From contig JNJK01000007.1 in assembly GCA_000701625.1 (NCBI GenBank), positions 124,001 to 188,000 on the forward strand: a stretch of 64,000 nucleotides of DNA, written 5' to 3'. The stretch is from Lachnospiraceae bacterium MC2017 (GTDB lineage Bacteria > Bacillota > Clostridia > Lachnospirales > Lachnospiraceae). The stretch's first letter is position 1. The number at the start of each line of letters is the position of its first letter. Shown here piece by piece: positions 1-64,000 of this stretch. A program made the translations under genes and the position numbers. The notes beneath the pieces are model-generated. The model saw only the letters and a program-made list of their open reading frames with translations, was not told where the DNA came from and did no database searches.

Positions 1-1901
1 GAAAAACAACAGATGCCCTGAAAGCGCTCATGAAGCTTGCGCCAAAGACTGCCGTGATTCTGGATGGCGGAATAGAGAAAACAGTCTCGATAGATGAAGT
101 AAAGGTTGGGGATAGATTTGTTGTAAGACCCGGTGACAGTATACCTGTAGATGGTATAGTAAAAGAAGGTGAAAGTGCTGTTAATGAGTCTGCACTTACA
201 GGCGAAAGCGTCCCTGTAGAAAAGCAGATCGGAGACAAGGTTTCAGCTGCAACTATCAATACTTCAGGATATATGGTTTGCGAAGCAGCAAGAGTTGGCG
301 AAGATACTACTCTTGCAGGGATCATACGAATGGTCAGTGATGCTGCGGCAACCAAAGCACCTATCGCCAAGATTGCAGACAGAGTTTCCGGCGTGTTTGT
401 ACCGGTGGTTATCGGTATTGCTTTTATCACATTTATCGTGTGGTTACTGGCAGGCCAAAGCTTCGGATATGCAATGGCAAGAGCGGTTTCAGTTCTGGTA
501 ATAAGCTGTCCATGTGCTTTGGGACTTGCAACTCCCGTGGCGATAATGGTTGGAAACGGTGTGGGCGCAAAGAGCGGAATACTGTTTAAGACTGCAGCAG
601 TGCAGGAGCTTACAGGAAAGACGCAGATAGTGGCGCTTGATAAGACAGGAACTATAACAACGGGTGTTATGCGTGTTGTAGATGTAATTCCTGCAGATGG
701 CATTAGTGAAAATGAGCTGCTGTCGGCTGCTTATGCACTGGAATCCAAGAGTGAGCATCCTATTTCAAAAGCGATCATTGAGCATGCAAAAGAGCATGGT
801 ATCAAGCTTCTTGAGACAACAGAGTTTGAAGCATTATCAGGAAATGGACTAAAGGCAAAACTAGATGGTGCTTCTGTGGCCGGTGGAAATGCAAGATTTA
901 TAACTGGTATACTGAAAAGTAATGATACCTTAAGCGCGGAATCCATGGATAAACTGTCTGCGCAGGGTAAGACTCCTGTTCTTTTTACAAAGGATAACAA
1001 GCTGATCGGAATAATTGCGGTTGCGGATACAATAAAGGAAGATACGCCGCAGGCAATAAGCGAACTTAAGAAAATGGGTATCCATGTGGTAATGCTGACC
1101 GGCGATAACGAGATTACGGCTAAGGCGATCGCAGATCAGGCCGGAGTTGATGAAGTTGTTGCGGGAGTTTTACCGGACGGAAAAGAAGCTGTTATCAGAA
1201 AGCTCATGGAACATGGAAAAGTTGCCATGGTTGGAGACGGAATAAATGACGCACCGGCGCTTACTCGTGCAGATGTCGGAATTGCCATCGGAGCAGGAAC
1301 AGATATAGCCATAGATGCAGCGGATGTTGTGCTTATGAAGAGCAGTATTCGAGATGTTGCAGCAGCCATCAGAATTTCCAGAGCAACCATCAGAAATATT
1401 CATGAGAATCTTTTCTGGGCATTTTTCTATAATGTGATCGGTATCCCTCTTGCTGCAGGCTGCTATGTTGCAGCTTTCGGATGGACACTGAATCCAATGT
1501 TCGGAGCAGCGGCTATGGGACTTTCAAGCTTTTGCGTAGTATCAAATGCTCTAAGACTTAACTGGCTAAAAGTACATGATGGCAGTAATGACAAGGTTAT
1601 CAAGAATCCGATCGATCATAAGATCATTCAATCAGCAGATGTAAAGTCTGATAATGATATAAAAGAAACTGATAATAAAGAAAAGGAGAACAATGAAATG
1701 AAGATCAAGGTAAATGGTATGATGTGTGCACACTGTGAGGCTCATGTAAAGAAGGCGCTTGAGGCGATCGACGGAATCGAATCAGCAGTAGCTTCACATG
1801 AGGAAAATATGGTAACTATCACAAATTCCAAGGAAATCGATGAGAACCTTATTAAAGCTGCCATTATAGAAGCAGGTTATGAGTACGCAGGAATTGCATA
1901 A
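1..1901 (+). CDS. copA: Copper-translocating P-type ATPase with fused C-terminal HMA domain (5' end outside window)
   Basis: P1B-type ATPase that exports Cu(I) across the cytoplasmic membrane. The frame is open from base 3, so the true start lies upstream; the first Met in the window is internal. In order, counting from the Met at base 30: actuator loop TGES near residue 58, the metal-binding membrane motif CPC near 160, the phosphorylation motif DKTGT near 204, and the hinge GDGINDAP near 402. After the last membrane helices comes a polar linker of about 45 residues rich in Lys, Asp, Glu and Asn. It ends in a heavy-metal-associated domain with the metal site MMCAHC. Whether an N-terminal HMA domain also exists cannot be seen. 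The domain order is known from clostridial CopA proteins. A strong ribosome binding site inside the linker suggests the HMA domain can also be made alone. Confidence 0.95.
1683..1700 (+). promoter_or_regulatory. Internal ribosome binding site in copA for a free CopZ-like domain
   Basis: AAGGAG at 1683-1688 stands 9 bases before an in-frame ATG at 1698. Starting there would give a 67-residue protein beginning MKIKVNG and holding the MMCAHC metal site, almost exactly a CopZ copper chaperone. The spacing and position at the domain border are seen directly; use as a start is inferred. Confidence 0.5.
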
Positions 1902-1933
1902 ATTGGAATAGCCATAGATTGTTAAGATTTTCT

Positions 1934-1968
1934 GTTCAAAAGTACTTGGTTTATAAGTACTTTTGAAC
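1934..1968. terminator. Hairpin between convergent copA and panE
   Basis: Perfect 14-bp inverted repeat GTTCAAAAGTACTT / AAGTACTTTTGAAC with a 7-base loop, lying between two convergent genes. No long U run follows on either strand, so strength is uncertain. Confidence 0.55.
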
Positions 1969-1978
1969 AATACGTCAT

Positions 1979-2902
1979 TTATTCGTAATCAAATTTTCCA
2001 TCATTCTTCTCTTCCAGGGCCTTGATCGCGTGGAAACAGAATTCGCAGTATGGAACCGGTATATTGTGTTTCGCTCCGAGACGGATCATAGTACCGGCGA
2101 ACATATCGATCTCTGTATGACGCTTGTTATCGAGGTCCTGAAGAGTAGAATATCTCGCATCTTTCTGGCATCCACTGTAAAAGAGTCCACTTCTGTCGGC
2201 TATGTCTACACCTTCTGCTTTAGCAATATCGACAACTTCCTGAATAATCTTTTCTTCAATAAAACCAACGTGTTCACTATCGTCATAGGCTCCGACACCT
2301 ACACCGAGGATCGCCTGCGGTAGATTTCTGCTCATGTTCAGAGCAAATTTGAACCATATCTGACGCATGACATCCGGAACAGCTGTGACAGCAACCCGGG
2401 TACCATCAAATAGGTCAAGAATATCCTGCATACGCGGACTCACTTCTTCAGAATCCTTTTCGCCGAAATAAACCCCCTTTGTTATGAGACCGGCAAAGCG
2501 TATATCATTTCCCTTGCGGTTTGAGGCAATCTTGATAATAGAGTAAATGATATTCTTTTCAGGGATCACAGTTGAAAGAATTGCCTCTGAATCGACGCCG
2601 TTCATTGGGCAGAGAACAATGGTATCATCTGTTACGATAGTCTTTACATCATCAAGAATATCGTGCAATGCGCCATACTTCACTGAGATGATAAGGAGAT
2701 CCGTGCCGCGGACTTCTTCCGGAGTCTTTACATCAGGATGATAGTTCTTACCATTAATAATAAGTCCCTGAGATCTCAGTCTTTCTGCACGTTCACCTGA
2801 TGCAACAAGTGACAGTTCTATATCTGCTTTTTTACTTAATCCCCATATAAAGTAAGAGCCGACTGCACCGGCGCCGAGGAGTGCTACTTTTTTTATCGCC
2901 AT
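1979..2902 (-). CDS. panE: 2-dehydropantoate 2-reductase (ketopantoate reductase)
   Basis: NADPH-dependent reduction of ketopantoate to pantoate in pantothenate and coenzyme A synthesis; cytoplasmic. The N-terminus has the Rossmann motif GAGAVGS (residues 10-16). The ApbA/PanE C-terminal domain contains WFKFALN, with the likely catalytic Lys, and the later KRHTEID, with the conserved Glu. At 307 residues it has normal family length. No other pantothenate gene is nearby, so it appears to be a single-gene unit. Substrate is inferred from family; some ApbA-family members act on other 2-keto acids. Confidence 0.85.
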   Translation of the reverse strand: MAIKKVALLGAGAVGSYFIWGLSKKADIELSLVASGERAERLRSQGLIINGKNYHPDVKTPEEVRGTDLLIISVKYGALHDILDDVKTIVTDDTIVLCPMNGVDSEAILSTVIPEKNIIYSIIKIASNRKGNDIRFAGLITKGVYFGEKDSEEVSPRMQDILDLFDGTRVAVTAVPDVMRQIWFKFALNMSRNLPQAILGVGVGAYDDSEHVGFIEEKIIQEVVDIAKAEGVDIADRSGLFYSGCQKDARYSTLQDLDNKRHTEIDMFAGTMIRLGAKHNIPVPYCEFCFHAIKALEEKNDGKFDYE

Positions 2903-3078
2903 CTTGTACTCTCGCTTTCGTAAATATTTGATAACGATTCTAACGCATACCGTTAGCGATTACAAACGGGATAATGATTGTTATTTAGAAATTATAGGAT
3001 TTAGGTGGTTCTTCAGAAACAATTTTGATATATTTGAAAGGTTTCTAAGAATCACTAAGGCATACAGGAATGAGTGCG

Positions 3079-3099
3079 GTGTAAACTTTGACTGAAAAA
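3079..3099 (+). promoter_or_regulatory. Copy 1 of a 21-bp upstream motif
   Basis: Starts GTGTAAACTT and ends CTGAAAAA. Two close copies lie at 8819-8839 (before the GrpE/Hsp70 operon) and 13872-13892 (before the J-domain gene). This copy sits 81 bases before the start of the small membrane protein. Function unknown. Confidence 0.4.
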
Positions 3100-3180
3100 G
3101 TGAGTGATAACTCCATGTATTATATGTTCATCAGCAAGCGCTGAACGAACAAATAATAATCAACAAAAAGGAGACTTATC

Positions 3181-3510
3181 ATGAACAGATTAAAAATCGC
3201 ACAGTACATCGCATTAGGAGCAACAGCATTTTCAGTAATCGGGGTAGTATTAATAGGAATGTTCGGTTCTGATGTTGGAGCATATCTGATGGCAATTGGT
3301 TTCATCGCAGGAATTGTGTCTTATGTTTTTGGCGGACTTGGCACAGCTATAAAAATGGCTGGCGGAATTGCAAAGTGGGGTTGGCTCGTTGTTCCTTTTC
3401 CTTATGATATAATGACATTCTTTTTATCATTTTTTACAGCGATCTACGTCTTTATATTCATTCCAATTATTCCGGTTAGAAAAGCATACAAGGAGAGCAT
3501 GTATTATTAA
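3181..3510 (+). CDS. Small membrane protein of unknown function
   Basis: A 109-residue protein with a good ribosome binding site (AAGGAG about 7 bases before the ATG). Hydrophobic stretches near residues 10-30, 35-55 and 75-98 suggest three membrane segments, with a Lys-rich first few residues and a basic C-terminus. I do not recognise a family. A strong terminator follows at 3553. The upstream region carries the first copy of a 21-bp motif also found before the GrpE/Hsp70 and J-domain genes, so it could belong to the same regulon; that link is inference. Confidence 0.7.
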   Translation: MNRLKIAQYIALGATAFSVIGVVLIGMFGSDVGAYLMAIGFIAGIVSYVFGGLGTAIKMAGGIAKWGWLVVPFPYDIMTFFLSFFTAIYVFIFIPIIPVRKAYKESMYY

Positions 3511-3552
3511 AGAGAATGATCTGTTAGATACATGACTCCTTATAAAGAAAAG

Positions 3553-3590
3553 CCAGACCTGATATATAATAAAAAGCAGGTCTGGTGTTT
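3553..3590 (+). terminator. Rho-independent terminator
   Basis: CCAGACCTG (3553-3561) pairs with CAGGTCTGG (3577-3585), followed by TGTTT. It separates the small membrane protein from the HTH-FHA-kinase genes. Confidence 0.75.
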
Positions 3591-3611
3591 ATAAGATGAG
3601 GTATGTACGTA

Positions 3612-4637
3612 ATGGATAATCATTTAAAAGACAATAACTACGAAACAGTATTCATTAGGGATGAGATTTCCAAATGTGAGGATGTTGATGAGCTTAGGGA
3701 ACGTATTTTCCCTATGATTAAAACACAGCAAGAGCAGTGGGCAAAGAAAATCAACGAAATAATAGTTGAGAGCGGGCTGAATAAGTCACAGTTTGCTGAA
3801 ACATGTGGTGTGAGCAGAGTTGCTGTTAATAAATGGAGCAATGGTTCACTGCCCAAAAATAGGGAGACTTTTTTAAGGATAGGAATGACTGCTGGCTATG
3901 GTTTGGAGAAAATGAATCAGCTGTTACAGCGTTATGGACAGTACCCTGCCTTATATTCAAAGAGTCTCGAGGATTGTGTTTGCATCTATGTACTAGATAA
4001 GGAATATGGTAAAGAAACAATAACAAAATACAAATATATTCTGGACAAGATAAAGCAAAATATTATAAGAGATGATAAAAATGAAGCTGATGATTTAAGC
4101 ACGGTTATTTTTGATGAGAAACTTTCTAACGTGAAAGACGAAACGGAATTAGAAACGTTTATATATGATAATTCAGCCATTTTTTCAACTACATATCATA
4201 AATTTTATGCATATGTGAAAATGCACATTATGGCAAATTATAGCGGTTTCGGCGGTACTGTATTTGAATTAGCTGAAGGACAAGGATGGTCATCATCGCT
4301 TAGACAATGTGTATCAGCCATTAGGCAAAGTAAGTGGTATCCGACAAGAAACAAAATAATATCTTTAGGAATCCATTTAAGCATGGATCATGAACAAATT
4401 GATAAAATGCTTGAATTAGCTCATATGGAGCCGCTATGTGCAAAAAATATATTTGAGAGTGTGATCATGTTTATCCTCGATGATGCCAGCTTAAATAATA
4501 TGCTTGATGTAGATTCAGAGGATTTTGATCCGGATGAGTTATGCAGATATTCAAGGGAAATACTTGAAACTCTCGATCTGCCAGAAGTGGATGCCTTTAT
4601 CACAGAATTACCGGAGATAAATGATGATGCGTGGTAA
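3612..4637 (+). CDS. HTH protein with duplicated helical domain, first gene of the kinase cluster
   Basis: 341 residues from the ATG at 3612; the ATG at 3603 is less likely because GAGG at 3598 would be only one base away. Residues about 35-75 form an XRE-type helix-turn-helix (SQFAETCGVSRVAVNKWSNG). A helical block follows (IGMTAGYGLEKMNQLLQ, then a conserved Pro). A second copy appears near the C-terminus (LGIHLSMDHEQIDKMLE, then AHMEPL), so the protein looks internally duplicated. The acidic C-terminus overlaps the FHA gene by 17 bases, implying translational coupling. Probable DNA-binding regulator or adaptor of the FHA-kinase unit; I know no named family. Confidence 0.75.
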   Translation: MDNHLKDNNYETVFIRDEISKCEDVDELRERIFPMIKTQQEQWAKKINEIIVESGLNKSQFAETCGVSRVAVNKWSNGSLPKNRETFLRIGMTAGYGLEKMNQLLQRYGQYPALYSKSLEDCVCIYVLDKEYGKETITKYKYILDKIKQNIIRDDKNEADDLSTVIFDEKLSNVKDETELETFIYDNSAIFSTTYHKFYAYVKMHIMANYSGFGGTVFELAEGQGWSSSLRQCVSAIRQSKWYPTRNKIISLGIHLSMDHEQIDKMLELAHMEPLCAKNIFESVIMFILDDASLNNMLDVDSEDFDPDELCRYSREILETLDLPEVDAFITELPEINDDAW

Positions 4638-5178
4638 AAAAGGAAATAATTTAATTTTAATCGAAAATGGGCTGCTGACTTCATATATGCTTGATGATAA
4701 AAACGTGTGGGAAGTAGGCAGACCTTCAAAGGGAAATATCCCTGATATAAAGCTGAAATCCGCAACAGTCAGCAGGAAACATGGTAAGTTCCAAAATATG
4801 GATGGAGTTTGGTTTTATCTGGATTACAACAGTAAAAATGGAACAATATATAACCATAAGCATATCAATGCCGGGATAAATGGAAGAGTAAAGCCGGTTA
4901 TGCTTGAAACGGGAGATACTTTTTTGTTTGGAGGCGGAGAAGAAGAGGTTATAAACAGTAAAACTATCTGGGGACTTTATACAACGAGAGTATTCGAAGA
5001 CTTATGGAGAATCATGGATTCAAAAGGATATAAACAGTTACAGTTTATTTCGGATGGGAGAATTACGACGATGATGTCTCCTGAGAAAGGGCTTGTGATC
5101 GAAAATGAGAATGGAATCGCTATTTATATGGGCGATATTATATATATGATCGGTGATATGGAAGTAATTGGCTGCTAG
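4621..5178 (+). CDS. FHA-domain protein
   Basis: 185 residues. The N-terminal half is a forkhead-associated domain, which binds phosphothreonine peptides: GRP for strand 3, then SRKHGKF and the later NSKNGT with NHKHI. These contain the Ser, Arg, His and Asn that normally contact the phosphopeptide. The second half (about 110-185) is unrecognised. Three ATG codons in a row at 4621-4629 follow GGAG, so the exact start is uncertain by two residues. It overlaps the preceding gene and is followed after 18 bases by the first kinase, so it is the likely reader of that kinase's phosphorylation. Confidence 0.88.
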   Translation: MMMRGKKGNNLILIENGLLTSYMLDDKNVWEVGRPSKGNIPDIKLKSATVSRKHGKFQNMDGVWFYLDYNSKNGTIYNHKHINAGINGRVKPVMLETGDTFLFGGGEEEVINSKTIWGLYTTRVFEDLWRIMDSKGYKQLQFISDGRITTMMSPEKGLVIENENGIAIYMGDIIYMIGDMEVIGC

Positions 5179-5196
5179 CCGGAAGGTGTTTCTTAC

Positions 5197-7047
5197 ATGC
5201 TAAGTTTAGATAGGATTGGAATTGAAAAAATTCTGCTTCAGATAGAAAAATTTATTAATACAAGATACAAATTTCTTAAAGTGAATAATGAGCTTAGTTT
5301 GTTGGGAGCCGGGGGATTTTCATATGTTTATGAAATGTATGATGAGCAGATGCCTGAAAAACATTACGCCGGTAAAATAATCGGATTAGGTAACAAGGAT
5401 GTAAGTGAAGATTTAATTTTTGAAACGACCCAGATCCAATATTTTTTGAGCGAACAGTCTGAAAATATCATGAGAGTATTTGAGTTATGGACTATGAAAT
5501 TGGCTCTGGATGAAGTTGGAAATGTTACAGAAATAATAGGTGTCAATGAAGAAGGATATGACAGTGCGGAAGGGGGAACCGTTCAAGTTGTTCTGATGGA
5601 AAAACTTGAATGTGTTCTATCTAAAGACAAATACGGAAACGTAGAACTGAATCGGGAAGAGCTCAAAACCGAAGAAGGTGTGCTGCGTTTTGCTGAAGAT
5701 ATCGGACATGCTATTTTTACTGTCCACAATAATGGTTTTTTACATCGGGATATTAAGCTTGAAAATATATTTTGGGATTCTGACCTCCAACAATACAAGT
5801 TGGGGGATTTTGGCATAGCAAAGTATGTTGGGGAAGGTGATGCAGAAACAGTTGTATTTTCTGATGGGTATGGAGCACCGGAGATAGAACGTCAACTGGC
5901 TGAATCTTATAACTTGACTGCAGATATATATTCATTTGGAATAACACTTTTTTTACTTCTAAATGAATTAAGATTTCCGGCATCGGATAGTTATCGTGCT
6001 AATGTGGTTCAATATTCTAAAGACTTTATAGTTCCGGCACCAGTTAATGCGTCTGAAGAGCTGGCTAAGATAATTAGGGAAATGTGCAGCTATAATGTTG
6101 AAGATAGATACCAATCGGTTGAAGAAGTTCTTATGGATATAGGAACTATTGATGGAAATTATTCTGAAAATGGATTCACAGAATATGAAGATCTTGAAAC
6201 AGAAACATACCGAGAAGTTGATGATAATCCAACAGAAACATATCGTGATGATCAAATAGAAGAACAGGATGATAAAAGAGAAATACAAAAAATAATACCT
6301 CGGCGGAGAAAGAAAGAGAGAGAGCTGACACGAGAAGAATGGAAGAAGAAGGTTGCGGCAGCGAATAAAAGATATAATAGCTCAAGTATATGGAGAATGA
6401 TTCTAACAGCTATATTTTCATTTTGTCTGCTCAAAAGTTTTGTGCCGGATGCACCGTATGTGAGCCGTTGGGAATTATGGATCTTGCCTTTAGCGGTATT
6501 AGTAGAGGCAGTTTTGCAAAGGATAAAAGAATTTCATATTGAGTTTGGATTTATTACTATAGGGATAGCCGTTTTTTCGATGCATTATCTTGGCGCAGGT
6601 GTTCCTCAGATAGCTGCAATTATTGCGTTGTTGGTTGGAATACCGGCTATTACTGCAGGATTCTCGCTTGGAATGTTTTTATGGATCGCGCAGATATTAT
6701 TTCAAAAGTATCTATGGCTGAATTTCTTAAATAAATGGGATTTGGGATGGCTGGCAATAGTATTATTAGTTGTTTTTGTTGAGAGGTATATCATATATCG
6801 AGACGAGTGCAACAAGTTAAATAGATATGAAATAATTGTCTTTCTTATTTTAAATTTTATATGGTTATTGATGATAATTACAGGTGTGATATTACTGATT
6901 TTGTCGCATTTTCATGTAGTTTCGATACCGGAAGCAGTAAAGCATATACATCTTATTAGATCGGGTATATGCCTCGTAATAATCGGATGGTTTTTTACGG
7001 GGGTTGATGATGAGGATGAAGAAGTAGATGAATCTTTGGACGAGTGA
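5197..7047 (+). CDS. Ser/Thr protein kinase with C-terminal polytopic membrane region (kinase 1)
   Basis: 616 residues. The kinase domain spans about 25-315: Gly-rich loop GAGGFSYVYE, ATP-binding Lys in AGKIIG, catalytic loop HRDIKLEN near 182, DFG near 204, and a GAPE activation-segment motif. All catalytic residues are present, so it should be active. A Thr/Glu-rich linker and a basic stretch (about 340-395) follow, then roughly seven hydrophobic segments to residue 600 and an acidic tail. This differs from PASTA-type PknB, which has one membrane span and an outer domain. The 3' end overlaps kinase 2 by 20 bases. Likely a membrane kinase whose tail senses or anchors; substrate unknown, with the neighbouring FHA and HTH proteins as candidates. 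Confidence 0.92.
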   Translation: MLSLDRIGIEKILLQIEKFINTRYKFLKVNNELSLLGAGGFSYVYEMYDEQMPEKHYAGKIIGLGNKDVSEDLIFETTQIQYFLSEQSENIMRVFELWTMKLALDEVGNVTEIIGVNEEGYDSAEGGTVQVVLMEKLECVLSKDKYGNVELNREELKTEEGVLRFAEDIGHAIFTVHNNGFLHRDIKLENIFWDSDLQQYKLGDFGIAKYVGEGDAETVVFSDGYGAPEIERQLAESYNLTADIYSFGITLFLLLNELRFPASDSYRANVVQYSKDFIVPAPVNASEELAKIIREMCSYNVEDRYQSVEEVLMDIGTIDGNYSENGFTEYEDLETETYREVDDNPTETYRDDQIEEQDDKREIQKIIPRRRKKERELTREEWKKKVAAANKRYNSSSIWRMILTAIFSFCLLKSFVPDAPYVSRWELWILPLAVLVEAVLQRIKEFHIEFGFITIGIAVFSMHYLGAGVPQIAAIIALLVGIPAITAGFSLGMFLWIAQILFQKYLWLNFLNKWDLGWLAIVLLVVFVERYIIYRDECNKLNRYEIIVFLILNFIWLLMIITGVILLILSHFHVVSIPEAVKHIHLIRSGICLVIIGWFFTGVDDEDEEVDESLDE

Positions 7048-8770
7048 GGAAATATCAAAAATCTTAATACAGCTGGATGTTATGCGGCTTCCTTTTTCAA
7101 AGTACGCACTTACTATTAGTGACGGAAAATTGAAATTACTCGGACGCGGCGGTTCTGCTGATGTATATGAAGCGCAGACAAGAACATCAAAAAAGTGTAA
7201 ATATGCCATGAAGGTTATTGGTTTTAGAAACCAAAATATCGATTCGGACTTTTTTAATGAGTCTGTGCAGGTTCAAAAAGATATTGGTGATTTTCAGGAG
7301 AATGTAGTAAAAATATATGCTCACGCTGAGATATGGATAACACTGGATGAAAATGATTCCATTATTGATGCAGTTAAAGAAAAGCCTGATACAGAATCGA
7401 ATAGAGTGATGAAACTTCAGTTTGTCCTTATGGAGAGAATTTCATCTGTAATTTCAAGAACTAAAGCCGGAAATATCAAAATCATTCCTGAGCAGTTAGC
7501 GTCCGGGGATGAGCAGGAACTATTGAAATTAGCGTATGATATTGGAACGGCATTAAAAAGAGCTCATGACAGAAATGTCTTACATAGAGATGTTAAACTA
7601 GAAAATGTCTTTTACTCCGAAAAAAATAAGCGATATAAATTAGGTGACTTTGGAATTGCTAAGAAAACAGTGGATGGATTTGCAGGTACAATAGCTTTTA
7701 CTAAGGGATATGCAGCTCCGGAAGTTAGAACATCAGATGAAAGATATGATAATACAGCGGATATATATTCCTTTGGCATGATGCTATATGTACTTGCTAA
7801 TGGCATAAAATTTCCGGATTCGAAAACGTATAATGTTAATTCGGGAATGCAATATGAACCGGGATATATAGTGCCATTTCCCGAAAATAATATTTCAGAA
7901 GATTTATACTATGTTATCGCCAGAGCATGTATGTATGATGCAGATCAAAGATATCAATCAATGGATGATATGATTCTTGATATTGAAAAGATAATGTATG
8001 ATGATAATCTGGGGTATAAAAAAGAACATAAAAAAACATATTTGGTTGTAGGAACATTGCTGCTGGGCTTAGGGATCATATCATGGAAACTAACAATAGC
8101 TCAGGAAATGCATATTCAGTTTACTATATGGAAATACATATTTTGGTGTTGTTGTTTTGGAAAGGGTATATTTAAATTACTAAAAAAAGATACAGGTCTT
8201 TTAAGTTCAGCGGTCCTTTTGGTTGGAATATATCTGTTTGTATCAGATGGATTTTCGTGGGGAAAACTTTTGCTTTTGTTATGGATGATCGGTTCAGATG
8301 GAATGAGTTCCGGTTATTTAGGGGGAAGTGTATTAATTTCAAGTATTGTTTCTGCATTGCAGAAATTTGGCGGAATATCATTAAATTCGACCGGTGATTA
8401 TAGTTGGATAGCAATAACGTTTCTTTCTGTTTCAATAGTTTTGTTATATCAATATATGTTGTTGGCTATACAAGATCGTATAACAGCAAGGTTGTATTAT
8501 AAAAATGATTTCTTTTGGATTCTGCCATGCCTAGCATATACATCACTTATTTGGCAAGGAATGGTTCATCCTTCGCAGCTGGAACATTTTTATTTAAGAT
8601 TTTTCGGAAAGCACGTTTTTGATTTTATGAATTCGTTTGATAAAACTATGGTTGGAATCTATGGATTGGGATTTTGCATATTTTGGATCATAAGAGAAAA
8701 AATATTGATCTTACAGCAAAAAAGAATGATACAAAGAATCAAAATGAAGAACGAAGAATATTATGAATAA
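7028..8770 (+). CDS. Ser/Thr protein kinase with C-terminal polytopic membrane region (kinase 2)
   Basis: 580 residues, a paralog of the preceding kinase. Motifs: GRGGSADVYEA, AMKVIG with the ATP-binding Lys, HRDVKLEN near 187, GDFGIAKK, and AAPE. The kinase domain ends near 330 and is followed by about seven hydrophobic segments and a basic C-terminal tail. Its kinase half resembles kinase 1 far more than its membrane half, suggesting a tandem duplication whose membrane parts then diverged. The start lies inside the end of kinase 1, so the two are probably co-translated. A terminator at 8779 ends the HTH-FHA-kinase transcript. Confidence 0.92.
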   Translation: MNLWTSEEISKILIQLDVMRLPFSKYALTISDGKLKLLGRGGSADVYEAQTRTSKKCKYAMKVIGFRNQNIDSDFFNESVQVQKDIGDFQENVVKIYAHAEIWITLDENDSIIDAVKEKPDTESNRVMKLQFVLMERISSVISRTKAGNIKIIPEQLASGDEQELLKLAYDIGTALKRAHDRNVLHRDVKLENVFYSEKNKRYKLGDFGIAKKTVDGFAGTIAFTKGYAAPEVRTSDERYDNTADIYSFGMMLYVLANGIKFPDSKTYNVNSGMQYEPGYIVPFPENNISEDLYYVIARACMYDADQRYQSMDDMILDIEKIMYDDNLGYKKEHKKTYLVVGTLLLGLGIISWKLTIAQEMHIQFTIWKYIFWCCCFGKGIFKLLKKDTGLLSSAVLLVGIYLFVSDGFSWGKLLLLLWMIGSDGMSSGYLGGSVLISSIVSALQKFGGISLNSTGDYSWIAITFLSVSIVLLYQYMLLAIQDRITARLYYKNDFFWILPCLAYTSLIWQGMVHPSQLEHFYLRFFGKHVFDFMNSFDKTMVGIYGLGFCIFWIIREKILILQQKRMIQRIKMKNEEYYE

Positions 8771-8778
8771 GCAGAAAG

Positions 8779-8812
8779 ACTCTACGCATTATATATGTGT
8801 AGAGTTTTTTTT
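8779..8812 (+). terminator. Rho-independent terminator after kinase 2
   Basis: ACTCTACGCA pairs with TGTGTAGAGT (one G-U pair), followed by a run of eight T. Ends the HTH-FHA-kinase operon. Confidence 0.85.
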
Positions 8813-8818
8813 CTTGGT

Positions 8819-8839
8819 GTGTAAACTTCTGCTGAAAAA
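8819..8839 (+). promoter_or_regulatory. Copy 2 of the 21-bp upstream motif
   Basis: Starts GTGTAAACTT and ends CTGAAAAA, as at 3079. It lies about 100 bases upstream of the promoter of the riboswitch-controlled operon. Confidence 0.4.
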
Positions 8840-8942
8840 GGATAGCGCTTATAGGGTTAGACTTACATTATCAAATTTGAAACAAAAAAATTACAACAAT
8901 TAAAAAATTAAATACGCACAGAAATATGTGAATTTATTACAA

Positions 8943-8971
8943 TCGATATTACTAGAGATTTCTTATATAAT
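8943..8971 (+). promoter_or_regulatory. Probable sigma-A promoter of the GrpE/Hsp70 operon
   Basis: TCGATA (-35) and a perfect TATAAT (-10, 8966-8971) with a 17-base spacer. Transcription would start near 8978, just before the riboswitch, which fits. Confidence 0.55.
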
Positions 8972-8989
8972 AATTCACGTATTTTGAAA

Positions 8990-9066
8990 GCAACTGAATG
9001 GCAAAACGTAGGAAACTGCGTGACGCAAAGCTATAGGGACTGTAAAATGTCAGCCAGCTGCATGTA
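8990..9066 (+). promoter_or_regulatory. Class I cyclic-di-GMP riboswitch (GEMM-I)
   Basis: Matches the GEMM-I core in order: GGCAAA entry strand, hairpin CGTAG-GAAA-CTGCG with a GNRA-type loop, the hallmark TGACGCAAAGC, then GGG.CT with a short variable hairpin, CAGCCAG, and the closing CTGC. It directly precedes an intrinsic terminator and the GrpE-Hsp70 operon. The motif match is seen directly; ligand identity follows from the family; whether ligand turns expression on or off cannot be read from the sequence. Confidence 0.9.
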
Positions 9067-9071
9067 ATGGG

Positions 9072-9105
9072 AGCATTGTGCAAGTATCTGTACAATGCTT
9101 TTTTT
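9072..9105 (+). terminator. Riboswitch expression-platform terminator
   Basis: AGCATTGT pairs with ACAATGCT around a 12-base loop, followed by seven T. It lies six bases after the riboswitch and 26 bases before the GrpE-like start, as expected for transcriptional control by c-di-GMP. Confidence 0.85.
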
Positions 9106-9130
9106 GTGGCTTTTTAGGATGGAGGCTTAT

Positions 9131-9694
9131 ATGAACAATATTGATGATCTTAGCGAGAAAATAATTCAGCAAACTGAAGAAATCAGTAATTCAGATGATG
9201 TGCTCAACGATGAGATCATGGAAATCCTGTTAAATACAAGAGAACAGGGACAAATGATGGAGCACATGATCAAGAATCAAATTGAAGTAAAAGATGAAAT
9301 GATCAATAAACTTCATAAAGAACTTGATTATTATAAACAGGATGCTGCAGACCGATTCGTTGATCAATTATTGAAAGCTGTAATTAAAGTTCGAAAAGAC
9401 ATGCACAAATTATCAACCTCTGAGAAATGGGATTCAATGTCGGTTGAGGATATTAAGCGAGAGTATGTGTACGCAGTAGAAGACTTAACGGATTTGTTGG
9501 AACAGCAAAATGTTGACCCTTTTCAGTCTGAACCGGGCGATGATTTTGATGCATCCATTCATCAGCCTAAGTTAGAAACAACAGATGATCCATCATTAGA
9601 CAAAAAAATAAAAGAAAGTCTTTCTGAGGGATATAAAAAGGGCAGCAAAGTGTTGATACCGGAACGGGTTATTGTATTTCAGTATAAAAACTAA
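9131..9694 (+). CDS. GrpE-like nucleotide exchange factor
   Basis: 187 residues. The start at 9131 is set by GGAGG at 9121-9125; an upstream in-frame ATG at 9095 lies inside the riboswitch terminator. The first 110 residues are charged and helical, like the long GrpE coiled coil. The C-terminal part carries a GrpE beta-domain pattern: PGDDFDASIH, then SEGYKKG and LIPERVIVF, close to the usual FDP-x-H ... GY ... R.A.V.V. GrpE releases ADP from Hsp70. It lies 25 bases before the Hsp70 gene and is probably dedicated to it, distinct from the housekeeping grpE of the hrcA-grpE-dnaK locus. Confidence 0.82.
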   Translation: MNNIDDLSEKIIQQTEEISNSDDVLNDEIMEILLNTREQGQMMEHMIKNQIEVKDEMINKLHKELDYYKQDAADRFVDQLLKAVIKVRKDMHKLSTSEKWDSMSVEDIKREYVYAVEDLTDLLEQQNVDPFQSEPGDDFDASIHQPKLETTDDPSLDKKIKESLSEGYKKGSKVLIPERVIVFQYKN

Positions 9695-9719
9695 TAAAAG
9701 AAAAAAGGAGATTTAAACA

Positions 9720-11375
9720 ATGGGTTACGTATTTGGAATTGATTTAGGAACAACATATTCTTGTATTTCATATATTGATGAATATGGAAAGCCGGTAGTA
9801 TTGAAGAACAGTGATGGAGACCATACTACTCCTTCTGTTGTTATGGTTGAGTCCGAAGACAATATTATTGTTGGAACAGAGGCAAAGCGTTCTATCGAGA
9901 TGGAGCCGGATAGAACGGTTCAGTTCATTAAGAGAAAAATGGGTAAGGAAAATGATACTGTTACCTTAAATGGAACACAGTATCATGCTCCGGAAATTTC
10001 TTCCATGATCCTCAAGAAAATCGTGAATGATGCAAACGAGGAACTTAGACAGACTGGTGTGCTGAAAGATGGCGAGGCTATTAAGGATGTCGTTATTACT
10101 TGTCCGGCGTACTTTGGCATGAATGAGAGACAGGCAACTAAGACAGCAGGAGAACTTGCGGGATTAAACGTACTAAACATCATCAATGAGCCAACTGCTG
10201 CAGCGATCAGTTATGGTGTTTCAGGCAGTGATAAGAATGAAACAGTTTTAGTATATGACCTTGGCGGCGGTACCTTCGATATCACTGTAATGAATATTGC
10301 AGGCAGTGACATTTCAGTTGTTTGCACGGGTGGAGATGATCAGCTCGGTGGTAAGGACTGGGATGAGGCACTTATGGATTATGTGACAGAGAGATATGAA
10401 GAGGAAAACGGCGAAGATCTTTCTGAGGATCCTGAGACGATCGCTTCTTTATACGTTGATGTAGAAACATGGAAGAAGGCTCTTACATCAAGAGAAAAAG
10501 TCAATATTTCTGTAAATGGACCTGCCGGAAGATTCCGTGAGGAACTTACTCGTACTAAGTATGAAGAGCTGACAAGTGACTTATTAAACAGAACAAAGAA
10601 TCTTCTGGATGATGTATTAGCAGTAGCTGAAAAGCAGGGATATCCAATTTCAAAAATTGATAAAGTACTTCTTGTCGGCGGTTCATCAAGAATGCCTCAG
10701 GTCGCTGCTATGATCGAAAGGGATTACCACGTTACTCCGGTTCTTTCAGATCCGGATGAAGCAGTTGCAAAGGGTGCTGCAATTTATGCTAGTAACGAGA
10801 AGGCATACAATGACTTTATTGAAATAGAAGCTGCAAAGGTAGGAAAATCTGTTGAAGAAGTTAAAGAAGAAAATCTTGTAACAGGAGCGTTGGATCAAAA
10901 GTATGCAAGATTTGGAGGTGCCGGTGCCGGAGAACTTCGTATAAATATTACAAATGTTTTATCTAGAACATACGGTGTTGCAGCTCTTGATAATGGAGAA
11001 GTATTAAGAATCTTCAACATGCTGATGATAAATGATAAGTTACCGGCTACAAAAACTGAAACATTCTATACAAGTGTAGATAATCAGTCTGGGTTAAGCC
11101 TGAAAATCTATGAAAGCAGAAGCACAGATAATGTAATGGATATTGACGGAAGAGAGCCTATTACTGTCATTGATATGAAGTTTAACAAAGCTGTTCCACA
11201 GCATACACCGGTTATTCAGACATTAGCATTGGATAATTCCGGAATTCTCCATATTGTTGCAGAGGAGCAGCTGTATCATTCAAAACTTGATACAACATTC
11301 CAGCTTTCTAATCAGATGACTGAGGCGGAAATGAGTAGTGCTGCATCAAGAATGTCTTCCGCAAATATCGAGTAA
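9720..11375 (+). CDS. Hsp70 family chaperone, short form without the helical lid
   Basis: 551 residues with an AAGGAG site. The ATPase domain is well conserved: GIDLGTTYSC at the start, then NEPTAAAISYG, DLGGGTFD, and VGGSSRMP. The usual linker (DVLLLDV type) is replaced by LRINITNVLS after a variable stretch near 365-400. A beta substrate-binding domain follows, and the protein ends about 25 residues later. The alpha-helical lid of DnaK (600-640 residues) is therefore missing. Expected to be an ATP-driven chaperone or switch working with the GrpE-like protein upstream and the J-domain protein at 13970. Not the housekeeping DnaK. Confidence 0.93.
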   Translation: MGYVFGIDLGTTYSCISYIDEYGKPVVLKNSDGDHTTPSVVMVESEDNIIVGTEAKRSIEMEPDRTVQFIKRKMGKENDTVTLNGTQYHAPEISSMILKKIVNDANEELRQTGVLKDGEAIKDVVITCPAYFGMNERQATKTAGELAGLNVLNIINEPTAAAISYGVSGSDKNETVLVYDLGGGTFDITVMNIAGSDISVVCTGGDDQLGGKDWDEALMDYVTERYEEENGEDLSEDPETIASLYVDVETWKKALTSREKVNISVNGPAGRFREELTRTKYEELTSDLLNRTKNLLDDVLAVAEKQGYPISKIDKVLLVGGSSRMPQVAAMIERDYHVTPVLSDPDEAVAKGAAIYASNEKAYNDFIEIEAAKVGKSVEEVKEENLVTGALDQKYARFGGAGAGELRINITNVLSRTYGVAALDNGEVLRIFNMLMINDKLPATKTETFYTSVDNQSGLSLKIYESRSTDNVMDIDGREPITVIDMKFNKAVPQHTPVIQTLALDNSGILHIVAEEQLYHSKLDTTFQLSNQMTEAEMSSAASRMSSANIE

Positions 11376-11386
11376 AGGGGCAAAAA

Positions 11387-11812
11387 GTGGTAGCATTAGT
11401 AATTTTTTGGTCAGCTGTATTCGCGCTAATATTTTTTGTTGTTGGAATAGTCTTTAAGTATTTGGCGGCAGCAATGAATGCGCTGCTTAATTCTGTAGTG
11501 CAAGTATTAGCCGCTGGCGGTTTTGTGCTGCTAGTCGGGTTTGTTCTATATTTTATATTTGCGATCATAGGTACCATTGTAGAAGAAGGATTTTGGGAAG
11601 GATTTTTATTTATTATTTTAACTGTCTTTTCCATAGCACTTTGTATTGGCCTGTGCATTTCGCTGGGCGGATGGATGTTTGAACTTGCATATGGCATATT
11701 TTGTACTATTTTTGGGTGTGTATCAGCAGTACTTGAATGGATTGCAGCTAAATGTGAAGGCGGATACTATTTTTTTATGAAAGCTATAATTAGCAGAATT
11801 GACAAGTGCTAG
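11387..11812 (+). CDS. Membrane protein of the Hsp70 operon
   Basis: 141 residues with a GTG start, 11 bases after the Hsp70 stop and after a weak purine-rich site. Almost wholly hydrophobic, with three to four membrane segments (about 3-28, 40-65, 70-98, 100-125) and a short C-terminal tail with a few charged residues. No family recognised. The next gene starts 8 bases after its stop, so it is translated as part of the operon. Its position between a soluble chaperone and a large membrane protein suggests it is part of a membrane assembly; that is inference. Confidence 0.7.
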   Translation: MVALVIFWSAVFALIFFVVGIVFKYLAAAMNALLNSVVQVLAAGGFVLLVGFVLYFIFAIIGTIVEEGFWEGFLFIILTVFSIALCIGLCISLGGWMFELAYGIFCTIFGCVSAVLEWIAAKCEGGYYFFMKAIISRIDKC

Positions 11813-11820
11813 GAGGAAAA

Positions 11821-13839
11821 ATGGCTGATATACAGAGTAAAATCCTGAGCAAATATGGAATAGACATTGCTCAAGAAAATATCCTTAAGCTCTATAAAAT
11901 TGACAGCGCTAATATTTCTCCTGCTGAACTTGAAACTAAAATTCAAGATACCAGAAAGAGATGGAACACAAGCATCAATGGTGCTAATGAAAAAAATGCT
12001 GAAAGAGATAGGGCCAGACTTGAAAAAGCTGATAAGTATGAAGCAATTCTAAAAGATGCTAAATTACGCAAGAAAGTATTTGAATTTTATAATAAGCCTG
12101 CGGGGGGATCACAAGGAGGTGGTTCTGCCGCAGGGGCAGGATCTACTGATTTTGCAAAGGAATATTTCAAATTAGTAGGAACTACTAAAAAGATAAGAAA
12201 AGCAGATGTTGATTTCTTCTTTAAATATTATCAATCTGAGCGTAAAAACAAAAAAGCAATTTTGGAAATGCTCAGCAAAGATCTTAAAATAAAAGGTCTT
12301 GGTAAAGAAGATAAGTATGTTGACGAGAATGATTCTTCTGATGAAGAAGGAAAAAAGAAGGATGATTCAAGTCCTATAATTGTAAACTTATTTCAGGAAG
12401 CAACTGTTTTAAAAATCAGAAGAGCTATCGAAAAGTATGAGGAAGCTTCGAAAAGTAATGAGCTTTGTCAAAGATATCCGGAACTTGGAAATAGTTTATA
12501 TGAGTTCTTAAAAATTGATGCTGTTGAAGATGCTAAGCAGTTTACTCAGTTAATGTCTGAACGCAGTAAGGAAGTATATGCTATAAGACAGGAACGCGGA
12601 ACAGAGTATGTTCCTTTGGTTGATCTTTTTAATATTTTGCAGAGCATAGGTGATTATCAAGATATTGTAGATAATATACCGGAGTTCAAGCTGCTGCTAA
12701 AGTATCCTAATTTAACACCATACATGTTCTCTTTTGTTGATATGAAACCAAATACTATAAAAGGTATGGTTGATATTGCAAACAGAGATTATGCATTTAG
12801 AAATGATGTTGATTTTATTCTGAATTATTATAATCCAATACACGATAATTTCGGAATTAGTGATAACAGCATCGGTTCAATCTTACGAAAAGCTGAGAAG
12901 AATGCTAAAAAGAATAAGGTTCTTAATCAGATTGATGAGAAGCTTGGAAGATACAAGAATAACCGAAAGATTTCGATTGGTGCTGAAATCATTCACTGGC
13001 TGGTTTATTGGCCGATTTTTGTACTTTATTTTGTATTTGAAGTAGCAAAGGTTATTTTTACTGGATTACATAGATTTGCAATTCCGGCTTTTATCGTTTC
13101 CTTTTTATTAGAAAGCTGGTTATTGCCTAAAACAGGAATTGAAAACTTATTAGTATTAAGAAAAATATTCTTAAAAAATCAATGGGTACCTTATGTAAAT
13201 GAATTTGTAGGTGTGGACTGCAAAACTACATTTGAAATAATATGTTTCTCGATCGTGGCTGTTTTTGCACTGCTTATAGTTTATTTTTTACCTCCGCTAT
13301 TTATTTCGCGGTATATATCTGAATTTTCAGATGACTTTAACAAACGTTTTGACTGGGTTGGACTTGAAAGAACCTTCAAACAGGTTTTCAAGACCTTAAA
13401 GAAAAAAACAGAAGATCAATATAAAGCTCAGAAAAAGCTGTTTGTTAGAAATAAGGTACCTAAAATTATTATTAATTTTGTGTCTTTGGCACTTTTGATA
13501 GCGATTTTTATTTTTACGCCTAAAGCGTTCCATAGTTATAGTGAAAATATAGGATATGCCCAAGATGCTGAAGAGTCTGATGAAGTTAACATTGATTCAA
13601 CTGCGGATTATGCAGACAGTGAAGATGATGTAATGGTAATAACAAGCAGCTCTGCGAATATTCGTTCAGGAGCTGGAACAGACTATGATGTAATTACTAC
13701 TGCAGCTCAAGGAGATACGTTTATTGCTACAGGAAACCAGGAAACAGATTTAAGTGACAGTGTCTGGTATGAAATATATTTAGACGATGAAAAGACACAA
13801 ACTGGCTGGGCTAGTCAGATAGTAATAGAGTTTCAGTAA
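11821..13839 (+). CDS. Large membrane protein with C-terminal SH3b domain
   Basis: 672 residues; AGGAGG at 11812 sets the start at 11821. Residues 1-85 are charged and helical, ending in KADKYEAILKDAKLRKKVFE. This resembles the tail of J-like domains (A..vL.d...R..Y), but no HPD is present. A Gly/Ser linker follows, then a charged helical domain to about 390. Membrane segments lie near 400-440, 470-495 and 550-570. The outer C-terminus is acidic and ends in a bacterial SH3 domain (ANIRSGAGTDYDVI ... WASQIVIEF), a fold that binds cell-wall material. This suggests a link between the cytoplasmic chaperone machine and the wall. Function unknown. Confidence 0.8.
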   Translation: MADIQSKILSKYGIDIAQENILKLYKIDSANISPAELETKIQDTRKRWNTSINGANEKNAERDRARLEKADKYEAILKDAKLRKKVFEFYNKPAGGSQGGGSAAGAGSTDFAKEYFKLVGTTKKIRKADVDFFFKYYQSERKNKKAILEMLSKDLKIKGLGKEDKYVDENDSSDEEGKKKDDSSPIIVNLFQEATVLKIRRAIEKYEEASKSNELCQRYPELGNSLYEFLKIDAVEDAKQFTQLMSERSKEVYAIRQERGTEYVPLVDLFNILQSIGDYQDIVDNIPEFKLLLKYPNLTPYMFSFVDMKPNTIKGMVDIANRDYAFRNDVDFILNYYNPIHDNFGISDNSIGSILRKAEKNAKKNKVLNQIDEKLGRYKNNRKISIGAEIIHWLVYWPIFVLYFVFEVAKVIFTGLHRFAIPAFIVSFLLESWLLPKTGIENLLVLRKIFLKNQWVPYVNEFVGVDCKTTFEIICFSIVAVFALLIVYFLPPLFISRYISEFSDDFNKRFDWVGLERTFKQVFKTLKKKTEDQYKAQKKLFVRNKVPKIIINFVSLALLIAIFIFTPKAFHSYSENIGYAQDAEESDEVNIDSTADYADSEDDVMVITSSSANIRSGAGTDYDVITTAAQGDTFIATGNQETDLSDSVWYEIYLDDEKTQTGWASQIVIEFQ

Positions 13840-13871
13840 TTAATGCTCATTTTGCACATTGGCGAAGATAT

Positions 13872-13892
13872 GTGTAAAGTTCTCCTGAAAAA
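13872..13892 (+). promoter_or_regulatory. Copy 3 of the 21-bp upstream motif
   Basis: Starts GTGTAAAGTT and ends CTGAAAAA. It lies 77 bases before the J-domain gene, a spacing similar to copy 1 and its gene. Confidence 0.4.
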
Positions 13893-13969
13893 AGCACATC
13901 AAAAAGAAGATATGATTTATTCAGATCAAAGAAAACGGTAAATGTTTTAGTCAGAAAGGAGTAATAGTC

Positions 13970-14830
13970 GTGTTTTGGGTTATTGCAATCATTGTATTAG
14001 TTGTTTTATTTAAGGCAGGTGTGTTTAGAAAGCCTGGTGAATGTCAGAGCTGCAGAAAGACATTAAAGGGAACAGAACAGCAGGTATTTAAAGGGGATAC
14101 ACCATTCTGCTTATGTAAAGAGTGTTCCGATAAAATTCATCCACAGATTTTAAGCTATGCAAAATCTAATTGGTCATATCCTGATTACACTAATTATCTT
14201 GCATGGGAAGAAGCAACAAGAGAGGAAAGAGCACAGTTTGATCCAGATGCAAAATATGGATATGGCTGCGAGCTTAAAGTAGATACGGAAAGAGGTTTAT
14301 TCAGCTTAGGTTCCGGAAGAAAAGGCGGTCTTGTATTTAGATTTGCAGATCTGTCAGATTACGAATTGGATTTCAAACCTGAGGAAGTCAAGGAAGGATT
14401 TTTTGGCGATAAGGTTAAAGGCGATGAATATGTAACAGTCGAAATGGCTGCTCCGAGAGTATACCTTGAAGAAGTAATTAATTATGGCGTGAAACTTGGA
14501 TTAACAAAAAAAGGATTTCTTAGTACTAAGTATGAGTATGAACTGTCTGAAGGATTTTCTGAAGTAATTCGTGCGTTCACAATATGTCTTTATATCGAGG
14601 CTGCGCGCCGCGAGGGCAACTATCAGGAAGAATCCATGAATATTGGTGAAGTTGAAAAGGCTTTAGCTTTATTTATGTTTGATAGTATGGATGAAGTAAC
14701 TCAGGATTCATTGAAGAAGCAGAGAAATGCGTTGATCAAAGCATTTCATCCGGATAATAATGAACAGAATGAGGCTTATTCGCAGAAAATTAATGCAGCA
14801 TACGACTTATTAAGCGGCATGGCTGGTTAA
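13970..14830 (+). CDS. Membrane-anchored J-domain protein with zinc ribbon
   Basis: 286 residues with a GTG start after AAAGGAG. Residues 1-19 are a membrane anchor. A four-Cys zinc ribbon follows (CQSC near 26 and CKEC near 50). The middle 200 residues are unrecognised. The last 45 residues hold the core of a J domain: helix II (KKQRNALIKAF), the invariant HPD, and helix III (INAAYDLL). J proteins stimulate Hsp70 ATP hydrolysis, so this supplies the third component after the Hsp70 and GrpE-like proteins. A C-terminal, shortened J domain is unusual, since DnaJ has it at the N-terminus. Two hairpins follow at 14956 and 14997. Confidence 0.85.
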   Translation: MFWVIAIIVLVVLFKAGVFRKPGECQSCRKTLKGTEQQVFKGDTPFCLCKECSDKIHPQILSYAKSNWSYPDYTNYLAWEEATREERAQFDPDAKYGYGCELKVDTERGLFSLGSGRKGGLVFRFADLSDYELDFKPEEVKEGFFGDKVKGDEYVTVEMAAPRVYLEEVINYGVKLGLTKKGFLSTKYEYELSEGFSEVIRAFTICLYIEAARREGNYQEESMNIGEVEKALALFMFDSMDEVTQDSLKKQRNALIKAFHPDNNEQNEAYSQKINAAYDLLSGMAG

Positions 14831-14955
14831 TAGGCAATTGTAGAAACAGTTTCTTGAATGTGGTGCAGTAATCTGAAAAAGTATAAAAAAACTTTAAATT
14901 GATTATTGTATTAATTTGATATAACGTTATAATAAATTTAACAAATCACAAAGGC

Positions 14956-14984
14956 GTGGTCAGCATTTTTTGCTGACCACATTT
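14956..14984. terminator. Terminator after the J-domain gene
   Basis: Perfect stem GTGGTCAGCA / TGCTGACCAC with a TTTTT loop, followed by TTTT. Confidence 0.8.
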
Positions 14985-14996
14985 TCATTTAAAGGC

Positions 14997-15025
14997 AAAG
15001 GCGCTTGATAATATCAGGCGCCTTT
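14997..15025 (+). terminator. Hairpin in the pxpB leader
   Basis: AAAGGCGC pairs with GCGCCTTT around a 13-base AT-rich loop, then T-rich sequence. It ends 27 bases before the pxpB start. It may be a second terminator or a leader attenuator. Confidence 0.55.
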
Positions 15026-15051
15026 TGCGCGTTTTTGAGGTGGTGAGCGAG

Positions 15052-15768
15052 ATGATCAGTGCCATAAGCCCGTCAGGTGACAGGGCGATAACAGTTGAAT
15101 TTGAAAATGAGATAAATGAAGAAGTAAACGCAGAGGTATATGCGCTGCAGGAAAGCCTCGACTATCCGGGAAACGGAATAGTGGAAATGGTACCTACCTT
15201 TCGTTCATTATTGATCTTTTATGATCCGCAGCTCACAGGTTATCACAGACTAACGAAGCTTATAAGGATGAATGACCCGGGAAGGGTGAGCGCAGCGAAT
15301 GCAAAAAAGAAGGTGCTTATAGTTCCGTGTCTATATGGTGGAGAAAGCGGAGAAGATCTTGCGGGACTTACAAGGGAACTGCAGCTTTCAGAAAGTGAGA
15401 TCATACGTCTCCACAGCGAAACGACCTACAGGATATACATGATGGGATTTTTGCCGGGATTTGTATATCTCGGAGGACTAAATAAAAAAATATGGGCGCC
15501 GAGGCTAAAAACACCGAGGACGCTGATTCCTGAGGGTTCTGTCGGAATAGGTGGAAATCAGACAGGAGTTTATCCTATCGGATCACCGGGAGGATGGAGA
15601 CTCATCGGCAGGACACCGTTAAAGTTTTATGACCCGGACAGGAAAAACGCGATACTCTGCAAAGCCGGAGAATATATAAAGTTTCAACCGGTTAGTGAGA
15701 GAGAATATATAAAGATCAGATCTGATGTGGAGGCCGATACGTGGAAGACAGAATATTCAGAAGCCTAA
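15052..15768 (+). CDS. pxpB: 5-oxoprolinase subunit PxpB (KipI family)
   Basis: 238 residues from the ATG at 15052, preceded by GAGGTGG; in-frame TTG and GTG codons upstream lack good spacing. The KipI/cyclophilin-like signature is clear: GFLPGFVYLGGL, then PRTLIPEGSVGIGG and IGSPGGWRLIGRT. PxpB, PxpC and PxpA together hydrolyse 5-oxoproline to glutamate with ATP in the cytoplasm. First gene of a five-gene operon; it overlaps pxpC by 28 bases. Confidence 0.92.
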   Translation: MISAISPSGDRAITVEFENEINEEVNAEVYALQESLDYPGNGIVEMVPTFRSLLIFYDPQLTGYHRLTKLIRMNDPGRVSAANAKKKVLIVPCLYGGESGEDLAGLTRELQLSESEIIRLHSETTYRIYMMGFLPGFVYLGGLNKKIWAPRLKTPRTLIPEGSVGIGGNQTGVYPIGSPGGWRLIGRTPLKFYDPDRKNAILCKAGEYIKFQPVSEREYIKIRSDVEADTWKTEYSEA

Positions 15769-16706
15769 CGATATTAAGAGCAGGTCCGATGCTTACCGTA
15801 CAGGACAGAGGCCGGACCGGATACATGAAATACGGTATCGGTGAAAGCGGTGTCATGGATCACAAGTCATATGCGGAAGCAAACCGGCTTGTCGGAAATA
15901 AAGATAATGAAGCAGTGCTCGAAGCAACGCTTATGGGACCAAAGATACAGTTTGAAAGTGATTGTCTCATAGCAGTTACCGGGGCAGATATGGATGCGGC
16001 GATCGAGAGTGCTCCGATCGAACGTGGAAAAGCCATAAAAGTATATGCCGGACAGACATTGATAATGGGATTTGCCAAAAAAGGCTGCAGGGCATATATC
16101 GCAGTATCCGGTGGAATCGATGTTCCGGTAGTGATGGGAAGCCGTTCAACCAATATCAAGTGTCATATCGGAGGTTATGAAGGCCGTGCGCTTAAAGATG
16201 GTGATGTGCTTCCTATCGGAAATGAAAACTATATTGCGGGCGAGGAAGAAAAGCTTTTGGCCCATCATGAAGCCCCTGAAGATTATTCGGAAGAAATACA
16301 GGTGCGAGTAATTATGGGACCGCAGGACAGCAGGTTTACCGGAAACGGGATAGTTTCTTTTCTCACTGAGACATACACTGTTTCGCCCCAAAGTGACAGG
16401 ATGGGAATAAGACTCGATGGACAAAAAATTGAAAGCGAGAACGGAACAGACATTATTTCAGATGGAATAGTATTTGGCTCTGTCCAGATAACATCCGACG
16501 GCGATCCGATAGTGCTGATGGCAGATCACCAGACTACAGGCGGATATGCAAAGATCGCGACGGTAGTGTATGAGGATCTTCATTTACTGGCACAGGCAAG
16601 ACCGGGCTGCAAGGTGAAATTTATCAGGACTGACATCAAGAGCTTTGACAGCTCGAGAGGATTGTTGAACCGGTTATCACATCTATTTAGAGGAAAGGGG
16701 GCATGA
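15741..16706 (+). CDS. pxpC: 5-oxoprolinase subunit PxpC (KipA family)
   Basis: 321 residues with a GTG start inside the end of pxpB. Family signatures: LTVQDRGRTGYMKYGI near the N-terminus, GVMDHKSYAEAN, and MGPQDSRF near residue 195. The fold is the cyclophilin-like carboxyltransferase-associated domain shared with urea carboxylase and allophanate hydrolase systems. It works with PxpB and PxpA in ATP-dependent 5-oxoproline ring opening. It is followed by a 4-base overlap with the next gene, so all five genes are translationally coupled. Confidence 0.92.
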   Translation: MEDRIFRSLTILRAGPMLTVQDRGRTGYMKYGIGESGVMDHKSYAEANRLVGNKDNEAVLEATLMGPKIQFESDCLIAVTGADMDAAIESAPIERGKAIKVYAGQTLIMGFAKKGCRAYIAVSGGIDVPVVMGSRSTNIKCHIGGYEGRALKDGDVLPIGNENYIAGEEEKLLAHHEAPEDYSEEIQVRVIMGPQDSRFTGNGIVSFLTETYTVSPQSDRMGIRLDGQKIESENGTDIISDGIVFGSVQITSDGDPIVLMADHQTTGGYAKIATVVYEDLHLLAQARPGCKVKFIRTDIKSFDSSRGLLNRLSHLFRGKGA

Positions 16707-17545
16707 TCATGGGAGAAAACTATCCGGAAGGAAAATGTGCAGCAGATTATGCCGACGAAAAACCGTCTGATGTGCGGGAACTCATCCGATCGGGAAAGAT
16801 CACAGGGGAGACATCGGGGATGTGCGCTGATTACGCACAGGCAAATCTGGTAGTGCTTCCTCAGAAATATGCCTATGATTTTTTACTTTTTGCCACGAGA
16901 AATCCTACGGCATGTCCGCTTCTGGAAGTCACTGATATGGGAAGACGCAAACTTAATGAAATGGCAGAAAATGCTGATATCGCAACAGATATTCCGCTAT
17001 ACAGGATCTATCGTGACGGAGTACTTACGGAAGAGGTCACTGATGTATCGGATTACTGGAGAGATGATCTCGTGAGTTTCCTTATTGGGTGCAGCTTTTC
17101 CTTTGAAGGAGAAATGCTGAAGGCAGATCTTCCGGTAAGACAGATAGAGGAAAAGTGTAATGTACCTATGTATAACACAAATATCAAGTGCAGAGAAGCC
17201 GGTATCTTCAAGGGAAATATGGTTGTCAGTATGAGACCCATGCCAAAGCAGCACGTAATGAAAGCTGCGCTCGTCACCGCAGAGATGCCAAGAGTTCACG
17301 GAGCTCCGATACATATCGGTGATCCCGGCGCGATCGGCATAAATGACATAAATAAGCCGGATTATGGTGATCCGGTAGAAATTCGTGAGGGTGAAGTAAC
17401 GATGTTCTGGCCCTGCGGAGTGACACCTCAGGCAGCAGTTATGGCGTCGAAACCGGATTTCTGCATAACACATTCTCCGGGACATATGTTTATCACAGAT
17501 GTAAAAAATGTAAATCTAAAGTACCGGGAGGCATGGCGTATATGA
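16703..17545 (+). CDS. DUF1445 (YcsI) putative hydro-lyase, N-terminal-half homolog of D-glutamate cyclase
   Basis: 280 residues. Signatures of the DUF1445/YcsI family: NTNIKCREAGIF near 160, then VSMRPM, GDPGAIGI, FWPCGVTPQAA, and ITHSPGHMFITDV at the C-terminus. In the mammalian mitochondrial D-glutamate cyclase (DGLUCY), a DUF1445 domain is fused to a DUF4392 domain; here they are separate genes in one operon with pxpABC. The gene lies between pxpC and pxpA, overlapping both neighbours. Likely role: part of D-glutamate to 5-oxo-D-proline conversion, or handling of that product. The family's biochemical role is only partly known. Start could be 16703 or 16709. Confidence 0.85.
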   Translation: MIMGENYPEGKCAADYADEKPSDVRELIRSGKITGETSGMCADYAQANLVVLPQKYAYDFLLFATRNPTACPLLEVTDMGRRKLNEMAENADIATDIPLYRIYRDGVLTEEVTDVSDYWRDDLVSFLIGCSFSFEGEMLKADLPVRQIEEKCNVPMYNTNIKCREAGIFKGNMVVSMRPMPKQHVMKAALVTAEMPRVHGAPIHIGDPGAIGINDINKPDYGDPVEIREGEVTMFWPCGVTPQAAVMASKPDFCITHSPGHMFITDVKNVNLKYREAWRI

Positions 17546-18318
17546 AGTGTGTTGATCTTAACTGTGACCTGGGTGAATCCTACGGAAACTGGAAATGTGG
17601 AATGGATGAAGCAGTCCTGCCATATATATCATCGGCAAATGTTGCATGCGGATTTCATGCATCGGATCCACTGGTCATGGATACAACAGTAAAAAATGCA
17701 GAAAAAAGCGGAGTATTAGTCGGAGCTCATCCCGGATTTCCGGATCTCGTTGGTTTCGGCAGAAGAAAAATGGATGTGAAACCGGACGAATTAAAAGCGA
17801 TGATCATATATCAGGTAGGTGCACTGAAAGCTTTTTGTAAAGCAAATGGGACGGAACTGCAGCACGTTAAACCTCACGGTGCCATGTACAACATGGCAGG
17901 AAAAGATATGAAGCTCGCGGAAGCTATCGCAGAAGGGGTGTATGAAGTAGATCCCGGGCTCATATTACTTGGATTATCGGGGAGTTATTTAATAGAGGCA
18001 GCTAAGAAAACAGGTCTGAAATATGCAAGCGAAGTGTTTGCAGACAGGGCTTATGAGTCAGACGGATCACTGGTAGCCCGGAGTAAGCCCGGAGCAGTCA
18101 TCACTGATGAAAGCGAAGCAATATCCCGAGTAGTTAAAATGGTAAAAACTGGTAAGGTCGAGTCAATAGACGGGGAAGAAGTAGAAGTACAGCCTGATTC
18201 GATCTGTCTTCACGGTGATGGGGAAAAAGCCGTGGAATTCAGTAAAAAAATACATGAAGCGCTGGAAGCAGAGGGGATAAAAATAGTTTCCATGAAGGAG
18301 GTGATCATGGAAAGATGA
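17533..18318 (+). CDS. pxpA: 5-oxoprolinase subunit PxpA (LamB/YcsF family)
   Basis: 261 residues. The LamB/YcsF signature is unmistakable: DLNCDLGESYG near the start, then SSANVACGFHASDP, GAHPGFPD, HVKPHGAMYN, and SICLHGD near the C-terminus. It supplies the catalytic TIM-barrel-like subunit of 5-oxoprolinase. The start at 17533 (or 17542) lies inside the preceding gene, and the end overlaps the DUF4392 gene by 4 bases. GGAGG before the ATG supports 17533. Confidence 0.93.
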   Translation: MAYMKCVDLNCDLGESYGNWKCGMDEAVLPYISSANVACGFHASDPLVMDTTVKNAEKSGVLVGAHPGFPDLVGFGRRKMDVKPDELKAMIIYQVGALKAFCKANGTELQHVKPHGAMYNMAGKDMKLAEAIAEGVYEVDPGLILLGLSGSYLIEAAKKTGLKYASEVFADRAYESDGSLVARSKPGAVITDESEAISRVVKMVKTGKVESIDGEEVEVQPDSICLHGDGEKAVEFSKKIHEALEAEGIKIVSMKEVIMER

Positions 18319-19196
18319 AAGTTATAGACGAGAGTATTGAGGAAATAGTCCTGAGGCATTCAAATAGGGGGATGCCGATACTACAGGATTATCTGCCGAA
18401 GGACCTCTGTCACGCGGCAGCGAGGGAAATCCTAAGCTGGGAAAGGGGCAGAGTAATTTTAACTACCGGTTTTTATGTGGCAGGTTTTGCAGAAACCGAT
18501 GGCCCGGCAGGAACACTGGTACTGGCAAAAGCACTGGAAAAGCTGGGATTTACGCCTGTAATAGTTACTGATGATTATTGTAGGGAAGCTTTCGATAATC
18601 AGGGCATAGAAGTGATTTATTTAAGTCTGGACGCAGATCATGAAGAAGCAGATACGATCCTTGAAGAGCAGAAACCTGTGGGATTGATATCCATAGAACG
18701 CTGCGGGCGAAATAAAAACGGTGTCTACGCAAACATGCGGGGAGTAGATATCAGTGATAATACAGCACCCTGCGATGAGCTTTTCATAAAAGCATATGGA
18801 AAGATACCGACCATAGGAGTAGGGGACGGCGGAAATGAGATCGGGATGGGGAACGTCCGGGATATCATTTCAGAAAAATTGGAACTAACACCCTGTGAAA
18901 TTAAAACCGATATATTGGTAATAGCAAGTGTGTCGAACTGGGGAGCATACGGAATAACGGCAGCACTGCAGGAACTTTCAGATAAAGAGCTGTTTCCCGA
19001 AGAAGGGTTTACAGAGGCATATATCAGGAAAACCGTCTTACTCGGAAACGTTGACGGAGTAAGCCATGAGCATGTGTTCAGCGTAGACGGTTTTGGACTC
19101 GATATAGAAAAGGAAATCACAGATGCATTGAGAGTAACAGTTCACATGCAAACGGAGCACTCTGCTGCGGAGTTTGCAGCAAATAAATGGGATTAG
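18315..19196 (+). CDS. DUF4392 protein, D-glutamate cyclase-type
   Basis: 293 residues. Similar to the C-terminal domain of D-glutamate cyclase (DGLUCY). Visible conserved stretches are TTGFYVAGFAETDGPAGT near 50, ISIERCGRNKNGVYANMRG near 120, and IGVGDGGNEIGMGN near 170. The last is a glycine-rich, acidic loop typical of the family. D-glutamate cyclase turns D-glutamate into 5-oxo-D-proline. Last gene of the pxpBC-DUF1445-pxpA operon, coupled by a 4-base overlap. With the D-amino-acid aminotransferase at 19352, the locus points to D-glutamate metabolism. Confidence 0.85.
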   Translation: MKVIDESIEEIVLRHSNRGMPILQDYLPKDLCHAAAREILSWERGRVILTTGFYVAGFAETDGPAGTLVLAKALEKLGFTPVIVTDDYCREAFDNQGIEVIYLSLDADHEEADTILEEQKPVGLISIERCGRNKNGVYANMRGVDISDNTAPCDELFIKAYGKIPTIGVGDGGNEIGMGNVRDIISEKLELTPCEIKTDILVIASVSNWGAYGITAALQELSDKELFPEEGFTEAYIRKTVLLGNVDGVSHEHVFSVDGFGLDIEKEITDALRVTVHMQTEHSAAEFAANKWD

Positions 19197-19242
19197 CCAA
19201 TGGGTTTTGCCCATCGCCGCAGGCGATTTTATTGGCAAAACC
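19196..19242. repeat. Compact branched hairpin at the end of the D-glutamate/Pxp operon
   Basis: Outer stem GCCAAT (19196-19201) / ATTGGC (19231-19236) encloses two inner stems, TGGG/CCCA and ATCGCC/GGCGAT, giving a three-way junction. A second fold competes: GGTTTTGCC (19203-19211) with GGCAAAACC (19234-19242). It begins inside the stop-codon region. Role unknown; it may protect the mRNA end or act as an attenuator. Confidence 0.55.
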
Positions 19243-19296
19243 GGTTACGTGAGTGAGCTGAAAGCGAGTGAACAGTAACGCACTTAGAAGCAAAGG

Positions 19297-19325
19297 GGCT
19301 TCGCGGAAACGCGAGCCACTTTTTG
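19297..19325 (+). terminator. Probable terminator before the aminotransferase gene
   Basis: GGCTTCGCG pairs with CGCGAGCC (one bulge) around a GAAA loop, followed by ACTTTTTG. It separates the pxp operon from the aminotransferase gene 27 bases later. Confidence 0.55.
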
Positions 19326-19351
19326 TTTAAAGAGAAGGAGGAGAAGTTATT

Positions 19352-20215
19352 ATGAAGACATTAGGATACTACAATGGAAAATACGATGAGCTGGAAAAGA
19401 TGACAGTACCGTTTAATGATCGTGTCTGCTTTTTCGGAGATGGTGTTTATGATGCAGGTCCGGCAAGAAACTATAAGCTGTTTGCTATAGATGAGCACAT
19501 CGACAGATTTTTTAATTCGGCAGCACTAATGGACATCGAGATCCCTATGTCAAAACAGGAGCTGAAAGATCTGCTGCAGGAACTGGTAAAGAAGCTTGAT
19601 ACAGGTGATCAGTTTGTATATTGGCAGTGTACAAGGGGAACTGCGATCAGAAATCACGCCTACGAAAAGGCTCCGGGAAATCTTTGGGTAATGCTGAAAC
19701 CAGGTCCGATCTCTGACGGTCTCACACCTATTAAGTGCGTAACAGAAGAAGATAAGAGATTCCTGTACTGCAACTGCAAGACACTGAATCTGCTGCCGTC
19801 TGTATTATATGCGCAGAAAGCTCATAAGGCAGGCGCTGACGAAACAATCCTTTACAGACACGGCGGCAGGGTAACAGAGTGTGCACACAGTAACTGTCAT
19901 ATTATCAAGGACGGTAAGGTTTACACAGCACCGACTGACGATATGATCCTTCCGGGCATCGCGAGAGCTCATCTCGTAAGGATGTGCAAGAAGCTTGGAA
20001 TCGGTGTAAGTGAAACACCGTACTATATGGATGACCTCTGGAATGCAGATGAGATCCTCGTAACTTCCTCATCCAATGTATGCTTAAGAGTAAGTGAACT
20101 CGACGGAAAGCCGGTGGGCGGAAAAGATCCGGAGACCTTTGAGAGACTTAGAAGTGCCCTGTACAAAGAAATCTGCGACGCAACGGAAGCAGATCCGATC
20201 GCTGTGGCGGTGTAA
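19352..20215 (+). CDS. dat: Class IV aminotransferase, probable D-amino-acid aminotransferase
   Basis: 287 residues with AGGAGG before the ATG. PLP-dependent fold-type IV enzyme. The likely PLP Lys is in CKTLNLLP near 145, as in D-alanine aminotransferase (KSLNLL). Other family motifs are GDGVYDAG near 30, WQCTRGTAIR near 90, and ILPGIAR near 200. D-alanine aminotransferases interconvert D-alanine plus 2-oxoglutarate with pyruvate plus D-glutamate, which fits the D-glutamate cyclase/Pxp operon upstream. Branched-chain aminotransferase is the main alternative, but the Lys context and N-terminus favour the D-specific type. Confidence 0.85.
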   Translation: MKTLGYYNGKYDELEKMTVPFNDRVCFFGDGVYDAGPARNYKLFAIDEHIDRFFNSAALMDIEIPMSKQELKDLLQELVKKLDTGDQFVYWQCTRGTAIRNHAYEKAPGNLWVMLKPGPISDGLTPIKCVTEEDKRFLYCNCKTLNLLPSVLYAQKAHKAGADETILYRHGGRVTECAHSNCHIIKDGKVYTAPTDDMILPGIARAHLVRMCKKLGIGVSETPYYMDDLWNADEILVTSSSNVCLRVSELDGKPVGGKDPETFERLRSALYKEICDATEADPIAVAV

Positions 20216-20226
20216 ATATTTTCAAA

Positions 20227-20288
20227 TTGACATATATAGACCACCGATATACTATATAGATAATCGATATATATAGATTATCTATATA
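20227..20288 (+). promoter_or_regulatory. padR promoter and palindromic operator
   Basis: TTGACA (20227-20232) and TATACT (20248-20253), 15 bases apart, form a likely promoter. Next comes a perfect 13-bp inverted repeat, TATATAGATAATC (20253-20265) and GATTATCTATATA (20276-20288), with a 10-base AT spacer. It overlaps the -10 box and ends at the ribosome binding site, an ideal place for PadR autorepression. Confidence 0.7.
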
Positions 20289-20299
20289 AGGAGGTATAT

Positions 20300-20629
20300 A
20301 TGGCAGTTGATAAATCTCTTTTGAGTGGAAGCATGACAATGCTGATATTGAGACTTCTGTCGGAAAAAGATATGTATGGATATGAGATGATCGATACACT
20401 TCGACAGAAGTCTCAAAATGTATTTGAGTTAAAAGCAGGAACGCTTTATCCCTTACTGCATGGACTTGAAGATAAAGGGATGCTCACATCTTATGAGAAG
20501 GAATATTCCGGAAAGACCAGAAAATATTATTCCATTACCAAAAACGGAAAGAAACTTTTGAAACAGAAAAAGGAAGAGTGGAGCGAGTATTCAGGCGCAG
20601 TTTTCAACGTTTTGGCAATGGAGGTCTGA
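20300..20629 (+). CDS. PadR family transcriptional regulator
   Basis: 109 residues, normal for PadR subfamily 2. The winged helix is clear: LRLLSEKDMYGYEMIDTLRQ, then LKAGTLYPLLHGLEDKGML and SGKTRKYYSIT. An AAGGAGG site lies 5 bases before the ATG. A 13-bp palindrome immediately upstream is the likely operator, so it probably represses itself and the next gene, which starts only 4 bases after its stop. PadR genes are often paired with a membrane protein whose N-terminus is a permease-prefix domain, exactly as here. Confidence 0.92.
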   Translation: MAVDKSLLSGSMTMLILRLLSEKDMYGYEMIDTLRQKSQNVFELKAGTLYPLLHGLEDKGMLTSYEKEYSGKTRKYYSITKNGKKLLKQKKEEWSEYSGAVFNVLAMEV

Positions 20630-20633
20630 GGGA

Positions 20634-21968
20634 ATGGATGAGTATATAAAGAAGCTTTTGGAACAGGTGAGATTTCAGAAGGCTCATAAGGCAATACAGG
20701 ATGAGATAAAAGCGCACATTGAAGAGCAGATAGAAGCGAATATCGCGGATGGTATGGACAGAGAAACTGCGGAGAAGCAGGCAGTCAGAGATATGGGCGA
20801 TCCGGTGGAAGCGGGAATTTCTCTGGATGCAGTACATAGGCCGCAGATGGCATGGGGAATAGTACTGGCAGCGGTGATAGTCGGTATGATCGGTTCTTTG
20901 ATCCATATGTTTATAATGCAGGATGCCGTGACTCGCGGAAAAGAAGTATTTGTGAGTAATGGACGCGGATTTATCTTATTTACGGTGCTCGGTATAATCG
21001 CAATGATGCTGGTGTACCTTTTGGATTATACGGTGATAGCGAGATACTCAAAGATAGTTGCGATACCTTTGTTTTTGGCATTGTTCTTTGCGGGAGATGA
21101 GCTGGATATAATTGGTGTAGCCGGGCATGAGGCGATTTATTCAACATCCCTTATGCTGCTTCTTATACCGTTATATGGCGGGATCATTTATTCATACAGA
21201 GGCGGCAGGTTCGGCGCACTTTTGAAATCATTGCTTTGGATAATTATTTCCGGTTATCTTGTTTTTTGGTATCATCATAAAATTATTGGTGTAGTATTTG
21301 TTGTAAGTATGCTGGCACAGCTCACCATTGCCATAATGAAGGGCTGGATAAAAGTGCCTAAGATACTGGTTATTGCAGTAATCTGGTCGGCGTTCACTTT
21401 GTTTCCGGTTGCCTGGCTCTGGTTCATGTACACCTTTGGGATGCTTGCTCAGTATCAGATACATAGGTTAAGGTTTATTCTGAATACCAATTCGGAAGCA
21501 TATTATCTTGGACATATGATCAGAGGTATGTTTGAGTCAGTCGGACTTTTTGGAAGTAATTCATCAGAAATAATTGGGGTGATACCGAATCCCGATAATC
21601 ACTATGTTTTGACATATATTGTCACCACTTGGGGAATAGTTGCCGGTTTGGCGGTGATCTCAGTAGTATGTGGCCTTATCGTTTACGGATTCATAGTTTC
21701 ATCAAGATCAAAAAATCAACTGGGACTCGTGATGGGCAGCGGCTGTATGATGGCACTTGCGGTAAATACTGCATTTAATATTTGTGAAGGATTTGCGATA
21801 TTACCTTTCTTTTCATCATTTTTACCGTTCATCTCATCAGGTGGAAGCAACCTCATAGTGTCCTACGTTTTCCTCGGGATGATAATGAGTATCTATAAAT
21901 ATAAAAATATCTATCCCGAACACATAGAAATAAAAAAGAAGCAGATTAATTTCAAAATACAGATATGA
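20634..21968 (+). CDS. SEDS-type (FtsW/RodA/SpoVE-like) membrane protein with permease-prefix N-terminus
   Basis: 444 residues. Residues 1-70 are charged and helical (AHIEEQIEANIADGMDRETA, RDMGDP), the permease-prefix pattern found in proteins paired with PadR. About ten membrane segments follow. The C-terminal part matches SEDS glycosyltransferases: NPDNHYVLTYIVTTWG, then FAILPFFSSFLPFISSGGS and a final helix. SEDS proteins polymerise peptidoglycan glycan strands from lipid II, usually with a class B PBP; none is adjacent here. The protein may instead respond to an envelope signal. The family is moderately certain; activity is not. Confidence 0.8.
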   Translation: MDEYIKKLLEQVRFQKAHKAIQDEIKAHIEEQIEANIADGMDRETAEKQAVRDMGDPVEAGISLDAVHRPQMAWGIVLAAVIVGMIGSLIHMFIMQDAVTRGKEVFVSNGRGFILFTVLGIIAMMLVYLLDYTVIARYSKIVAIPLFLALFFAGDELDIIGVAGHEAIYSTSLMLLLIPLYGGIIYSYRGGRFGALLKSLLWIIISGYLVFWYHHKIIGVVFVVSMLAQLTIAIMKGWIKVPKILVIAVIWSAFTLFPVAWLWFMYTFGMLAQYQIHRLRFILNTNSEAYYLGHMIRGMFESVGLFGSNSSEIIGVIPNPDNHYVLTYIVTTWGIVAGLAVISVVCGLIVYGFIVSSRSKNQLGLVMGSGCMMALAVNTAFNICEGFAILPFFSSFLPFISSGGSNLIVSYVFLGMIMSIYKYKNIYPEHIEIKKKQINFKIQI

Positions 21969-21971
21969 TAG

Positions 21972-22003
21972 AATCCTCCGAGGCTTAGGTTTCGGGGGAT
22001 TTT
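21972..22003 (+). terminator. Terminator of the padR-SEDS operon
   Basis: AATCCTCCG pairs with CGGGGGATT (one G-U pair), followed by TTT. Confidence 0.7.
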
Positions 22004-22252
22004 GTATATAAAAGTGATGCACAAAATTTTGAAGACAGAGGAATCTCCGTTGGTTTGATGGGGGATTGTAAAGGACAAAGAGGGATATACAAAGTGTTTT
22101 GACCTTCCGGGGGTACAGGACGAGCGACTGGATGCCAAAGGATCTTATTCATAGATGATCTATTGCATAGATTAAGCTATAGTAATTGTTTTAGTGATGA
22201 ACAGAAAAAGTGGATATCCGACAGCATTTGATCAGGTATAAATGGATGGAAA
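22004..22252. other. Gene-free stretch
   Basis: No convincing ORF, RNA or ribosome binding site was seen between the two terminators that flank it. It may hold decayed sequence. Confidence 0.4.
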
Positions 22253-22289
22253 GTTCAGGAGCAAAAACTTATTTGCTCCTGAACTTTTT

Positions 22290-22290
<1 letters not shown>
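22253..22290. terminator. Strong hairpin downstream of the phospho-beta-glucosidase gene
   Basis: Perfect 13-bp stem GTTCAGGAGCAAA / TTTGCTCCTGAAC with a 6-base loop. Six T follow on the plus strand, and TTT follows on the minus strand. It lies just past the stop codon of the minus-strand gene. Confidence 0.75.
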
Positions 22291-25114
<2,824 letters not shown>

Positions 25115-25285
25115 TTGAATTATCCTCCTTTGACATTCAATGAAGTTTTGTTTTGATAAATGTATTATGTCAAAGATGGCATTTTGTATCTTTCTGATTT
25201 TTATGTATTTTTTGATTTGATTTTTTATTGTATTCTAAATTTGATCTGCTGTTCTTTGAAAAAAGATAAAAAACAGTGCTGATAT

Positions 25286-27550
25286 TTATCTTATTGGTAT
25301 CAAATGTATGTGCTGGATCTCATTTGGTGCTAATTCTATAGATACTTTTAATTCTCCATTTACTGCTCTGATCCGTGCACCGTGCATATCAGGACAGCTT
25401 GAAAGTCTGAGAAGCTCCATCTCATCTTTTCCAACGAATGAAAAGTCATTGTAATTCATCATTTTGAAAGCATGAAAAACATTTCCATGCTGCTCATTTA
25501 TCCTCCTGACCTTCATGAAATACTCGCCGTCAGGAACATTTTTTAGTGTCAGGCTTACAAAATAAGGATTCTTTGATTCAAAAAGGTCGTCATCACGCAA
25601 GGTTTGATTCTTGTCACCTGAACTATTCAGGTAGTATTCGTATGATAAAGGACAACAGTTTTGAACTACGAGCTGAAAATATCCGTTGAAAGACTCCGTA
25701 ACCATCATATGTTCATCTTTGTACAGCATATTTTCGTCCAGATGAGTCAGGAACTGGTAGGCGTAAAATGAAGGTTTCTTCAGGTTATTACGTGTTATTA
25801 TCCCTGAATTGCCATTAAATATCTGCTCATCCTTGTTGTCACGGTTCATGATATCAAGAGGAGTTTCTATAGGTAATGACGTAAGCTTTCCGTAACCGTT
25901 TATCGCAGTTCTCATGAGTCGCGCTGCGATCCAGCTCGTGTCATTCAGGCGGTCTGTTTCTGAGAAGCTGTTTGTTATAGACGTGATCGCTATTTCTTTA
26001 TAAACAGACTGCTCAGTAAGGATTTTTTTGGCGAGACTGTATTGATGAATTACATAATCGTCATCTGACATTATCCTTATGTTGTATTCATGACCTTCAA
26101 AAACTTCTATAGGGACACATCTTATAGATACAGTGTCGATGTCATTATTCTGAATTATGAAGTTTTCAAGGTTTTTGCCATCAGGAGACAGGAGCAGTCC
26201 CGGACCCATTATTTCAGATTTCAACCGGAGACTGTCAGTGATCTTACGTATTTTTTTCAGGCACTGATTATATTCTTCAGCTTTCTTTTTATTGAAAAAA
26301 GTGTCGTATAAGAGCTCGATGGTAATCTGCTTTAGTCCGTACTTATGTGAGATATATTTGATAAATTCTTCGATCCACATGAAGGATTCGTCAGTTTTCG
26401 GGAAAGTTCTATAGTTTATGACAAAAATCGGGCTGATATTGATCTCATACAGGAATTCAAGTACTCTGTTTTCAGAATAAAATCCCCGAGATGGATTCCA
26501 ATCGTTTTCATCAAGGGATATTCGTGCTTTCTTAAAGTGAATGCTCTGTTGGAGAAGCCGCAGCTGATTCTGCACATCATAATTTTCGAGCTTTTTTATG
26601 ATTCCGAAATTGCATATAGAGTTCCAGTAGGGACATAGCGATTCAGATGGAGCATTACAGTCGATGATAATGTTAGGTGTCTTCTCATTGGAAGATACAG
26701 CAGTATCCAGATACTCCATGATATCAGTGACTTCAATTGTATTTGCGGCGGTATTGTCCTGATGCTTCTTTTTATACTGGAGTGGCGAGCAATTATAGAT
26801 TCTCGTAAAAGTATTTGTAAAGCTTGCGGCATTTGGAAAACCGTTGTCCAGCGCTATACGAAGGAGCGTATTATTAGTGTTAAGCAGATCTTTACACGCG
26901 TTTTCACAGCGCTTTTGCGATATATATTTTAGAAAAGAAACAGAAAATGTTTCCTTAAACCATTTACTGAAATAAGGCTGTGTCAGTCCGAAGTGGTCAG
27001 ATGCAGTTTCAAGTGAGATGGGCTCTCTAAGATTATTGTCGATCCATGATTTTACTTCTGACTTCCGGTCATTATCAGTCAATTCTTCTGAATATTCGCT
27101 AAGGAGTGTGAGCAGGATATCATAACCGATTTTTTCGAATGCCGCGATGCCGAGCTCATTTCGTACAGAAGCACCGAAAAGTCTCTTTATTTTAGAACGC
27201 ATGCCGTCAAGAGAACCATTCCTGACATTAGTGCTGTTACAGTCAACGATTCGTAGCTTTCCACCGAGCAGACGATATATCTCTTCATGAGGGAATGACA
27301 GCATTGCAAATATGCCGGTCACATTTTCTATGCAGTATTTCTCGTCAGGATTGACAACAACAAAGTTATCTTTCTCTAGTGTAAAAGGCTTCATAGAAGA
27401 TGAGGCGGTTTTTAAATTTATATTTCCGGTAACCACAAAGATCAGCAGCAGATCGTCAGCTACAGCATCTTTTTCGATAAAATTCCTGAAAAAAGATATT
27501 TTACATATTCTTCCGCCAAACTGGTCAAGTTGTCTAAGCTTATCTGCCAT
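25286..27550 (-). CDS. AraC family regulator with GH39-like C-terminal domain
   Basis: 754 residues. The start at 27550 is favoured over 27556 because AGAGG would sit only two bases from the first ATG. An N-terminal cupin-like sensor (about 1-120) comes first. A double AraC helix-turn-helix follows at about 165-270: LETASDHFGLTQPYFSKWFK, then LRIALDNGFPNAASFTNTF and a closing RIYNCSPLQYKKK. The remaining 480 residues resemble GH39 beta-xylosidases (NWNPSRGFYSENRVLEFL and a TIM-barrel-like pattern). This AraC-GH39 architecture is known in Lachnospiraceae and acts as a sugar sensor. It lies upstream of the PTS and GH1 genes on the same strand and probably activates them. Confidence 0.88.
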   Translation of the reverse strand: MADKLRQLDQFGGRICKISFFRNFIEKDAVADDLLLIFVVTGNINLKTASSSMKPFTLEKDNFVVVNPDEKYCIENVTGIFAMLSFPHEEIYRLLGGKLRIVDCNSTNVRNGSLDGMRSKIKRLFGASVRNELGIAAFEKIGYDILLTLLSEYSEELTDNDRKSEVKSWIDNNLREPISLETASDHFGLTQPYFSKWFKETFSVSFLKYISQKRCENACKDLLNTNNTLLRIALDNGFPNAASFTNTFTRIYNCSPLQYKKKHQDNTAANTIEVTDIMEYLDTAVSSNEKTPNIIIDCNAPSESLCPYWNSICNFGIIKKLENYDVQNQLRLLQQSIHFKKARISLDENDWNPSRGFYSENRVLEFLYEINISPIFVINYRTFPKTDESFMWIEEFIKYISHKYGLKQITIELLYDTFFNKKKAEEYNQCLKKIRKITDSLRLKSEIMGPGLLLSPDGKNLENFIIQNNDIDTVSIRCVPIEVFEGHEYNIRIMSDDDYVIHQYSLAKKILTEQSVYKEIAITSITNSFSETDRLNDTSWIAARLMRTAINGYGKLTSLPIETPLDIMNRDNKDEQIFNGNSGIITRNNLKKPSFYAYQFLTHLDENMLYKDEHMMVTESFNGYFQLVVQNCCPLSYEYYLNSSGDKNQTLRDDDLFESKNPYFVSLTLKNVPDGEYFMKVRRINEQHGNVFHAFKMMNYNDFSFVGKDEMELLRLSSCPDMHGARIRAVNGELKVSIELAPNEIQHIHLIPIR

Positions 27551-27605
27551 TTTCATATCCTCTGTTAATTGAGATTTTCATAAATAAACCCCTTTCGGTT
27601 TCGTA

Positions 27606-27641
27606 GGCTCCTCCCACTGCCCTTGGGCGGTGGGAGGAGCC
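27606..27641. repeat. Left-end hairpin of the IS element
   Basis: GGCTCCTCCCACTGCCC pairs with GGGCGGTGGGAGGAGCC (one G-U pair) around a two-base loop. It lies just beyond the 3' end of tnpA, where TnpA is expected to bind. Confidence 0.6.
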
Positions 27642-27658
27642 TTGTAAATTCGTAGCCA

Positions 27659-28063
27659 TTAACCTTGGCACTCGATATACTTTTGTATAGTGGCTGATGA
27701 TACTTCGCCTATACTACAAGCGAAGTATCCGTCAGACCAAAAGATTTTCTTCTTCCAATACTGTTTAGACAGGAAGTTTGGATATTTTTGCCACAGATAG
27801 TAGGTGGTCTGCTGTTTGATTAGTTTTACAATGTCGCAAACTCTGTCCGTTGTATCATAGCTGATAAGAAAATGTATATGGTCTTTATCAGTTTCCATAG
27901 CTATAATACCGTAACCTTTAGAATTGCAGATATCGTATATCTTTTGCTTTACATCGTCAGCGATAGAATCTCTGAGCAGTTGCTTACGGTACTTTGTGAC
28001 TAAAACTATATGTACTTTTAGACTATATTTTCGCCTGTTATGACGGTTATATCTGTTTTCCAT
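27659..28063 (-). CDS. tnpA: IS200/IS605 TnpA transposase (HUH, Y1)
   Basis: 134 residues, normal for the family. The HUH motif is HIHFLI near 80 and the catalytic Tyr is in QKYIECQ near 130. KVHIVLVTKYRKQLL at the N-terminus and WSDGYFACSIGEVS near 110 are also typical. It cuts and rejoins single-stranded DNA at the element's hairpin ends. It is read away from tnpB. A small ORF lacking a normal start ends 9 bases upstream on the same strand. Confidence 0.93.
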   Translation of the reverse strand: MENRYNRHNRRKYSLKVHIVLVTKYRKQLLRDSIADDVKQKIYDICNSKGYGIIAMETDKDHIHFLISYDTTDRVCDIVKLIKQQTTYYLWQKYPNFLSKQYWKKKIFWSDGYFACSIGEVSSATIQKYIECQG

Positions 28064-28072
28064 AGGTAATTA

Positions 28073-28216
28073 TTACGGCAAAGTCTCGACTTTTATGGAA
28101 ACACCATTATTGATATCGTAATCATCCACAATAAGTATTCCGTTATCAACTTCGATGTCGTAACCAGCATCTTTTAAAGCTTGGATTATTATATCTTTAA
28201 CTTTGTTTTCCGTGAT
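28073..28216 (-). pseudogene. Small ORF with ATC in place of a start codon
   Basis: Not long enough for routine calling. On the minus strand, AGGAG (28222-28226) is followed after 5 bases by ATC and an open frame of 47 codons: ITENKVKDIIIQALKDAG, then DNGILIVDD and ending VETLP. The composition looks like a real soluble protein. The frame is open for 15 more codons upstream but has no ATG, GTG or TTG. It ends 9 bases before tnpA. Either an ATG was lost by one mutation, or an ATC start is used, or it is the 3' remnant of a larger gene. Confidence 0.45.
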
Positions 28217-28294
28217 GAAATCTCCTGCAAATAATTGACTTTCACTAACAAATATTATAACTTATATCTAGTGAAAATGCTGCGAGGTATGTTT

Positions 28295-29434
28295 ATGGAA
28301 CAGATGACAGTTACGGCTAAAATACAGATATCCGTTAATGCAGACAGCAAGGTTTTACTTGACGAAACCATGTCTGTTTATTCTGATGCTTGTAATTATG
28401 TATCTGACTATGTGTTCCATACACACGATTTAAAACAGTTTTCTCTTAACAAGGCACTGTATTCTACATTACGAGAAAAGTTTGGTCTTAAATCTCAAAT
28501 GACTCAGTCTGTATTTAAGACTGTCATTGCAAGATATAAGACCATTCTCGAAAATCAGAAAGAGTGGATTCAACCATCTTTCAAGAAGCCTCAGTATGAC
28601 CTTGTTTGGAACAGGGATTATTCCCTTACGCAAAACTGTTTTTCAGTAAATACGTTGAATGGTCGTGTCAAGTTACCTTATTTCGCCGAGGGTATGTCTA
28701 AATATTTTGAACATACAATCTATAAATTCGGCACAGCTAAGCTCGTAAACAAGCATGGTAAATATTTTTTGCATATCCCTGTTTCTTATGATATCGAGGA
28801 AAGTAATATCTCTGATATCTGCAATGTTGTAGGCATTGATAGAGGTATTAACTTTGTTGTTGCCACTTATAACAGTAAGCACAAGTCTGGATTTGTAAGC
28901 GGTAAAGCCATCAAGCAGAAACGTGCTCACTATTCTAAGCTTCGTAAAGAACTCCAAATGTGTCAGACACCATCTTCAAGACGTAGATTAAAAGCTATCG
29001 GTCAGCGAGAAAACCGTTGGATGCAGGATGTTAACCACCAGGTATCAAAGGCACTCGTTGAATCCAACCCGAAACATACGCTCTTTGTTCTTGAAGATTT
29101 GTCAGGCGTTCGTAATGCTACAGAACGTGTCAGAACCAAAGACCGCTACGTTTCCGTATCGTGGTCTTTCTATGACCTTGAACAGAAACTTATCTACAAA
29201 GCTAAACAGAATCAGTCTACTGTTATTAAGGTTGACCCTCGTTATACGAGTCAGTGCTGTCCTGTATGTGGACACATTGAAAAGTCTAACCGCAACAAGA
29301 AGATACATCTGTTTTCCTGTAAGAACTGTGGTTATAAATCAAACGATGACCGCATTGGAGCTATGAATCTGTACCGCATGGGAATCAACTATCTCGAAGA
29401 TAGTCAAGTACCTGATACAGTTACGGCAGAGTAA
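28295..29434 (+). CDS. tnpB: TnpB, RNA-guided nuclease of the IS605 element
   Basis: 379 residues from the ATG at 28295, chosen because GAGG lies 7 bases upstream; in-frame ATGs at 28277 and 28289 are less well placed. The split RuvC site is intact: Asp in VVGIDRGINF, Glu in FVLEDLSG, and Asp in SNDDRIGAMN. A zinc ribbon with CPVC and CKNC sits between the last two. TnpB proteins are ancestors of Cas12 and cut DNA using a guide RNA (omega RNA) from the element's right end. All catalytic residues are present, so it may be functional. Confidence 0.95.
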   Translation: MEQMTVTAKIQISVNADSKVLLDETMSVYSDACNYVSDYVFHTHDLKQFSLNKALYSTLREKFGLKSQMTQSVFKTVIARYKTILENQKEWIQPSFKKPQYDLVWNRDYSLTQNCFSVNTLNGRVKLPYFAEGMSKYFEHTIYKFGTAKLVNKHGKYFLHIPVSYDIEESNISDICNVVGIDRGINFVVATYNSKHKSGFVSGKAIKQKRAHYSKLRKELQMCQTPSSRRRLKAIGQRENRWMQDVNHQVSKALVESNPKHTLFVLEDLSGVRNATERVRTKDRYVSVSWSFYDLEQKLIYKAKQNQSTVIKVDPRYTSQCCPVCGHIEKSNRNKKIHLFSCKNCGYKSNDDRIGAMNLYRMGINYLEDSQVPDTVTAE

Positions 29435-29440
29435 ATCTTT

Positions 29441-29562
29441 GTCGTAAGGGGCGGTGTCAACCGTCCCATGATGCGACCTCACGGAAGTTACACCGATAAA
29501 ATGTAGGAGTTATTGCAACGAACTACAGGGGAGTCGCAAGCCACGTACCTTTAGGTGCGTGG
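29441..29562 (+). ncRNA. Candidate omega RNA scaffold at the IS right end
   Basis: Immediately after tnpB, GTCG (29441) closes with CGAC (29474-29477) around the hairpin GGGGCGGT / ACCGTCCC. A second hairpin, CCACGTACC / GGTGCGTGG (29541-29562), marks the right end. This fits the known position of TnpB guide RNAs; the 5' boundary probably lies inside tnpB. The guide would be the flanking sequence after about 29570. Confidence 0.45.
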
Positions 29563-29629
29563 TAGTTGACTAATGCAATTATCAACTGCAGAAGAATCAA
29601 ATTCAAGTTCCTAACATAATTTATAATGG

Positions 29630-29659
29630 TTGGAACGCAGATCGCTAAACGTATATAAT
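29630..29659 (+). promoter_or_regulatory. Probable promoter of the YhfC gene
   Basis: TTGGAA and a perfect TATAAT separated by 18 bases, 65 bases before the ATG. It lies outside the IS element. Confidence 0.5.
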
Positions 29660-29723
29660 CGATTTATAAGCATATAAAGGATTTTGGGGTCAGAAGTCAG
29701 AGTTTATGATCAAGGAGATTATC

Positions 29724-30512
29724 ATGGAAACAGTATCAACACTTTCGATCATAGGAATGGCGTTTGCATTTATTATTTCTGTTGGATTACCGATTGGTTT
29801 ATTAGTTTTTGTATTGAAAAAACTCAAGGCAAATCCGATTTGCTTTTTCATGGGTGCGATCACTTTTATTGTTTCAGCGCTTTTACTTGAAAATCTTTTT
29901 CATGTAGTTATGCTTCATATATTTGGCTTTTCGCTTGCGATGAACTTGCTGATATATGCGATCTATTTAGGACTTTCTGCCGGAATTTTCGAAGAAACGG
30001 GAAGATTAATTGCTATGAAAGTGTTGATGAAAAAGACACTTTCTAAAGAAAATGCCGTGATGTACGGAATTGGTCACGGTGGATGCGAGGCGATCATAAT
30101 TGTTGGACTCACAAGTATCTCGAATATCGTTACATCCATTATGATAAATACAGGATCGATCGGTGCGCTCCTGGATAAACTTGATCCTACGGTTAAGGAG
30201 ACAACGCTCCGGAAATTATCATTATTGTGGCTTACTCCATCGTATCAGTTTTATATGGCAGGGGTAGAAAGAATATCTGCGATTCTCCTGCATATATGCC
30301 TGTCATATCTGGTTTATAAAGCTGTGAAAAACCATAAGTACCAGCTTTATGTGATTGCAATCCTGATCCATGCAGCAATCGACGCCGCAACAGTATTACT
30401 CGCACATTATGTTCCTGTATATGTTTTCGAAATGATCGTGCTTGCAGTAGTCCTGCTGCTTTCATTTGTAATTCACCAGAAATATGAAGGGAACCAAATA
30501 CAGGCTGTATAA
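29724..30512 (+). CDS. YhfC family intramembrane metalloprotease
   Basis: 262 residues from the ATG at 29724, with AAGGAG 6 bases before; the ATG at 29706 lacks a site. About seven membrane segments. Conserved motifs of the YhfC/PrsW-like glutamic-type intramembrane proteases are present: FEETGRL near 95, GIGHGGCEAI near 120, HICLSY near 195, and HAAIDA near 220. Substrate unknown; relatives such as PrsW cleave anti-sigma factors. It has its own promoter and terminator. Confidence 0.85.
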   Translation: METVSTLSIIGMAFAFIISVGLPIGLLVFVLKKLKANPICFFMGAITFIVSALLLENLFHVVMLHIFGFSLAMNLLIYAIYLGLSAGIFEETGRLIAMKVLMKKTLSKENAVMYGIGHGGCEAIIIVGLTSISNIVTSIMINTGSIGALLDKLDPTVKETTLRKLSLLWLTPSYQFYMAGVERISAILLHICLSYLVYKAVKNHKYQLYVIAILIHAAIDAATVLLAHYVPVYVFEMIVLAVVLLLSFVIHQKYEGNQIQAV

Positions 30513-30581
30513 AAGGGGAAAGTATATTACGCCAATACGTTGTTTTTGCAACATCGATTTAATAAAGATCATAAGACAAAA

Positions 30582-30629
30582 AAGGTCTGTCGTATCAGAT
30601 GTGATTAATCTGGTACAACAGACCTTTTT
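30582..30629 (+). terminator. Terminator after the YhfC gene
   Basis: AAAGGTCTGT pairs with ACAGACCTTT around a 27-base loop, with A and T tracts on the two flanks. Confidence 0.65.
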
Positions 30630-30770
30630 ATATGGATAAACATATTGATTTCTATTATTGATGGACAAAATCTGACTGAGTGAGAATTGTGAAATGTAAA
30701 AGATTGTTAGATTATACCGATATAGTAGATATGTAGGTGAGCGCACAAAAAAAGAATAATGATTTACAAA

Positions 30771-30787
30771 TTGTCAGATAATGACAA
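30771..30787 (+). promoter_or_regulatory. Possible operator upstream of the two-gene unit
   Basis: TTGTCA-5 bases-TGACAA inverted repeat, 66 bases before the start at 30854. Size and symmetry suit a dimeric repressor such as an XRE protein. The rest of 30630-30853 shows nothing else. Confidence 0.3.
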
Positions 30788-30853
30788 AATGTGTCGTTGT
30801 TGAGTGATATTCTTCAAATAAGTTTTAAAAAAAGTGAAAGCGAGGAATCCATT

Positions 30854-31681
30854 ATGGCAAAAAAGGTGAGATTTCCGTTGAAGATGGATGATGGAATTGA
30901 AGTAAGAGACCTAGAGGGGTTAAGGGAACATTTTTCTGTACAGAGAATAATAGAATATCTTGAAAATGGAAAACTTATCGTGTGGCTTAGGGATCATTAT
31001 GCCAATGATATTGCCGATGAAATAGAAGCATTTGATAAATATGATAAGGAGTTATCTAAAAAAATATGCAAGGTATTTGATGTTTCATATAGTGAAGAAA
31101 TGAAGGGGAGTATAGAAGAAGCAGAAGAGAGAAATAGAAAAATCGCTCGGTTAAAAGAATGTACAGATGATAGTAAATATATCGATCACATAGACTCGAT
31201 CGCATTTGAACAGGATGACATATACGATTTACTAGATGAAGACAAGACAACAATATATTTATGTGGAGACAGTTTTTCTATTCCGCTAGCCCAACCTGGA
31301 ATTACATACATAGGTGTAAATAATCCTATTGTCATTGTTGATTCAAAAAAGAAGGTGGACTGGGATGAAAGAAAAATCAAATTGGTGGATATCCGTTTTG
31401 ATGATAATTATCAGAAGTTATTAGATGCATGTAAACATGAAAACGAAAAATCTGAAAGAAATGAGTCTGACGAAATAACGGGAGATTATGATGACCGTTC
31501 CATTTTTGGATTTCTGTTATCTTCTCAAAAACATAAAGAAGCAGAGAATCTGTTTAACATAGTGGTAAAAGAAATGGGAAGTATTCAATATGACCCGGAA
31601 AAAGATGTGAAATCGATAAAAGATTATTTGAATAATTCGGGAATTATAGGATGTGCAGAAGACTTTATTAGCAGATTGTAA
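30854..31681 (+). CDS. Protein of unknown function with a WLRD-type N-terminal domain
   Basis: 275 residues from the ATG at 30854 (GAGGAA upstream). Residues 1-75 match a pattern I have seen at the N-terminus of many firmicute proteins of mixed architecture: VRDLEGLREHF, then NGKLIVWLRDHY and DKELSKKICKVFDV. Residues 115-170 (TIYLCGDSFSIPL, GVNNPIVIV) look like a beta-rich domain. The rest is acidic and helical. No signal peptide or membrane segment. It is followed after 13 bases by another unknown gene with which it surely forms an operon. Function unknown. Confidence 0.65.
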   Translation: MAKKVRFPLKMDDGIEVRDLEGLREHFSVQRIIEYLENGKLIVWLRDHYANDIADEIEAFDKYDKELSKKICKVFDVSYSEEMKGSIEEAEERNRKIARLKECTDDSKYIDHIDSIAFEQDDIYDLLDEDKTTIYLCGDSFSIPLAQPGITYIGVNNPIVIVDSKKKVDWDERKIKLVDIRFDDNYQKLLDACKHENEKSERNESDEITGDYDDRSIFGFLLSSQKHKEAENLFNIVVKEMGSIQYDPEKDVKSIKDYLNNSGIIGCAEDFISRL

Positions 31682-31694
31682 AGAGAGGTTAATC

Positions 31695-32396
31695 ATGGGT
31701 GATTATGAAACCGAATTGAAGGTTGCTAAGTTTGAAGTTTTCGTAACAGAAATAACGCAGAAAATGGAGGCGGTTAAAGGCTCTTGGTTCTTTAAACTAT
31801 TAGGTGTCTTTTATGACATCGAAAATGTAAATGATTACGCAAAAATAATTATGAAAAAGGCATATTTTGGATATGTAGACGGTGATTTTGAGGCTTTCTA
31901 TGAAGGTGACTATAGAAATGGAGCTCAATTATCTTATTCCAATACGAATAAAAGAATAGAAGCAACAAAATGTATAGCTTCTTATTGTAAGAAAAATGGG
32001 AATTGTAAACGAGTAGGATATCATCTGATATTTTGGGCTTTAATGGTTCTTGCTGTTGACAAAACAGATGCATCAAAACATTTATCGGAAATATGTGCTG
32101 TTGCAAAGATGATAGGGATAACAGATGAAGAAATGATGGATATAGTTCATATAATCAAATGTCTGTATCTGATTAAGTATAGACCGTATCGTGATTATAA
32201 TAAATCTAATTATTGGTTAAGAAAGGCGGCGGAAGAAGGAGATTTGGATTGTATGAGAGCCCTTTCAAATAGATATAATAATGGATGTTTTGGTTTACCA
32301 GAGAATCATTTAGATTCTTATAGATGGGGAAATAAGTATGCATCTGGAGATGGAAAGGTTTATAAAGCCTATGGAGAAATGAGTGTATCCCCATAG
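31695..32396 (+). CDS. Protein of unknown function with a TerB-like and a Sel1-like segment
   Basis: 233 residues; AGAGGTT precedes the ATG at 31695. The middle (about 115-160) has the helical pattern AVAKMIGITDEEMMDIVHII, reminiscent of TerB-like domains. The C-terminal part (about 175-220), YWLRKAAEEGDLDCMRALS and a second partial copy, resembles Sel1-type repeats. No membrane segment is certain. It forms a pair with the gene before it and ends at a terminator. Both assignments are weak; function unknown. Confidence 0.6.
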   Translation: MGDYETELKVAKFEVFVTEITQKMEAVKGSWFFKLLGVFYDIENVNDYAKIIMKKAYFGYVDGDFEAFYEGDYRNGAQLSYSNTNKRIEATKCIASYCKKNGNCKRVGYHLIFWALMVLAVDKTDASKHLSEICAVAKMIGITDEEMMDIVHIIKCLYLIKYRPYRDYNKSNYWLRKAAEEGDLDCMRALSNRYNNGCFGLPENHLDSYRWGNKYASGDGKVYKAYGEMSVSP

Positions 32397-32424
32397 TGTT
32401 GTAGTGTGTAAAAAATATATGATT

Positions 32425-32453
32425 CACCCCGGGAATCTTCCGGGGTGTTTTTT
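32425..32453 (+). terminator. Rho-independent terminator
   Basis: CACCCCGG pairs with CCGGGGTG around a 7-base loop, followed by six T. Confidence 0.88.
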
Positions 32454-32516
32454 GTACAGGGGGATAATAGATGAAATAAACCTTAAATTCTTTTATAGTT
32501 TGTCCGATATAATCCG

Positions 32517-32565
32517 TGTAACAAAATATAACAAATAATACAGTTTTTTTGGATTTTGTGTTACA
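32517..32565 (+). promoter_or_regulatory. Possible XRE operator region
   Basis: TGTAACAAAA (32517-32526) and TTTTGTGTTACA (32554-32565) are near-inverted copies that bracket a T-rich stretch. A TATAAT lies just upstream at 32508. Likely site of autoregulation by the XRE protein that starts 24 bases later. Confidence 0.4.
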
Positions 32566-32589
32566 ATATCGAAACATGGAGGTCCCGTT

Positions 32590-32940
32590 ATGAGTTATGA
32601 AATTGGGAAAAGGATTAATGAGATCCGTGCAAGGAAAAAGGTAAATCAGGAAGAAATAGCATCTGTATTGGGGATTTCACGGCAAAGATTTGCCAGAATC
32701 GAAAATGGTCAATCTGATATTTCGTATGCAATGATATTAAAAGTTGCAGATTATTTGGGTGTACCGGCTTCAGAAATAACATCAGCAGATGAGGATGTAG
32801 ACCTTGAAATTTATTTTAGAGATAATGAAGATTCGGAAGAGGTTAGGGGGGCAGTAGGAACAATAGTTGAAATTTTGAAGACTTTTCGTGCGCATGAGAA
32901 GCTTTATAACAGAATGAAGGAGAAGTCTGATGAAGTTTGA
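32590..32940 (+). CDS. XRE family helix-turn-helix regulator
   Basis: 116 residues. The N-terminal HTH covers residues 5-60: RINEIRARKKVNQEEIASVL, then SRQRFARIENGQSDISY. An acidic middle and a basic C-terminal end follow. GGAGG lies before the ATG. It overlaps the ImmA/IrrE gene by 11 bases. Such XRE proteins are usually the DNA-binding substrate cleaved by the neighbouring ImmA-type protease, and here also probably act as the antitoxin-like repressor of a three-gene unit. Confidence 0.9.
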   Translation: MSYEIGKRINEIRARKKVNQEEIASVLGISRQRFARIENGQSDISYAMILKVADYLGVPASEITSADEDVDLEIYFRDNEDSEEVRGAVGTIVEILKTFRAHEKLYNRMKEKSDEV

Positions 32941-33724
32941 TAAAGAAAAAGTTGAGCAGGACGCAAAAAGATTAAGAAAAGCATATGATGTTCAAACATG
33001 TGGGATTGCGGATATTTTTTCTTTTATCAACAGTCAGGAAATAGAACTGATACGATATCCGTTTGGCAAAAATACAATACTGGGTTTTTCAACGTTATAC
33101 GAAGGAAAAAAGATCATAGTTTCCAATTCGTCTGAGATCCTTTCGAGAGAGATTTATACAGTAGCGCACGAATTAGGACATGTAATTTATGATCTGAATG
33201 ATGAAACGCGTATAAAAGTTGACAGAGAGAAAAGTGATGTTGGGATATCTGAGGACAGAGCATACTATTTTGCGGATTGTTTGTTAATGCCGGAAGAGAA
33301 GATAAATGCTACGCTGAAAGAAGTAATAAAAAAACGTGGAAGTGAACTAAGGGCAATTAATATTGTTCAGATGCAGCTTGAATATAGAGTTAGCTTTAAC
33401 GCATTGCTTGAAAGATTGTCGGCATTAGGGATTATTTCTCTAGACAAACGTAGTGATTTATATAAAGAACGAGATTTTTATAGATCAAAAAATCTATTTC
33501 GTATGCTGGGAGCGGATGAAGATTTATTGGCTCCAACAGATAAAGTGATTGTTCCGCCTCAGTATATTGATTATGTGATGAGTAACTATGAGAATAAATA
33601 TATACCGCTTTCCAGTTTAAAAAAGGCATTGAATCTGGTAGATATTGACATGTCAGATTTGCAGGAACAGAAGTCGGAAGTAGAGGATGATTCAATAGAA
33701 GATTTGTTTTTGGAGATTGAATGA
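32930..33724 (+). CDS. ImmA/IrrE family metallopeptidase
   Basis: 264 residues. The zinc-protease motif is VAHELGHVIYD near 75-85 (HExxH), with a further conserved acidic segment in YYFADCLLMPEE near 110 supplying the third ligand region. Family members cleave a partner XRE repressor (ImmA/ImmR, IrrE/DdrO). The gene overlaps its XRE neighbour upstream and the PIN gene downstream by 4 bases, so the three are translated together. The C-terminal 100 residues are not part of the protease core and could be a sensor. Confidence 0.92.
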   Translation: MKFDKEKVEQDAKRLRKAYDVQTCGIADIFSFINSQEIELIRYPFGKNTILGFSTLYEGKKIIVSNSSEILSREIYTVAHELGHVIYDLNDETRIKVDREKSDVGISEDRAYYFADCLLMPEEKINATLKEVIKKRGSELRAINIVQMQLEYRVSFNALLERLSALGIISLDKRSDLYKERDFYRSKNLFRMLGADEDLLAPTDKVIVPPQYIDYVMSNYENKYIPLSSLKKALNLVDIDMSDLQEQKSEVEDDSIEDLFLEIE

Positions 33725-34389
33725 TGGACGTGTCATTAGATACAGATATTACAATTCATCTTTATAATGCCGGAAAAGAGGAATTGCTATTCAGATATTT
33801 TGATAAATGCTATGTACATGAGTTTATTCTTGAAAGGGAGATAAAACGCAAGTCACAAGATGTATATAAGCGGGTAAAAAGTGAAATAGAAAGCGGTAAA
33901 ATAATTTTAGTCACTCAAAAATATCTGATAGATATTAAAATGAAGAGGTATTTTGAGAACAAGCGGGATGAAATAGAAGTTCTGTTTGATTTTGGAGAAG
34001 CAAATGCGATAGCCTTGGCATCAACTTTGGGAATTGCCGCTCTTGTGACGGATGATACAAAAGAGTTTGGACCACACGATACGCTTGTGAAAGAGCTTGT
34101 AGAAGATATCATACCTTTTTCGTTTTATGAATTGCTGTTTTTAGATTATCTTCAATCGGATGATGATTTTGACGGATTACAACAAAGTTTTGAATGGATT
34201 AATAGGATAGCTTATCCGCAACACCCTATGAGCTTTATAAGCAGGATCTCAAGAGTTGTTCGTAGATTTAACAAAAATGGAACAGAGCGTGATAGAAGAT
34301 GGATAGAGAATTTTTGTAGTAGCAGAGAAATTGATTACAAAAATAGAATGAAAAAACTAGTGTATCATTTGAGAGAAATGCAATGCTAA
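33721..34389 (+). CDS. PIN-domain protein, probable toxin-like ribonuclease
   Basis: 222 residues. PIN fold acidic residues appear in order: Asp in SLDTDITIHL near 7, Glu in the VHEFILEREI region, then DFGEANAIALA near 92 and the Asp pair of LVTDDTKEFG near 108. PIN proteins are Mg-dependent RNases. The last 90 residues are extra and basic. It overlaps the ImmA/IrrE gene. XRE-ImmA-PIN units resemble toxin-antitoxin or defence modules in which protease cleavage of the repressor frees toxin expression; that reading is inference. Confidence 0.8.
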   Translation: MMDVSLDTDITIHLYNAGKEELLFRYFDKCYVHEFILEREIKRKSQDVYKRVKSEIESGKIILVTQKYLIDIKMKRYFENKRDEIEVLFDFGEANAIALASTLGIAALVTDDTKEFGPHDTLVKELVEDIIPFSFYELLFLDYLQSDDDFDGLQQSFEWINRIAYPQHPMSFISRISRVVRRFNKNGTERDRRWIENFCSSREIDYKNRMKKLVYHLREMQC

Positions 34390-34398
34390 AGATTGTCC

Positions 34399-34429
34399 CA
34401 CCCCGGAACTTAGGTTTCGGGGTGTTATT
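34399..34429 (+). terminator. Terminator of the XRE-ImmA-PIN unit
   Basis: CACCCCG pairs with CGGGGTG around a 12-base loop, followed by a T-rich run. Confidence 0.75.
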
Positions 34430-34493
34430 TTGTTAAAAATGCGTGGAGGCTTTACCGGCACACGCTGTAAGCGAGTAAACAGTAATTGATAAA

Positions 34494-34587
34494 TGAAAAC
34501 TATTCTCATTAACCTCATTGACTCTGATAATTTCTAACTGATATATTATAATGTCGCGTTAGCTTGCACTAATGAGAATTTGCATCA
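34494..34587 (+). promoter_or_regulatory. Orphan promoter flanked by two Fur-box-like sites
   Basis: TTGACT (34518) and TATATT (34542) form a promoter with an 18-base spacer. On each side lies an 18-bp site close to the Fur consensus; their cores ATTCTCATTA (34502) and TAATGAGAAT (34570) are exact inverted copies. The usual target would be an iron uptake gene, but none follows; only decayed sequence does. Could be the leftover of a deleted iron operon or the promoter of an iron-responsive small RNA. Confidence 0.5.
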
Positions 34588-34593
34588 GCTAAG

Positions 34594-34622
34594 TCCCTGT
34601 ACCATAGTAAAAAAGACAGGGA
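34594..34622 (+). repeat. Hairpin in the orphan transcript
   Basis: TCCCTGT pairs with ACAGGGA around a 15-base A-rich loop, about 40 bases after the expected transcription start. No T run follows, so it is not a standard terminator. Confidence 0.4.
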
Positions 34623-34647
34623 TGGTTGATAAGCGGAAGTGTCTTAA

Positions 34648-34871
34648 GAGAATGTACCTGATGGAACAGTTATTGACGGGATCGTAGTTTCAAACAACGC
34701 GATAAACGGCGGTATGGTAAGCAAAAACTCAGGATAACAATGCCAAAATACAAAAATGGCGTAAGAGTTAATGGAAAGACAATAGTGAAGGCTCTTGGCA
34801 AAAAAGACGTAAGTTATTCGGATGGAACTTACACATTTAAGAGAAACTACAAGGGAAGCATCAAACTGTAA
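34648..34871 (+). pseudogene. Decayed C-terminus of a secreted protein
   Basis: Two out-of-frame pieces. 34648-34737 reads NVPDGTVIDGIVVSN then AINGGMVSKNSG and a stop. 34740-34871 reads MPKYKNGVRVNGK, then KKDVSYSDGTYTFKRNYKGS and a stop. The second closely matches the last 40 residues of the C1A proteases at 42281 and 44571 (KADGIEMKPKK ... NNYKGTV). So it is the remnant of a related secreted protein whose body has been lost. Confidence 0.6.
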
Positions 34872-34878
34872 CAGAATT

Positions 34879-34936
34879 CTAAAAAGTATCAGGAAAGTCC
34901 GCGGTGTTTGCCGCGGACTTTCCTGATACTTTTTAG
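34879..34936. terminator. Perfect 26-bp palindromic terminator
   Basis: The arms at 34879-34904 and 34911-34936 are perfect inverted copies with a 6-base loop. The core is GTCCGCGG / CCGCGGAC and the arms end in AAAAAG and CTTTTT, so it works in both directions. The right arm contains the stop codon of the minus-strand gene. Confidence 0.85.
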
Positions 34937-35604
34937 TTCCACGCTTCGTAGCGATGCTTATTGACGATCAAAAAACGGTCTTTGTAGACCTTCAGGGGGA
35001 GTTTGGTATTGACCTTGTAGGGTTTATGTACATTTTTTAGTTTGTACATGATAAATCTGGGACCGTGCTTAGAGTTAACGAGTATTTTGCAGACCTGCCC
35101 CGGAATATTGTTGTAGTAAACCGTGTCATCCATATATCCATATACGGTACCCTCTATCTCTTTTCCGAATGTAGATACAGTGAAATATCTCCATACAAAG
35201 AGCAGGAGGATCACAAAGCATACGATACTTGGCAGTGCGAAAATAAAGCCTAAAGGCTGGATGTTAAACCCCTCATTTGAAAGAGCAAACGGGATCATGA
35301 ATCCGAAAATGGCAAAAGCTGCAGCAAATATCATAGGGAACAGGGTGTTCCAGAAAGTAAGGGAAGCTTCCTTGCAGGATAACTCAGGATACTCAAGAAC
35401 CGCGTCAGCAGTGTTGAGCCCTGTAGGATTTCCGCAATAGGGACAAAGCTCAGTTCTCACAGGTGCGCCGCAGAAAGCACAGGTTGCTTCGGTGCGGGTC
35501 GTGGTTTGATCAGTGGTTTGGTTAGCGGGGATTGAAAGATTGTTTCTCTTGTGTATATTATTTCCGCGTGAAAAAGATATGTAAGCGTTTTTTTCAATTT
35601 TCAA
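34933..35604 (-). CDS. Zinc-ribbon membrane protein of unknown function
   Basis: 223 residues. A TTG at 35604 is the best start, with AAAGGAG 8 bases upstream; the TTG at 35622 overlaps that site. Residues 40-70 hold a double-Cys zinc ribbon (CAFCGAP and CPYCGNP). Two membrane segments follow near 100-122 and 135-158. The C-terminal 70 residues are basic and beta-rich (TVYGYMDDTVYY, KLPLKVYKDRFLIV). Zinc-ribbon plus two-helix proteins are common in Lachnospiraceae without a known role. A 9-bp palindrome lies over the promoter. Confidence 0.7.
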   Translation of the reverse strand: MKIEKNAYISFSRGNNIHKRNNLSIPANQTTDQTTTRTEATCAFCGAPVRTELCPYCGNPTGLNTADAVLEYPELSCKEASLTFWNTLFPMIFAAAFAIFGFMIPFALSNEGFNIQPLGFIFALPSIVCFVILLLFVWRYFTVSTFGKEIEGTVYGYMDDTVYYNNIPGQVCKILVNSKHGPRFIMYKLKNVHKPYKVNTKLPLKVYKDRFLIVNKHRYEAWN

Positions 35605-35633
35605 GATCAGTTCTCCTTTCAAGAATAAAGCTA

Positions 35634-35657
35634 TATTGTTTTGATATTAAAACAATA
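35634..35657 (-). promoter_or_regulatory. Palindromic operator upstream of the zinc-ribbon gene
   Basis: Perfect TATTGTTTT / AAAACAATA inverted repeat with a 6-base spacer, 30 bases before the TTG start and within the likely promoter. The regulator is unknown. Confidence 0.45.
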
Positions 35658-35939
35658 ACACTTATGTTATATCAGATTCATTGCCAATGTCCAGCTGCGG
35701 CTTTGGTGAAATAGAGCAGGCTAAAGTGTTGGATTCTGTGTAACTATTCAGAACAACTCGAAGCACTTGCTGTTGAGGGCGTATGAAAGTGTAAAAAGAT
35801 TCTGTTAAGAAATGCGAAAATCCGGCGCAATTTTCAGAATATTCCATAATGATGTGAAAAGCTGTCCTGTGTTACCATCATTAAAGGACAAAATGTATCT
35901 GAAAAGGTACAAGATTTTGCAATAGATGAGGAGGACACA
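35658..35939. other. Intergenic stretch before the GH5 gene
   Basis: No gene seen. A short segment near 35749 (GAACAACTCGAAG) resembles 37021 (GAACAATTCGAAG) inside the long repeat downstream, so it may be a degraded fragment of the same repeat. GAGGAGG precedes the GH5 ATG. Confidence 0.35.
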
Positions 35940-36977
35940 ATGAAGCAGCTTGCAGGATTTTTAAGAGGCGTAAATCTGGGAGGTTGGATCTCTCAGTTTG
36001 ATAAGTATGATAAAGAGCATTTCGATACATTTATCACCGAGAAAGATATAGAGTATATCGCATCTTTGGGCTTCGATCATGTACGAGTACCTGTAGACTA
36101 CATCGTACTGGAAGATGACAATGGAACTCCGAAGGAAGAGGGAATAAAGTACCTCACAAACTGCCGTGAGTGGTGTGAGAAAAATCATCTGAATATGCTC
36201 ATTGACCTGCATGAGTGCTACGGTTATTCATTTGATCCTCTGAAAAAAGATATGGACCGTGAAAAGTTTTTCTATGATGATGAGCTTCAGGAGCGCTTCT
36301 TTAAGCTGTGGAAGAGGATAGCAACGGTATTTAAGGACTATCCTGAGCAAGTAGCATTTGAGCCTCTTAATGAAGTAGTGCTCCAGGAAGTAGCTGACGC
36401 ATGGAATAAAGTCGCATCAAAGTTTATAAAGATCGTTCGTGAGATCTGTCCGGATCACGTACTGGTTATCGGTGGAGTTGCCTATAATAACGTAATGAGT
36501 GTACCACTTCTGGAACTTTCGACTGATGACAAGGTTGTTTACAATTTCCATTGCTACGAGCCTATGGTATTTACACATCAGGGTGCATACTGGGTAGACA
36601 AAATGCCGAGAGACTTCCGCATCAGCTATCCAAAGACACTTGATGAGTACAGAAAAGCCGGAGATGCACTGGCAGCAAACCTCGCAGGCGCAGTATATCA
36701 GGAAGGTATCCGTGAGATCGGTGAGGGATTCTTCGAGGATATATTTGCACCGGCAATCGAGAAAGCAGAGAAGGACAATGTATGCCTCTACTGTGGAGAA
36801 TACGGTGTAATCGACCAGGCAGATCCTGAGGACAGACTCCGTTGGATGAAGGACATTCATGCAGCATTCCTGAAATTCGGAATCGGTCACGCCCTCTGGA
36901 ACTATAAGCAGAAAGATTTCGGTCTCGTAGATGAAGTATTCGCATCAATAAAAGACAGATTCATAGAGATCGTGTGA
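35940..36977 (+). CDS. GH5 family glycoside hydrolase, probably cytoplasmic
   Basis: 345 residues with GAGGAGG before the ATG. The family 5 signatures are present: RGVNLGGWIS at the start, the acid/base Glu in AFEPLNEV near 145, NFHCYEP near 210, and the nucleophile Glu in YCGEYGV near 280. Members hydrolyse beta-1,4-glucans, beta-1,3-glucans or mannans. There is no signal peptide or binding module, so it probably acts on imported oligosaccharides. The gene stands alone; a long repeat follows. Confidence 0.92.
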   Translation: MKQLAGFLRGVNLGGWISQFDKYDKEHFDTFITEKDIEYIASLGFDHVRVPVDYIVLEDDNGTPKEEGIKYLTNCREWCEKNHLNMLIDLHECYGYSFDPLKKDMDREKFFYDDELQERFFKLWKRIATVFKDYPEQVAFEPLNEVVLQEVADAWNKVASKFIKIVREICPDHVLVIGGVAYNNVMSVPLLELSTDDKVVYNFHCYEPMVFTHQGAYWVDKMPRDFRISYPKTLDEYRKAGDALAANLAGAVYQEGIREIGEGFFEDIFAPAIEKAEKDNVCLYCGEYGVIDQADPEDRLRWMKDIHAAFLKFGIGHALWNYKQKDFGLVDEVFASIKDRFIEIV

Positions 36978-37002
36978 TTTGCCAGAAGTCAGGGCTGGCT
37001 CT

Positions 37003-37201
37003 GGGAGTATCATACTAAGCGAACAATTCGAAGTCGAGGGCAGAAGCGCGAGCATAGCTCAGGTGCGAGAGGCACTGTCTGAGGGTACTTTGTGCTCCGC
37101 GCGGAGCGCATAGGAGCAAAGTACCCGAGTTGCCGAAGCACCTGAGAATAGGCGGCGCAGCGCTTCAACCGAGACGATGTGTGAGCGTGTATGATACTCC
37201 C
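37003..37201. repeat. Long intergenic inverted repeat
   Basis: Ends are exact 13-bp inverted copies (GGGAGTATCATAC at 37003, GTATGATACTCCC at 37189). Nested pairs include GCTCAGGTGC (37058) with GCACCTGAG (37138) and GGGTACTTTG (37083) with CAAAGTACCC (37117). The right part recurs at 57166-57208. It has the look of a small non-coding mobile repeat or a structured RNA of about 200 bases. Confidence 0.7.
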
Positions 37202-37257
37202 AGTGACTGACCGTCACTAAACGAAATCAATTAACTGATTCGATGATGAATTTAGCA

Positions 37258-38652
37258 TCATATAAGTCTCTTAATCTCCCTCAGCGCATCCCCAAGCCCG
37301 TCCATATCTATCCCCGAATAATTAAGCAAAAACTGATGCTTATCAGGAACTTTATGCTCCATGTAACAGCTAGTAACGCTGGTTATCCGTATCTTCTTTT
37401 TGAGTAGTTTCCTCTGAAAAACATCATCCGGTATAGAAGTATTAAATTCCATTAGAAAATGCAGACCGGAATCATTCTCGATCACCTTGCACTCATTATC
37501 TGAAAAAATCTCCCGGATCATTTCAAGTATCTTCGCGCGCTTTCTGCCGTAGCGAAGTCTCATCCTGTTTATATGCTTCTCAAAATATCCGTCACTGATA
37601 AAAGCAGCCAGTACATACTGATCAAAAGTCGAGACTGTGTTAGAGTAAAAACTCAGTTTCTTAAAAAACAGATTCGCCAAATGTTCAGGAAGAACCATGT
37701 AGCTGATACGGATAGTAGAAGTGAGCGATTTAGAAAAAGTATTCATATAGATAACTTTCTCCGCAGCATCGATACTTTGGATAGAGGGGATCGGTTTACC
37801 TTTTAAGCGAAACTCACTATCGTAATCGTCTTCGATAATATATCTGCCATCGGTCTCATTTGCCCAGGACAAGAGCTCGTAACGACGGCTGACGGGCATG
37901 GTTACGCCTGTTGGAAAGTGGTGAGTCGGGCTTATATGGGCGATGTTTGCTCCGGAAGCTGCCAGAGCGTCCACTTTCATACCCTTTTCATCCATTGAAA
38001 TGTGCTTACAGGAAATACCGTTGCTTTTATATATGGAGTCCAATTTTTTGTATCCGGGGTTTTCAATCGCATAAGTCTTGTCAGTTCCGAGAAGCTTTAT
38101 AAGGATCGAGTACAGGTACTCTGTTCCTGCACCGATGATTATCTGGTTCGGATCCACATTCATGCCGCGAAAAGAAGCCAGATGAGATGCAATTCCCTGT
38201 CGGAGCTCAAATATACCTTCGCAGGGTGATACGGTCAGGAGTTCTTTTTCTTTCTGGCTCAATGTTTCTCGCACGAGTTTAGCCCATATTGAAAAAGGAA
38301 AGTCATCTCTTCCTGTTTTATTAGAAGAAAAATCAAAAACCACATCTGTGTTTTTCCTGCCTTTATCAATGTTCAGTACGCGGCTCACCTGCTGCGGGAC
38401 CCTCTGCATCTCAGAAATATCCGAGATAAAATATCCCTTTTTCGGAACGGAATACATATATCCCTCGCTCATCAACTGGTCATAAGCATTTTCAACCGTA
38501 ATGGTACTAATACCTAAATTGTCAGCGAGCGTACGTTTAGACGGCATCTTCTCGTTTATTCTGAGTTTCCCCGATAAAATGTCGTTTTTCACACATTCAT
38601 AGAGATGCTGATATAAAGGTTTAGTGGTGTCACTCATGTCGTAGGTCAGCAT
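37258..38652 (-). CDS. pdxR: MocR/PdxR family regulator (GntR HTH plus aminotransferase-like domain)
   Basis: 464 residues; the start at 38652 follows AGAGGAT, better than the upstream Met at 38691. Residues 1-75 are a GntR winged helix (LSGKLRINEKMPSKRTLADN, STITVENAYDQL). The rest is a fold-type I aminotransferase domain with a probable PLP Lys in NTFSKSLTSTIRISY near 315. Such regulators sense PLP. It is divergent from pdxS-pdxT, which it very likely controls, activating them when PLP is low. Confidence 0.9.
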   Translation of the reverse strand: MLTYDMSDTTKPLYQHLYECVKNDILSGKLRINEKMPSKRTLADNLGISTITVENAYDQLMSEGYMYSVPKKGYFISDISEMQRVPQQVSRVLNIDKGRKNTDVVFDFSSNKTGRDDFPFSIWAKLVRETLSQKEKELLTVSPCEGIFELRQGIASHLASFRGMNVDPNQIIIGAGTEYLYSILIKLLGTDKTYAIENPGYKKLDSIYKSNGISCKHISMDEKGMKVDALAASGANIAHISPTHHFPTGVTMPVSRRYELLSWANETDGRYIIEDDYDSEFRLKGKPIPSIQSIDAAEKVIYMNTFSKSLTSTIRISYMVLPEHLANLFFKKLSFYSNTVSTFDQYVLAAFISDGYFEKHINRMRLRYGRKRAKILEMIREIFSDNECKVIENDSGLHFLMEFNTSIPDDVFQRKLLKKKIRITSVTSCYMEHKVPDKHQFLLNYSGIDMDGLGDALREIKRLI

Positions 38653-38699
38653 AGGATCCTCTTTTCTCTGGCATATAAAAAAGATTAGCATTGGACATT

Positions 38700-38728
38700 T
38701 TGAGAATGCCAGTTTTGGATTATAGTAT
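38700..38728 (+). promoter_or_regulatory. Probable pdxST promoter
   Basis: TTGAGA and TAGTAT separated by 17 bases in the short divergent region between the regulator and pdxS. The repeated GGAC/TTTTG words around it may be regulator sites. Confidence 0.45.
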
Positions 38729-38773
38729 CAACTAACTTTCAGGCAGTCAAGAAAATATGGAGGAGACAAAAAA

Positions 38774-39649
38774 ATGTCCAATGAACAGTATAGCTTAAAT
38801 AAAGGTCTTGCACAGATGTTAAAGGGCGGCGTGATAATGGATGTCACCACACCGGAGCAGGCACGGATAGCAGAGAAAGCCGGAGCCTGTGCGGTAATGG
38901 CACTGGAACGTATCCCGGCTGATATAAGAGCAGCAGGCGGCGTGTCCAGAATGAGCGACCCAAAGATGATAAAGTCCATTCAGAATGCGGTTTCCATCCC
39001 TGTAATGGCAAAGTGTCGTATAGGTCACTTTGCAGAAGCGCAGATACTCGAAGCAATCGAGATAGATTATATCGATGAATCAGAAGTGCTTTCACCTGCG
39101 GATGATGTATATCACATAAATAAACGCGACTTCAAAGTGCCGTTCGTATGCGGTGCCCGCGACCTTGGTGAAGCTCTCCGCCGAATAAACGAGGGCGCAT
39201 CCATGATCCGTACAAAGGGTGAGCCGGGAACGGGAGACATCGTGCAGGCAGTTCGTCACATGAGAAAAATGAATGCAGAGATAGCAAAGGTAAGTGCTCT
39301 CCGAGAGGATGAACTTTTTGAAGAAGCAAAGAGACTTCAGGTGCCGTATGAGCTTGTAAAGTATGTACATGAAAATAAAAAGCTTCCGGTCGTTAATTTC
39401 GCGGCAGGCGGTGTGGCGACTCCGGCTGATGCAGCACTGATGATGCAGCTCGGCGCAGAGGGAGTATTCGTAGGCTCTGGTATCTTCAAATCAGGTGATC
39501 CGGAAAAGAGAGCCAATGCAATAGTAAAGGCGGTGACTAACTATACTGATGCAAAGCTTATCGCAGAACTTTCCGAAGATCTGGGAGAAGCGATGGTCGG
39601 TATAAATGAAAACGAGATAAAACTTATAATGGAAGAACGGGGACAGTGA
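38774..39649 (+). CDS. pdxS: Pyridoxal 5'-phosphate synthase, synthase subunit
   Basis: 291 residues with GGAGG before the ATG. PdxS builds PLP from ribose 5-phosphate, glyceraldehyde 3-phosphate and ammonia. It forms a TIM barrel. Visible active-site stretches are [11 protein letters not shown] near 21, [13 protein letters not shown] near 79 with the catalytic Lys, and [10 protein letters not shown] near 148 with the second Lys. Highly conserved throughout and of normal length. It is followed after 1 base by pdxT, which supplies ammonia, and both lie downstream of the MocR-type regulator. Confidence 0.98.
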
Positions 39650-39650
39650 G

Positions 39651-40211
39651 ATGAGGATTGGTGTACTGGCAGTTCAGGGAGCATTTATCGAGCATGAAAA
39701 AATGATGCAGTCGCTCGGATGCGACTGCGTGGAATTAAGGCAGAAATCGGATATCGTGTCACTTGATGGACTGATCCTGCCCGGAGGAGAGAGCACGGTA
39801 CAAAATAAACTTCTTCATGAACTGGATATGTTTGATGTGTTAAAAGACATGATAAAGGGCGGCGTCAGGACGCTTGCTACCTGTGCGGGACTGATCCTCC
39901 TTGCAGAAAAGATCAGTAACGATGAAAAACGAGCTTTTGCAACACTTCCTGTGACTGTAAAGCGAAATGCCTACGGAAGACAGCTTGGAAGTTTTAGGAC
40001 CAGAAATGAGTTCAAGGGTATCGGTAATGTGGACATGACATTTATTAGAGCACCATATATAGAAAAAGTCGATGATGATGTGAAGATCCTTTCGGTTGTA
40101 GATCAAAAAATTGTCGGAGTAGAGTATAAAAATCAGATAGGACTCTCGTTTCACCCGGAGCTCGATAAAGATGACAGTATTCACAGATACTTTATAGAGC
40201 ATATACATTGA
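39651..40211 (+). CDS. pdxT: Pyridoxal 5'-phosphate synthase, glutaminase subunit
   Basis: 186 residues. Class I glutamine amidotransferase that feeds ammonia to PdxS. The catalytic triad regions are seen: Cys in TCAGLILLAE near 78, His and Glu in SFHPELD near 170, plus GGESTV near 46 in the oxyanion region. The start lies one base past the pdxS stop, so translation is coupled. Normal length. Confidence 0.96.
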   Translation: MRIGVLAVQGAFIEHEKMMQSLGCDCVELRQKSDIVSLDGLILPGGESTVQNKLLHELDMFDVLKDMIKGGVRTLATCAGLILLAEKISNDEKRAFATLPVTVKRNAYGRQLGSFRTRNEFKGIGNVDMTFIRAPYIEKVDDDVKILSVVDQKIVGVEYKNQIGLSFHPELDKDDSIHRYFIEHIH

Positions 40212-40330
40212 TGTTGGAATTTATGATACGAATTACTTCGCTTCTGATGAAGCTCACGCAATTCTAAAACATTTTTTACTTTTGACCCTGTCATATCATG
40301 TACGGTTTTATGGACATTGCATATCGTTAT

Positions 40331-40358
40331 TTGATATTTCACCGGATAATGCTAAACT
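40331..40358 (+). promoter_or_regulatory. Possible promoter of the activase gene
   Basis: TTGATA and TAAACT with a 16-base spacer, 87 bases before the start. Nothing else stands out in 40212-40444. Confidence 0.35.
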
Positions 40359-40444
40359 TGTAATAAGGGTTTTTTAGAACGATGGGGGTACTACAACTGT
40401 CAGAACTCGAAGGAATCTGAACAGTTACATAAGGGGAAATACAG

Positions 40445-41293
40445 ATGCGTGAATTAGATAGTCTGTTGGTAAACGATGTGCAGAAGCAAGCGTTCCATGA
40501 CGGCAGCGGGATCAGAACCGTGATATTTTTGAAGGGGTGCCCGATGCGGTGTAAATGGTGCTGCAATCCGGAGTCTCAGAAGGAGACACCGGAGATCATT
40601 TACCGCAGGCAGAAATGCATAGGAAGGGAAGAATGCGGACTCTGCCGAAAGGGAGAAGAAGGAAAGTGTATTTACTTTGACAGGGATGGAAGAGCAAGGG
40701 TGGACTTCACCAGGATCCCTGATGATCTCCAATGGACAAAAATATGCCCGACTGGTGCCATAGCCATAGAAGGAAAGAGAATGAAGATCGACGAATTGCT
40801 GGATATAGTTGAGCAGGATGCGGTTCTTCATAAAAGTGGAAAGGGCGGTGTGACTCTTAGTGGAGGAGAACCGTTGATGCAGGAGAACTTAGTCCTTTTT
40901 CTAAAACGCGCCAGAGCTCGCCGCATAAATACAGCAATAGAGACAAGTGGTTATGCAAATAGGAAAAAGCTGTTGGAAGCTGCCGGTTATCTGGATCGTA
41001 TTTTTTACGATATAAAGTCGCTTGATGACACCAAGCATAAGATCTTTACAGGTGTATCCAATAAAGTGATCATAGAAAATCTTCAGGCACTATGTGAGGC
41101 TTATCCAAAGAAACATATCACGGTAAGGACGCCGATCGTACCGGGATTTAATGAAAATAAGCCGGACTTAAAGGATATAAAGAGATTTGTCGCATCACTT
41201 CCAAATGTGAAATGGGAGAGAGTTCCATATCACACCAACGGTCTCATTAAGTATGAGATGCTCGGCCGCGAGTATCCGATGAAAAGTATATGA
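40445..41293 (+). CDS. Glycyl-radical enzyme activase (radical SAM, PflA-like)
   Basis: 282 residues. GSGIRTVIFLKGCPMRCKWC near 20-37 holds the radical-SAM three-Cys motif (CxxxCxxC). An insert with several Cys (IGREECGLCRKG, KICPTGAI) matches the extra iron-sulfur domain of activases other than classic PflA. GGVTLSGGEPLMQ near 138 is the SAM-binding GGE motif. It creates the glycyl radical in a partner enzyme, but no glycyl-radical enzyme gene lies nearby, so the partner must be elsewhere. ATG at 40445 follows AAGGGG. Confidence 0.9.
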   Translation: MRELDSLLVNDVQKQAFHDGSGIRTVIFLKGCPMRCKWCCNPESQKETPEIIYRRQKCIGREECGLCRKGEEGKCIYFDRDGRARVDFTRIPDDLQWTKICPTGAIAIEGKRMKIDELLDIVEQDAVLHKSGKGGVTLSGGEPLMQENLVLFLKRARARRINTAIETSGYANRKKLLEAAGYLDRIFYDIKSLDDTKHKIFTGVSNKVIIENLQALCEAYPKKHITVRTPIVPGFNENKPDLKDIKRFVASLPNVKWERVPYHTNGLIKYEMLGREYPMKSI

Positions 41294-41409
41294 TCAGTTT
41301 TACTTATCACAGGCGATAAGAGTTTTGAGTTTTTCGATACAAAATAGACGTGGTATTATCCCTGTATGAAAGATAGGAAATGCGATGCGTTAGCTTACAG
41401 GGGTGGCTT

Positions 41410-42030
41410 ATGAAAAATATACTTGCATTTGGGGATTCAAATACATGGGGACTGATACCGGGAACGAAAGAAAGATATCTTTGGGGTGACAGGTGGACAA
41501 GTCTTGTGGAAGAAAAGCTTCATGATACAAGAGTACTGGAAGAGGGATTGTGCGGAAGAACCACGGTCTTTGAAGATGAACTGAGGCCTTTAAGACGCGC
41601 TATAGATGTGCTTCCCATGGTACTTGAAAGCAAAGGTAAACTTGATGCAGTGATAATCATGCTGGGAACGAATGACTGCAAGACATTGTTTCATTCCAGT
41701 CCGTATACGATAGGTAAGGGAATGGAACGCTGCCTTGATGAGATCGAAAAGGTCATTCCGGCAGAAAAAGTATTGGTGGTGTCACCCATACACCTTGGCG
41801 ATAATGTGTGGGAAGCAGATAAAGATCCGGAATTTGATGTGCGTTCGGTAGAGACAAGTAAGGGATTAAAGGATGCTTATCGAAATATTTCCGTACGACA
41901 TAAAACGAACTTTTTAGCTGCATCAGATTATGCAGTTCCTAGTCATATCGATGAAGAACATATGGATAAAGAAGGGCACCGTCGCCTTGCAGATGCGATA
42001 GTAGAAAAACTGGAGGCGATGGCGATCTGA
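41410..42030 (+). CDS. SGNH/GDSL hydrolase
   Basis: 206 residues from the ATG at 41410, preceded by GGGGTGG; the earlier Met in frame lacks a site. Block I is GDSNTWGL with the nucleophile Ser at residue 9. Block III is IIMLGTNDC near 85. Block V is DEEHMDKEGHRRLADA near 185 with the Asp and His. No signal peptide, so it is an intracellular esterase. Related proteins are arylesterases and acyl-CoA thioesterase I-like; the substrate is unknown. A strong terminator follows. Confidence 0.87.
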   Translation: MKNILAFGDSNTWGLIPGTKERYLWGDRWTSLVEEKLHDTRVLEEGLCGRTTVFEDELRPLRRAIDVLPMVLESKGKLDAVIIMLGTNDCKTLFHSSPYTIGKGMERCLDEIEKVIPAEKVLVVSPIHLGDNVWEADKDPEFDVRSVETSKGLKDAYRNISVRHKTNFLAASDYAVPSHIDEEHMDKEGHRRLADAIVEKLEAMAI

Positions 42031-42065
42031 TCCGGTAAGGTAAAAATTAATATAATGGCTATAAG

Positions 42066-42098
42066 GCTCACAGCGAAAAGGAAGCTGTGAGCTTTTTT
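42066..42098 (+). terminator. Rho-independent terminator
   Basis: GCTCACAGC pairs with GCTGTGAGC around a 9-base loop, followed by six T. Confidence 0.9.
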
Positions 42099-42280
42099 AA
42101 CTTATCGAAGTTTTTGTTCGAAATACCGTTAGAATTCTCCAAAAGAATGAACTGCAAAAAGAACACAATAACACTTATAGGAATAAACTTCGCAACCGAA
42201 AAACAAGACGTGGGTTTTTGTTTGTTTCAGACTTCTTTTGCATGTAGTGGTTGATCAAGAAGAAAGTGAAGGGTGCGCTT

Positions 42281-44509
42281 ATGGGAATACTAAGTTCAAG
42301 AATGAGAAAAGTATTGGCTGTTCTGACAATGATCACATTAACTGTAACTCCGGTTGCGGCAGAGGAATTTAATGTAGAAGAAGCTCCGGTAGCTGCGGCA
42401 GAGGAGACTGATCTTTCGGTAGCTGGATCAGAGCAATTGGAAGAAGCCTATGAGATGAAGATCGGAAATGACGATAATAGTTGGGCAACAGGTTATATTC
42501 CGATGCAATGGGAGAGAGAGATTCCGATGCCGGAAGAAGATGTTTCGTGGACAGAAATAAAACGTCAGAAAGTAAGCAGTGATGTTGATGTAGATACGGG
42601 TGATTACACTCCGAGACCGTCAATTCCTGTGCGTTTCCCCGGCAGCACTGATGAAGAAACCAAGAGGATCATAAGTGAGAAGTATCCTGTTCCCAGAAAT
42701 CAGGGAAATTTCGGCACCTGTTGGGCTTATGCTGCTCTTTGTAGTTCAGAGTTTTTTGCCATAAATAACGGAATGGCAGATAAAAGTATTGACCTTAGTG
42801 AAGAGTATCTGGCTTATGGAATATACAAAAAACAGAAAAATCATGTGATAGGTAATGATGATGCCGTGTCAGATGTTTACTTTGACGGAAATGATGCTCA
42901 GATGCTGAATCTTGGAGGTAACTATTTTTATGCTGCGGAGTATTTAATGAAGGATGTTGGATTTATAAAAGAAGAAGATCTGCCATATATATTGAGCGAT
43001 AACGATACACGTTTTGATTATGATGGAAATCTGCATTTTAATATTGAACATTTAAAGAAAAAATCTGTAATGAAGCTTAATGATATGTGTGTAGTGGATA
43101 TTTCTAATGAAAATGGTGCGAAGATTGCTAAAGAGGCGTTACTGCAGAATGGTGCAGTCGCAACAACCTATTGGCATGATTATAGTGTTGAATATTTTAA
43201 TAATGAACATAAGGCATACTATTATGATGGGGGATCAGAGGTTGATCATGGTGTTTCTATTGTAGGATGGGATGATAATTTCCCAAAGGAGTATTTCAAT
43301 GAGGCGCATAGACCTCAAAATAATGGTGCATGGTTGATACGGAACAGTTGGAATGATGGCGGGGATTTTTTCGATATTAGAGATTATTTCTGGATTTCAT
43401 ATGAAGATACTTCATTACATGGAGCTTATATTTTTGAATCTGCACCGTCAGGCGGGTATGATAACAATTATTATTATGATACTCAGATACATGAAAAATC
43501 TGTGTGCGATGAATTAAAAGAAGTTGCAAATGTCTTTGAAGTAAAAGGAAATACCTATCAGAAACTTACAGAAGTTGTGCTTGAAGTGCCAAGGGAAACA
43601 AACTATAAGATCACGGTATACAGAGATCTAAAGAATAAAAGTGATCCTGCAAGTGGTACGTGTGTCACTTCTGCGATAACCGAGGGGAAGATCAGCTTTA
43701 AAGGAATATATACCATACCATTAAAACAAGGTGTATTGCTGAAACAAGGCAGTTCGTTTTCCGTAGTTGTTGAAACGACCGACACAAGTATTTGTTTTGA
43801 GATGGGAAGGAGTACCGATGCTGTAAAAGTCACCTGTGGAGCAAAGGAAAATCAGAGTTTTGTCAAGGAAAATGGTGAATGGATAGACTGGACTGATCAT
43901 GAAGAATTTGGCGACGGATATGGAAATTTTGTTATAGAAGCACACACCGTTAATACCGATGAAAAAGAGACAGATGAGATATTTAAGGACTCTACAGGGA
44001 AAGAAGTCGTACTGATACATGATATAGAACATGGGACTTATAAGACTGCTGATGGTGACTATGTGTTTGTGCTGAGTCGCGAAGATGGTAAAGATATGCC
44101 CGAACCAAACTATCAGTATACCGGTAAGAGGATATGTCCATCAAAGAAAACCTATGTGGTCTGGAAGGGCGTTATGTATGCGTATAAGACGGATTACACA
44201 ATACAGTATAAGAAAGGAAGGAAACGCGGAGAGGCTTCTGCAAAGATCAATTGGAAGAAAGAAAGCATTCCGTATCGTAGTGGAATAAAGACCAGTATAG
44301 TACCGTTCTCAGTGGTGGAGCGTGAAGTTAGTAGCGATATGGTGAACTTTTCTGTAAAGAATGATAAGATCCGGAAACTCATCGTAAAAGCCGACGGTAT
44401 CGAGATGAAGCCAAAGAAGAATGACTATAGTTACACCGGAACGGCTGACACAGGGTTTACTATCATTTTCGCAAATAATTATAAGGGAACGGTTATAAAG
44501 AAAGGCTGA
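42281..44509 (+). CDS. Secreted C1A (papain-like) cysteine protease with lectin-like domain, paralog 1
   Basis: 742 residues from the ATG at 42281 (GAAGGG 7 bases upstream); the longer frame would need a TTG. A signal peptide runs to about residue 29 (VLTMITLTVTPVAA). A segment with SWTEIKRQKV is shared with the two paralogs. The papain core follows: oxyanion Gln and nucleophile Cys in NQGNFGTCWAYA near 140, His in VDHGVSIVGWDD near 320, and Asn in LIRNSWN near 350. The next part (DNNYYYDTQIH onward) matches the lectin-like domain found after C1A in Firmicutes. The last 80 residues (KADGIEMKPKK, NNYKGTV) also occur in paralog 2 and the pseudogene at 34740. No sortase signal. Confidence 0.88.
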   Translation: MGILSSRMRKVLAVLTMITLTVTPVAAEEFNVEEAPVAAAEETDLSVAGSEQLEEAYEMKIGNDDNSWATGYIPMQWEREIPMPEEDVSWTEIKRQKVSSDVDVDTGDYTPRPSIPVRFPGSTDEETKRIISEKYPVPRNQGNFGTCWAYAALCSSEFFAINNGMADKSIDLSEEYLAYGIYKKQKNHVIGNDDAVSDVYFDGNDAQMLNLGGNYFYAAEYLMKDVGFIKEEDLPYILSDNDTRFDYDGNLHFNIEHLKKKSVMKLNDMCVVDISNENGAKIAKEALLQNGAVATTYWHDYSVEYFNNEHKAYYYDGGSEVDHGVSIVGWDDNFPKEYFNEAHRPQNNGAWLIRNSWNDGGDFFDIRDYFWISYEDTSLHGAYIFESAPSGGYDNNYYYDTQIHEKSVCDELKEVANVFEVKGNTYQKLTEVVLEVPRETNYKITVYRDLKNKSDPASGTCVTSAITEGKISFKGIYTIPLKQGVLLKQGSSFSVVVETTDTSICFEMGRSTDAVKVTCGAKENQSFVKENGEWIDWTDHEEFGDGYGNFVIEAHTVNTDEKETDEIFKDSTGKEVVLIHDIEHGTYKTADGDYVFVLSREDGKDMPEPNYQYTGKRICPSKKTYVVWKGVMYAYKTDYTIQYKKGRKRGEASAKINWKKESIPYRSGIKTSIVPFSVVEREVSSDMVNFSVKNDKIRKLIVKADGIEMKPKKNDYSYTGTADTGFTIIFANNYKGTVIKKG

Positions 44510-44570
44510 GTAAAGCTCTCTGGGATAGCCCCGATGCGCGTCGCTGCTAAGGGGCGGATATGAGGTGGTT

Positions 44571-46808
44571 ATGAATTATAAAAGATTTATGAAGGTAACG
44601 GCAATTCTATTGAGCGTGGCATTGGGGGTATCAAACGTGGCAGCTGAACCTGCCCCGGAGGATGATATCACTGTGTCAGAAACAGAGGTAAATGAAGAGA
44701 CTGTGCCTGCAAGTGATTCCACGATAACTCAACGGAAATTTATGAAAGGCACCCGCAAAATTCCGGAAGATATAAAAACCGAAATGACGGATGAAGATAT
44801 TTCATTTGCGGAAATCCAAAGGCGTAAAGTGCAAGGTGATGACTATGAATCTACGTCATATATCCCGAGATCGGATCTTCCGAAAAGATATCCTGGGGAT
44901 ACGGATGTGGAAACACAGGAGATTTTGTCGAGTAAGTATCCTGAGGTCAGAGATCAGGGAGATTTCGGAACCTGTTGGGCATTCTCTTCGATAGGAAATG
45001 CGGAATTTAGCCGGATAAACCACGGCAATGCGGATAAGTCTATTGACCTTAGTGAGTTGTATCTTGCGTATGGGTTATATACTGAGCAGGAAAATCCGGT
45101 AGTTGGAAATGATGACGCAGTGAGTTTTGTAACTACAGTGTCCGGAAATGATCTAAATAAGCTTGATGAAGGAGGATTTAATAGAACAGCGGCTCAGTAT
45201 TTAAGCAAAGGATATGGATATATACCGGAGGAAAAGCTTAAGTATACATACAAAAAAAGTGATGACAGGTTTGATGAAAATGGAAATCTGGACATAGATC
45301 TTGTGTCTCTTAAGAAAGATGCGATGTTGCAGATGGCAGATTATAGCGAAACGGATATATCAACCGAAAACGGAATGAAGATCGCTAAGGAAGCCATAAT
45401 GCAGAATGGCCTGGTCGGTGTTTCATTTTATGCAGTCAATTATGGAGACAGTACATATTTGAACTTGTCAAATAATTCGTATTATTACGATGAAGAAATA
45501 GATACAAATCATGCCGTGGCTATCGTAGGCTGGGATGATAATTATTCGAGAAATAATTTCAATGAGAACCACAGACCTGATAATGATGGAGCATGGCTCA
45601 TAAGGAACAGCTGGGGAACCGAAGACTCTCCATTTTTTGACTATGAAACATATTTTTGGATTTCGTACGAAGATAAATCGCTTAGCTGGGCATCGATCTA
45701 TGATCTGTCAGAGACAGTAAATTATGACAACAACTACTATTATGACTCACAGGCGCATTACTGGTATAGTTTGTACGATAGCAGCAGTGTTGCGAATGTT
45801 TATAAGGTTCAGGACAAGGGAAATGAAAAGCTTACGGAGATTAATATTGAGATAGATTATGCAACGGACTATGAAATAAAGGTATACAGGAATCTTAAGG
45901 ATATTAGTGATCCCGAAAGTGGAATCCTTGTGAGTGATGCGACGACAAAGGGAAGTCTGAGTTTGCCCGGAATTTACAATATCCCATTAAATAAGCCTGT
46001 ACTGCTGCAAAAAGGGAGCTATTTTTCTATAGTAGTTAAGACAAGTAAGGGATCGGTTTGTTTTGAAGCTACAGTGCCAAGCGCATGGGATGATGGCAGC
46101 GGCTTTACTATAGAATGTGGATTAAAGAAAAATCAGAGCTATATCATGAAGGATTCGACCTGGAAGGACTGGTATGATTTCTGTGAGGATGATGATGGTT
46201 TGCGAGAGATTGATGGCATAGGCAATTTCTGCATCGCAGCTCATACGGTGAATACAACCGAAAATGAAATCGAAGAGAAATTCAAAGATCCGTCCGGTAA
46301 AGAAGTTACGCTTATCTACAATACAGACTATGGAACATACAAGACGGAAGACGGCAAAGATGTGCTGGTGCTCAGTAAAGAAAATGATGAAAATCTTCCG
46401 ACACCAAAGTATCAGTTCACAGGAAAGAAAGTATGTCCGTCAAAGAAAGCATATGTGGTTTATAAAGGTATCCTCTATACATATAAGTCTGATTACAGCA
46501 TAGGCTTTAAGAATAATAAAAAACGAGGAAGCTCTGAAGCGTCGATCAAGTGGAAGAAAAATAGTGAGCCGTACAAAGCCGGAACAAAGAAGAACACCAT
46601 GAAATTTGAAATAGTAGAGCGAACAGTAACAGACGACATGGTGAGCTTCAAGGTTAAAAACGACAAGATCAAGAATCTAAAAGTCAAAGCCGATGGCATC
46701 GAGATGAAGCCAAAGAAAGATGACTACAGTTTCACAGGTTCATCTACAGAGGGTTTCACCATCACATTCAAGAATAACTATAAGGGAACAGTTACGAAAA
46801 AAGCATAA
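44571..46808 (+). CDS. Secreted C1A (papain-like) cysteine protease with lectin-like domain, paralog 2
   Basis: 745 residues; the ATG at 44571 has GAGG 7 bases upstream. Signal peptide to about residue 24 (TAILLSVALGVSNVAA). Same plan as the preceding gene: ISFAEIQRRKV, protease core with DQGDFGTCWAFS near 120, TNHAVAIVGWDD near 315 and LIRNSWG near 345. Then come the lectin-like domain and the shared C-terminal domain. It begins 61 bases after paralog 1 without a clear terminator between them, so the two may be co-transcribed. Likely exported protein-degrading enzymes; substrates unknown. Tandem duplication is evident. Confidence 0.88.
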   Translation: MNYKRFMKVTAILLSVALGVSNVAAEPAPEDDITVSETEVNEETVPASDSTITQRKFMKGTRKIPEDIKTEMTDEDISFAEIQRRKVQGDDYESTSYIPRSDLPKRYPGDTDVETQEILSSKYPEVRDQGDFGTCWAFSSIGNAEFSRINHGNADKSIDLSELYLAYGLYTEQENPVVGNDDAVSFVTTVSGNDLNKLDEGGFNRTAAQYLSKGYGYIPEEKLKYTYKKSDDRFDENGNLDIDLVSLKKDAMLQMADYSETDISTENGMKIAKEAIMQNGLVGVSFYAVNYGDSTYLNLSNNSYYYDEEIDTNHAVAIVGWDDNYSRNNFNENHRPDNDGAWLIRNSWGTEDSPFFDYETYFWISYEDKSLSWASIYDLSETVNYDNNYYYDSQAHYWYSLYDSSSVANVYKVQDKGNEKLTEINIEIDYATDYEIKVYRNLKDISDPESGILVSDATTKGSLSLPGIYNIPLNKPVLLQKGSYFSIVVKTSKGSVCFEATVPSAWDDGSGFTIECGLKKNQSYIMKDSTWKDWYDFCEDDDGLREIDGIGNFCIAAHTVNTTENEIEEKFKDPSGKEVTLIYNTDYGTYKTEDGKDVLVLSKENDENLPTPKYQFTGKKVCPSKKAYVVYKGILYTYKSDYSIGFKNNKKRGSSEASIKWKKNSEPYKAGTKKNTMKFEIVERTVTDDMVSFKVKNDKIKNLKVKADGIEMKPKKDDYSFTGSSTEGFTITFKNNYKGTVTKKA

Positions 46809-46823
46809 AGTATAAAGAACAAG

Positions 46824-46872
46824 AACCTCCTGTCGGAGAAAGCTTTGAAATAATGGCTTCCGACAGGAGGTT
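46824..46872 (+). terminator. Terminator after paralog 2 (repeat family copy 1)
   Basis: AACCTCCTGTCGGA pairs with TCCGACAGGAGGTT, followed by CGTTTTAA. Both stem and loop closely match the hairpin at 52604. Confidence 0.8.
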
Positions 46873-46938
46873 CGTTTTAATGTATGGAAAATTAAACATG
46901 AAATCGTTGCAAAAGAGAGTAAAATGATCATAGAAAAT

Positions 46939-46953
46939 GACACAATGAGTGTC
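46939..46953 (+). promoter_or_regulatory. Possible TetR operator
   Basis: GACAC-AATGA-GTGTC inverted repeat, 40 bases before the tetR start. Short and unproven. Confidence 0.3.
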
Positions 46954-46993
46954 GGAAATGACTGAGTATAAAAATAGATCGGAGAAAACAAAA

Positions 46994-47647
46994 ATGAGTG
47001 ATCCTAAAGCGGACTCAGCTGTAAAGACTGTAAGACGCGAAAAAATGCTGGAAACAGCATGGAGTATTTTTTCTGAGAAGTCGATTGATTCAGTCACTAT
47101 GGAGGAGATAGCAGAAAAGGCAAATTGCGGAAGAAAAACGTTGTATCGATATTTTGATACAAAGCCTGATCTGGTCGTTTCGGTACTTGCATGGAAATTG
47201 GAGAAGTTCAGAGAGGAGAATAGAGAACGTAGACCTGCGGCAGATTTTAAGGGGATGACAGCCGCAGAAATATATGAGTTTTATTTGGATTCTTTCCTCG
47301 AACTGTATAGAAATCATAAGGATATATTGCGGTTCAATCAATTTTTTAATGTCTATGTAAGATCGGAGAAAATAGGTGAGAAAACACTCCAGCCATATAA
47401 GCAGCTGATAGAGAATATAAAGAAACAGTTTCATGAAATGTACCTAAAAGCTGAGCTGGATAAGACTTTAAGCACAGATGTGCCGGAGCAAAAGATGTTT
47501 TCGACCACAATCCACCTGATGCTCGCAGCAGTGACGAGATATGCGGTCGGTCTCATATATATCCCGGAGAGTGGGTTTGATGCGATGGAGGAACTGGCAT
47601 TTCAAAAAGAATTGATACTCAAGGAATACAAAATGGAGTTAAAATGA
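46994..47647 (+). CDS. TetR family transcriptional regulator
   Basis: 217 residues from the ATG at 46994, with GGAG 10 bases upstream; earlier in-frame Met codons lack a site. The HTH covers about 15-60 (MLETAWSIFSEKSIDSVTME, then KANCGRKTLYRYFDTKPDLV). The ligand-binding C-terminal domain is diverse, with no ligand clue. It ends 40 bases before the giant secreted-protein gene on the same strand, so that gene is a possible target. Confidence 0.88.
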   Translation: MSDPKADSAVKTVRREKMLETAWSIFSEKSIDSVTMEEIAEKANCGRKTLYRYFDTKPDLVVSVLAWKLEKFREENRERRPAADFKGMTAAEIYEFYLDSFLELYRNHKDILRFNQFFNVYVRSEKIGEKTLQPYKQLIENIKKQFHEMYLKAELDKTLSTDVPEQKMFSTTIHLMLAAVTRYAVGLIYIPESGFDAMEELAFQKELILKEYKMELK

Positions 47648-47687
47648 TCTGTTTATGAGGAAGTGATCACAAAAGAGGAGACGGGGT

Positions 47688-50600
47688 ATGAAGAGAATAA
47701 TTTCATTTGCTTTGGCGACCGTGCTGGTTTTAGGAGCGATGCCGATAGAGAGACCATGGGTGGCGGCAACGGCATTGGCTGCCGACACGACGATCGCTTT
47801 TTCAGGTAAGCTTACGATCAACAGCTCCAACCGTTCTAGCTATGACGGGAAGATCATTACCGGTACATACAATCCGTCGGCGGGCGATGTCGGGCAAATG
47901 GGCGCTATCGTGATAGACGGCGGTACGACAAACCTGACGATCAAAGACCTCAATATCAATATAGCGGGCAGCCTCAATAACAGCTCCAGTGTCAGTGGTA
48001 TCTATTTGACAAATGGTGCGACGCTGAATCTTACTTTACATGGAGCGAGCAGCCTTTGCGCCGCCGGAAATGGGGCGGGTATTTGCGTTCCAAGTGGTTG
48101 CACCCTGAATATAACGGCGGACAGTACAGGCAGCCTCAAGGCAGATGGTGGATGCAACTCAGGTGATGTGGCATCCCACGGCGGTGCGGGCATTGGCGCA
48201 GAAGGGGGAAATAACACCGGTCTTGGCAACATCGTGATTAATGGCGGAACTATAAACGCTTATGGAGGCTCCACCGGAACAGCTATGCATTTAGGTGCGG
48301 CGGCCGTTGGCGGTTCTTTTGCTTCCGGTTTCCAGGGCTGTATTACGATCAACGGAGGAACGGTAAACGCGACTTCCTATTACAACAATGCAGCTATAGG
48401 CGGCGCATACTGCGGAAGCGTACAAAGCATCAGAATCACAGGCGGAAAAGTGACGGCAACTGCGTCAAATAGTTCTTGCCCCGGCGCGGCCATCGGCTGT
48501 GGTGCTAGCGGCAACACGGAGAATAAGCTCTCTTGTGGAATGATAGAGATCACGGGTGGTACGGTGACGGCAAATGGTAACATCGGCTATGGGAACACCG
48601 TATCCGGATCAGCAGGTAATGAAGGCGGCAGCGTCGCGATCGGGGATACCGCAGCGGTATATTGCACGAAATCCATAAATCCGAGTACAGGGTCTTACAC
48701 CGAGTGCACCTTTAACATCACGGTTTATGACGCCTCCCTTACTTCCACCGTGAACAGAGCTCAGATTCAGCTTCCGGAAGGAAGAAAAGCAACTGCGAAC
48801 CTGAATGTAGAGAAGGGCGGTATCGGCACGGCAACAGTGAAAGCACTTTATAGGGATGCGCAGTTAAACAGTTCGGGAACGGTTAAGGTATCGTTTAACA
48901 ATAAATCATATTATAGCGAAAGCATATCTCTTTCAGAAAGTACGAATTCCGTTGCGCTTGGCGGGTACCTCTATGCGTTCTCAGGTTCGATCTTTGATAA
49001 GAATATTGCTTTAAATACTACGGCTGGCTTTAAGCTTGACGGCGTAAGTAATATCTATGTGAATGCGACCTTTAATCCCAAAACGGCAGGCACAAGTGAG
49101 AAGGCAGGTGTGGCAAGCTTCAGCGGCCACTTCATCACCATAAACGAACTCTCGGGTGAACAGACTTTTCAAGTGACTGATAGCAACGGCAGGGTTTTTA
49201 CAAAATCCATTACCTTCCCTGCGGCAGTATCACGCAAGAGTGAGCTGAGTTTTTCCATTTCAGACGGAAGTGTGCCCGGTGAAGTAAAGTATATAGGTGG
49301 AAATAAGACAGAGCAGACCTGTACTTCATTCACGATTGTAAATTCAGACAGTACAACATGGGGCAGTACTGGCAGTACCTCATGGCTCGTTGTTTATAGT
49401 GACGTGACTGTTAGTGGGCGTATTACAGCAAACGGCACGGTTAACCTGATCCTCTGCGATGGTGCTGCGCTCTCCTCAGAGCAGGGCATCACAGTTTTAG
49501 AAGGCAATATCCTAAATATCTATGGACAGCAGGGAGGGACAGGACGGCTTACGGCGAAAGGTAATAATGGAAATAACTATTCTGGTATAGGAGGGACGCA
49601 GGAAAAAGCCGGAACTATATGTATTTACGGCGGGCACGTTAAAGCGACCGGAGGCGCAAAAGCAGCAGGTATCGGCGGCGGACCTTCGAAGAATGGTGGC
49701 ACTGTCTGCATCTATGACGGTACGGTGGAAGCAACCGGCGGAAAGAATGGTGCGGGCATCGGTTCCGGCTGTAACGAGGGTCATGTATCTGTAAATGGAG
49801 GCACGATCGAAATTTACGGTGGAAAAGTAACTGCAAATGGAGGATGGGAATCAGGCGCAGGTATTGGAGGCGGACGCAAGTGCAATGGAGGAACCATCAA
49901 GATAAGCGGCGGGGTGATCAACGCGACAAGTAATAAGGGCGCAGGCATCGGAGGAGGGGATATTCAAAACACAACGGGCGGTGGCGCTGGCAATATCACT
50001 ATCACAGGCGGAAAAATATCGGCAACTGGAAATGGCGGTGGCGCAGGTATCGGGACAGGAGGGCGTGATCCTAGTCTTATCTCTCAAACCAATAATGTCA
50101 GCCTTGGATGGACGAATGCTTCTGACAGCATCTATGCTAATAGCTATGGCGGTATGGTTACTCTGATAAAACCTTTTGTGCATGAAAATACCTCGACCGA
50201 AGCTACGACAGATAATATCGACGGAAAGAAGATTGTTCCGGCAGCAAAAGTTACTATCGATTCTGCCACCAACGGAACCATAGCTCTCAGCGGTGGCACC
50301 GCAAGCGGAAGTCTTTTCCCTATTGGCAGTATTGTAACGCTGGAGGTGGCTCCTGCGGCAGGCTATCAGGTCAGCAATGTCAAATACAATGACGGTGAGG
50401 AGCATGAGATTGAACCCGTGAACGATGGTTATTCTTTTATATTGCCTGACGGAGATGTGAATGTCGCGGCGGAATTTTCGCAGATCCCGGCCGACGTTCC
50501 GATGATTACCGAACAGCCGACCGATCTGAATCTTACTATAGGTTTTACTTCCGGAAACACACTTTTCATTTCGGCGACGGCAGCGGGTGGACATACACTG

Positions 50601-52601
50601 TCCTATCAATGGTATTCTAATGCAACAGCGTTAAATACCGATGGCTCAGCGATAAGCGGCGCGACTTCGGCATCCTATACGATACCAACAGGTACGACGA
50701 CAGGAAGTTATTACTATTACTGTGTGGTGAAGGCCACCAGGAGTGATAACAGCTTAGCTGCTACAACGGTCTCGAATGTGGCGACAGTCACGATCAGCGA
50801 TAAAGCCATGACAGTGAATGCTCTCGTAGTAAACATTACTTACGATGGAGCGGATCACGGCATTATGGTGAATGTGACCGACCCGGAGAGTGGGGCGACA
50901 ATCAAATACGGAAATTCAGCCGATTCCTGCACTTTGGATACCAGCCCGACGATCACGAATGTCTGCGATAGCCCGAAGACCGTCTATTTCAAGATCACAG
51001 CGGATAATTATGCGGATTACACAGGCTCCGCTGTCATAACGATCAAACCAAGACCCGTTAAGGTCAGCGGGATTAAAGTCAATAATAAGGACTATGATGG
51101 AAGCACAACGGCACAGTTTGATTACACGGATGTAAATTTTGATGGGATCATTGGCGAGGATATCCTTACTGTCACGGCTACAGGAGAATTTGCGTATGCT
51201 AATGCCGGGACAAACAAAACGGTCAACATCAGCAGTATTACCCTTGGCGGTACAGGCTCAGCAAACTATCAGTTGGCGGCGAACGGACAGCAGAAAATGA
51301 CGACGGCCAATATCTCAGCAGTAAATATTCCTGTAGAGAGTATTATCGCTCCGACTGCAATACCGGATCTGGCCTATAATGGAGCTGGTCATGCTTTGGT
51401 GAGCTCGGGAAGCGTTGTCGGGGAAATCGGAACGATGTGGTATGCCGTTACTGAAAGCTCTGTGGCTGCAGCTCCGGAGTTTGATGGAGATTCGCAGTCG
51501 GCAGATAAGAAATGGAGTCTATCAATCCCCACAGCTACCAACGCAGGAACATATTACGTATGGTACAAGGTAAAGGGTGACGATAACCACAATGACACAG
51601 AAGTGCTTGGACCTCTGAATGTATCGATAGCAAAAGCTGAAGTAGAAGGCAAGCATGTACAAAATCTTGCGTTTGATTCTGATCATGCAGAGATAAAAGT
51701 TGGAGATACTTATACAAATCCTTTAAGTGGAGCAGAGACCACTGTAACATATACGAGCAGTGATGAAAGTGTCGTAACGGTAGAAAGTTTAGGCACAATA
51801 ACTGCAATAAGTGAAGGAACTGCGACGATCACGGCAAAAGCCGAGGAAACGGACGAGTATTGCAGCGCTGAGGCAAGCTACACAGTTACAGTTGAAAAAG
51901 CGGATCAGCCAAGTGATACACCACCGAGCGATGATCCGCCAAGTGACACACCACCGAGTGATACGCCACCAAGCGATACACCGCCGAGTGAATCCACTCC
52001 GGAAAATAACGATCCCCCGAGAGTACCGTTAGCTGAGGGCGAAGCCTACGCTTCACCGACTGATAACATTGCGGCTATGGCATCCACCGGAAATATCAAG
52101 GATATGAAGCTAGACCTTTCAAATGTATTGAAGGCAGGTGTAGATCCATCAGGTCTCAAAATGACTGTGATAAACGGTTCAAAGCTCACAACAGTCGGAA
52201 GGGTGAAGGATAAGGATTCCGTCAAATGCACAGGTGGTGTAAAGGCAAAGGTAAGCAGGAAAACGGGAGAAGTAAAAATCTCATGTAAGTCCAGCGGTAG
52301 CATCACGCTCACAATGGATGACGATGTGACATACACACTGAGTCTTACTGTAGACAAGCCAAAAGCTCAGAAGGCTGCTAAGACAATGGAGAAGAATACC
52401 GCACCTGTAAAAAGGACGATCCAGGAGCTTTTCGGAACACAGATTACAAGCGGAAAACTCACGATAACAAAAGACAAAAACTCCCGGGCAGAGATAACAG
52501 AAGACAAAGAATTACTGATAAAACCCGGTGACAAAGACACACTTGCAGCGCAATATGAGTACCTAAATAAGAGATACAAAATAACTATAAAGATTAAATG
52601 A
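47688..52601 (+). CDS. Giant secreted repeat protein (beta-helix, YDG/MBG and Ig-like domains)
   Basis: 1637 residues. Signal peptide to about 32 (ATVLVLGAMP ... ALAA). Residues 35-310 and 520-815 are glycine-rich repeats of a parallel beta-helix type, with recurring GAGIGGG, INGGT and ITGG-K-T units. Near 855-930 is a bacterial repeat (ATNGTIALSGG, AAGYQVSNV). Next are Ig-like segments (DLNLTIGFTS) and MBG/YDG modules (VNITYDGADHG and NNKDYDGSTTAQF). A BIG2-like domain (YTSSDESVVTV) follows near 1360. Then comes a PPSDT-repeat linker near 1410-1440 and a final 190-residue domain. No LPXTG or S-layer motif is seen, so attachment is unclear. Likely adhesin or matrix protein. It looks more GC-rich than its neighbours. 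Confidence 0.85.
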   Translation: MKRIISFALATVLVLGAMPIERPWVAATALAADTTIAFSGKLTINSSNRSSYDGKIITGTYNPSAGDVGQMGAIVIDGGTTNLTIKDLNINIAGSLNNSSSVSGIYLTNGATLNLTLHGASSLCAAGNGAGICVPSGCTLNITADSTGSLKADGGCNSGDVASHGGAGIGAEGGNNTGLGNIVINGGTINAYGGSTGTAMHLGAAAVGGSFASGFQGCITINGGTVNATSYYNNAAIGGAYCGSVQSIRITGGKVTATASNSSCPGAAIGCGASGNTENKLSCGMIEITGGTVTANGNIGYGNTVSGSAGNEGGSVAIGDTAAVYCTKSINPSTGSYTECTFNITVYDASLTSTVNRAQIQLPEGRKATANLNVEKGGIGTATVKALYRDAQLNSSGTVKVSFNNKSYYSESISLSESTNSVALGGYLYAFSGSIFDKNIALNTTAGFKLDGVSNIYVNATFNPKTAGTSEKAGVASFSGHFITINELSGEQTFQVTDSNGRVFTKSITFPAAVSRKSELSFSISDGSVPGEVKYIGGNKTEQTCTSFTIVNSDSTTWGSTGSTSWLVVYSDVTVSGRITANGTVNLILCDGAALSSEQGITVLEGNILNIYGQQGGTGRLTAKGNNGNNYSGIGGTQEKAGTICIYGGHVKATGGAKAAGIGGGPSKNGGTVCIYDGTVEATGGKNGAGIGSGCNEGHVSVNGGTIEIYGGKVTANGGWESGAGIGGGRKCNGGTIKISGGVINATSNKGAGIGGGDIQNTTGGGAGNITITGGKISATGNGGGAGIGTGGRDPSLISQTNNVSLGWTNASDSIYANSYGGMVTLIKPFVHENTSTEATTDNIDGKKIVPAAKVTIDSATNGTIALSGGTASGSLFPIGSIVTLEVAPAAGYQVSNVKYNDGEEHEIEPVNDGYSFILPDGDVNVAAEFSQIPADVPMITEQPTDLNLTIGFTSGNTLFISATAAGGHTLSYQWYSNATALNTDGSAISGATSASYTIPTGTTTGSYYYYCVVKATRSDNSLAATTVSNVATVTISDKAMTVNALVVNITYDGADHGIMVNVTDPESGATIKYGNSADSCTLDTSPTITNVCDSPKTVYFKITADNYADYTGSAVITIKPRPVKVSGIKVNNKDYDGSTTAQFDYTDVNFDGIIGEDILTVTATGEFAYANAGTNKTVNISSITLGGTGSANYQLAANGQQKMTTANISAVNIPVESIIAPTAIPDLAYNGAGHALVSSGSVVGEIGTMWYAVTESSVAAAPEFDGDSQSADKKWSLSIPTATNAGTYYVWYKVKGDDNHNDTEVLGPLNVSIAKAEVEGKHVQNLAFDSDHAEIKVGDTYTNPLSGAETTVTYTSSDESVVTVESLGTITAISEGTATITAKAEETDEYCSAEASYTVTVEKADQPSDTPPSDDPPSDTPPSDTPPSDTPPSESTPENNDPPRVPLAEGEAYASPTDNIAAMASTGNIKDMKLDLSNVLKAGVDPSGLKMTVINGSKLTTVGRVKDKDSVKCTGGVKAKVSRKTGEVKISCKSSGSITLTMDDDVTYTLSLTVDKPKAQKAAKTMEKNTAPVKRTIQELFGTQITSGKLTITKDKNSRAEITEDKELLIKPGDKDTLAAQYEYLNKRYKITIKIK

Positions 52602-52603
52602 TA

Positions 52604-52657
52604 AAAACCTCCTGCCGGAGAAAGCCTCAAAACATAAGGCTTCCGGCAGGAGGTTTT
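52604..52657. terminator. Bidirectional terminator (repeat family copy 2)
   Basis: 16-bp perfect stem AAAACCTCCTGCCGGA / TCCGGCAGGAGGTTTT with inner pair AAGCCT / AGGCTT. It serves the secreted-protein gene and the convergent minus-strand gene, and closely matches the hairpin at 46824. Confidence 0.88.
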
Positions 52658-52662
52658 ATATA

Positions 52663-54414
52663 TTATTCCGTTAATCCAACAATACAGCTCTTTTTACAGA
52701 AGCAGATTCCGTAGGAGACAGAGCCAATATATCCGTCTTCAAGGACACCTTCTGCATATTTCTTTTCTTTTATCTGTTCAAATGCTTCTTTAAGTCCGTC
52801 ATCCATTTCGTTGAATTTTTTTCTGACTTTGAGCTCAAAAATATATGCCGGATCTTTGGGGCGGTTAGGATAGAGAACTATGTCTGCACGTCCATTACCG
52901 GTTTCTCTGTTTGATCTTGGTGTATACCTTGGTGTGCCGTAAAGCAGTGACAAAAGGAATCCGTGATAAAAGCTTTCAGAACAGTCAAATGTACTTATAC
53001 TTTTTTCTAAAAGGTCTGAAATAAAGTTTTCCATAGTCTCTGTATCTTTATTAAGTACTGCGTTATGGAAGTTGTTTAGGTCTGTTTGCTTTACAATATC
53101 TTCAAACCAAAGTGATACTTGATGTCGGAATATACTGCGAATTTCTCTGTTTGGTATACACATAGTCATGTATATATCATCGCCTTCAGTTCTTTCAGAA
53201 ACCTTTCGCATATATCCTGTAAAGAAAAGGAAATTCCAAAGATTATCCTGATTAGAATGTACATCGTCATAGGTTATATCTTCATGTATTCTTTTTTCGA
53301 TCGTTCCACCATTTACAAGACGATCCAGCTCTTCTTTGGCAGTATCGTCTGATAGTTTTATCATGTCCTTAACAATTGAATTAGAAGAAGTATTTGACCA
53401 GTATGGTTCAGCAAGGCGATCCGGAGCATTTACATGCTCATGTATGTAATGGGTAACACTCCAGGGATTATATACTTCAGCGCTGCCAAATATATAGCCG
53501 TCATACCAATCTTTAACAACATCATAATTATCTTTGAGCCCGTAATGATCAAGCATTTCGAGGGTATCTTCAGGCGTAAAACCGTAATACTCACCAAAAT
53601 CGGTACCTCGAATGGAATTAACGGTTAAATTATTCAATCCTGTAAAAATGCTTTCCTTACTGATACGCAGGCATCCGGTAACGACTGCAAATTCAAGTGC
53701 ATCATTGGTCTTTAACGCAGATTCAAAAAGTGAGCGTATAAATCCGACCATTTTATCATAAAAACCACTATAATATGCATTTTCAAGAGGAACATCATAC
53801 TCATCAAGCAGTATAATGACGTTTTCTCCATGATGTTTTTGAAGAAGCGTTGAAAGCATTTTCAGGGCTGTGGAATACTTTCCGACTTCTTCCGTAAAAG
53901 CAGCCTCACGTTCATCGGGATCATTTATTTGTCTTATTTTTTCCTGCCATATAAATTCACCGGAACGTAATTCTTTATAGCTATTTTTTTCATCTTCATT
54001 GAGAATGCAGGAATTAAAGAGATATTCATGTCGTGCAAATTCATATATTATTTCCTCACGAAGCTTGAAAATGGCTGTTTTGAAATCAGACTGTTTTGCA
54101 GATTTTAGAGATAGCTTTATTACAGGATATCTCCCCATCTTTGAAAGGATGGAATCATCGCATTGCAAAATTTTCTTTCCATCAAAATAGCGCTGCTTAT
54201 CTATAATATTTCCATCTCTGTCATATTCAAGCTCGAAAAATGTACGGATCATTGATAGCGCAAGTGTTTTACCAAAACGTCTCGGACGGGTAAAAAGATT
54301 AACCTTACCACCTTTTTGAAGAATATCACGTATCAAAAGTGTTTTATCCACATAATAGAGATCATTATCTATAAAATCTTTATAGTTTTCGTAACCGATA
54401 CCAATTTTTTTCAT
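52663..54414 (-). CDS. AAA-ATPase-like protein with C-terminal PDDEXK nuclease-like domain
   Basis: 583 residues. The N-terminal YVDKTLLIRDIL and the P-loop variant FTRPRRFGKTLALSM near 40 are hallmarks of PF09820. Walker B is VIILLDEYDVPLENA near 200. The C-terminal 130 residues fit a PDDEXK-type nuclease fold, with Asp and Glu-x-Lys in GRADIVLYP and YIFELKV near 520-545. These proteins are numerous in Lachnospiraceae and Bacteroidetes genomes; function is unproven, with mobile or defence roles proposed. It stands alone and faces the genes on both sides. Confidence 0.9.
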   Translation of the reverse strand: MKKIGIGYENYKDFIDNDLYYVDKTLLIRDILQKGGKVNLFTRPRRFGKTLALSMIRTFFELEYDRDGNIIDKQRYFDGKKILQCDDSILSKMGRYPVIKLSLKSAKQSDFKTAIFKLREEIIYEFARHEYLFNSCILNEDEKNSYKELRSGEFIWQEKIRQINDPDEREAAFTEEVGKYSTALKMLSTLLQKHHGENVIILLDEYDVPLENAYYSGFYDKMVGFIRSLFESALKTNDALEFAVVTGCLRISKESIFTGLNNLTVNSIRGTDFGEYYGFTPEDTLEMLDHYGLKDNYDVVKDWYDGYIFGSAEVYNPWSVTHYIHEHVNAPDRLAEPYWSNTSSNSIVKDMIKLSDDTAKEELDRLVNGGTIEKRIHEDITYDDVHSNQDNLWNFLFFTGYMRKVSERTEGDDIYMTMCIPNREIRSIFRHQVSLWFEDIVKQTDLNNFHNAVLNKDTETMENFISDLLEKSISTFDCSESFYHGFLLSLLYGTPRYTPRSNRETGNGRADIVLYPNRPKDPAYIFELKVRKKFNEMDDGLKEAFEQIKEKKYAEGVLEDGYIGSVSYGICFCKKSCIVGLTE

Positions 54415-54687
54415 AGAAAAATCCTCCTGCTGATAGTTTAGCGAAATTGATTTGTTTTTACAAACAGGTTCTCGATTACAAAAGCCAAAAACGCCCGGGC
54501 AGAAGGTTTTTATTGTTTGCTATTAAAATTTATCTTTTGTTATCATTTTGACTTTTCATTTATTCTTCGTTAATTTTGTTTATATTCCGATATCATTTAA
54601 TTGTGTTTATCGCTGGTGATAAAAGTATTGGATTACGCAGGTTAAAAGAACAGTGATAAAATTTGAAGAGAGGAGGCGGTCATTATC

Positions 54688-55164
54688 ATGATAAATGAAA
54701 AGGTAAAAGAGTTTTTAGAAGATAGGAATCTTGGAAACCGACTTACGGAGCATGGTGAAACCATAGATACGGTAGAACATGCAGCATTGAGGATTGGCTG
54801 CACAGAGCCTGAGATCGCAAAAACACTTTCATTTATAGTAGATGAAAAGCCTGTTGTGGTGGTAATGGCAGGAGATGGCAGAGTCAATAGCTCGAAATTT
54901 AAGGCACTTTTTCACACAAAACCACATATGATCCCGAGAGAACAGGTAGAAGAGATCACGGGATTTCAACCGGGAGGTGTATGCCCATTTGCCGTGCCGA
55001 AAGAAATACCGATATGGCTAGACGTGTCTATGAAACGCTTTGAATATGTTCACCCCGCAGGAGGAAACGAGTTTACGTCTGTAAAGATCACTCCGGCCGA
55101 GCTTGAGACAGTATCCGGAGCAAAAGGTTGGTGCGACATATGCAAAGGATGGGAAAACGCATAA
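54688..55164 (+). CDS. YbaK/EbsC family aminoacyl-tRNA deacylase
   Basis: 158 residues with GAGGAGG before the ATG. YbaK fold motifs: AKTLSFIVDEKPVVVVMAGD near 50-70, VNSSKFKALF with the conserved Lys, and GGVCPFAVP near 100 ending in a beta strand (IWLDVSMKRFEYVHPAGG). Members remove wrongly attached amino acids, usually Cys or Ala from tRNA-Pro. It is shorter than E. coli YbaK only by terminal residues. Stand-alone gene. Precise tRNA specificity cannot be told. Confidence 0.9.
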   Translation: MINEKVKEFLEDRNLGNRLTEHGETIDTVEHAALRIGCTEPEIAKTLSFIVDEKPVVVVMAGDGRVNSSKFKALFHTKPHMIPREQVEEITGFQPGGVCPFAVPKEIPIWLDVSMKRFEYVHPAGGNEFTSVKITPAELETVSGAKGWCDICKGWENA

Positions 55165-55284
55165 TTAGTTTCTTTATGATGGTCTGTATTGTATGGTGTA
55201 AAAACAGGTGTCTTGACAGCTGCAACAAAGACAAGTATTTTTAATAGGTATTGTTTAACAAATTTTTGTGCGATGGAGGAGATT

Positions 55285-57105
55285 ATGATATCTACAAAGA
55301 TGGCAGGAAAGGCGCTGAGAATCGTATTGGCAGCGGCGCTAAGCGTATCGCTGTGTGCGTGTGGCGCAGCTGATAAGAGCAGCTCTGATCAAAAGGAACC
55401 AGAGGTGTCTGCAACTGAAGCATCGACTGCAGCAGCATCGGAGACAGCTGCATCAGAGGAATCATCACAGGTAACTGAGGCAAGCGAGGCAGCCGGAACA
55501 GAGGAAACAAGTGAAGCAGCAGAGACAGAAAAAAACGGAGAGATATATGTCCTCTGCACCAGTGATGTGCACTGCGGCGTAGATAAAGGATTTGGATTTG
55601 CAGGGTTATCACAGATCCGGGAATCACTTGAAAAGAAAGGCTATGAAACAATACTCGTTGATGACGGTGATGCCATACAGGGTGAACCAATCGGTACGCT
55701 CAGTAATGGAGAAGCTGTTCTGAAGCTCATGAATGAAGTTCATTATGATGTAGCAATCCCGGGAAATCATGAGTTTGATTACGGAATGGACAATTTTTTG
55801 TCGTTAGCAAAAGAAGCAGAGTTCCCGTATATCAGCTGTAACTTTAATAAAGAAGGAGAGCTGGTTTTTGATCCTTATGTGATCAAAGAAGCAGCAGGTC
55901 TGAAAATAGGTTTCGTAGGTGTCACAACACCGCATACACTAGCAACATCGGTTCCGACGTATTTTCAGAATGATAAGGGAGAGTTTATATACGGTTTTCT
56001 GCAGGATGATGACGGAAGCTCTGTTTACAATGCGGTTCAGGAAGCAGTAGACAACGCCCGTGCAGATGGAGCAGATCTGGTATATGTACTTGGTCATCTC
56101 GGAAATGACAAGAGTTATGAACCGTGGAACTACGCAGATGTAATATCTCATACGACCGGTATTGACGTATTCCTCGATGGTCACAGCCATGACACTGATC
56201 AGGTTGTCATGAAGGATAAAGAAGGCAAAGAAGTAACCCGTTCGGCAGTAGGAACAAAGCTCAGCTCCATAGGTTATAGTCATATCTCTGCCGAAGGCGA
56301 AGTATTGGACACAGGTATCTGGAGCTGGTCAAATGACTATGCACTTCAGGATCTGATCCCCATCGATAATGAAGTAGGTAAAAAAGTGAATGAGGCAATG
56401 AGCGCACTAGATGAAGAACTTGGAACCGTAGTAGCTCATTCAGACGTAGAACTTACAATAAACGATCCCACAGAAAAGGACGAATCCGGCGCACCGATCA
56501 GAATGATACGCCGTGCAGAAACAAATCTCGGAGATTTCGTAGCAGACGCATACAGAGATCAGGGAAAAGCAGACATAGGATTCATAAATGGCGGAAGTAT
56601 CAGAGAATCTATCGGAAAAGGCGATGTAACCAATGGAGATATGATAGCAGTTCATCCATATGGAAATGAACTATGTGTAGCAGAGGTCACAGGTCAGCAG
56701 ATACTGGATGCACTCGAATGGGGATCACGCAGCGTTCCGGACGAAAACGGAGGATTCCTCAATGTATCAGGTCTCACCTATGAAATTGATACAAGCATAG
56801 ACAGCGGATGCATCGAAGATGAAAACTCCATGTTTGCAGGAATAAAAGGAGAGCGCAGAGTAAAAAATGTAAAAGTAGGCGATGAACCGATCGATCCTAA
56901 GAAAACCTACACCCTTGCAGGACATAACTATATGCTTCAGCAGCAGGGGGACGGCTACACAATGTTTGACGGTGTAAAATTCACACAAGACTGCTTCAAA
57001 CTCGACAATCAGGGACTCATCGACTACATCAAAAACACCCTCGGCGGAACAGTCGGCGAAGAATACGCAGACCCCTACGGCCAGGGACGAATAGTTATAA
57101 AGTAA
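55285..57105 (+). CDS. 5'-nucleotidase / 2',3'-cyclic phosphodiesterase family lipoprotein
   Basis: 606 residues; the ATG at 55285 follows GGAGG 5 bases upstream, and the longer frame upstream has no site. A lipoprotein signal ends in SLCAC near residue 25. A Ser/Thr/Glu-rich spacer of about 60 residues follows. The metallophosphatase domain has DVHC, DDGDAIQG, GNHEFDYG, GHLGND and DGHSHD in order, giving the full two-metal site. The C-terminal 5'-nucleotidase domain has NLGDFVADAYR, then FINGGSIRES and HPYGNEL. It releases phosphate from nucleotides outside the cell, so it serves nucleoside and phosphate scavenging. Confidence 0.93.
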   Translation: MISTKMAGKALRIVLAAALSVSLCACGAADKSSSDQKEPEVSATEASTAAASETAASEESSQVTEASEAAGTEETSEAAETEKNGEIYVLCTSDVHCGVDKGFGFAGLSQIRESLEKKGYETILVDDGDAIQGEPIGTLSNGEAVLKLMNEVHYDVAIPGNHEFDYGMDNFLSLAKEAEFPYISCNFNKEGELVFDPYVIKEAAGLKIGFVGVTTPHTLATSVPTYFQNDKGEFIYGFLQDDDGSSVYNAVQEAVDNARADGADLVYVLGHLGNDKSYEPWNYADVISHTTGIDVFLDGHSHDTDQVVMKDKEGKEVTRSAVGTKLSSIGYSHISAEGEVLDTGIWSWSNDYALQDLIPIDNEVGKKVNEAMSALDEELGTVVAHSDVELTINDPTEKDESGAPIRMIRRAETNLGDFVADAYRDQGKADIGFINGGSIRESIGKGDVTNGDMIAVHPYGNELCVAEVTGQQILDALEWGSRSVPDENGGFLNVSGLTYEIDTSIDSGCIEDENSMFAGIKGERRVKNVKVGDEPIDPKKTYTLAGHNYMLQQQGDGYTMFDGVKFTQDCFKLDNQGLIDYIKNTLGGTVGEEYADPYGQGRIVIK

Positions 57106-57120
57106 AGCGTAGATCTAACC

Positions 57121-57157
57121 ACCCCGGACACGCGATTTAAATCGCGGTTCGGGGTAT
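57121..57157 (+). terminator. Terminator after the 5'-nucleotidase gene
   Basis: ACCCCG pairs with CGGGGT and an inner CGCGATTT / AAATCGCG stem; ATTTA follows. Moderate strength. Confidence 0.6.
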
Positions 57158-57165
57158 TTACGTCA

Positions 57166-57208
57166 CAGCGCTTCAACCGAGGCAAGTGCGAGCGTGTATG
57201 ATACTGCC
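57166..57208. repeat. Second partial copy of the intergenic repeat
   Basis: CAGCGCTTCAACCGAG, then GAGCGTGTATGATACT, in the same order and spacing as 37158-37200 in the long inverted repeat. Only the right arm is present here. Confidence 0.65.
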
Positions 57209-57361
57209 CCTTTGAGAAATCGTCATCCCCGTGCGAGAAATAACGCCAACTAATTAGCCATCCCAGGGATTGAAGAAAAAATATATACATGGGAAAATAA
57301 TCATGTATCGAAAAAAGTACAAAACCTTTCGGTGACGCAGAATAAAAATTGAGGGAAGAAA

Positions 57362-58366
57362 ATGCAGATTTCACAAAACAACATCACCATCACACAAGAA
57401 GAATATCAATATGCAATGGACGTCATAAAAAAGCTGTCTGGCTATCTTGATGCCAAAGTCGTAGGTCAGAAGCAGCTGAAATTCTCACTAATGGGAGCAG
57501 TAATAGCAGACGGACATATCCTGATAGAATCAGTACCGGGACTGGCAAAGACAACAGCAGCCAAAGCAATGTCCGACGCAGTAGACGGAAAATTCGCAAG
57601 AATACAGTGCACACCGGACCTTCTGCCGGGAGACATAATCGGAACACAGATCTATAACCAGGCAACAGGAAAATTCGAAAACATCCTTGGACCGGTATTT
57701 GCAAACTTCGTACTCCTTGATGAAGTAAACAGATCAAGTGCAAAAACCCAGTCAGCCATGCTCGAAGCCATGCAGGAAAAACAGGTAACGATCGGCGGAA
57801 CAAGCTATCATATGCCGGAAGATGTATTCATAGTGATCGCGACACAGAACCCGATAGAGCAGGAAGGAACATATCCACTGTCAGAAGCACAGACTGATAG
57901 ATTTTTGATCAAAGAAGTAATAACCTATCCCACGGCTGCAGAAGAAGTCGAGATACTAAAAAGAATCGAAACAGGAATCATCTCCAAAGTAGACCCTCCG
58001 GTGCTCACGATACAAAATCTGGATAAACTACAGGATATAGCAGAAAAGGTCTATGTTGATGAAGCAATAAAATGGTATATCTCCGGTATAGTTGTAGCCA
58101 GCAGAAGAGCCGAGCTAGTGCATGGAACAGATCTCACAAAGTATATCAGGATAGGAGCAAGCCCGCGTGCATCAATAGCCTTCTTAAAAATGGCAAAAGC
58201 ATCAGCGATCATAAGCGGAAGAACCTATGTAACGCCTGAGGATGTAAAGAACGTAAGTCATCAGGTACTAAGACACAGGATCGGTCTCAATTATTCAGCA
58301 GTAGCTGACAAGGTGCCTGTGGAAGCAGTCATAGATGCCATTGTAAACTCAGTAAAGGCGCCGTGA
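57362..58366 (+). CDS. MoxR family AAA ATPase
   Basis: 334 residues. Walker A variant ESVPGLAKTTAAKAM near 55-70, Walker B FVLLDEVNRSS near 115, sensor ATQNPIEQEGTYPLSEAQTDRF near 160 (the MoxR signature). MoxR ATPases act as chaperones for VWA-domain metal-ion-binding proteins. Start of a six-gene operon where each gene overlaps or touches the next; this stop overlaps the DUF58 start by one base. AGGGAAG precedes the ATG. Confidence 0.95.
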   Translation: MQISQNNITITQEEYQYAMDVIKKLSGYLDAKVVGQKQLKFSLMGAVIADGHILIESVPGLAKTTAAKAMSDAVDGKFARIQCTPDLLPGDIIGTQIYNQATGKFENILGPVFANFVLLDEVNRSSAKTQSAMLEAMQEKQVTIGGTSYHMPEDVFIVIATQNPIEQEGTYPLSEAQTDRFLIKEVITYPTAAEEVEILKRIETGIISKVDPPVLTIQNLDKLQDIAEKVYVDEAIKWYISGIVVASRRAELVHGTDLTKYIRIGASPRASIAFLKMAKASAIISGRTYVTPEDVKNVSHQVLRHRIGLNYSAVADKVPVEAVIDAIVNSVKAP

Positions 58367-59247
58367 TGAATATAGATTACGAATATCTGTCAAAGATAAG
58401 AAGGGCAGTAGCACTATATACAAATCGCAAAACCTCCAATATTCTGGATGGCGACTTCCACTCAGTCTATAGAGGACGGAGCATGGAATTTAATGATCTG
58501 AAGGAATATACCTACGGTGATGATGTCCATGATATAGACTGGAAGGCATCATCCCGTATGTCACAGGTACTTGTACGCAGATATATGGCAGACAGGAGAC
58601 ACAATGTCATGTTTATCTGTGACAGAGGCGAAAAGATGCTCGGAGATACATCAAAAGGTGTAAAAAAACGAGAAATGATGCTGATGACTTTCGGAATATT
58701 GGCATTCATAGCCGGGAGGAACGGAGCAGATTATGCTCTATCATATCCGGGAGACCATAGCACAGAAAAAAGCTTTTTTAAGTCAGGAAACGATCATCTT
58801 GAGAGATTGCTCTATGAATATGAAAAAAATCTTGATAAAGACACAAACTTCAGTCTTACCCAAACAGTAGATGAAATCTTAAATACAGTAAATAAGCGAA
58901 TGATCATATTTCTGATAACTGATATAGAGGGTGTTTCAGAATTAGACGAGGGACTTGTAAGAAGTATTACCAAGAACAATGACCTGATGATCATAAATAT
59001 AGATGACGCATATCTCACGGGGGACATGGTCTTTGACAACGAAAAGGGATTGTATGAAAAGATATTTTTGTCTCACAGCAGAGCGCTGCATAAAGAAGAA
59101 GTGAAGATAAGACAGGAGATACTTGCAAATGCTTCACTGATATGTAAGCGAAATAAGGCTGCTTTGATGACGATCGCCTCAGAGGAAGAAATCATCGAAA
59201 GTACAATAGCCCTGCTTGAAAGGTACAAAAATGGTTACTACGGTTGA
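58366..59247 (+). CDS. DUF58 domain protein
   Basis: 293 residues. The DUF58 signature is in the first 90 residues: HSVYRGRSMEFNDLKEYTYG, then IDWKASSRMSQVLVRRY. A VWA-like fold follows, with FICDRGEKML near 85. It is the usual partner between MoxR and the VWA membrane proteins. Starts as ATG inside the moxR stop (TGATG). No membrane segment. Confidence 0.92.
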   Translation: MNIDYEYLSKIRRAVALYTNRKTSNILDGDFHSVYRGRSMEFNDLKEYTYGDDVHDIDWKASSRMSQVLVRRYMADRRHNVMFICDRGEKMLGDTSKGVKKREMMLMTFGILAFIAGRNGADYALSYPGDHSTEKSFFKSGNDHLERLLYEYEKNLDKDTNFSLTQTVDEILNTVNKRMIIFLITDIEGVSELDEGLVRSITKNNDLMIINIDDAYLTGDMVFDNEKGLYEKIFLSHSRALHKEEVKIRQEILANASLICKRNKAALMTIASEEEIIESTIALLERYKNGYYG

Positions 59248-59722
59248 ACTTAAAAACCCGATGGAATACAGCCTGTGGGTGAGTATAATAGCGGGATTAT
59301 TAATAATTATCGCTGTCACACTTTTTATATATTTCATCATAAGGCTTATTCTCAAAAATAATAAAAAAACAGAAAAGAAAGCTGCTCCCATAACTTCAAG
59401 ACCGATCTCAGCACATCTCATAAAAGACAGATATATAAAGAGAGTTCAGGATATCAAGAATCGATATATGGGAAGGACCATTGGTATCAGAGATGGATAT
59501 CAGGAACTCAGTGCTGTTATAAGAGAGTTTGTTCACGAAAAAACAGGGATAAATGTTGAGAGTCTGACTGCGGCAGAAATCAAGGCCAAGGGGATAGAGA
59601 ATCTTAGCAGACTTATGGAAGAATACTATGTTCCGGAGTTTGCAGAGGACGAGAAAATAATAGGAAAGGACCTGCCAAGATCCTGTGATACGGCAGAGGA
59701 AGTGATCAGATCATGGAATTAA
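59231..59722 (+). CDS. Small membrane protein of the Bat-like operon
   Basis: 163 residues; the ATG at 59231 lies inside the DUF58 end. One membrane segment near 18-40 (SIIAGLLIIIAVTLFIYFII), followed by a basic region and a helical soluble domain (RYMGRTIGIRDGYQELSAVI). It lies where a DUF4381-type protein is found in related operons, but I cannot confirm that family. It overlaps the next gene by 10 bases. Confidence 0.72.
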   Translation: MVTTVELKNPMEYSLWVSIIAGLLIIIAVTLFIYFIIRLILKNNKKTEKKAAPITSRPISAHLIKDRYIKRVQDIKNRYMGRTIGIRDGYQELSAVIREFVHEKTGINVESLTAAEIKAKGIENLSRLMEEYYVPEFAEDEKIIGKDLPRSCDTAEEVIRSWN

Positions 59723-60816
59723 TGCATGGGATGATCGTTATAATAGGTATTATCCTGATAGCCTGTGTTATACCTTTGCTTTTATGGATCAGAAGTAAAA
59801 AAACAGGTAAATATTTCAATGGCACAAGGGCTGCAAATACATCAAGGATAAGACAAACAAGGCTATATAAAAGCCTTCATTTCAAATATAGGATACTAAC
59901 TGTAGTGATGATCGGAGCACTGATAGGAAGCGTAGTATCTTCGCTTTTCCTTGCGGCAAGACCATATGTACAAAAAGATGTAACGAGTGGAGTAAAAAAG
60001 AGAGATATCATCCTTTGTATGGATGTGTCCTTTTCACTTTATGACCTAAACATGGAAGTTACGGATAATTTAAAGAATCTGGTTTCCGGACTTGAGGGCG
60101 ACAGATTTGGAATAAACATCTTTAACTCGTCATCGATAACGTATGTTCCACTTACCGATGATTATGACTATGTGCTACAGAGACTGGACGAGCTTCATGA
60201 GTACTTTAAGCTTCAGAAAGAATACATGGAAACATACGAGAACTCTGACGACAGTATTTATGATATGACGGATGAAATGATAGAACAGAAGTCAGAGCTC
60301 GAACATAAGCTTTTGTACTTTGATTCAGGAACACGTTGTGAATCTGAAAGAGGATCCTCTCTTATTGGAGAAGGGCTTGCGACGGCGCTTTATTCATTTC
60401 CATATCTAACGGACTCCGAGAGAACCAGAGTTATCATCATGAGTACGGATAATGAGCTGAGCTCAACATCACAGCGTGTGAATATTGGTGAAGCAGCAAA
60501 CTTATGTAAAAAAAATAAAGTTCCTATGTTCGGAATCTTTCCATCGGAAGAAAAGTTCTATATAGATGATGGACATGATTACAATACCTGCCTGAGTGAA
60601 TTCCAGGACGCTTCCGGGATCACAGGTGGAAAATGTTATATAAGAACCGATGAAATGCCTGTTTCGGATATCGTTCAGAATATACAAAAACAGGAAGCTT
60701 TGCTTGTAAATACGGTTCATACAAGACAGACAGAGGATCTTCCTGAGCTGCCGTTTATAATGATGATCATATGCCTCGCAGTTTCGTGCCTGGCAGGATT
60801 GGTTTTGCAAAGATGA
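59713..60816 (+). CDS. VWA-domain membrane protein, BatA-like
   Basis: 367 residues. Two N-terminal membrane segments (about 5-25 and 63-85), a VWA domain from about 95 to 330 and a C-terminal membrane segment. The metal-ion site motif is LCMDVSFSLYD near 100 (DxSxS). It has a long acidic insert near 155-200. In the MoxR-DUF58-VWA operon these proteins form the membrane complex called Bat. The ATG overlaps the preceding stop, and it overlaps the next gene by 4 bases. Confidence 0.9.
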   Translation: MELMHGMIVIIGIILIACVIPLLLWIRSKKTGKYFNGTRAANTSRIRQTRLYKSLHFKYRILTVVMIGALIGSVVSSLFLAARPYVQKDVTSGVKKRDIILCMDVSFSLYDLNMEVTDNLKNLVSGLEGDRFGINIFNSSSITYVPLTDDYDYVLQRLDELHEYFKLQKEYMETYENSDDSIYDMTDEMIEQKSELEHKLLYFDSGTRCESERGSSLIGEGLATALYSFPYLTDSERTRVIIMSTDNELSSTSQRVNIGEAANLCKKNKVPMFGIFPSEEKFYIDDGHDYNTCLSEFQDASGITGGKCYIRTDEMPVSDIVQNIQKQEALLVNTVHTRQTEDLPELPFIMMIICLAVSCLAGLVLQR

Positions 60817-61781
60817 GTATCAGACCGATAATACATCCTGCGATATTGCTGGTGCTTTTGGCAATTCTATTTGGAATTACCGCATTAGCTGTTATCAGGA
60901 ATAAATTCAAAACTTCAGATAAAGTATTTACGCTGTTCAGATTTTTGGTGATATATACATGTGCTTTTATCATTGGCATAAGACCAGTCATTGTAGAAGA
61001 GAATTATGAGTACAGCACGAAAAATCTTGACGTCCTGTTTGTGGTGGATACTACGATCAGTATGTGGGCGGAAGATTATAATGGAAGCCATACAAGGATG
61101 GAGTGTGTAAAAAAAGATGTAGACAGGATCATCGAAACACTTGCGGGAAGCAATTTTGCGCTGGTGACCTTTGACAATTCATCCCATGTGCTGGCGCCAT
61201 TTACTCAGGATGAGAAGTATGTAAAGGATTTCTTTGATACTTTTACATCTCCGGAAAGCTACTATGCAAAGGGTTCAGACCTGGAAGTGCCATATAAAGA
61301 CATCGAATCATTGCTTAAATCATCTAATAAAAAAGAAGGCAGAAAAACCATTATTTTCTATATAAGCGATGGTGAGATCACAAATGAAAAGCCTTTGACG
61401 GATCATTCTGCTTTTTCAGAATTGATAGACGATGGAGCAGTTCTTGGATATGGGACAGAAGAAGGCGGAAGAATGCGTGATGGAGAAGAAACTACATACT
61501 ATATTTATGATTACAGCACGCATGACGATGCGGTGTCTAAAATAGATGAGGATAATCTTCAAAAAATTGCCGACGACATGGGTGTGTCATATTTCAATAT
61601 GTTTGAACAAAGTGATTCTCTTCAGGGAAAAGTTGAGATGATAAGGCAAGGTTCCGGTGACGTCATGAATAGAGGAAAAGGAGTAGAAAAATATAAAGAT
61701 ACCTACTTCTATTTTGCATATTTCATGGTAATAATGCTCTTTTTGGAAATGATGATCGCTGTCAGAAGAGGGAGGTTATGA
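60813..61781 (+). CDS. VWA-domain membrane protein, BatB-like
   Basis: 322 residues from the ATG at 60813, chosen because it overlaps the previous stop as ATGA; a start at 60771 would overlap by 46 bases. N-terminal membrane segments near 10-30 and 45-62, a VWA domain with the site motif FVVDTTISMW near 80 (DxTxS), and a C-terminal membrane segment before RRGRL. It probably pairs with the preceding VWA protein in one membrane complex assembled by MoxR. Confidence 0.9.
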   Translation: MSIRPIIHPAILLVLLAILFGITALAVIRNKFKTSDKVFTLFRFLVIYTCAFIIGIRPVIVEENYEYSTKNLDVLFVVDTTISMWAEDYNGSHTRMECVKKDVDRIIETLAGSNFALVTFDNSSHVLAPFTQDEKYVKDFFDTFTSPESYYAKGSDLEVPYKDIESLLKSSNKKEGRKTIIFYISDGEITNEKPLTDHSAFSELIDDGAVLGYGTEEGGRMRDGEETTYYIYDYSTHDDAVSKIDEDNLQKIADDMGVSYFNMFEQSDSLQGKVEMIRQGSGDVMNRGKGVEKYKDTYFYFAYFMVIMLFLEMMIAVRRGRL

Positions 61782-62527
61782 TGAAAAAGATACCTTTGCG
61801 CTTGTGGCTAATGCTTACGGCAGCGTGCATTTTGATTATTTCAGGCTCGCTGCTTACAAGGAGAGTTTGGGCAAACCATAGCTTTGTACAGGCATATGAA
61901 AAAGGAGAATATGACACGGAAAAAGAAGAGCGATTATTAACCTTGAATTTCCCGGAAAGATATCTGCCTTATTACAACCTGGGTAATGTCGCTTTCAAAA
62001 AAGGCGATTACAATCAGGCCGTTGCATACTACAACGAAGCTCTCAAAAGAAATCCTTCAGGTGAAAATGATTGTCTGGTAAGGATAAATCTTGCGCTCTC
62101 AATGTGTTATTCTATCGATTTCGAAAATATATCCTCCGAGGAACAGACTGATGCTGCCATAAAAATACTGGAGAGTGCAAAAGCGGTTCTGCTAGAAAAA
62201 GATTGTGCTTCGGAAAGTGGAGAAGGACACAATCCAGATGCCCAAAAACTTAAAGAAGATATTGATAAGATGATCGATGAACTAAAAAATGAGCCTCAGA
62301 ATGGGAGTGGTGATGATGCCAAAACTGAACCTAAAAACACTGATCCAAAGCAGGGAGGACAAGATAACTTTCAAGAGGAGCAATTAAAGAAAAAGCTCGA
62401 AGAGTCAAGGAAAGAATCCATGAAGGAGGGCATGGCAAATCAGAACATGATGGATAACTGGTCGGGATATAACGGTGAAAATACAATCCATGACGAAAAC
62501 TATGACTGGGAATCAAAGAAGTGGTAA
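61778..62527 (+). CDS. TPR membrane protein, BatC-like
   Basis: 249 residues. Signal anchor near 8-28, then two TPR units (PYYNLGNVAFKKGDYNQAVA, NEALKRNPSG) near 62-105, a helical region, and a C-terminal charged, Gln/Asn/Lys-rich tail without fold. BatC proteins carry TPRs and end such operons; here it is the last gene. ATG at 61778 overlaps the preceding stop, with GGAGG just upstream. No terminator is obvious after it. Confidence 0.82.
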   Translation: MMKKIPLRLWLMLTAACILIISGSLLTRRVWANHSFVQAYEKGEYDTEKEERLLTLNFPERYLPYYNLGNVAFKKGDYNQAVAYYNEALKRNPSGENDCLVRINLALSMCYSIDFENISSEEQTDAAIKILESAKAVLLEKDCASESGEGHNPDAQKLKEDIDKMIDELKNEPQNGSGDDAKTEPKNTDPKQGGQDNFQEEQLKKKLEESRKESMKEGMANQNMMDNWSGYNGENTIHDENYDWESKKW

Positions 62528-62700
62528 AAATAGCCTTATCTATTTCTTTGATTTTGTATTAATTCTTGAACATAGATTTGATATACTTGACATGATGACA
62601 CGAATTGAGGGTTCCAAATAAAATCTTTTTGTGCAGGCACAGTCGGATCGTTTATTTTTGATCCAGTCATCATCAAAAAATAAGAGGGAGAAAAAAAGGA

Positions 62701-64000
62701 ATGAAATTAAGAAATCTTGTGATCAAGGCGCTTACTGCGGCAACGATCGCTGCATTGGCAGTAACACCGGTGGCAGCGGAAGAACTAAATGGGGGCAAAA
62801 CGACAGCAGGAGCAGCAGAAGAGACAAAGACCTGTAAAACCGGATACATTCATCTGCCGGCAGAGGATGAAGCAGAGATGACCGATGCGGATATCTCTTT
62901 CTCAGAGATACAGAGACTTAAAGTTGAGACAGAGAAATCCGGATCAGCCTACGAGCCGACGAAAAATATCCCTGACAGATTTCCGGGTGAAACCGATGAG
63001 GAAGCAGAAACTATCCTTCAGACAAAGTATCCGGAGGTCAGGGATCAGGCGGAATTCGGAACTTGTTGGGCACACAGTACGATAGGTTGTGCTGAGTTTT
63101 CAGATATAGCTCATGGTGATGCTGATAATAGCATAGATTTAAGTGAGTTATATCTGGCATATGGAATATTCAGAACTCAGAAAAATCCTGTAGTTGGAAA
63201 TGACGAAGCAGAAGGCGGAGTGACTTTCACCGGAAGCGATGCAGATGTTCTTGATAATGGTGGAAATGCCTGGCTTACCGCACAGTATCTGACTAAGGGT
63301 TTTGGCTATGTATCGGAGAATGAACTTCCATATACATCAAGCAAAAGTGACAGCAGATTTGATGAAAACGGAAATCTTAAGGTTGATATCGATGAACTTA
63401 AGGAAAAATCTGTACTGCAGTTGTCTGATATGAGCGTTTGCGACATAACCACAGATAACGGGAGGAAGATTGCGAAGGAAGCGATAATGCAAAATGGCAT
63501 GGTAGGTGTGTCTTATTACGCAGATTCACTTTCTTCACCGTATTATAACGAAATATATGCCGCTTATAATAATGATGAATATGAAAACTCGAATCATCAG
63601 GTAGCTATAGTGGGTTGGAATGATGATTTTCCGAGCGATTACTTTGCATCAGGTCATCAGCCTATGTATGATGGAGCGTGGCTTGTTCGAAATAGCTGGG
63701 GAGATCCATCAAGGGAATTCTATGATGTATGTAATTATTTCTGGCTCTCATATGAAGATGCAAGTTTAAGCAGTGTATATATCTATGATGTTAAGGAAAA
63801 AAATAATTACGACAATAACTATTATTACGATACCCAGATACATAACTGGAACGCTCTTACAAGTGATTCGACCGTTGCAAATGTATTTAAGGTGCAGGAT
63901 GACGGAAATGAGAAGCTTACAGAAGTAACAATAGAAGTTATGAAAGCTACGGATTACGAGATAAATATATATAGAAATTTGTCAGATGATGGTAATCCTG
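62701..64000 (+). CDS. Secreted C1A cysteine protease, paralog 3 (3' end outside window)
   Basis: 433 residues visible, open to the window end. AAGGA precedes the ATG. Signal peptide to about 26 (ALTAATIAALAVTPVAA). The paralog segment ISFSEIQRLKV comes next. Then the protease core: DQAEFGTCWAHS near 120, SNHQVAIVGWND near 305, LVRNSWGD near 335, followed by the lectin-like part (DNNYYYDTQIH, NDNGNEKLTE-like) up to the cut. In the oxyanion segment it has QAEFGTCW where paralogs have QGNFGTCW or QGDFGTCW; the Gln and Cys are kept. Confidence 0.85.
   Translation, partial: MKLRNLVIKALTAATIAALAVTPVAAEELNGGKTTAGAAEETKTCKTGYIHLPAEDEAEMTDADISFSEIQRLKVETEKSGSAYEPTKNIPDRFPGETDEEAETILQTKYPEVRDQAEFGTCWAHSTIGCAEFSDIAHGDADNSIDLSELYLAYGIFRTQKNPVVGNDEAEGGVTFTGSDADVLDNGGNAWLTAQYLTKGFGYVSENELPYTSSKSDSRFDENGNLKVDIDELKEKSVLQLSDMSVCDITTDNGRKIAKEAIMQNGMVGVSYYADSLSSPYYNEIYAAYNNDEYENSNHQVAIVGWNDDFPSDYFASGHQPMYDGAWLVRNSWGDPSREFYDVCNYFWLSYEDASLSSVYIYDVKEKNNYDNNYYYDTQIHNWNALTSDSTVANVFKVQDDGNEKLTEVTIEVMKATDYEINIYRNLSDDGNP

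Follow-up and report, generated by a model that had tools for sequence, protein, structure and literature searches.

A class I c-di-GMP riboswitch, most likely an OFF switch, in front of the grpE-hsp70 genes of a Lachnospiraceae chaperone-kinase cluster

The 64-kb stretch of DNA analyzed here (the window, G000:C6:124001-188000) carries on its forward strand a cluster of chaperone and kinase genes (3080-14830) organized in three units: a regulator/FHA/kinase unit, a grpE-hsp70-141 aa-SH3 unit and a J-domain gene. The first unit, which extends to 8770, consists of a small membrane ORF, a 344-aa HTH regulator-like protein (3603-4637; Pfam HTH_3, E 0.0046, below the cut-off), an FHA-domain protein (4621-5178; Pfam FHA, E 2.7e-11) and two protein kinases (5197-7047 and 7028-8770; Pfam Pkinase, E 2.6e-29 and 1.2e-29), both with C-terminal hydrophobic segments (read from the translation for the first). 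It is closed by an intrinsic terminator at 8778-8815, a hairpin of -16.1 kcal/mol followed by a U-tract. The middle unit starts with a GrpE-like nucleotide exchange factor (9131-9694; ATG start; Pfam GrpE, E 9.4e-12), whose ribosome-binding site GGAGG can be read from the sequence at 9121-9125. Then come an Hsp70-like protein of 551 aa (9720-11375; Pfam HSP70, E 5.1e-102), a small hydrophobic membrane protein of 141 aa, which is an open frame with no Pfam match (11387-11812), and a membrane protein with a C-terminal bacterial SH3 domain (11821-13839; Pfam SH3_3, E 1.7e-9). The third unit is a gene with a GTG start for a protein with a C-terminal J-like domain (13970-14830), of which the Pfam DnaJ match (E 6.1e-5, 23.5 bits) is below the curated cut-off of 27.8 bits.

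The Hsp70-like protein has the nucleotide-binding and the beta substrate domains according to Pfam and structure search, and the best structural matches of its model (pLDDT 77.5, pTM 0.78, from an 18-sequence alignment) were DnaK and BiP. The helical lid is missing or reduced, and the length of 551 aa leaves no room for a full one. We rejected the possibility that this is the housekeeping DnaK, because it scored 337.5 bits against the curated cut-off of 822.55 of TIGR02350 and is a 551-aa protein without the full lid. A separate DnaK-type frame of 634 aa, 43% identical, is present elsewhere in the genome (G000:C2). An anti-phage function of the cluster was also rejected, since the PADLOC/NCBIfam matches were to kinase domains in general and far below the NCBIfam cut-offs. 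Elsewhere in the genus, five to six Hsp70-type frames are packed into about 15 kb of one genome (G032:C1:1707237-1722659), in a group that differs from the cluster described here.

Between the terminator of the kinase unit and grpE lies the aptamer of a class I c-di-GMP riboswitch (GEMM-I) at 8990-9065 on the forward strand. It matched RF01051 (c-di-GMP-I) over model positions 1-87 of 87, scoring 57 bits (E 1.6e-8; the cut-off is 35), and it was the single match above the gathering score when the whole 64-kb window was scanned with cmscan; the same model found nothing in 14 control genomes (0/14). The core that the first-pass annotation had read from the letters is all in place: inspection of the sequence located GGCAAA at 9000-9005, a GGAAAC-looped hairpin at 9006-9021, TGACGCAAAGC at 9021-9031 and CAGCCAG at 9051-9057. 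The full-length covariance-model match likewise bears out its assignment to GEMM-I. An A in place of the first G of GGCAAA marks binders of c-AMP-GMP. In the Rfam alignment, this first G (G9000) and the ligand-pairing C (C9061) are both kept. The roles of these two nucleotides are described in PMC9262584 (excerpt). Thus, the identity of 8990-9065 as a true class I c-di-GMP riboswitch is far beyond chance, and the element is predicted to bind c-di-GMP and to control grpE-hsp70.

The expression platform, through which the aptamer would be coupled to transcription, is present. It is an intrinsic terminator at 9071-9105 (forward strand), found by folding and in the sequence, with a hairpin at 9071-9100 of about -14 to -16 kcal/mol and a tract of seven U at 9099-9105. 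A simple terminator scan of 8700-9200 reported none, presumably missing this one because its stem is A+T-rich. The order that had been proposed earlier, an intrinsic terminator and then GrpE-like and Hsp70 genes, is therefore real (9071-9105, 9131 and 9720, respectively). The terminator starts 10 nt past C9061, so that the ligand-pairing C is outside of it.

The position of the terminator relative to this C gave us the probable direction of switching. In the OFF switch Cd1, it is the antiterminator that takes up the ligand-pairing C (C87:G147), whereas in the ON switch pilM it is the terminator (C75:G102) (PMC9262584, excerpt). We scored this position in 137 of 144 other GEMM-I loci, leaving out six without known aptamer length and one that was masked. 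No terminator was found in 41 of the 137, and the remaining 96 were classifiable. The GEMM-I platforms of Lachnospiraceae fall into two cleanly separate architectures by this measure. In 30 of the 96 the terminator starts between 7 and 1 nt before the ligand-pairing C (ON-like), in 66 it starts at least 4 nt after it (OFF-like), and none starts between these ranges. The riboswitch in front of grpE, with its terminator 10 nt beyond C9061, goes with the 66, and OFF architecture, in which c-di-GMP switches the grpE-hsp70 genes off, is the most likely though unproven direction. The opposite direction, with c-di-GMP raising grpE-hsp70 expression, is improbable: nearly a third of the classifiable family members (30/96) are ON-like and class I includes ON switches such as Bc2 of Bacillus thuringiensis (PMC4933901, excerpt), but the terminators of ON-like loci take in the ligand-pairing C and this one does not.

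The terminator arm also contains a possible partner for the aptamer end. Its GCAUUG is an instance of GCAYUG, which is complementary, but for one bulge, to CAGYUGC at the end of the aptamer and occurs in 16 of 62 OFF-like 5' arms against 0.2 expected. Counted among distinct arms only, it occurs in 9 of 60 OFF-like ones (0.2 expected) and in 2 of 28 ON-like ones. There are two possible antiterminators at 9055-9082 (forward strand), both weak by energy, and either would take up C9061. One combines the pairing of 9059-9062 and 9079-9082 with that of 9065-9069 and 9074-9078, and the other pairs CAGCUGC at 9055-9061 with GCAUUG at 9073-9078. A duplex test of the aptamer end against the terminator arm gave p 0.40 for this riboswitch, and p of 0.05 or less in only 11 of 62 loci. 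In the transcript to 9105, the best fold (-37.1 kcal/mol) keeps the terminator, the fold with aptamer and terminator has -33.3 and the antiterminator fold has -27.5 kcal/mol; the antiterminator hairpin alone has -5.4 to -6.5 kcal/mol. Thus, no stable antiterminator was found by folding energies at this platform. The antiterminator is the minimum-energy fold only in transcripts ending at 9082-9091, so that switching would need kinetic control, or else the terminator may be constitutive and leaky. In addition, folding with ViennaRNA, placed on the Rfam alignment, gave a ligand-free pairing of 8990-8996 with 9055-9061, which occupies C9061 and competes with the aptamer.

These energies speak for a relic or a poorly working aptamer with weak or no binding of c-di-GMP, of which the terminator would be a constitutive attenuator. 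The arrangement is moreover not conserved in related loci, and only 11 of 16 predicted c-di-GMP riboswitches of Clostridioides difficile were functional (PMC6366702, excerpt). Against decay, on the other hand, stand the score of 57 bits, a core with all its motifs preserved, an intact platform of the family type and the retention of both the ligand-pairing C and the first G of GGCAAA. On balance we regard a relic as unlikely, though less so than an ON switch.

Upstream of the riboswitch we noticed a sequence motif that recurs in front of every unit of the cluster. It consists of the 19-nt TGTAAASTTNNNCTGAAAA, followed after exactly 19 nt by a -10-like hexamer. All three copies are on the forward strand: 3080-3098 with TATTAT at 3118-3123 before the unit of the small membrane ORF and HTH gene, 8820-8838 with TAGACT at 8858-8863 upstream of the riboswitch, and 13873-13891 with TATGAT at 13911-13916 before the J-domain gene. 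The hexamer of the grpE copy (TAGACT) is the weakest of the three. With up to one mismatch, TGTAAASTTNNNCTGAAAA occurs at three sites in the whole genome, all of them in the cluster (3080, 8820 and 13873), and a single site was found with the backward control pattern. When up to two mismatches were allowed, the window and the 23 related loci together gave 23 sites. At exactly +19, all 23 sites have at least four of the six matches to TATAAT against a background of 5.6%, and 14 have at least five; TGTAAASTTNNNCTGAAAA itself was selected by visual inspection of these sequences, whereas the fixed spacing to the -10-like hexamer is outside that choice. Motif and HTH cassette occur together in the relatives: sites were found in 10 of 10 related loci with the HTH cassette and in 1 of 13 without it (Fisher p 1e-5 by hand count, a test confounded by kinship and by the reach of each locus). 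The 344-aa HTH protein is a candidate reader of this promoter motif, which would provide a handle on the control of an uncharacterized Hsp70-FHA-kinase cluster. A further possible promoter of sigma-70 type (TCGATA-17-TATAAT, 10/12 matches) lies at 8943-8971 on the forward strand, though such sites in the surrounding stretch are not above chance in number (3 found against 2.5 expected).

Since the 8820 copy is upstream of 8990-9065, the riboswitch separates grpE from a promoter that is native and specific to the system. This position limits what it can control. The reach of the riboswitch is confined to the middle unit (grpE-hsp70-141 aa-SH3), because the regulator/FHA/kinase unit is upstream and has its own terminator (8778-8815), and the J-domain unit is not necessarily under its control because of the promoter motif at 13873.

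To know whether the riboswitch belongs to the cluster as such, we compared 23 related loci, of which 22 were obtained by an Hsp70 scan of genome contigs (21 from Lachnospiraceae or clostridial relatives and one distant match from Bacteroidaceae) and one (G108) by a family search. In relatives, the two halves of the cluster either follow another order or are separated. A grpE gene is held by 20 of the 23 loci, and Rfam scans found no c-di-GMP riboswitch in any of the 23, hence in 0 of the 20 with grpE; the first-pass annotation had suggested looking for the same arrangement in relatives, and it is not there. Its statement that the membrane machine is switched by c-di-GMP accordingly holds in part: a riboswitch does stand before grpE-hsp70 here, but switching is not a property of the machine (0/20 relatives), and its reach is limited to one unit. 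The distance from the motif to the grpE start is 311 nt in the window against 35, 84, 108, 132, 142 and 207 nt in six relatives. Leader length alone is no proof of insertion, because a seventh relative (L078) has 419 nt without a riboswitch. The cluster is accessory, since among 48 genomes in the genus only its own has the SH3 gene, as do 2 of 250 in the family. These findings (0/20 relatives, SH3 in 1/48, 311 nt against 35-207 nt) indicate that the riboswitch is an added layer, and they point to insertion in one lineage rather than loss in the relatives. A riboswitch ancestral to the operon and lost in relatives is very improbable, even more so than an ON switch. An element of 120 nt is easily lost, GEMM-I has disappeared entirely from many Lachnospiraceae and any copy is present in only 7 of the 22 relatives' genomes, but independent losses would be needed in all 20 relatives with grpE, and most relatives with the regulator cassette have kept the native promoter motif.

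As for the source of the element, the genome has four GEMM-I copies, the riboswitch at 8990-9065 and three others. A tandem pair (L001 and L002, G000:C11:71462-71726) precedes a gene for a CAP-domain secreted protein (Pfam E 1.3e-11), and the fourth copy (38 bits) precedes a lipoprotein-like frame without Pfam match. We rejected an origin by copying from one of them: the three match the riboswitch in the aptamer core only (89% over 36 nt for the C11 copy), so that no recent duplication within the genome is seen. A mobile origin was likewise rejected, as the best phage and plasmid matches span 17-33% of the 241-nt query and lie in the aptamer region, which gives no evidence for a mobile carrier. 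The nearest relatives of the element within the family cover aptamer and terminator at 77% (G199 and G262) and stand before other genes. The ligand itself is plausible. The 4.26-Mb genome has 43 GGDEF matches, 42 of them above the cut-off, and 14 EAL matches above the cut-off, and c-di-GMP is therefore very likely made.

The chaperone genes had been called an unusual target for this class of riboswitch, and our survey agrees. GEMM-I is carried by 58 of 150 genomes in the family sample. The 144 loci surveyed (30 and 14 from genome scans and 100 picked regions, without some second tandem copies, some cases at contig ends and matches absent from the listing) gave 534 downstream ORFs in 141 cases and none in three. 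BLASTP found no grpE, hsp70 or J gene among these 534 ORFs; with nine cluster proteins and a DnaK as queries, the sole match was a kinase domain (L138). By-eye reading of the first genes after the surveyed riboswitches gave secreted, surface, chemoreceptor and GGDEF-like or signaling proteins. Similarly, tblastn found no cluster protein in 19 further loci with the riboswitch DNA closest to that of the window, and no c-di-GMP riboswitch on chaperone genes appeared among the titles and abstracts listed, which are mostly from outside subscription journals. As no chaperone gene of the cluster is near the other surveyed GEMM-I loci, the grpE-hsp70 target is an outlier in the survey. In short, the sensor is ordinary, a known riboswitch class, and the target is unusual and lineage-specific.

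Putting these together, we consider it probable that the element is a transcriptional OFF switch on grpE-hsp70-141 aa-SH3, added as a layer between the native promoter and grpE. The cluster would have its own promoter type (TGTAAASTTNNNCTGAAAA-N19-TATAAT-like) before each of the three units, and the riboswitch would have been put before grpE. At low c-di-GMP, the 5' arm of the terminator would be occupied by the 3' end of the aptamer (around C9061), so that RNA polymerase from the upstream promoter or promoters would read through. Binding of c-di-GMP would engage C9061 with the ligand and leave the terminator 9071-9105 free to form, and the grpE-hsp70 unit would be cut off. More tentatively, with slightly less than even confidence, the locus may be a two-input gate, in which the HTH-read promoter class of the Hsp70-kinase system and the c-di-GMP OFF riboswitch act together as a lineage-specific rewiring; production of the chaperone half would then require both a call for the system and low c-di-GMP. 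If the OFF switch is true, a protein-folding machine is added to the outputs commanded by c-di-GMP riboswitches, and the locus offers an example of riboswitch recruitment to a new target that can be dated, for which the 20 relatives lacking the element serve as comparison. The two-input gate, if true, would be a natural example of such control over a chaperone machine, and it would capture how a riboswitch acquires a new kind of target.

Finally, the locus can be compared with known systems. It resembles the RF01051 family in its full-length match, all core motifs and the OFF-type terminator platform, and differs in the grpE and hsp70 target, which is absent from the other 144 loci surveyed. 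Like Cd1 (Cdi-1-3) of the C. difficile flgB operon, which is OFF in experiments (PMC9262584 and PMC6366702, excerpts), it is a class I riboswitch with the terminator downstream of the ligand-pairing C. Cd1, however, controls flagella, and its antiterminator is experimental whereas ours is a weak prediction. The gene content recalls the GTPase-centered GAP1-N2 systems, Firmicutes clusters with HSP70, GrpE, DnaJ-like and membrane/SH3-type parts, in which HSP70 and GrpE are in about 14% of neighborhoods (PMC7159879, excerpt). Our cluster has FHA and two kinases instead, and we rejected it as a GAP1-N2 conflict system because no GTPase, GAP1 or FNIII Pfam match was found in nine cluster proteins. 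The PilZ-DnaK proteins CsdK1 and CsdK2 of Myxococcus xanthus also link c-di-GMP to Hsp70-type proteins (PMC10313047, excerpt), and the word riboswitch was not found in that paper by text search. In CsdK1 and CsdK2 the link is made through a PilZ domain in the protein, whereas in the cluster described here it would be made through a riboswitch on the mRNA.
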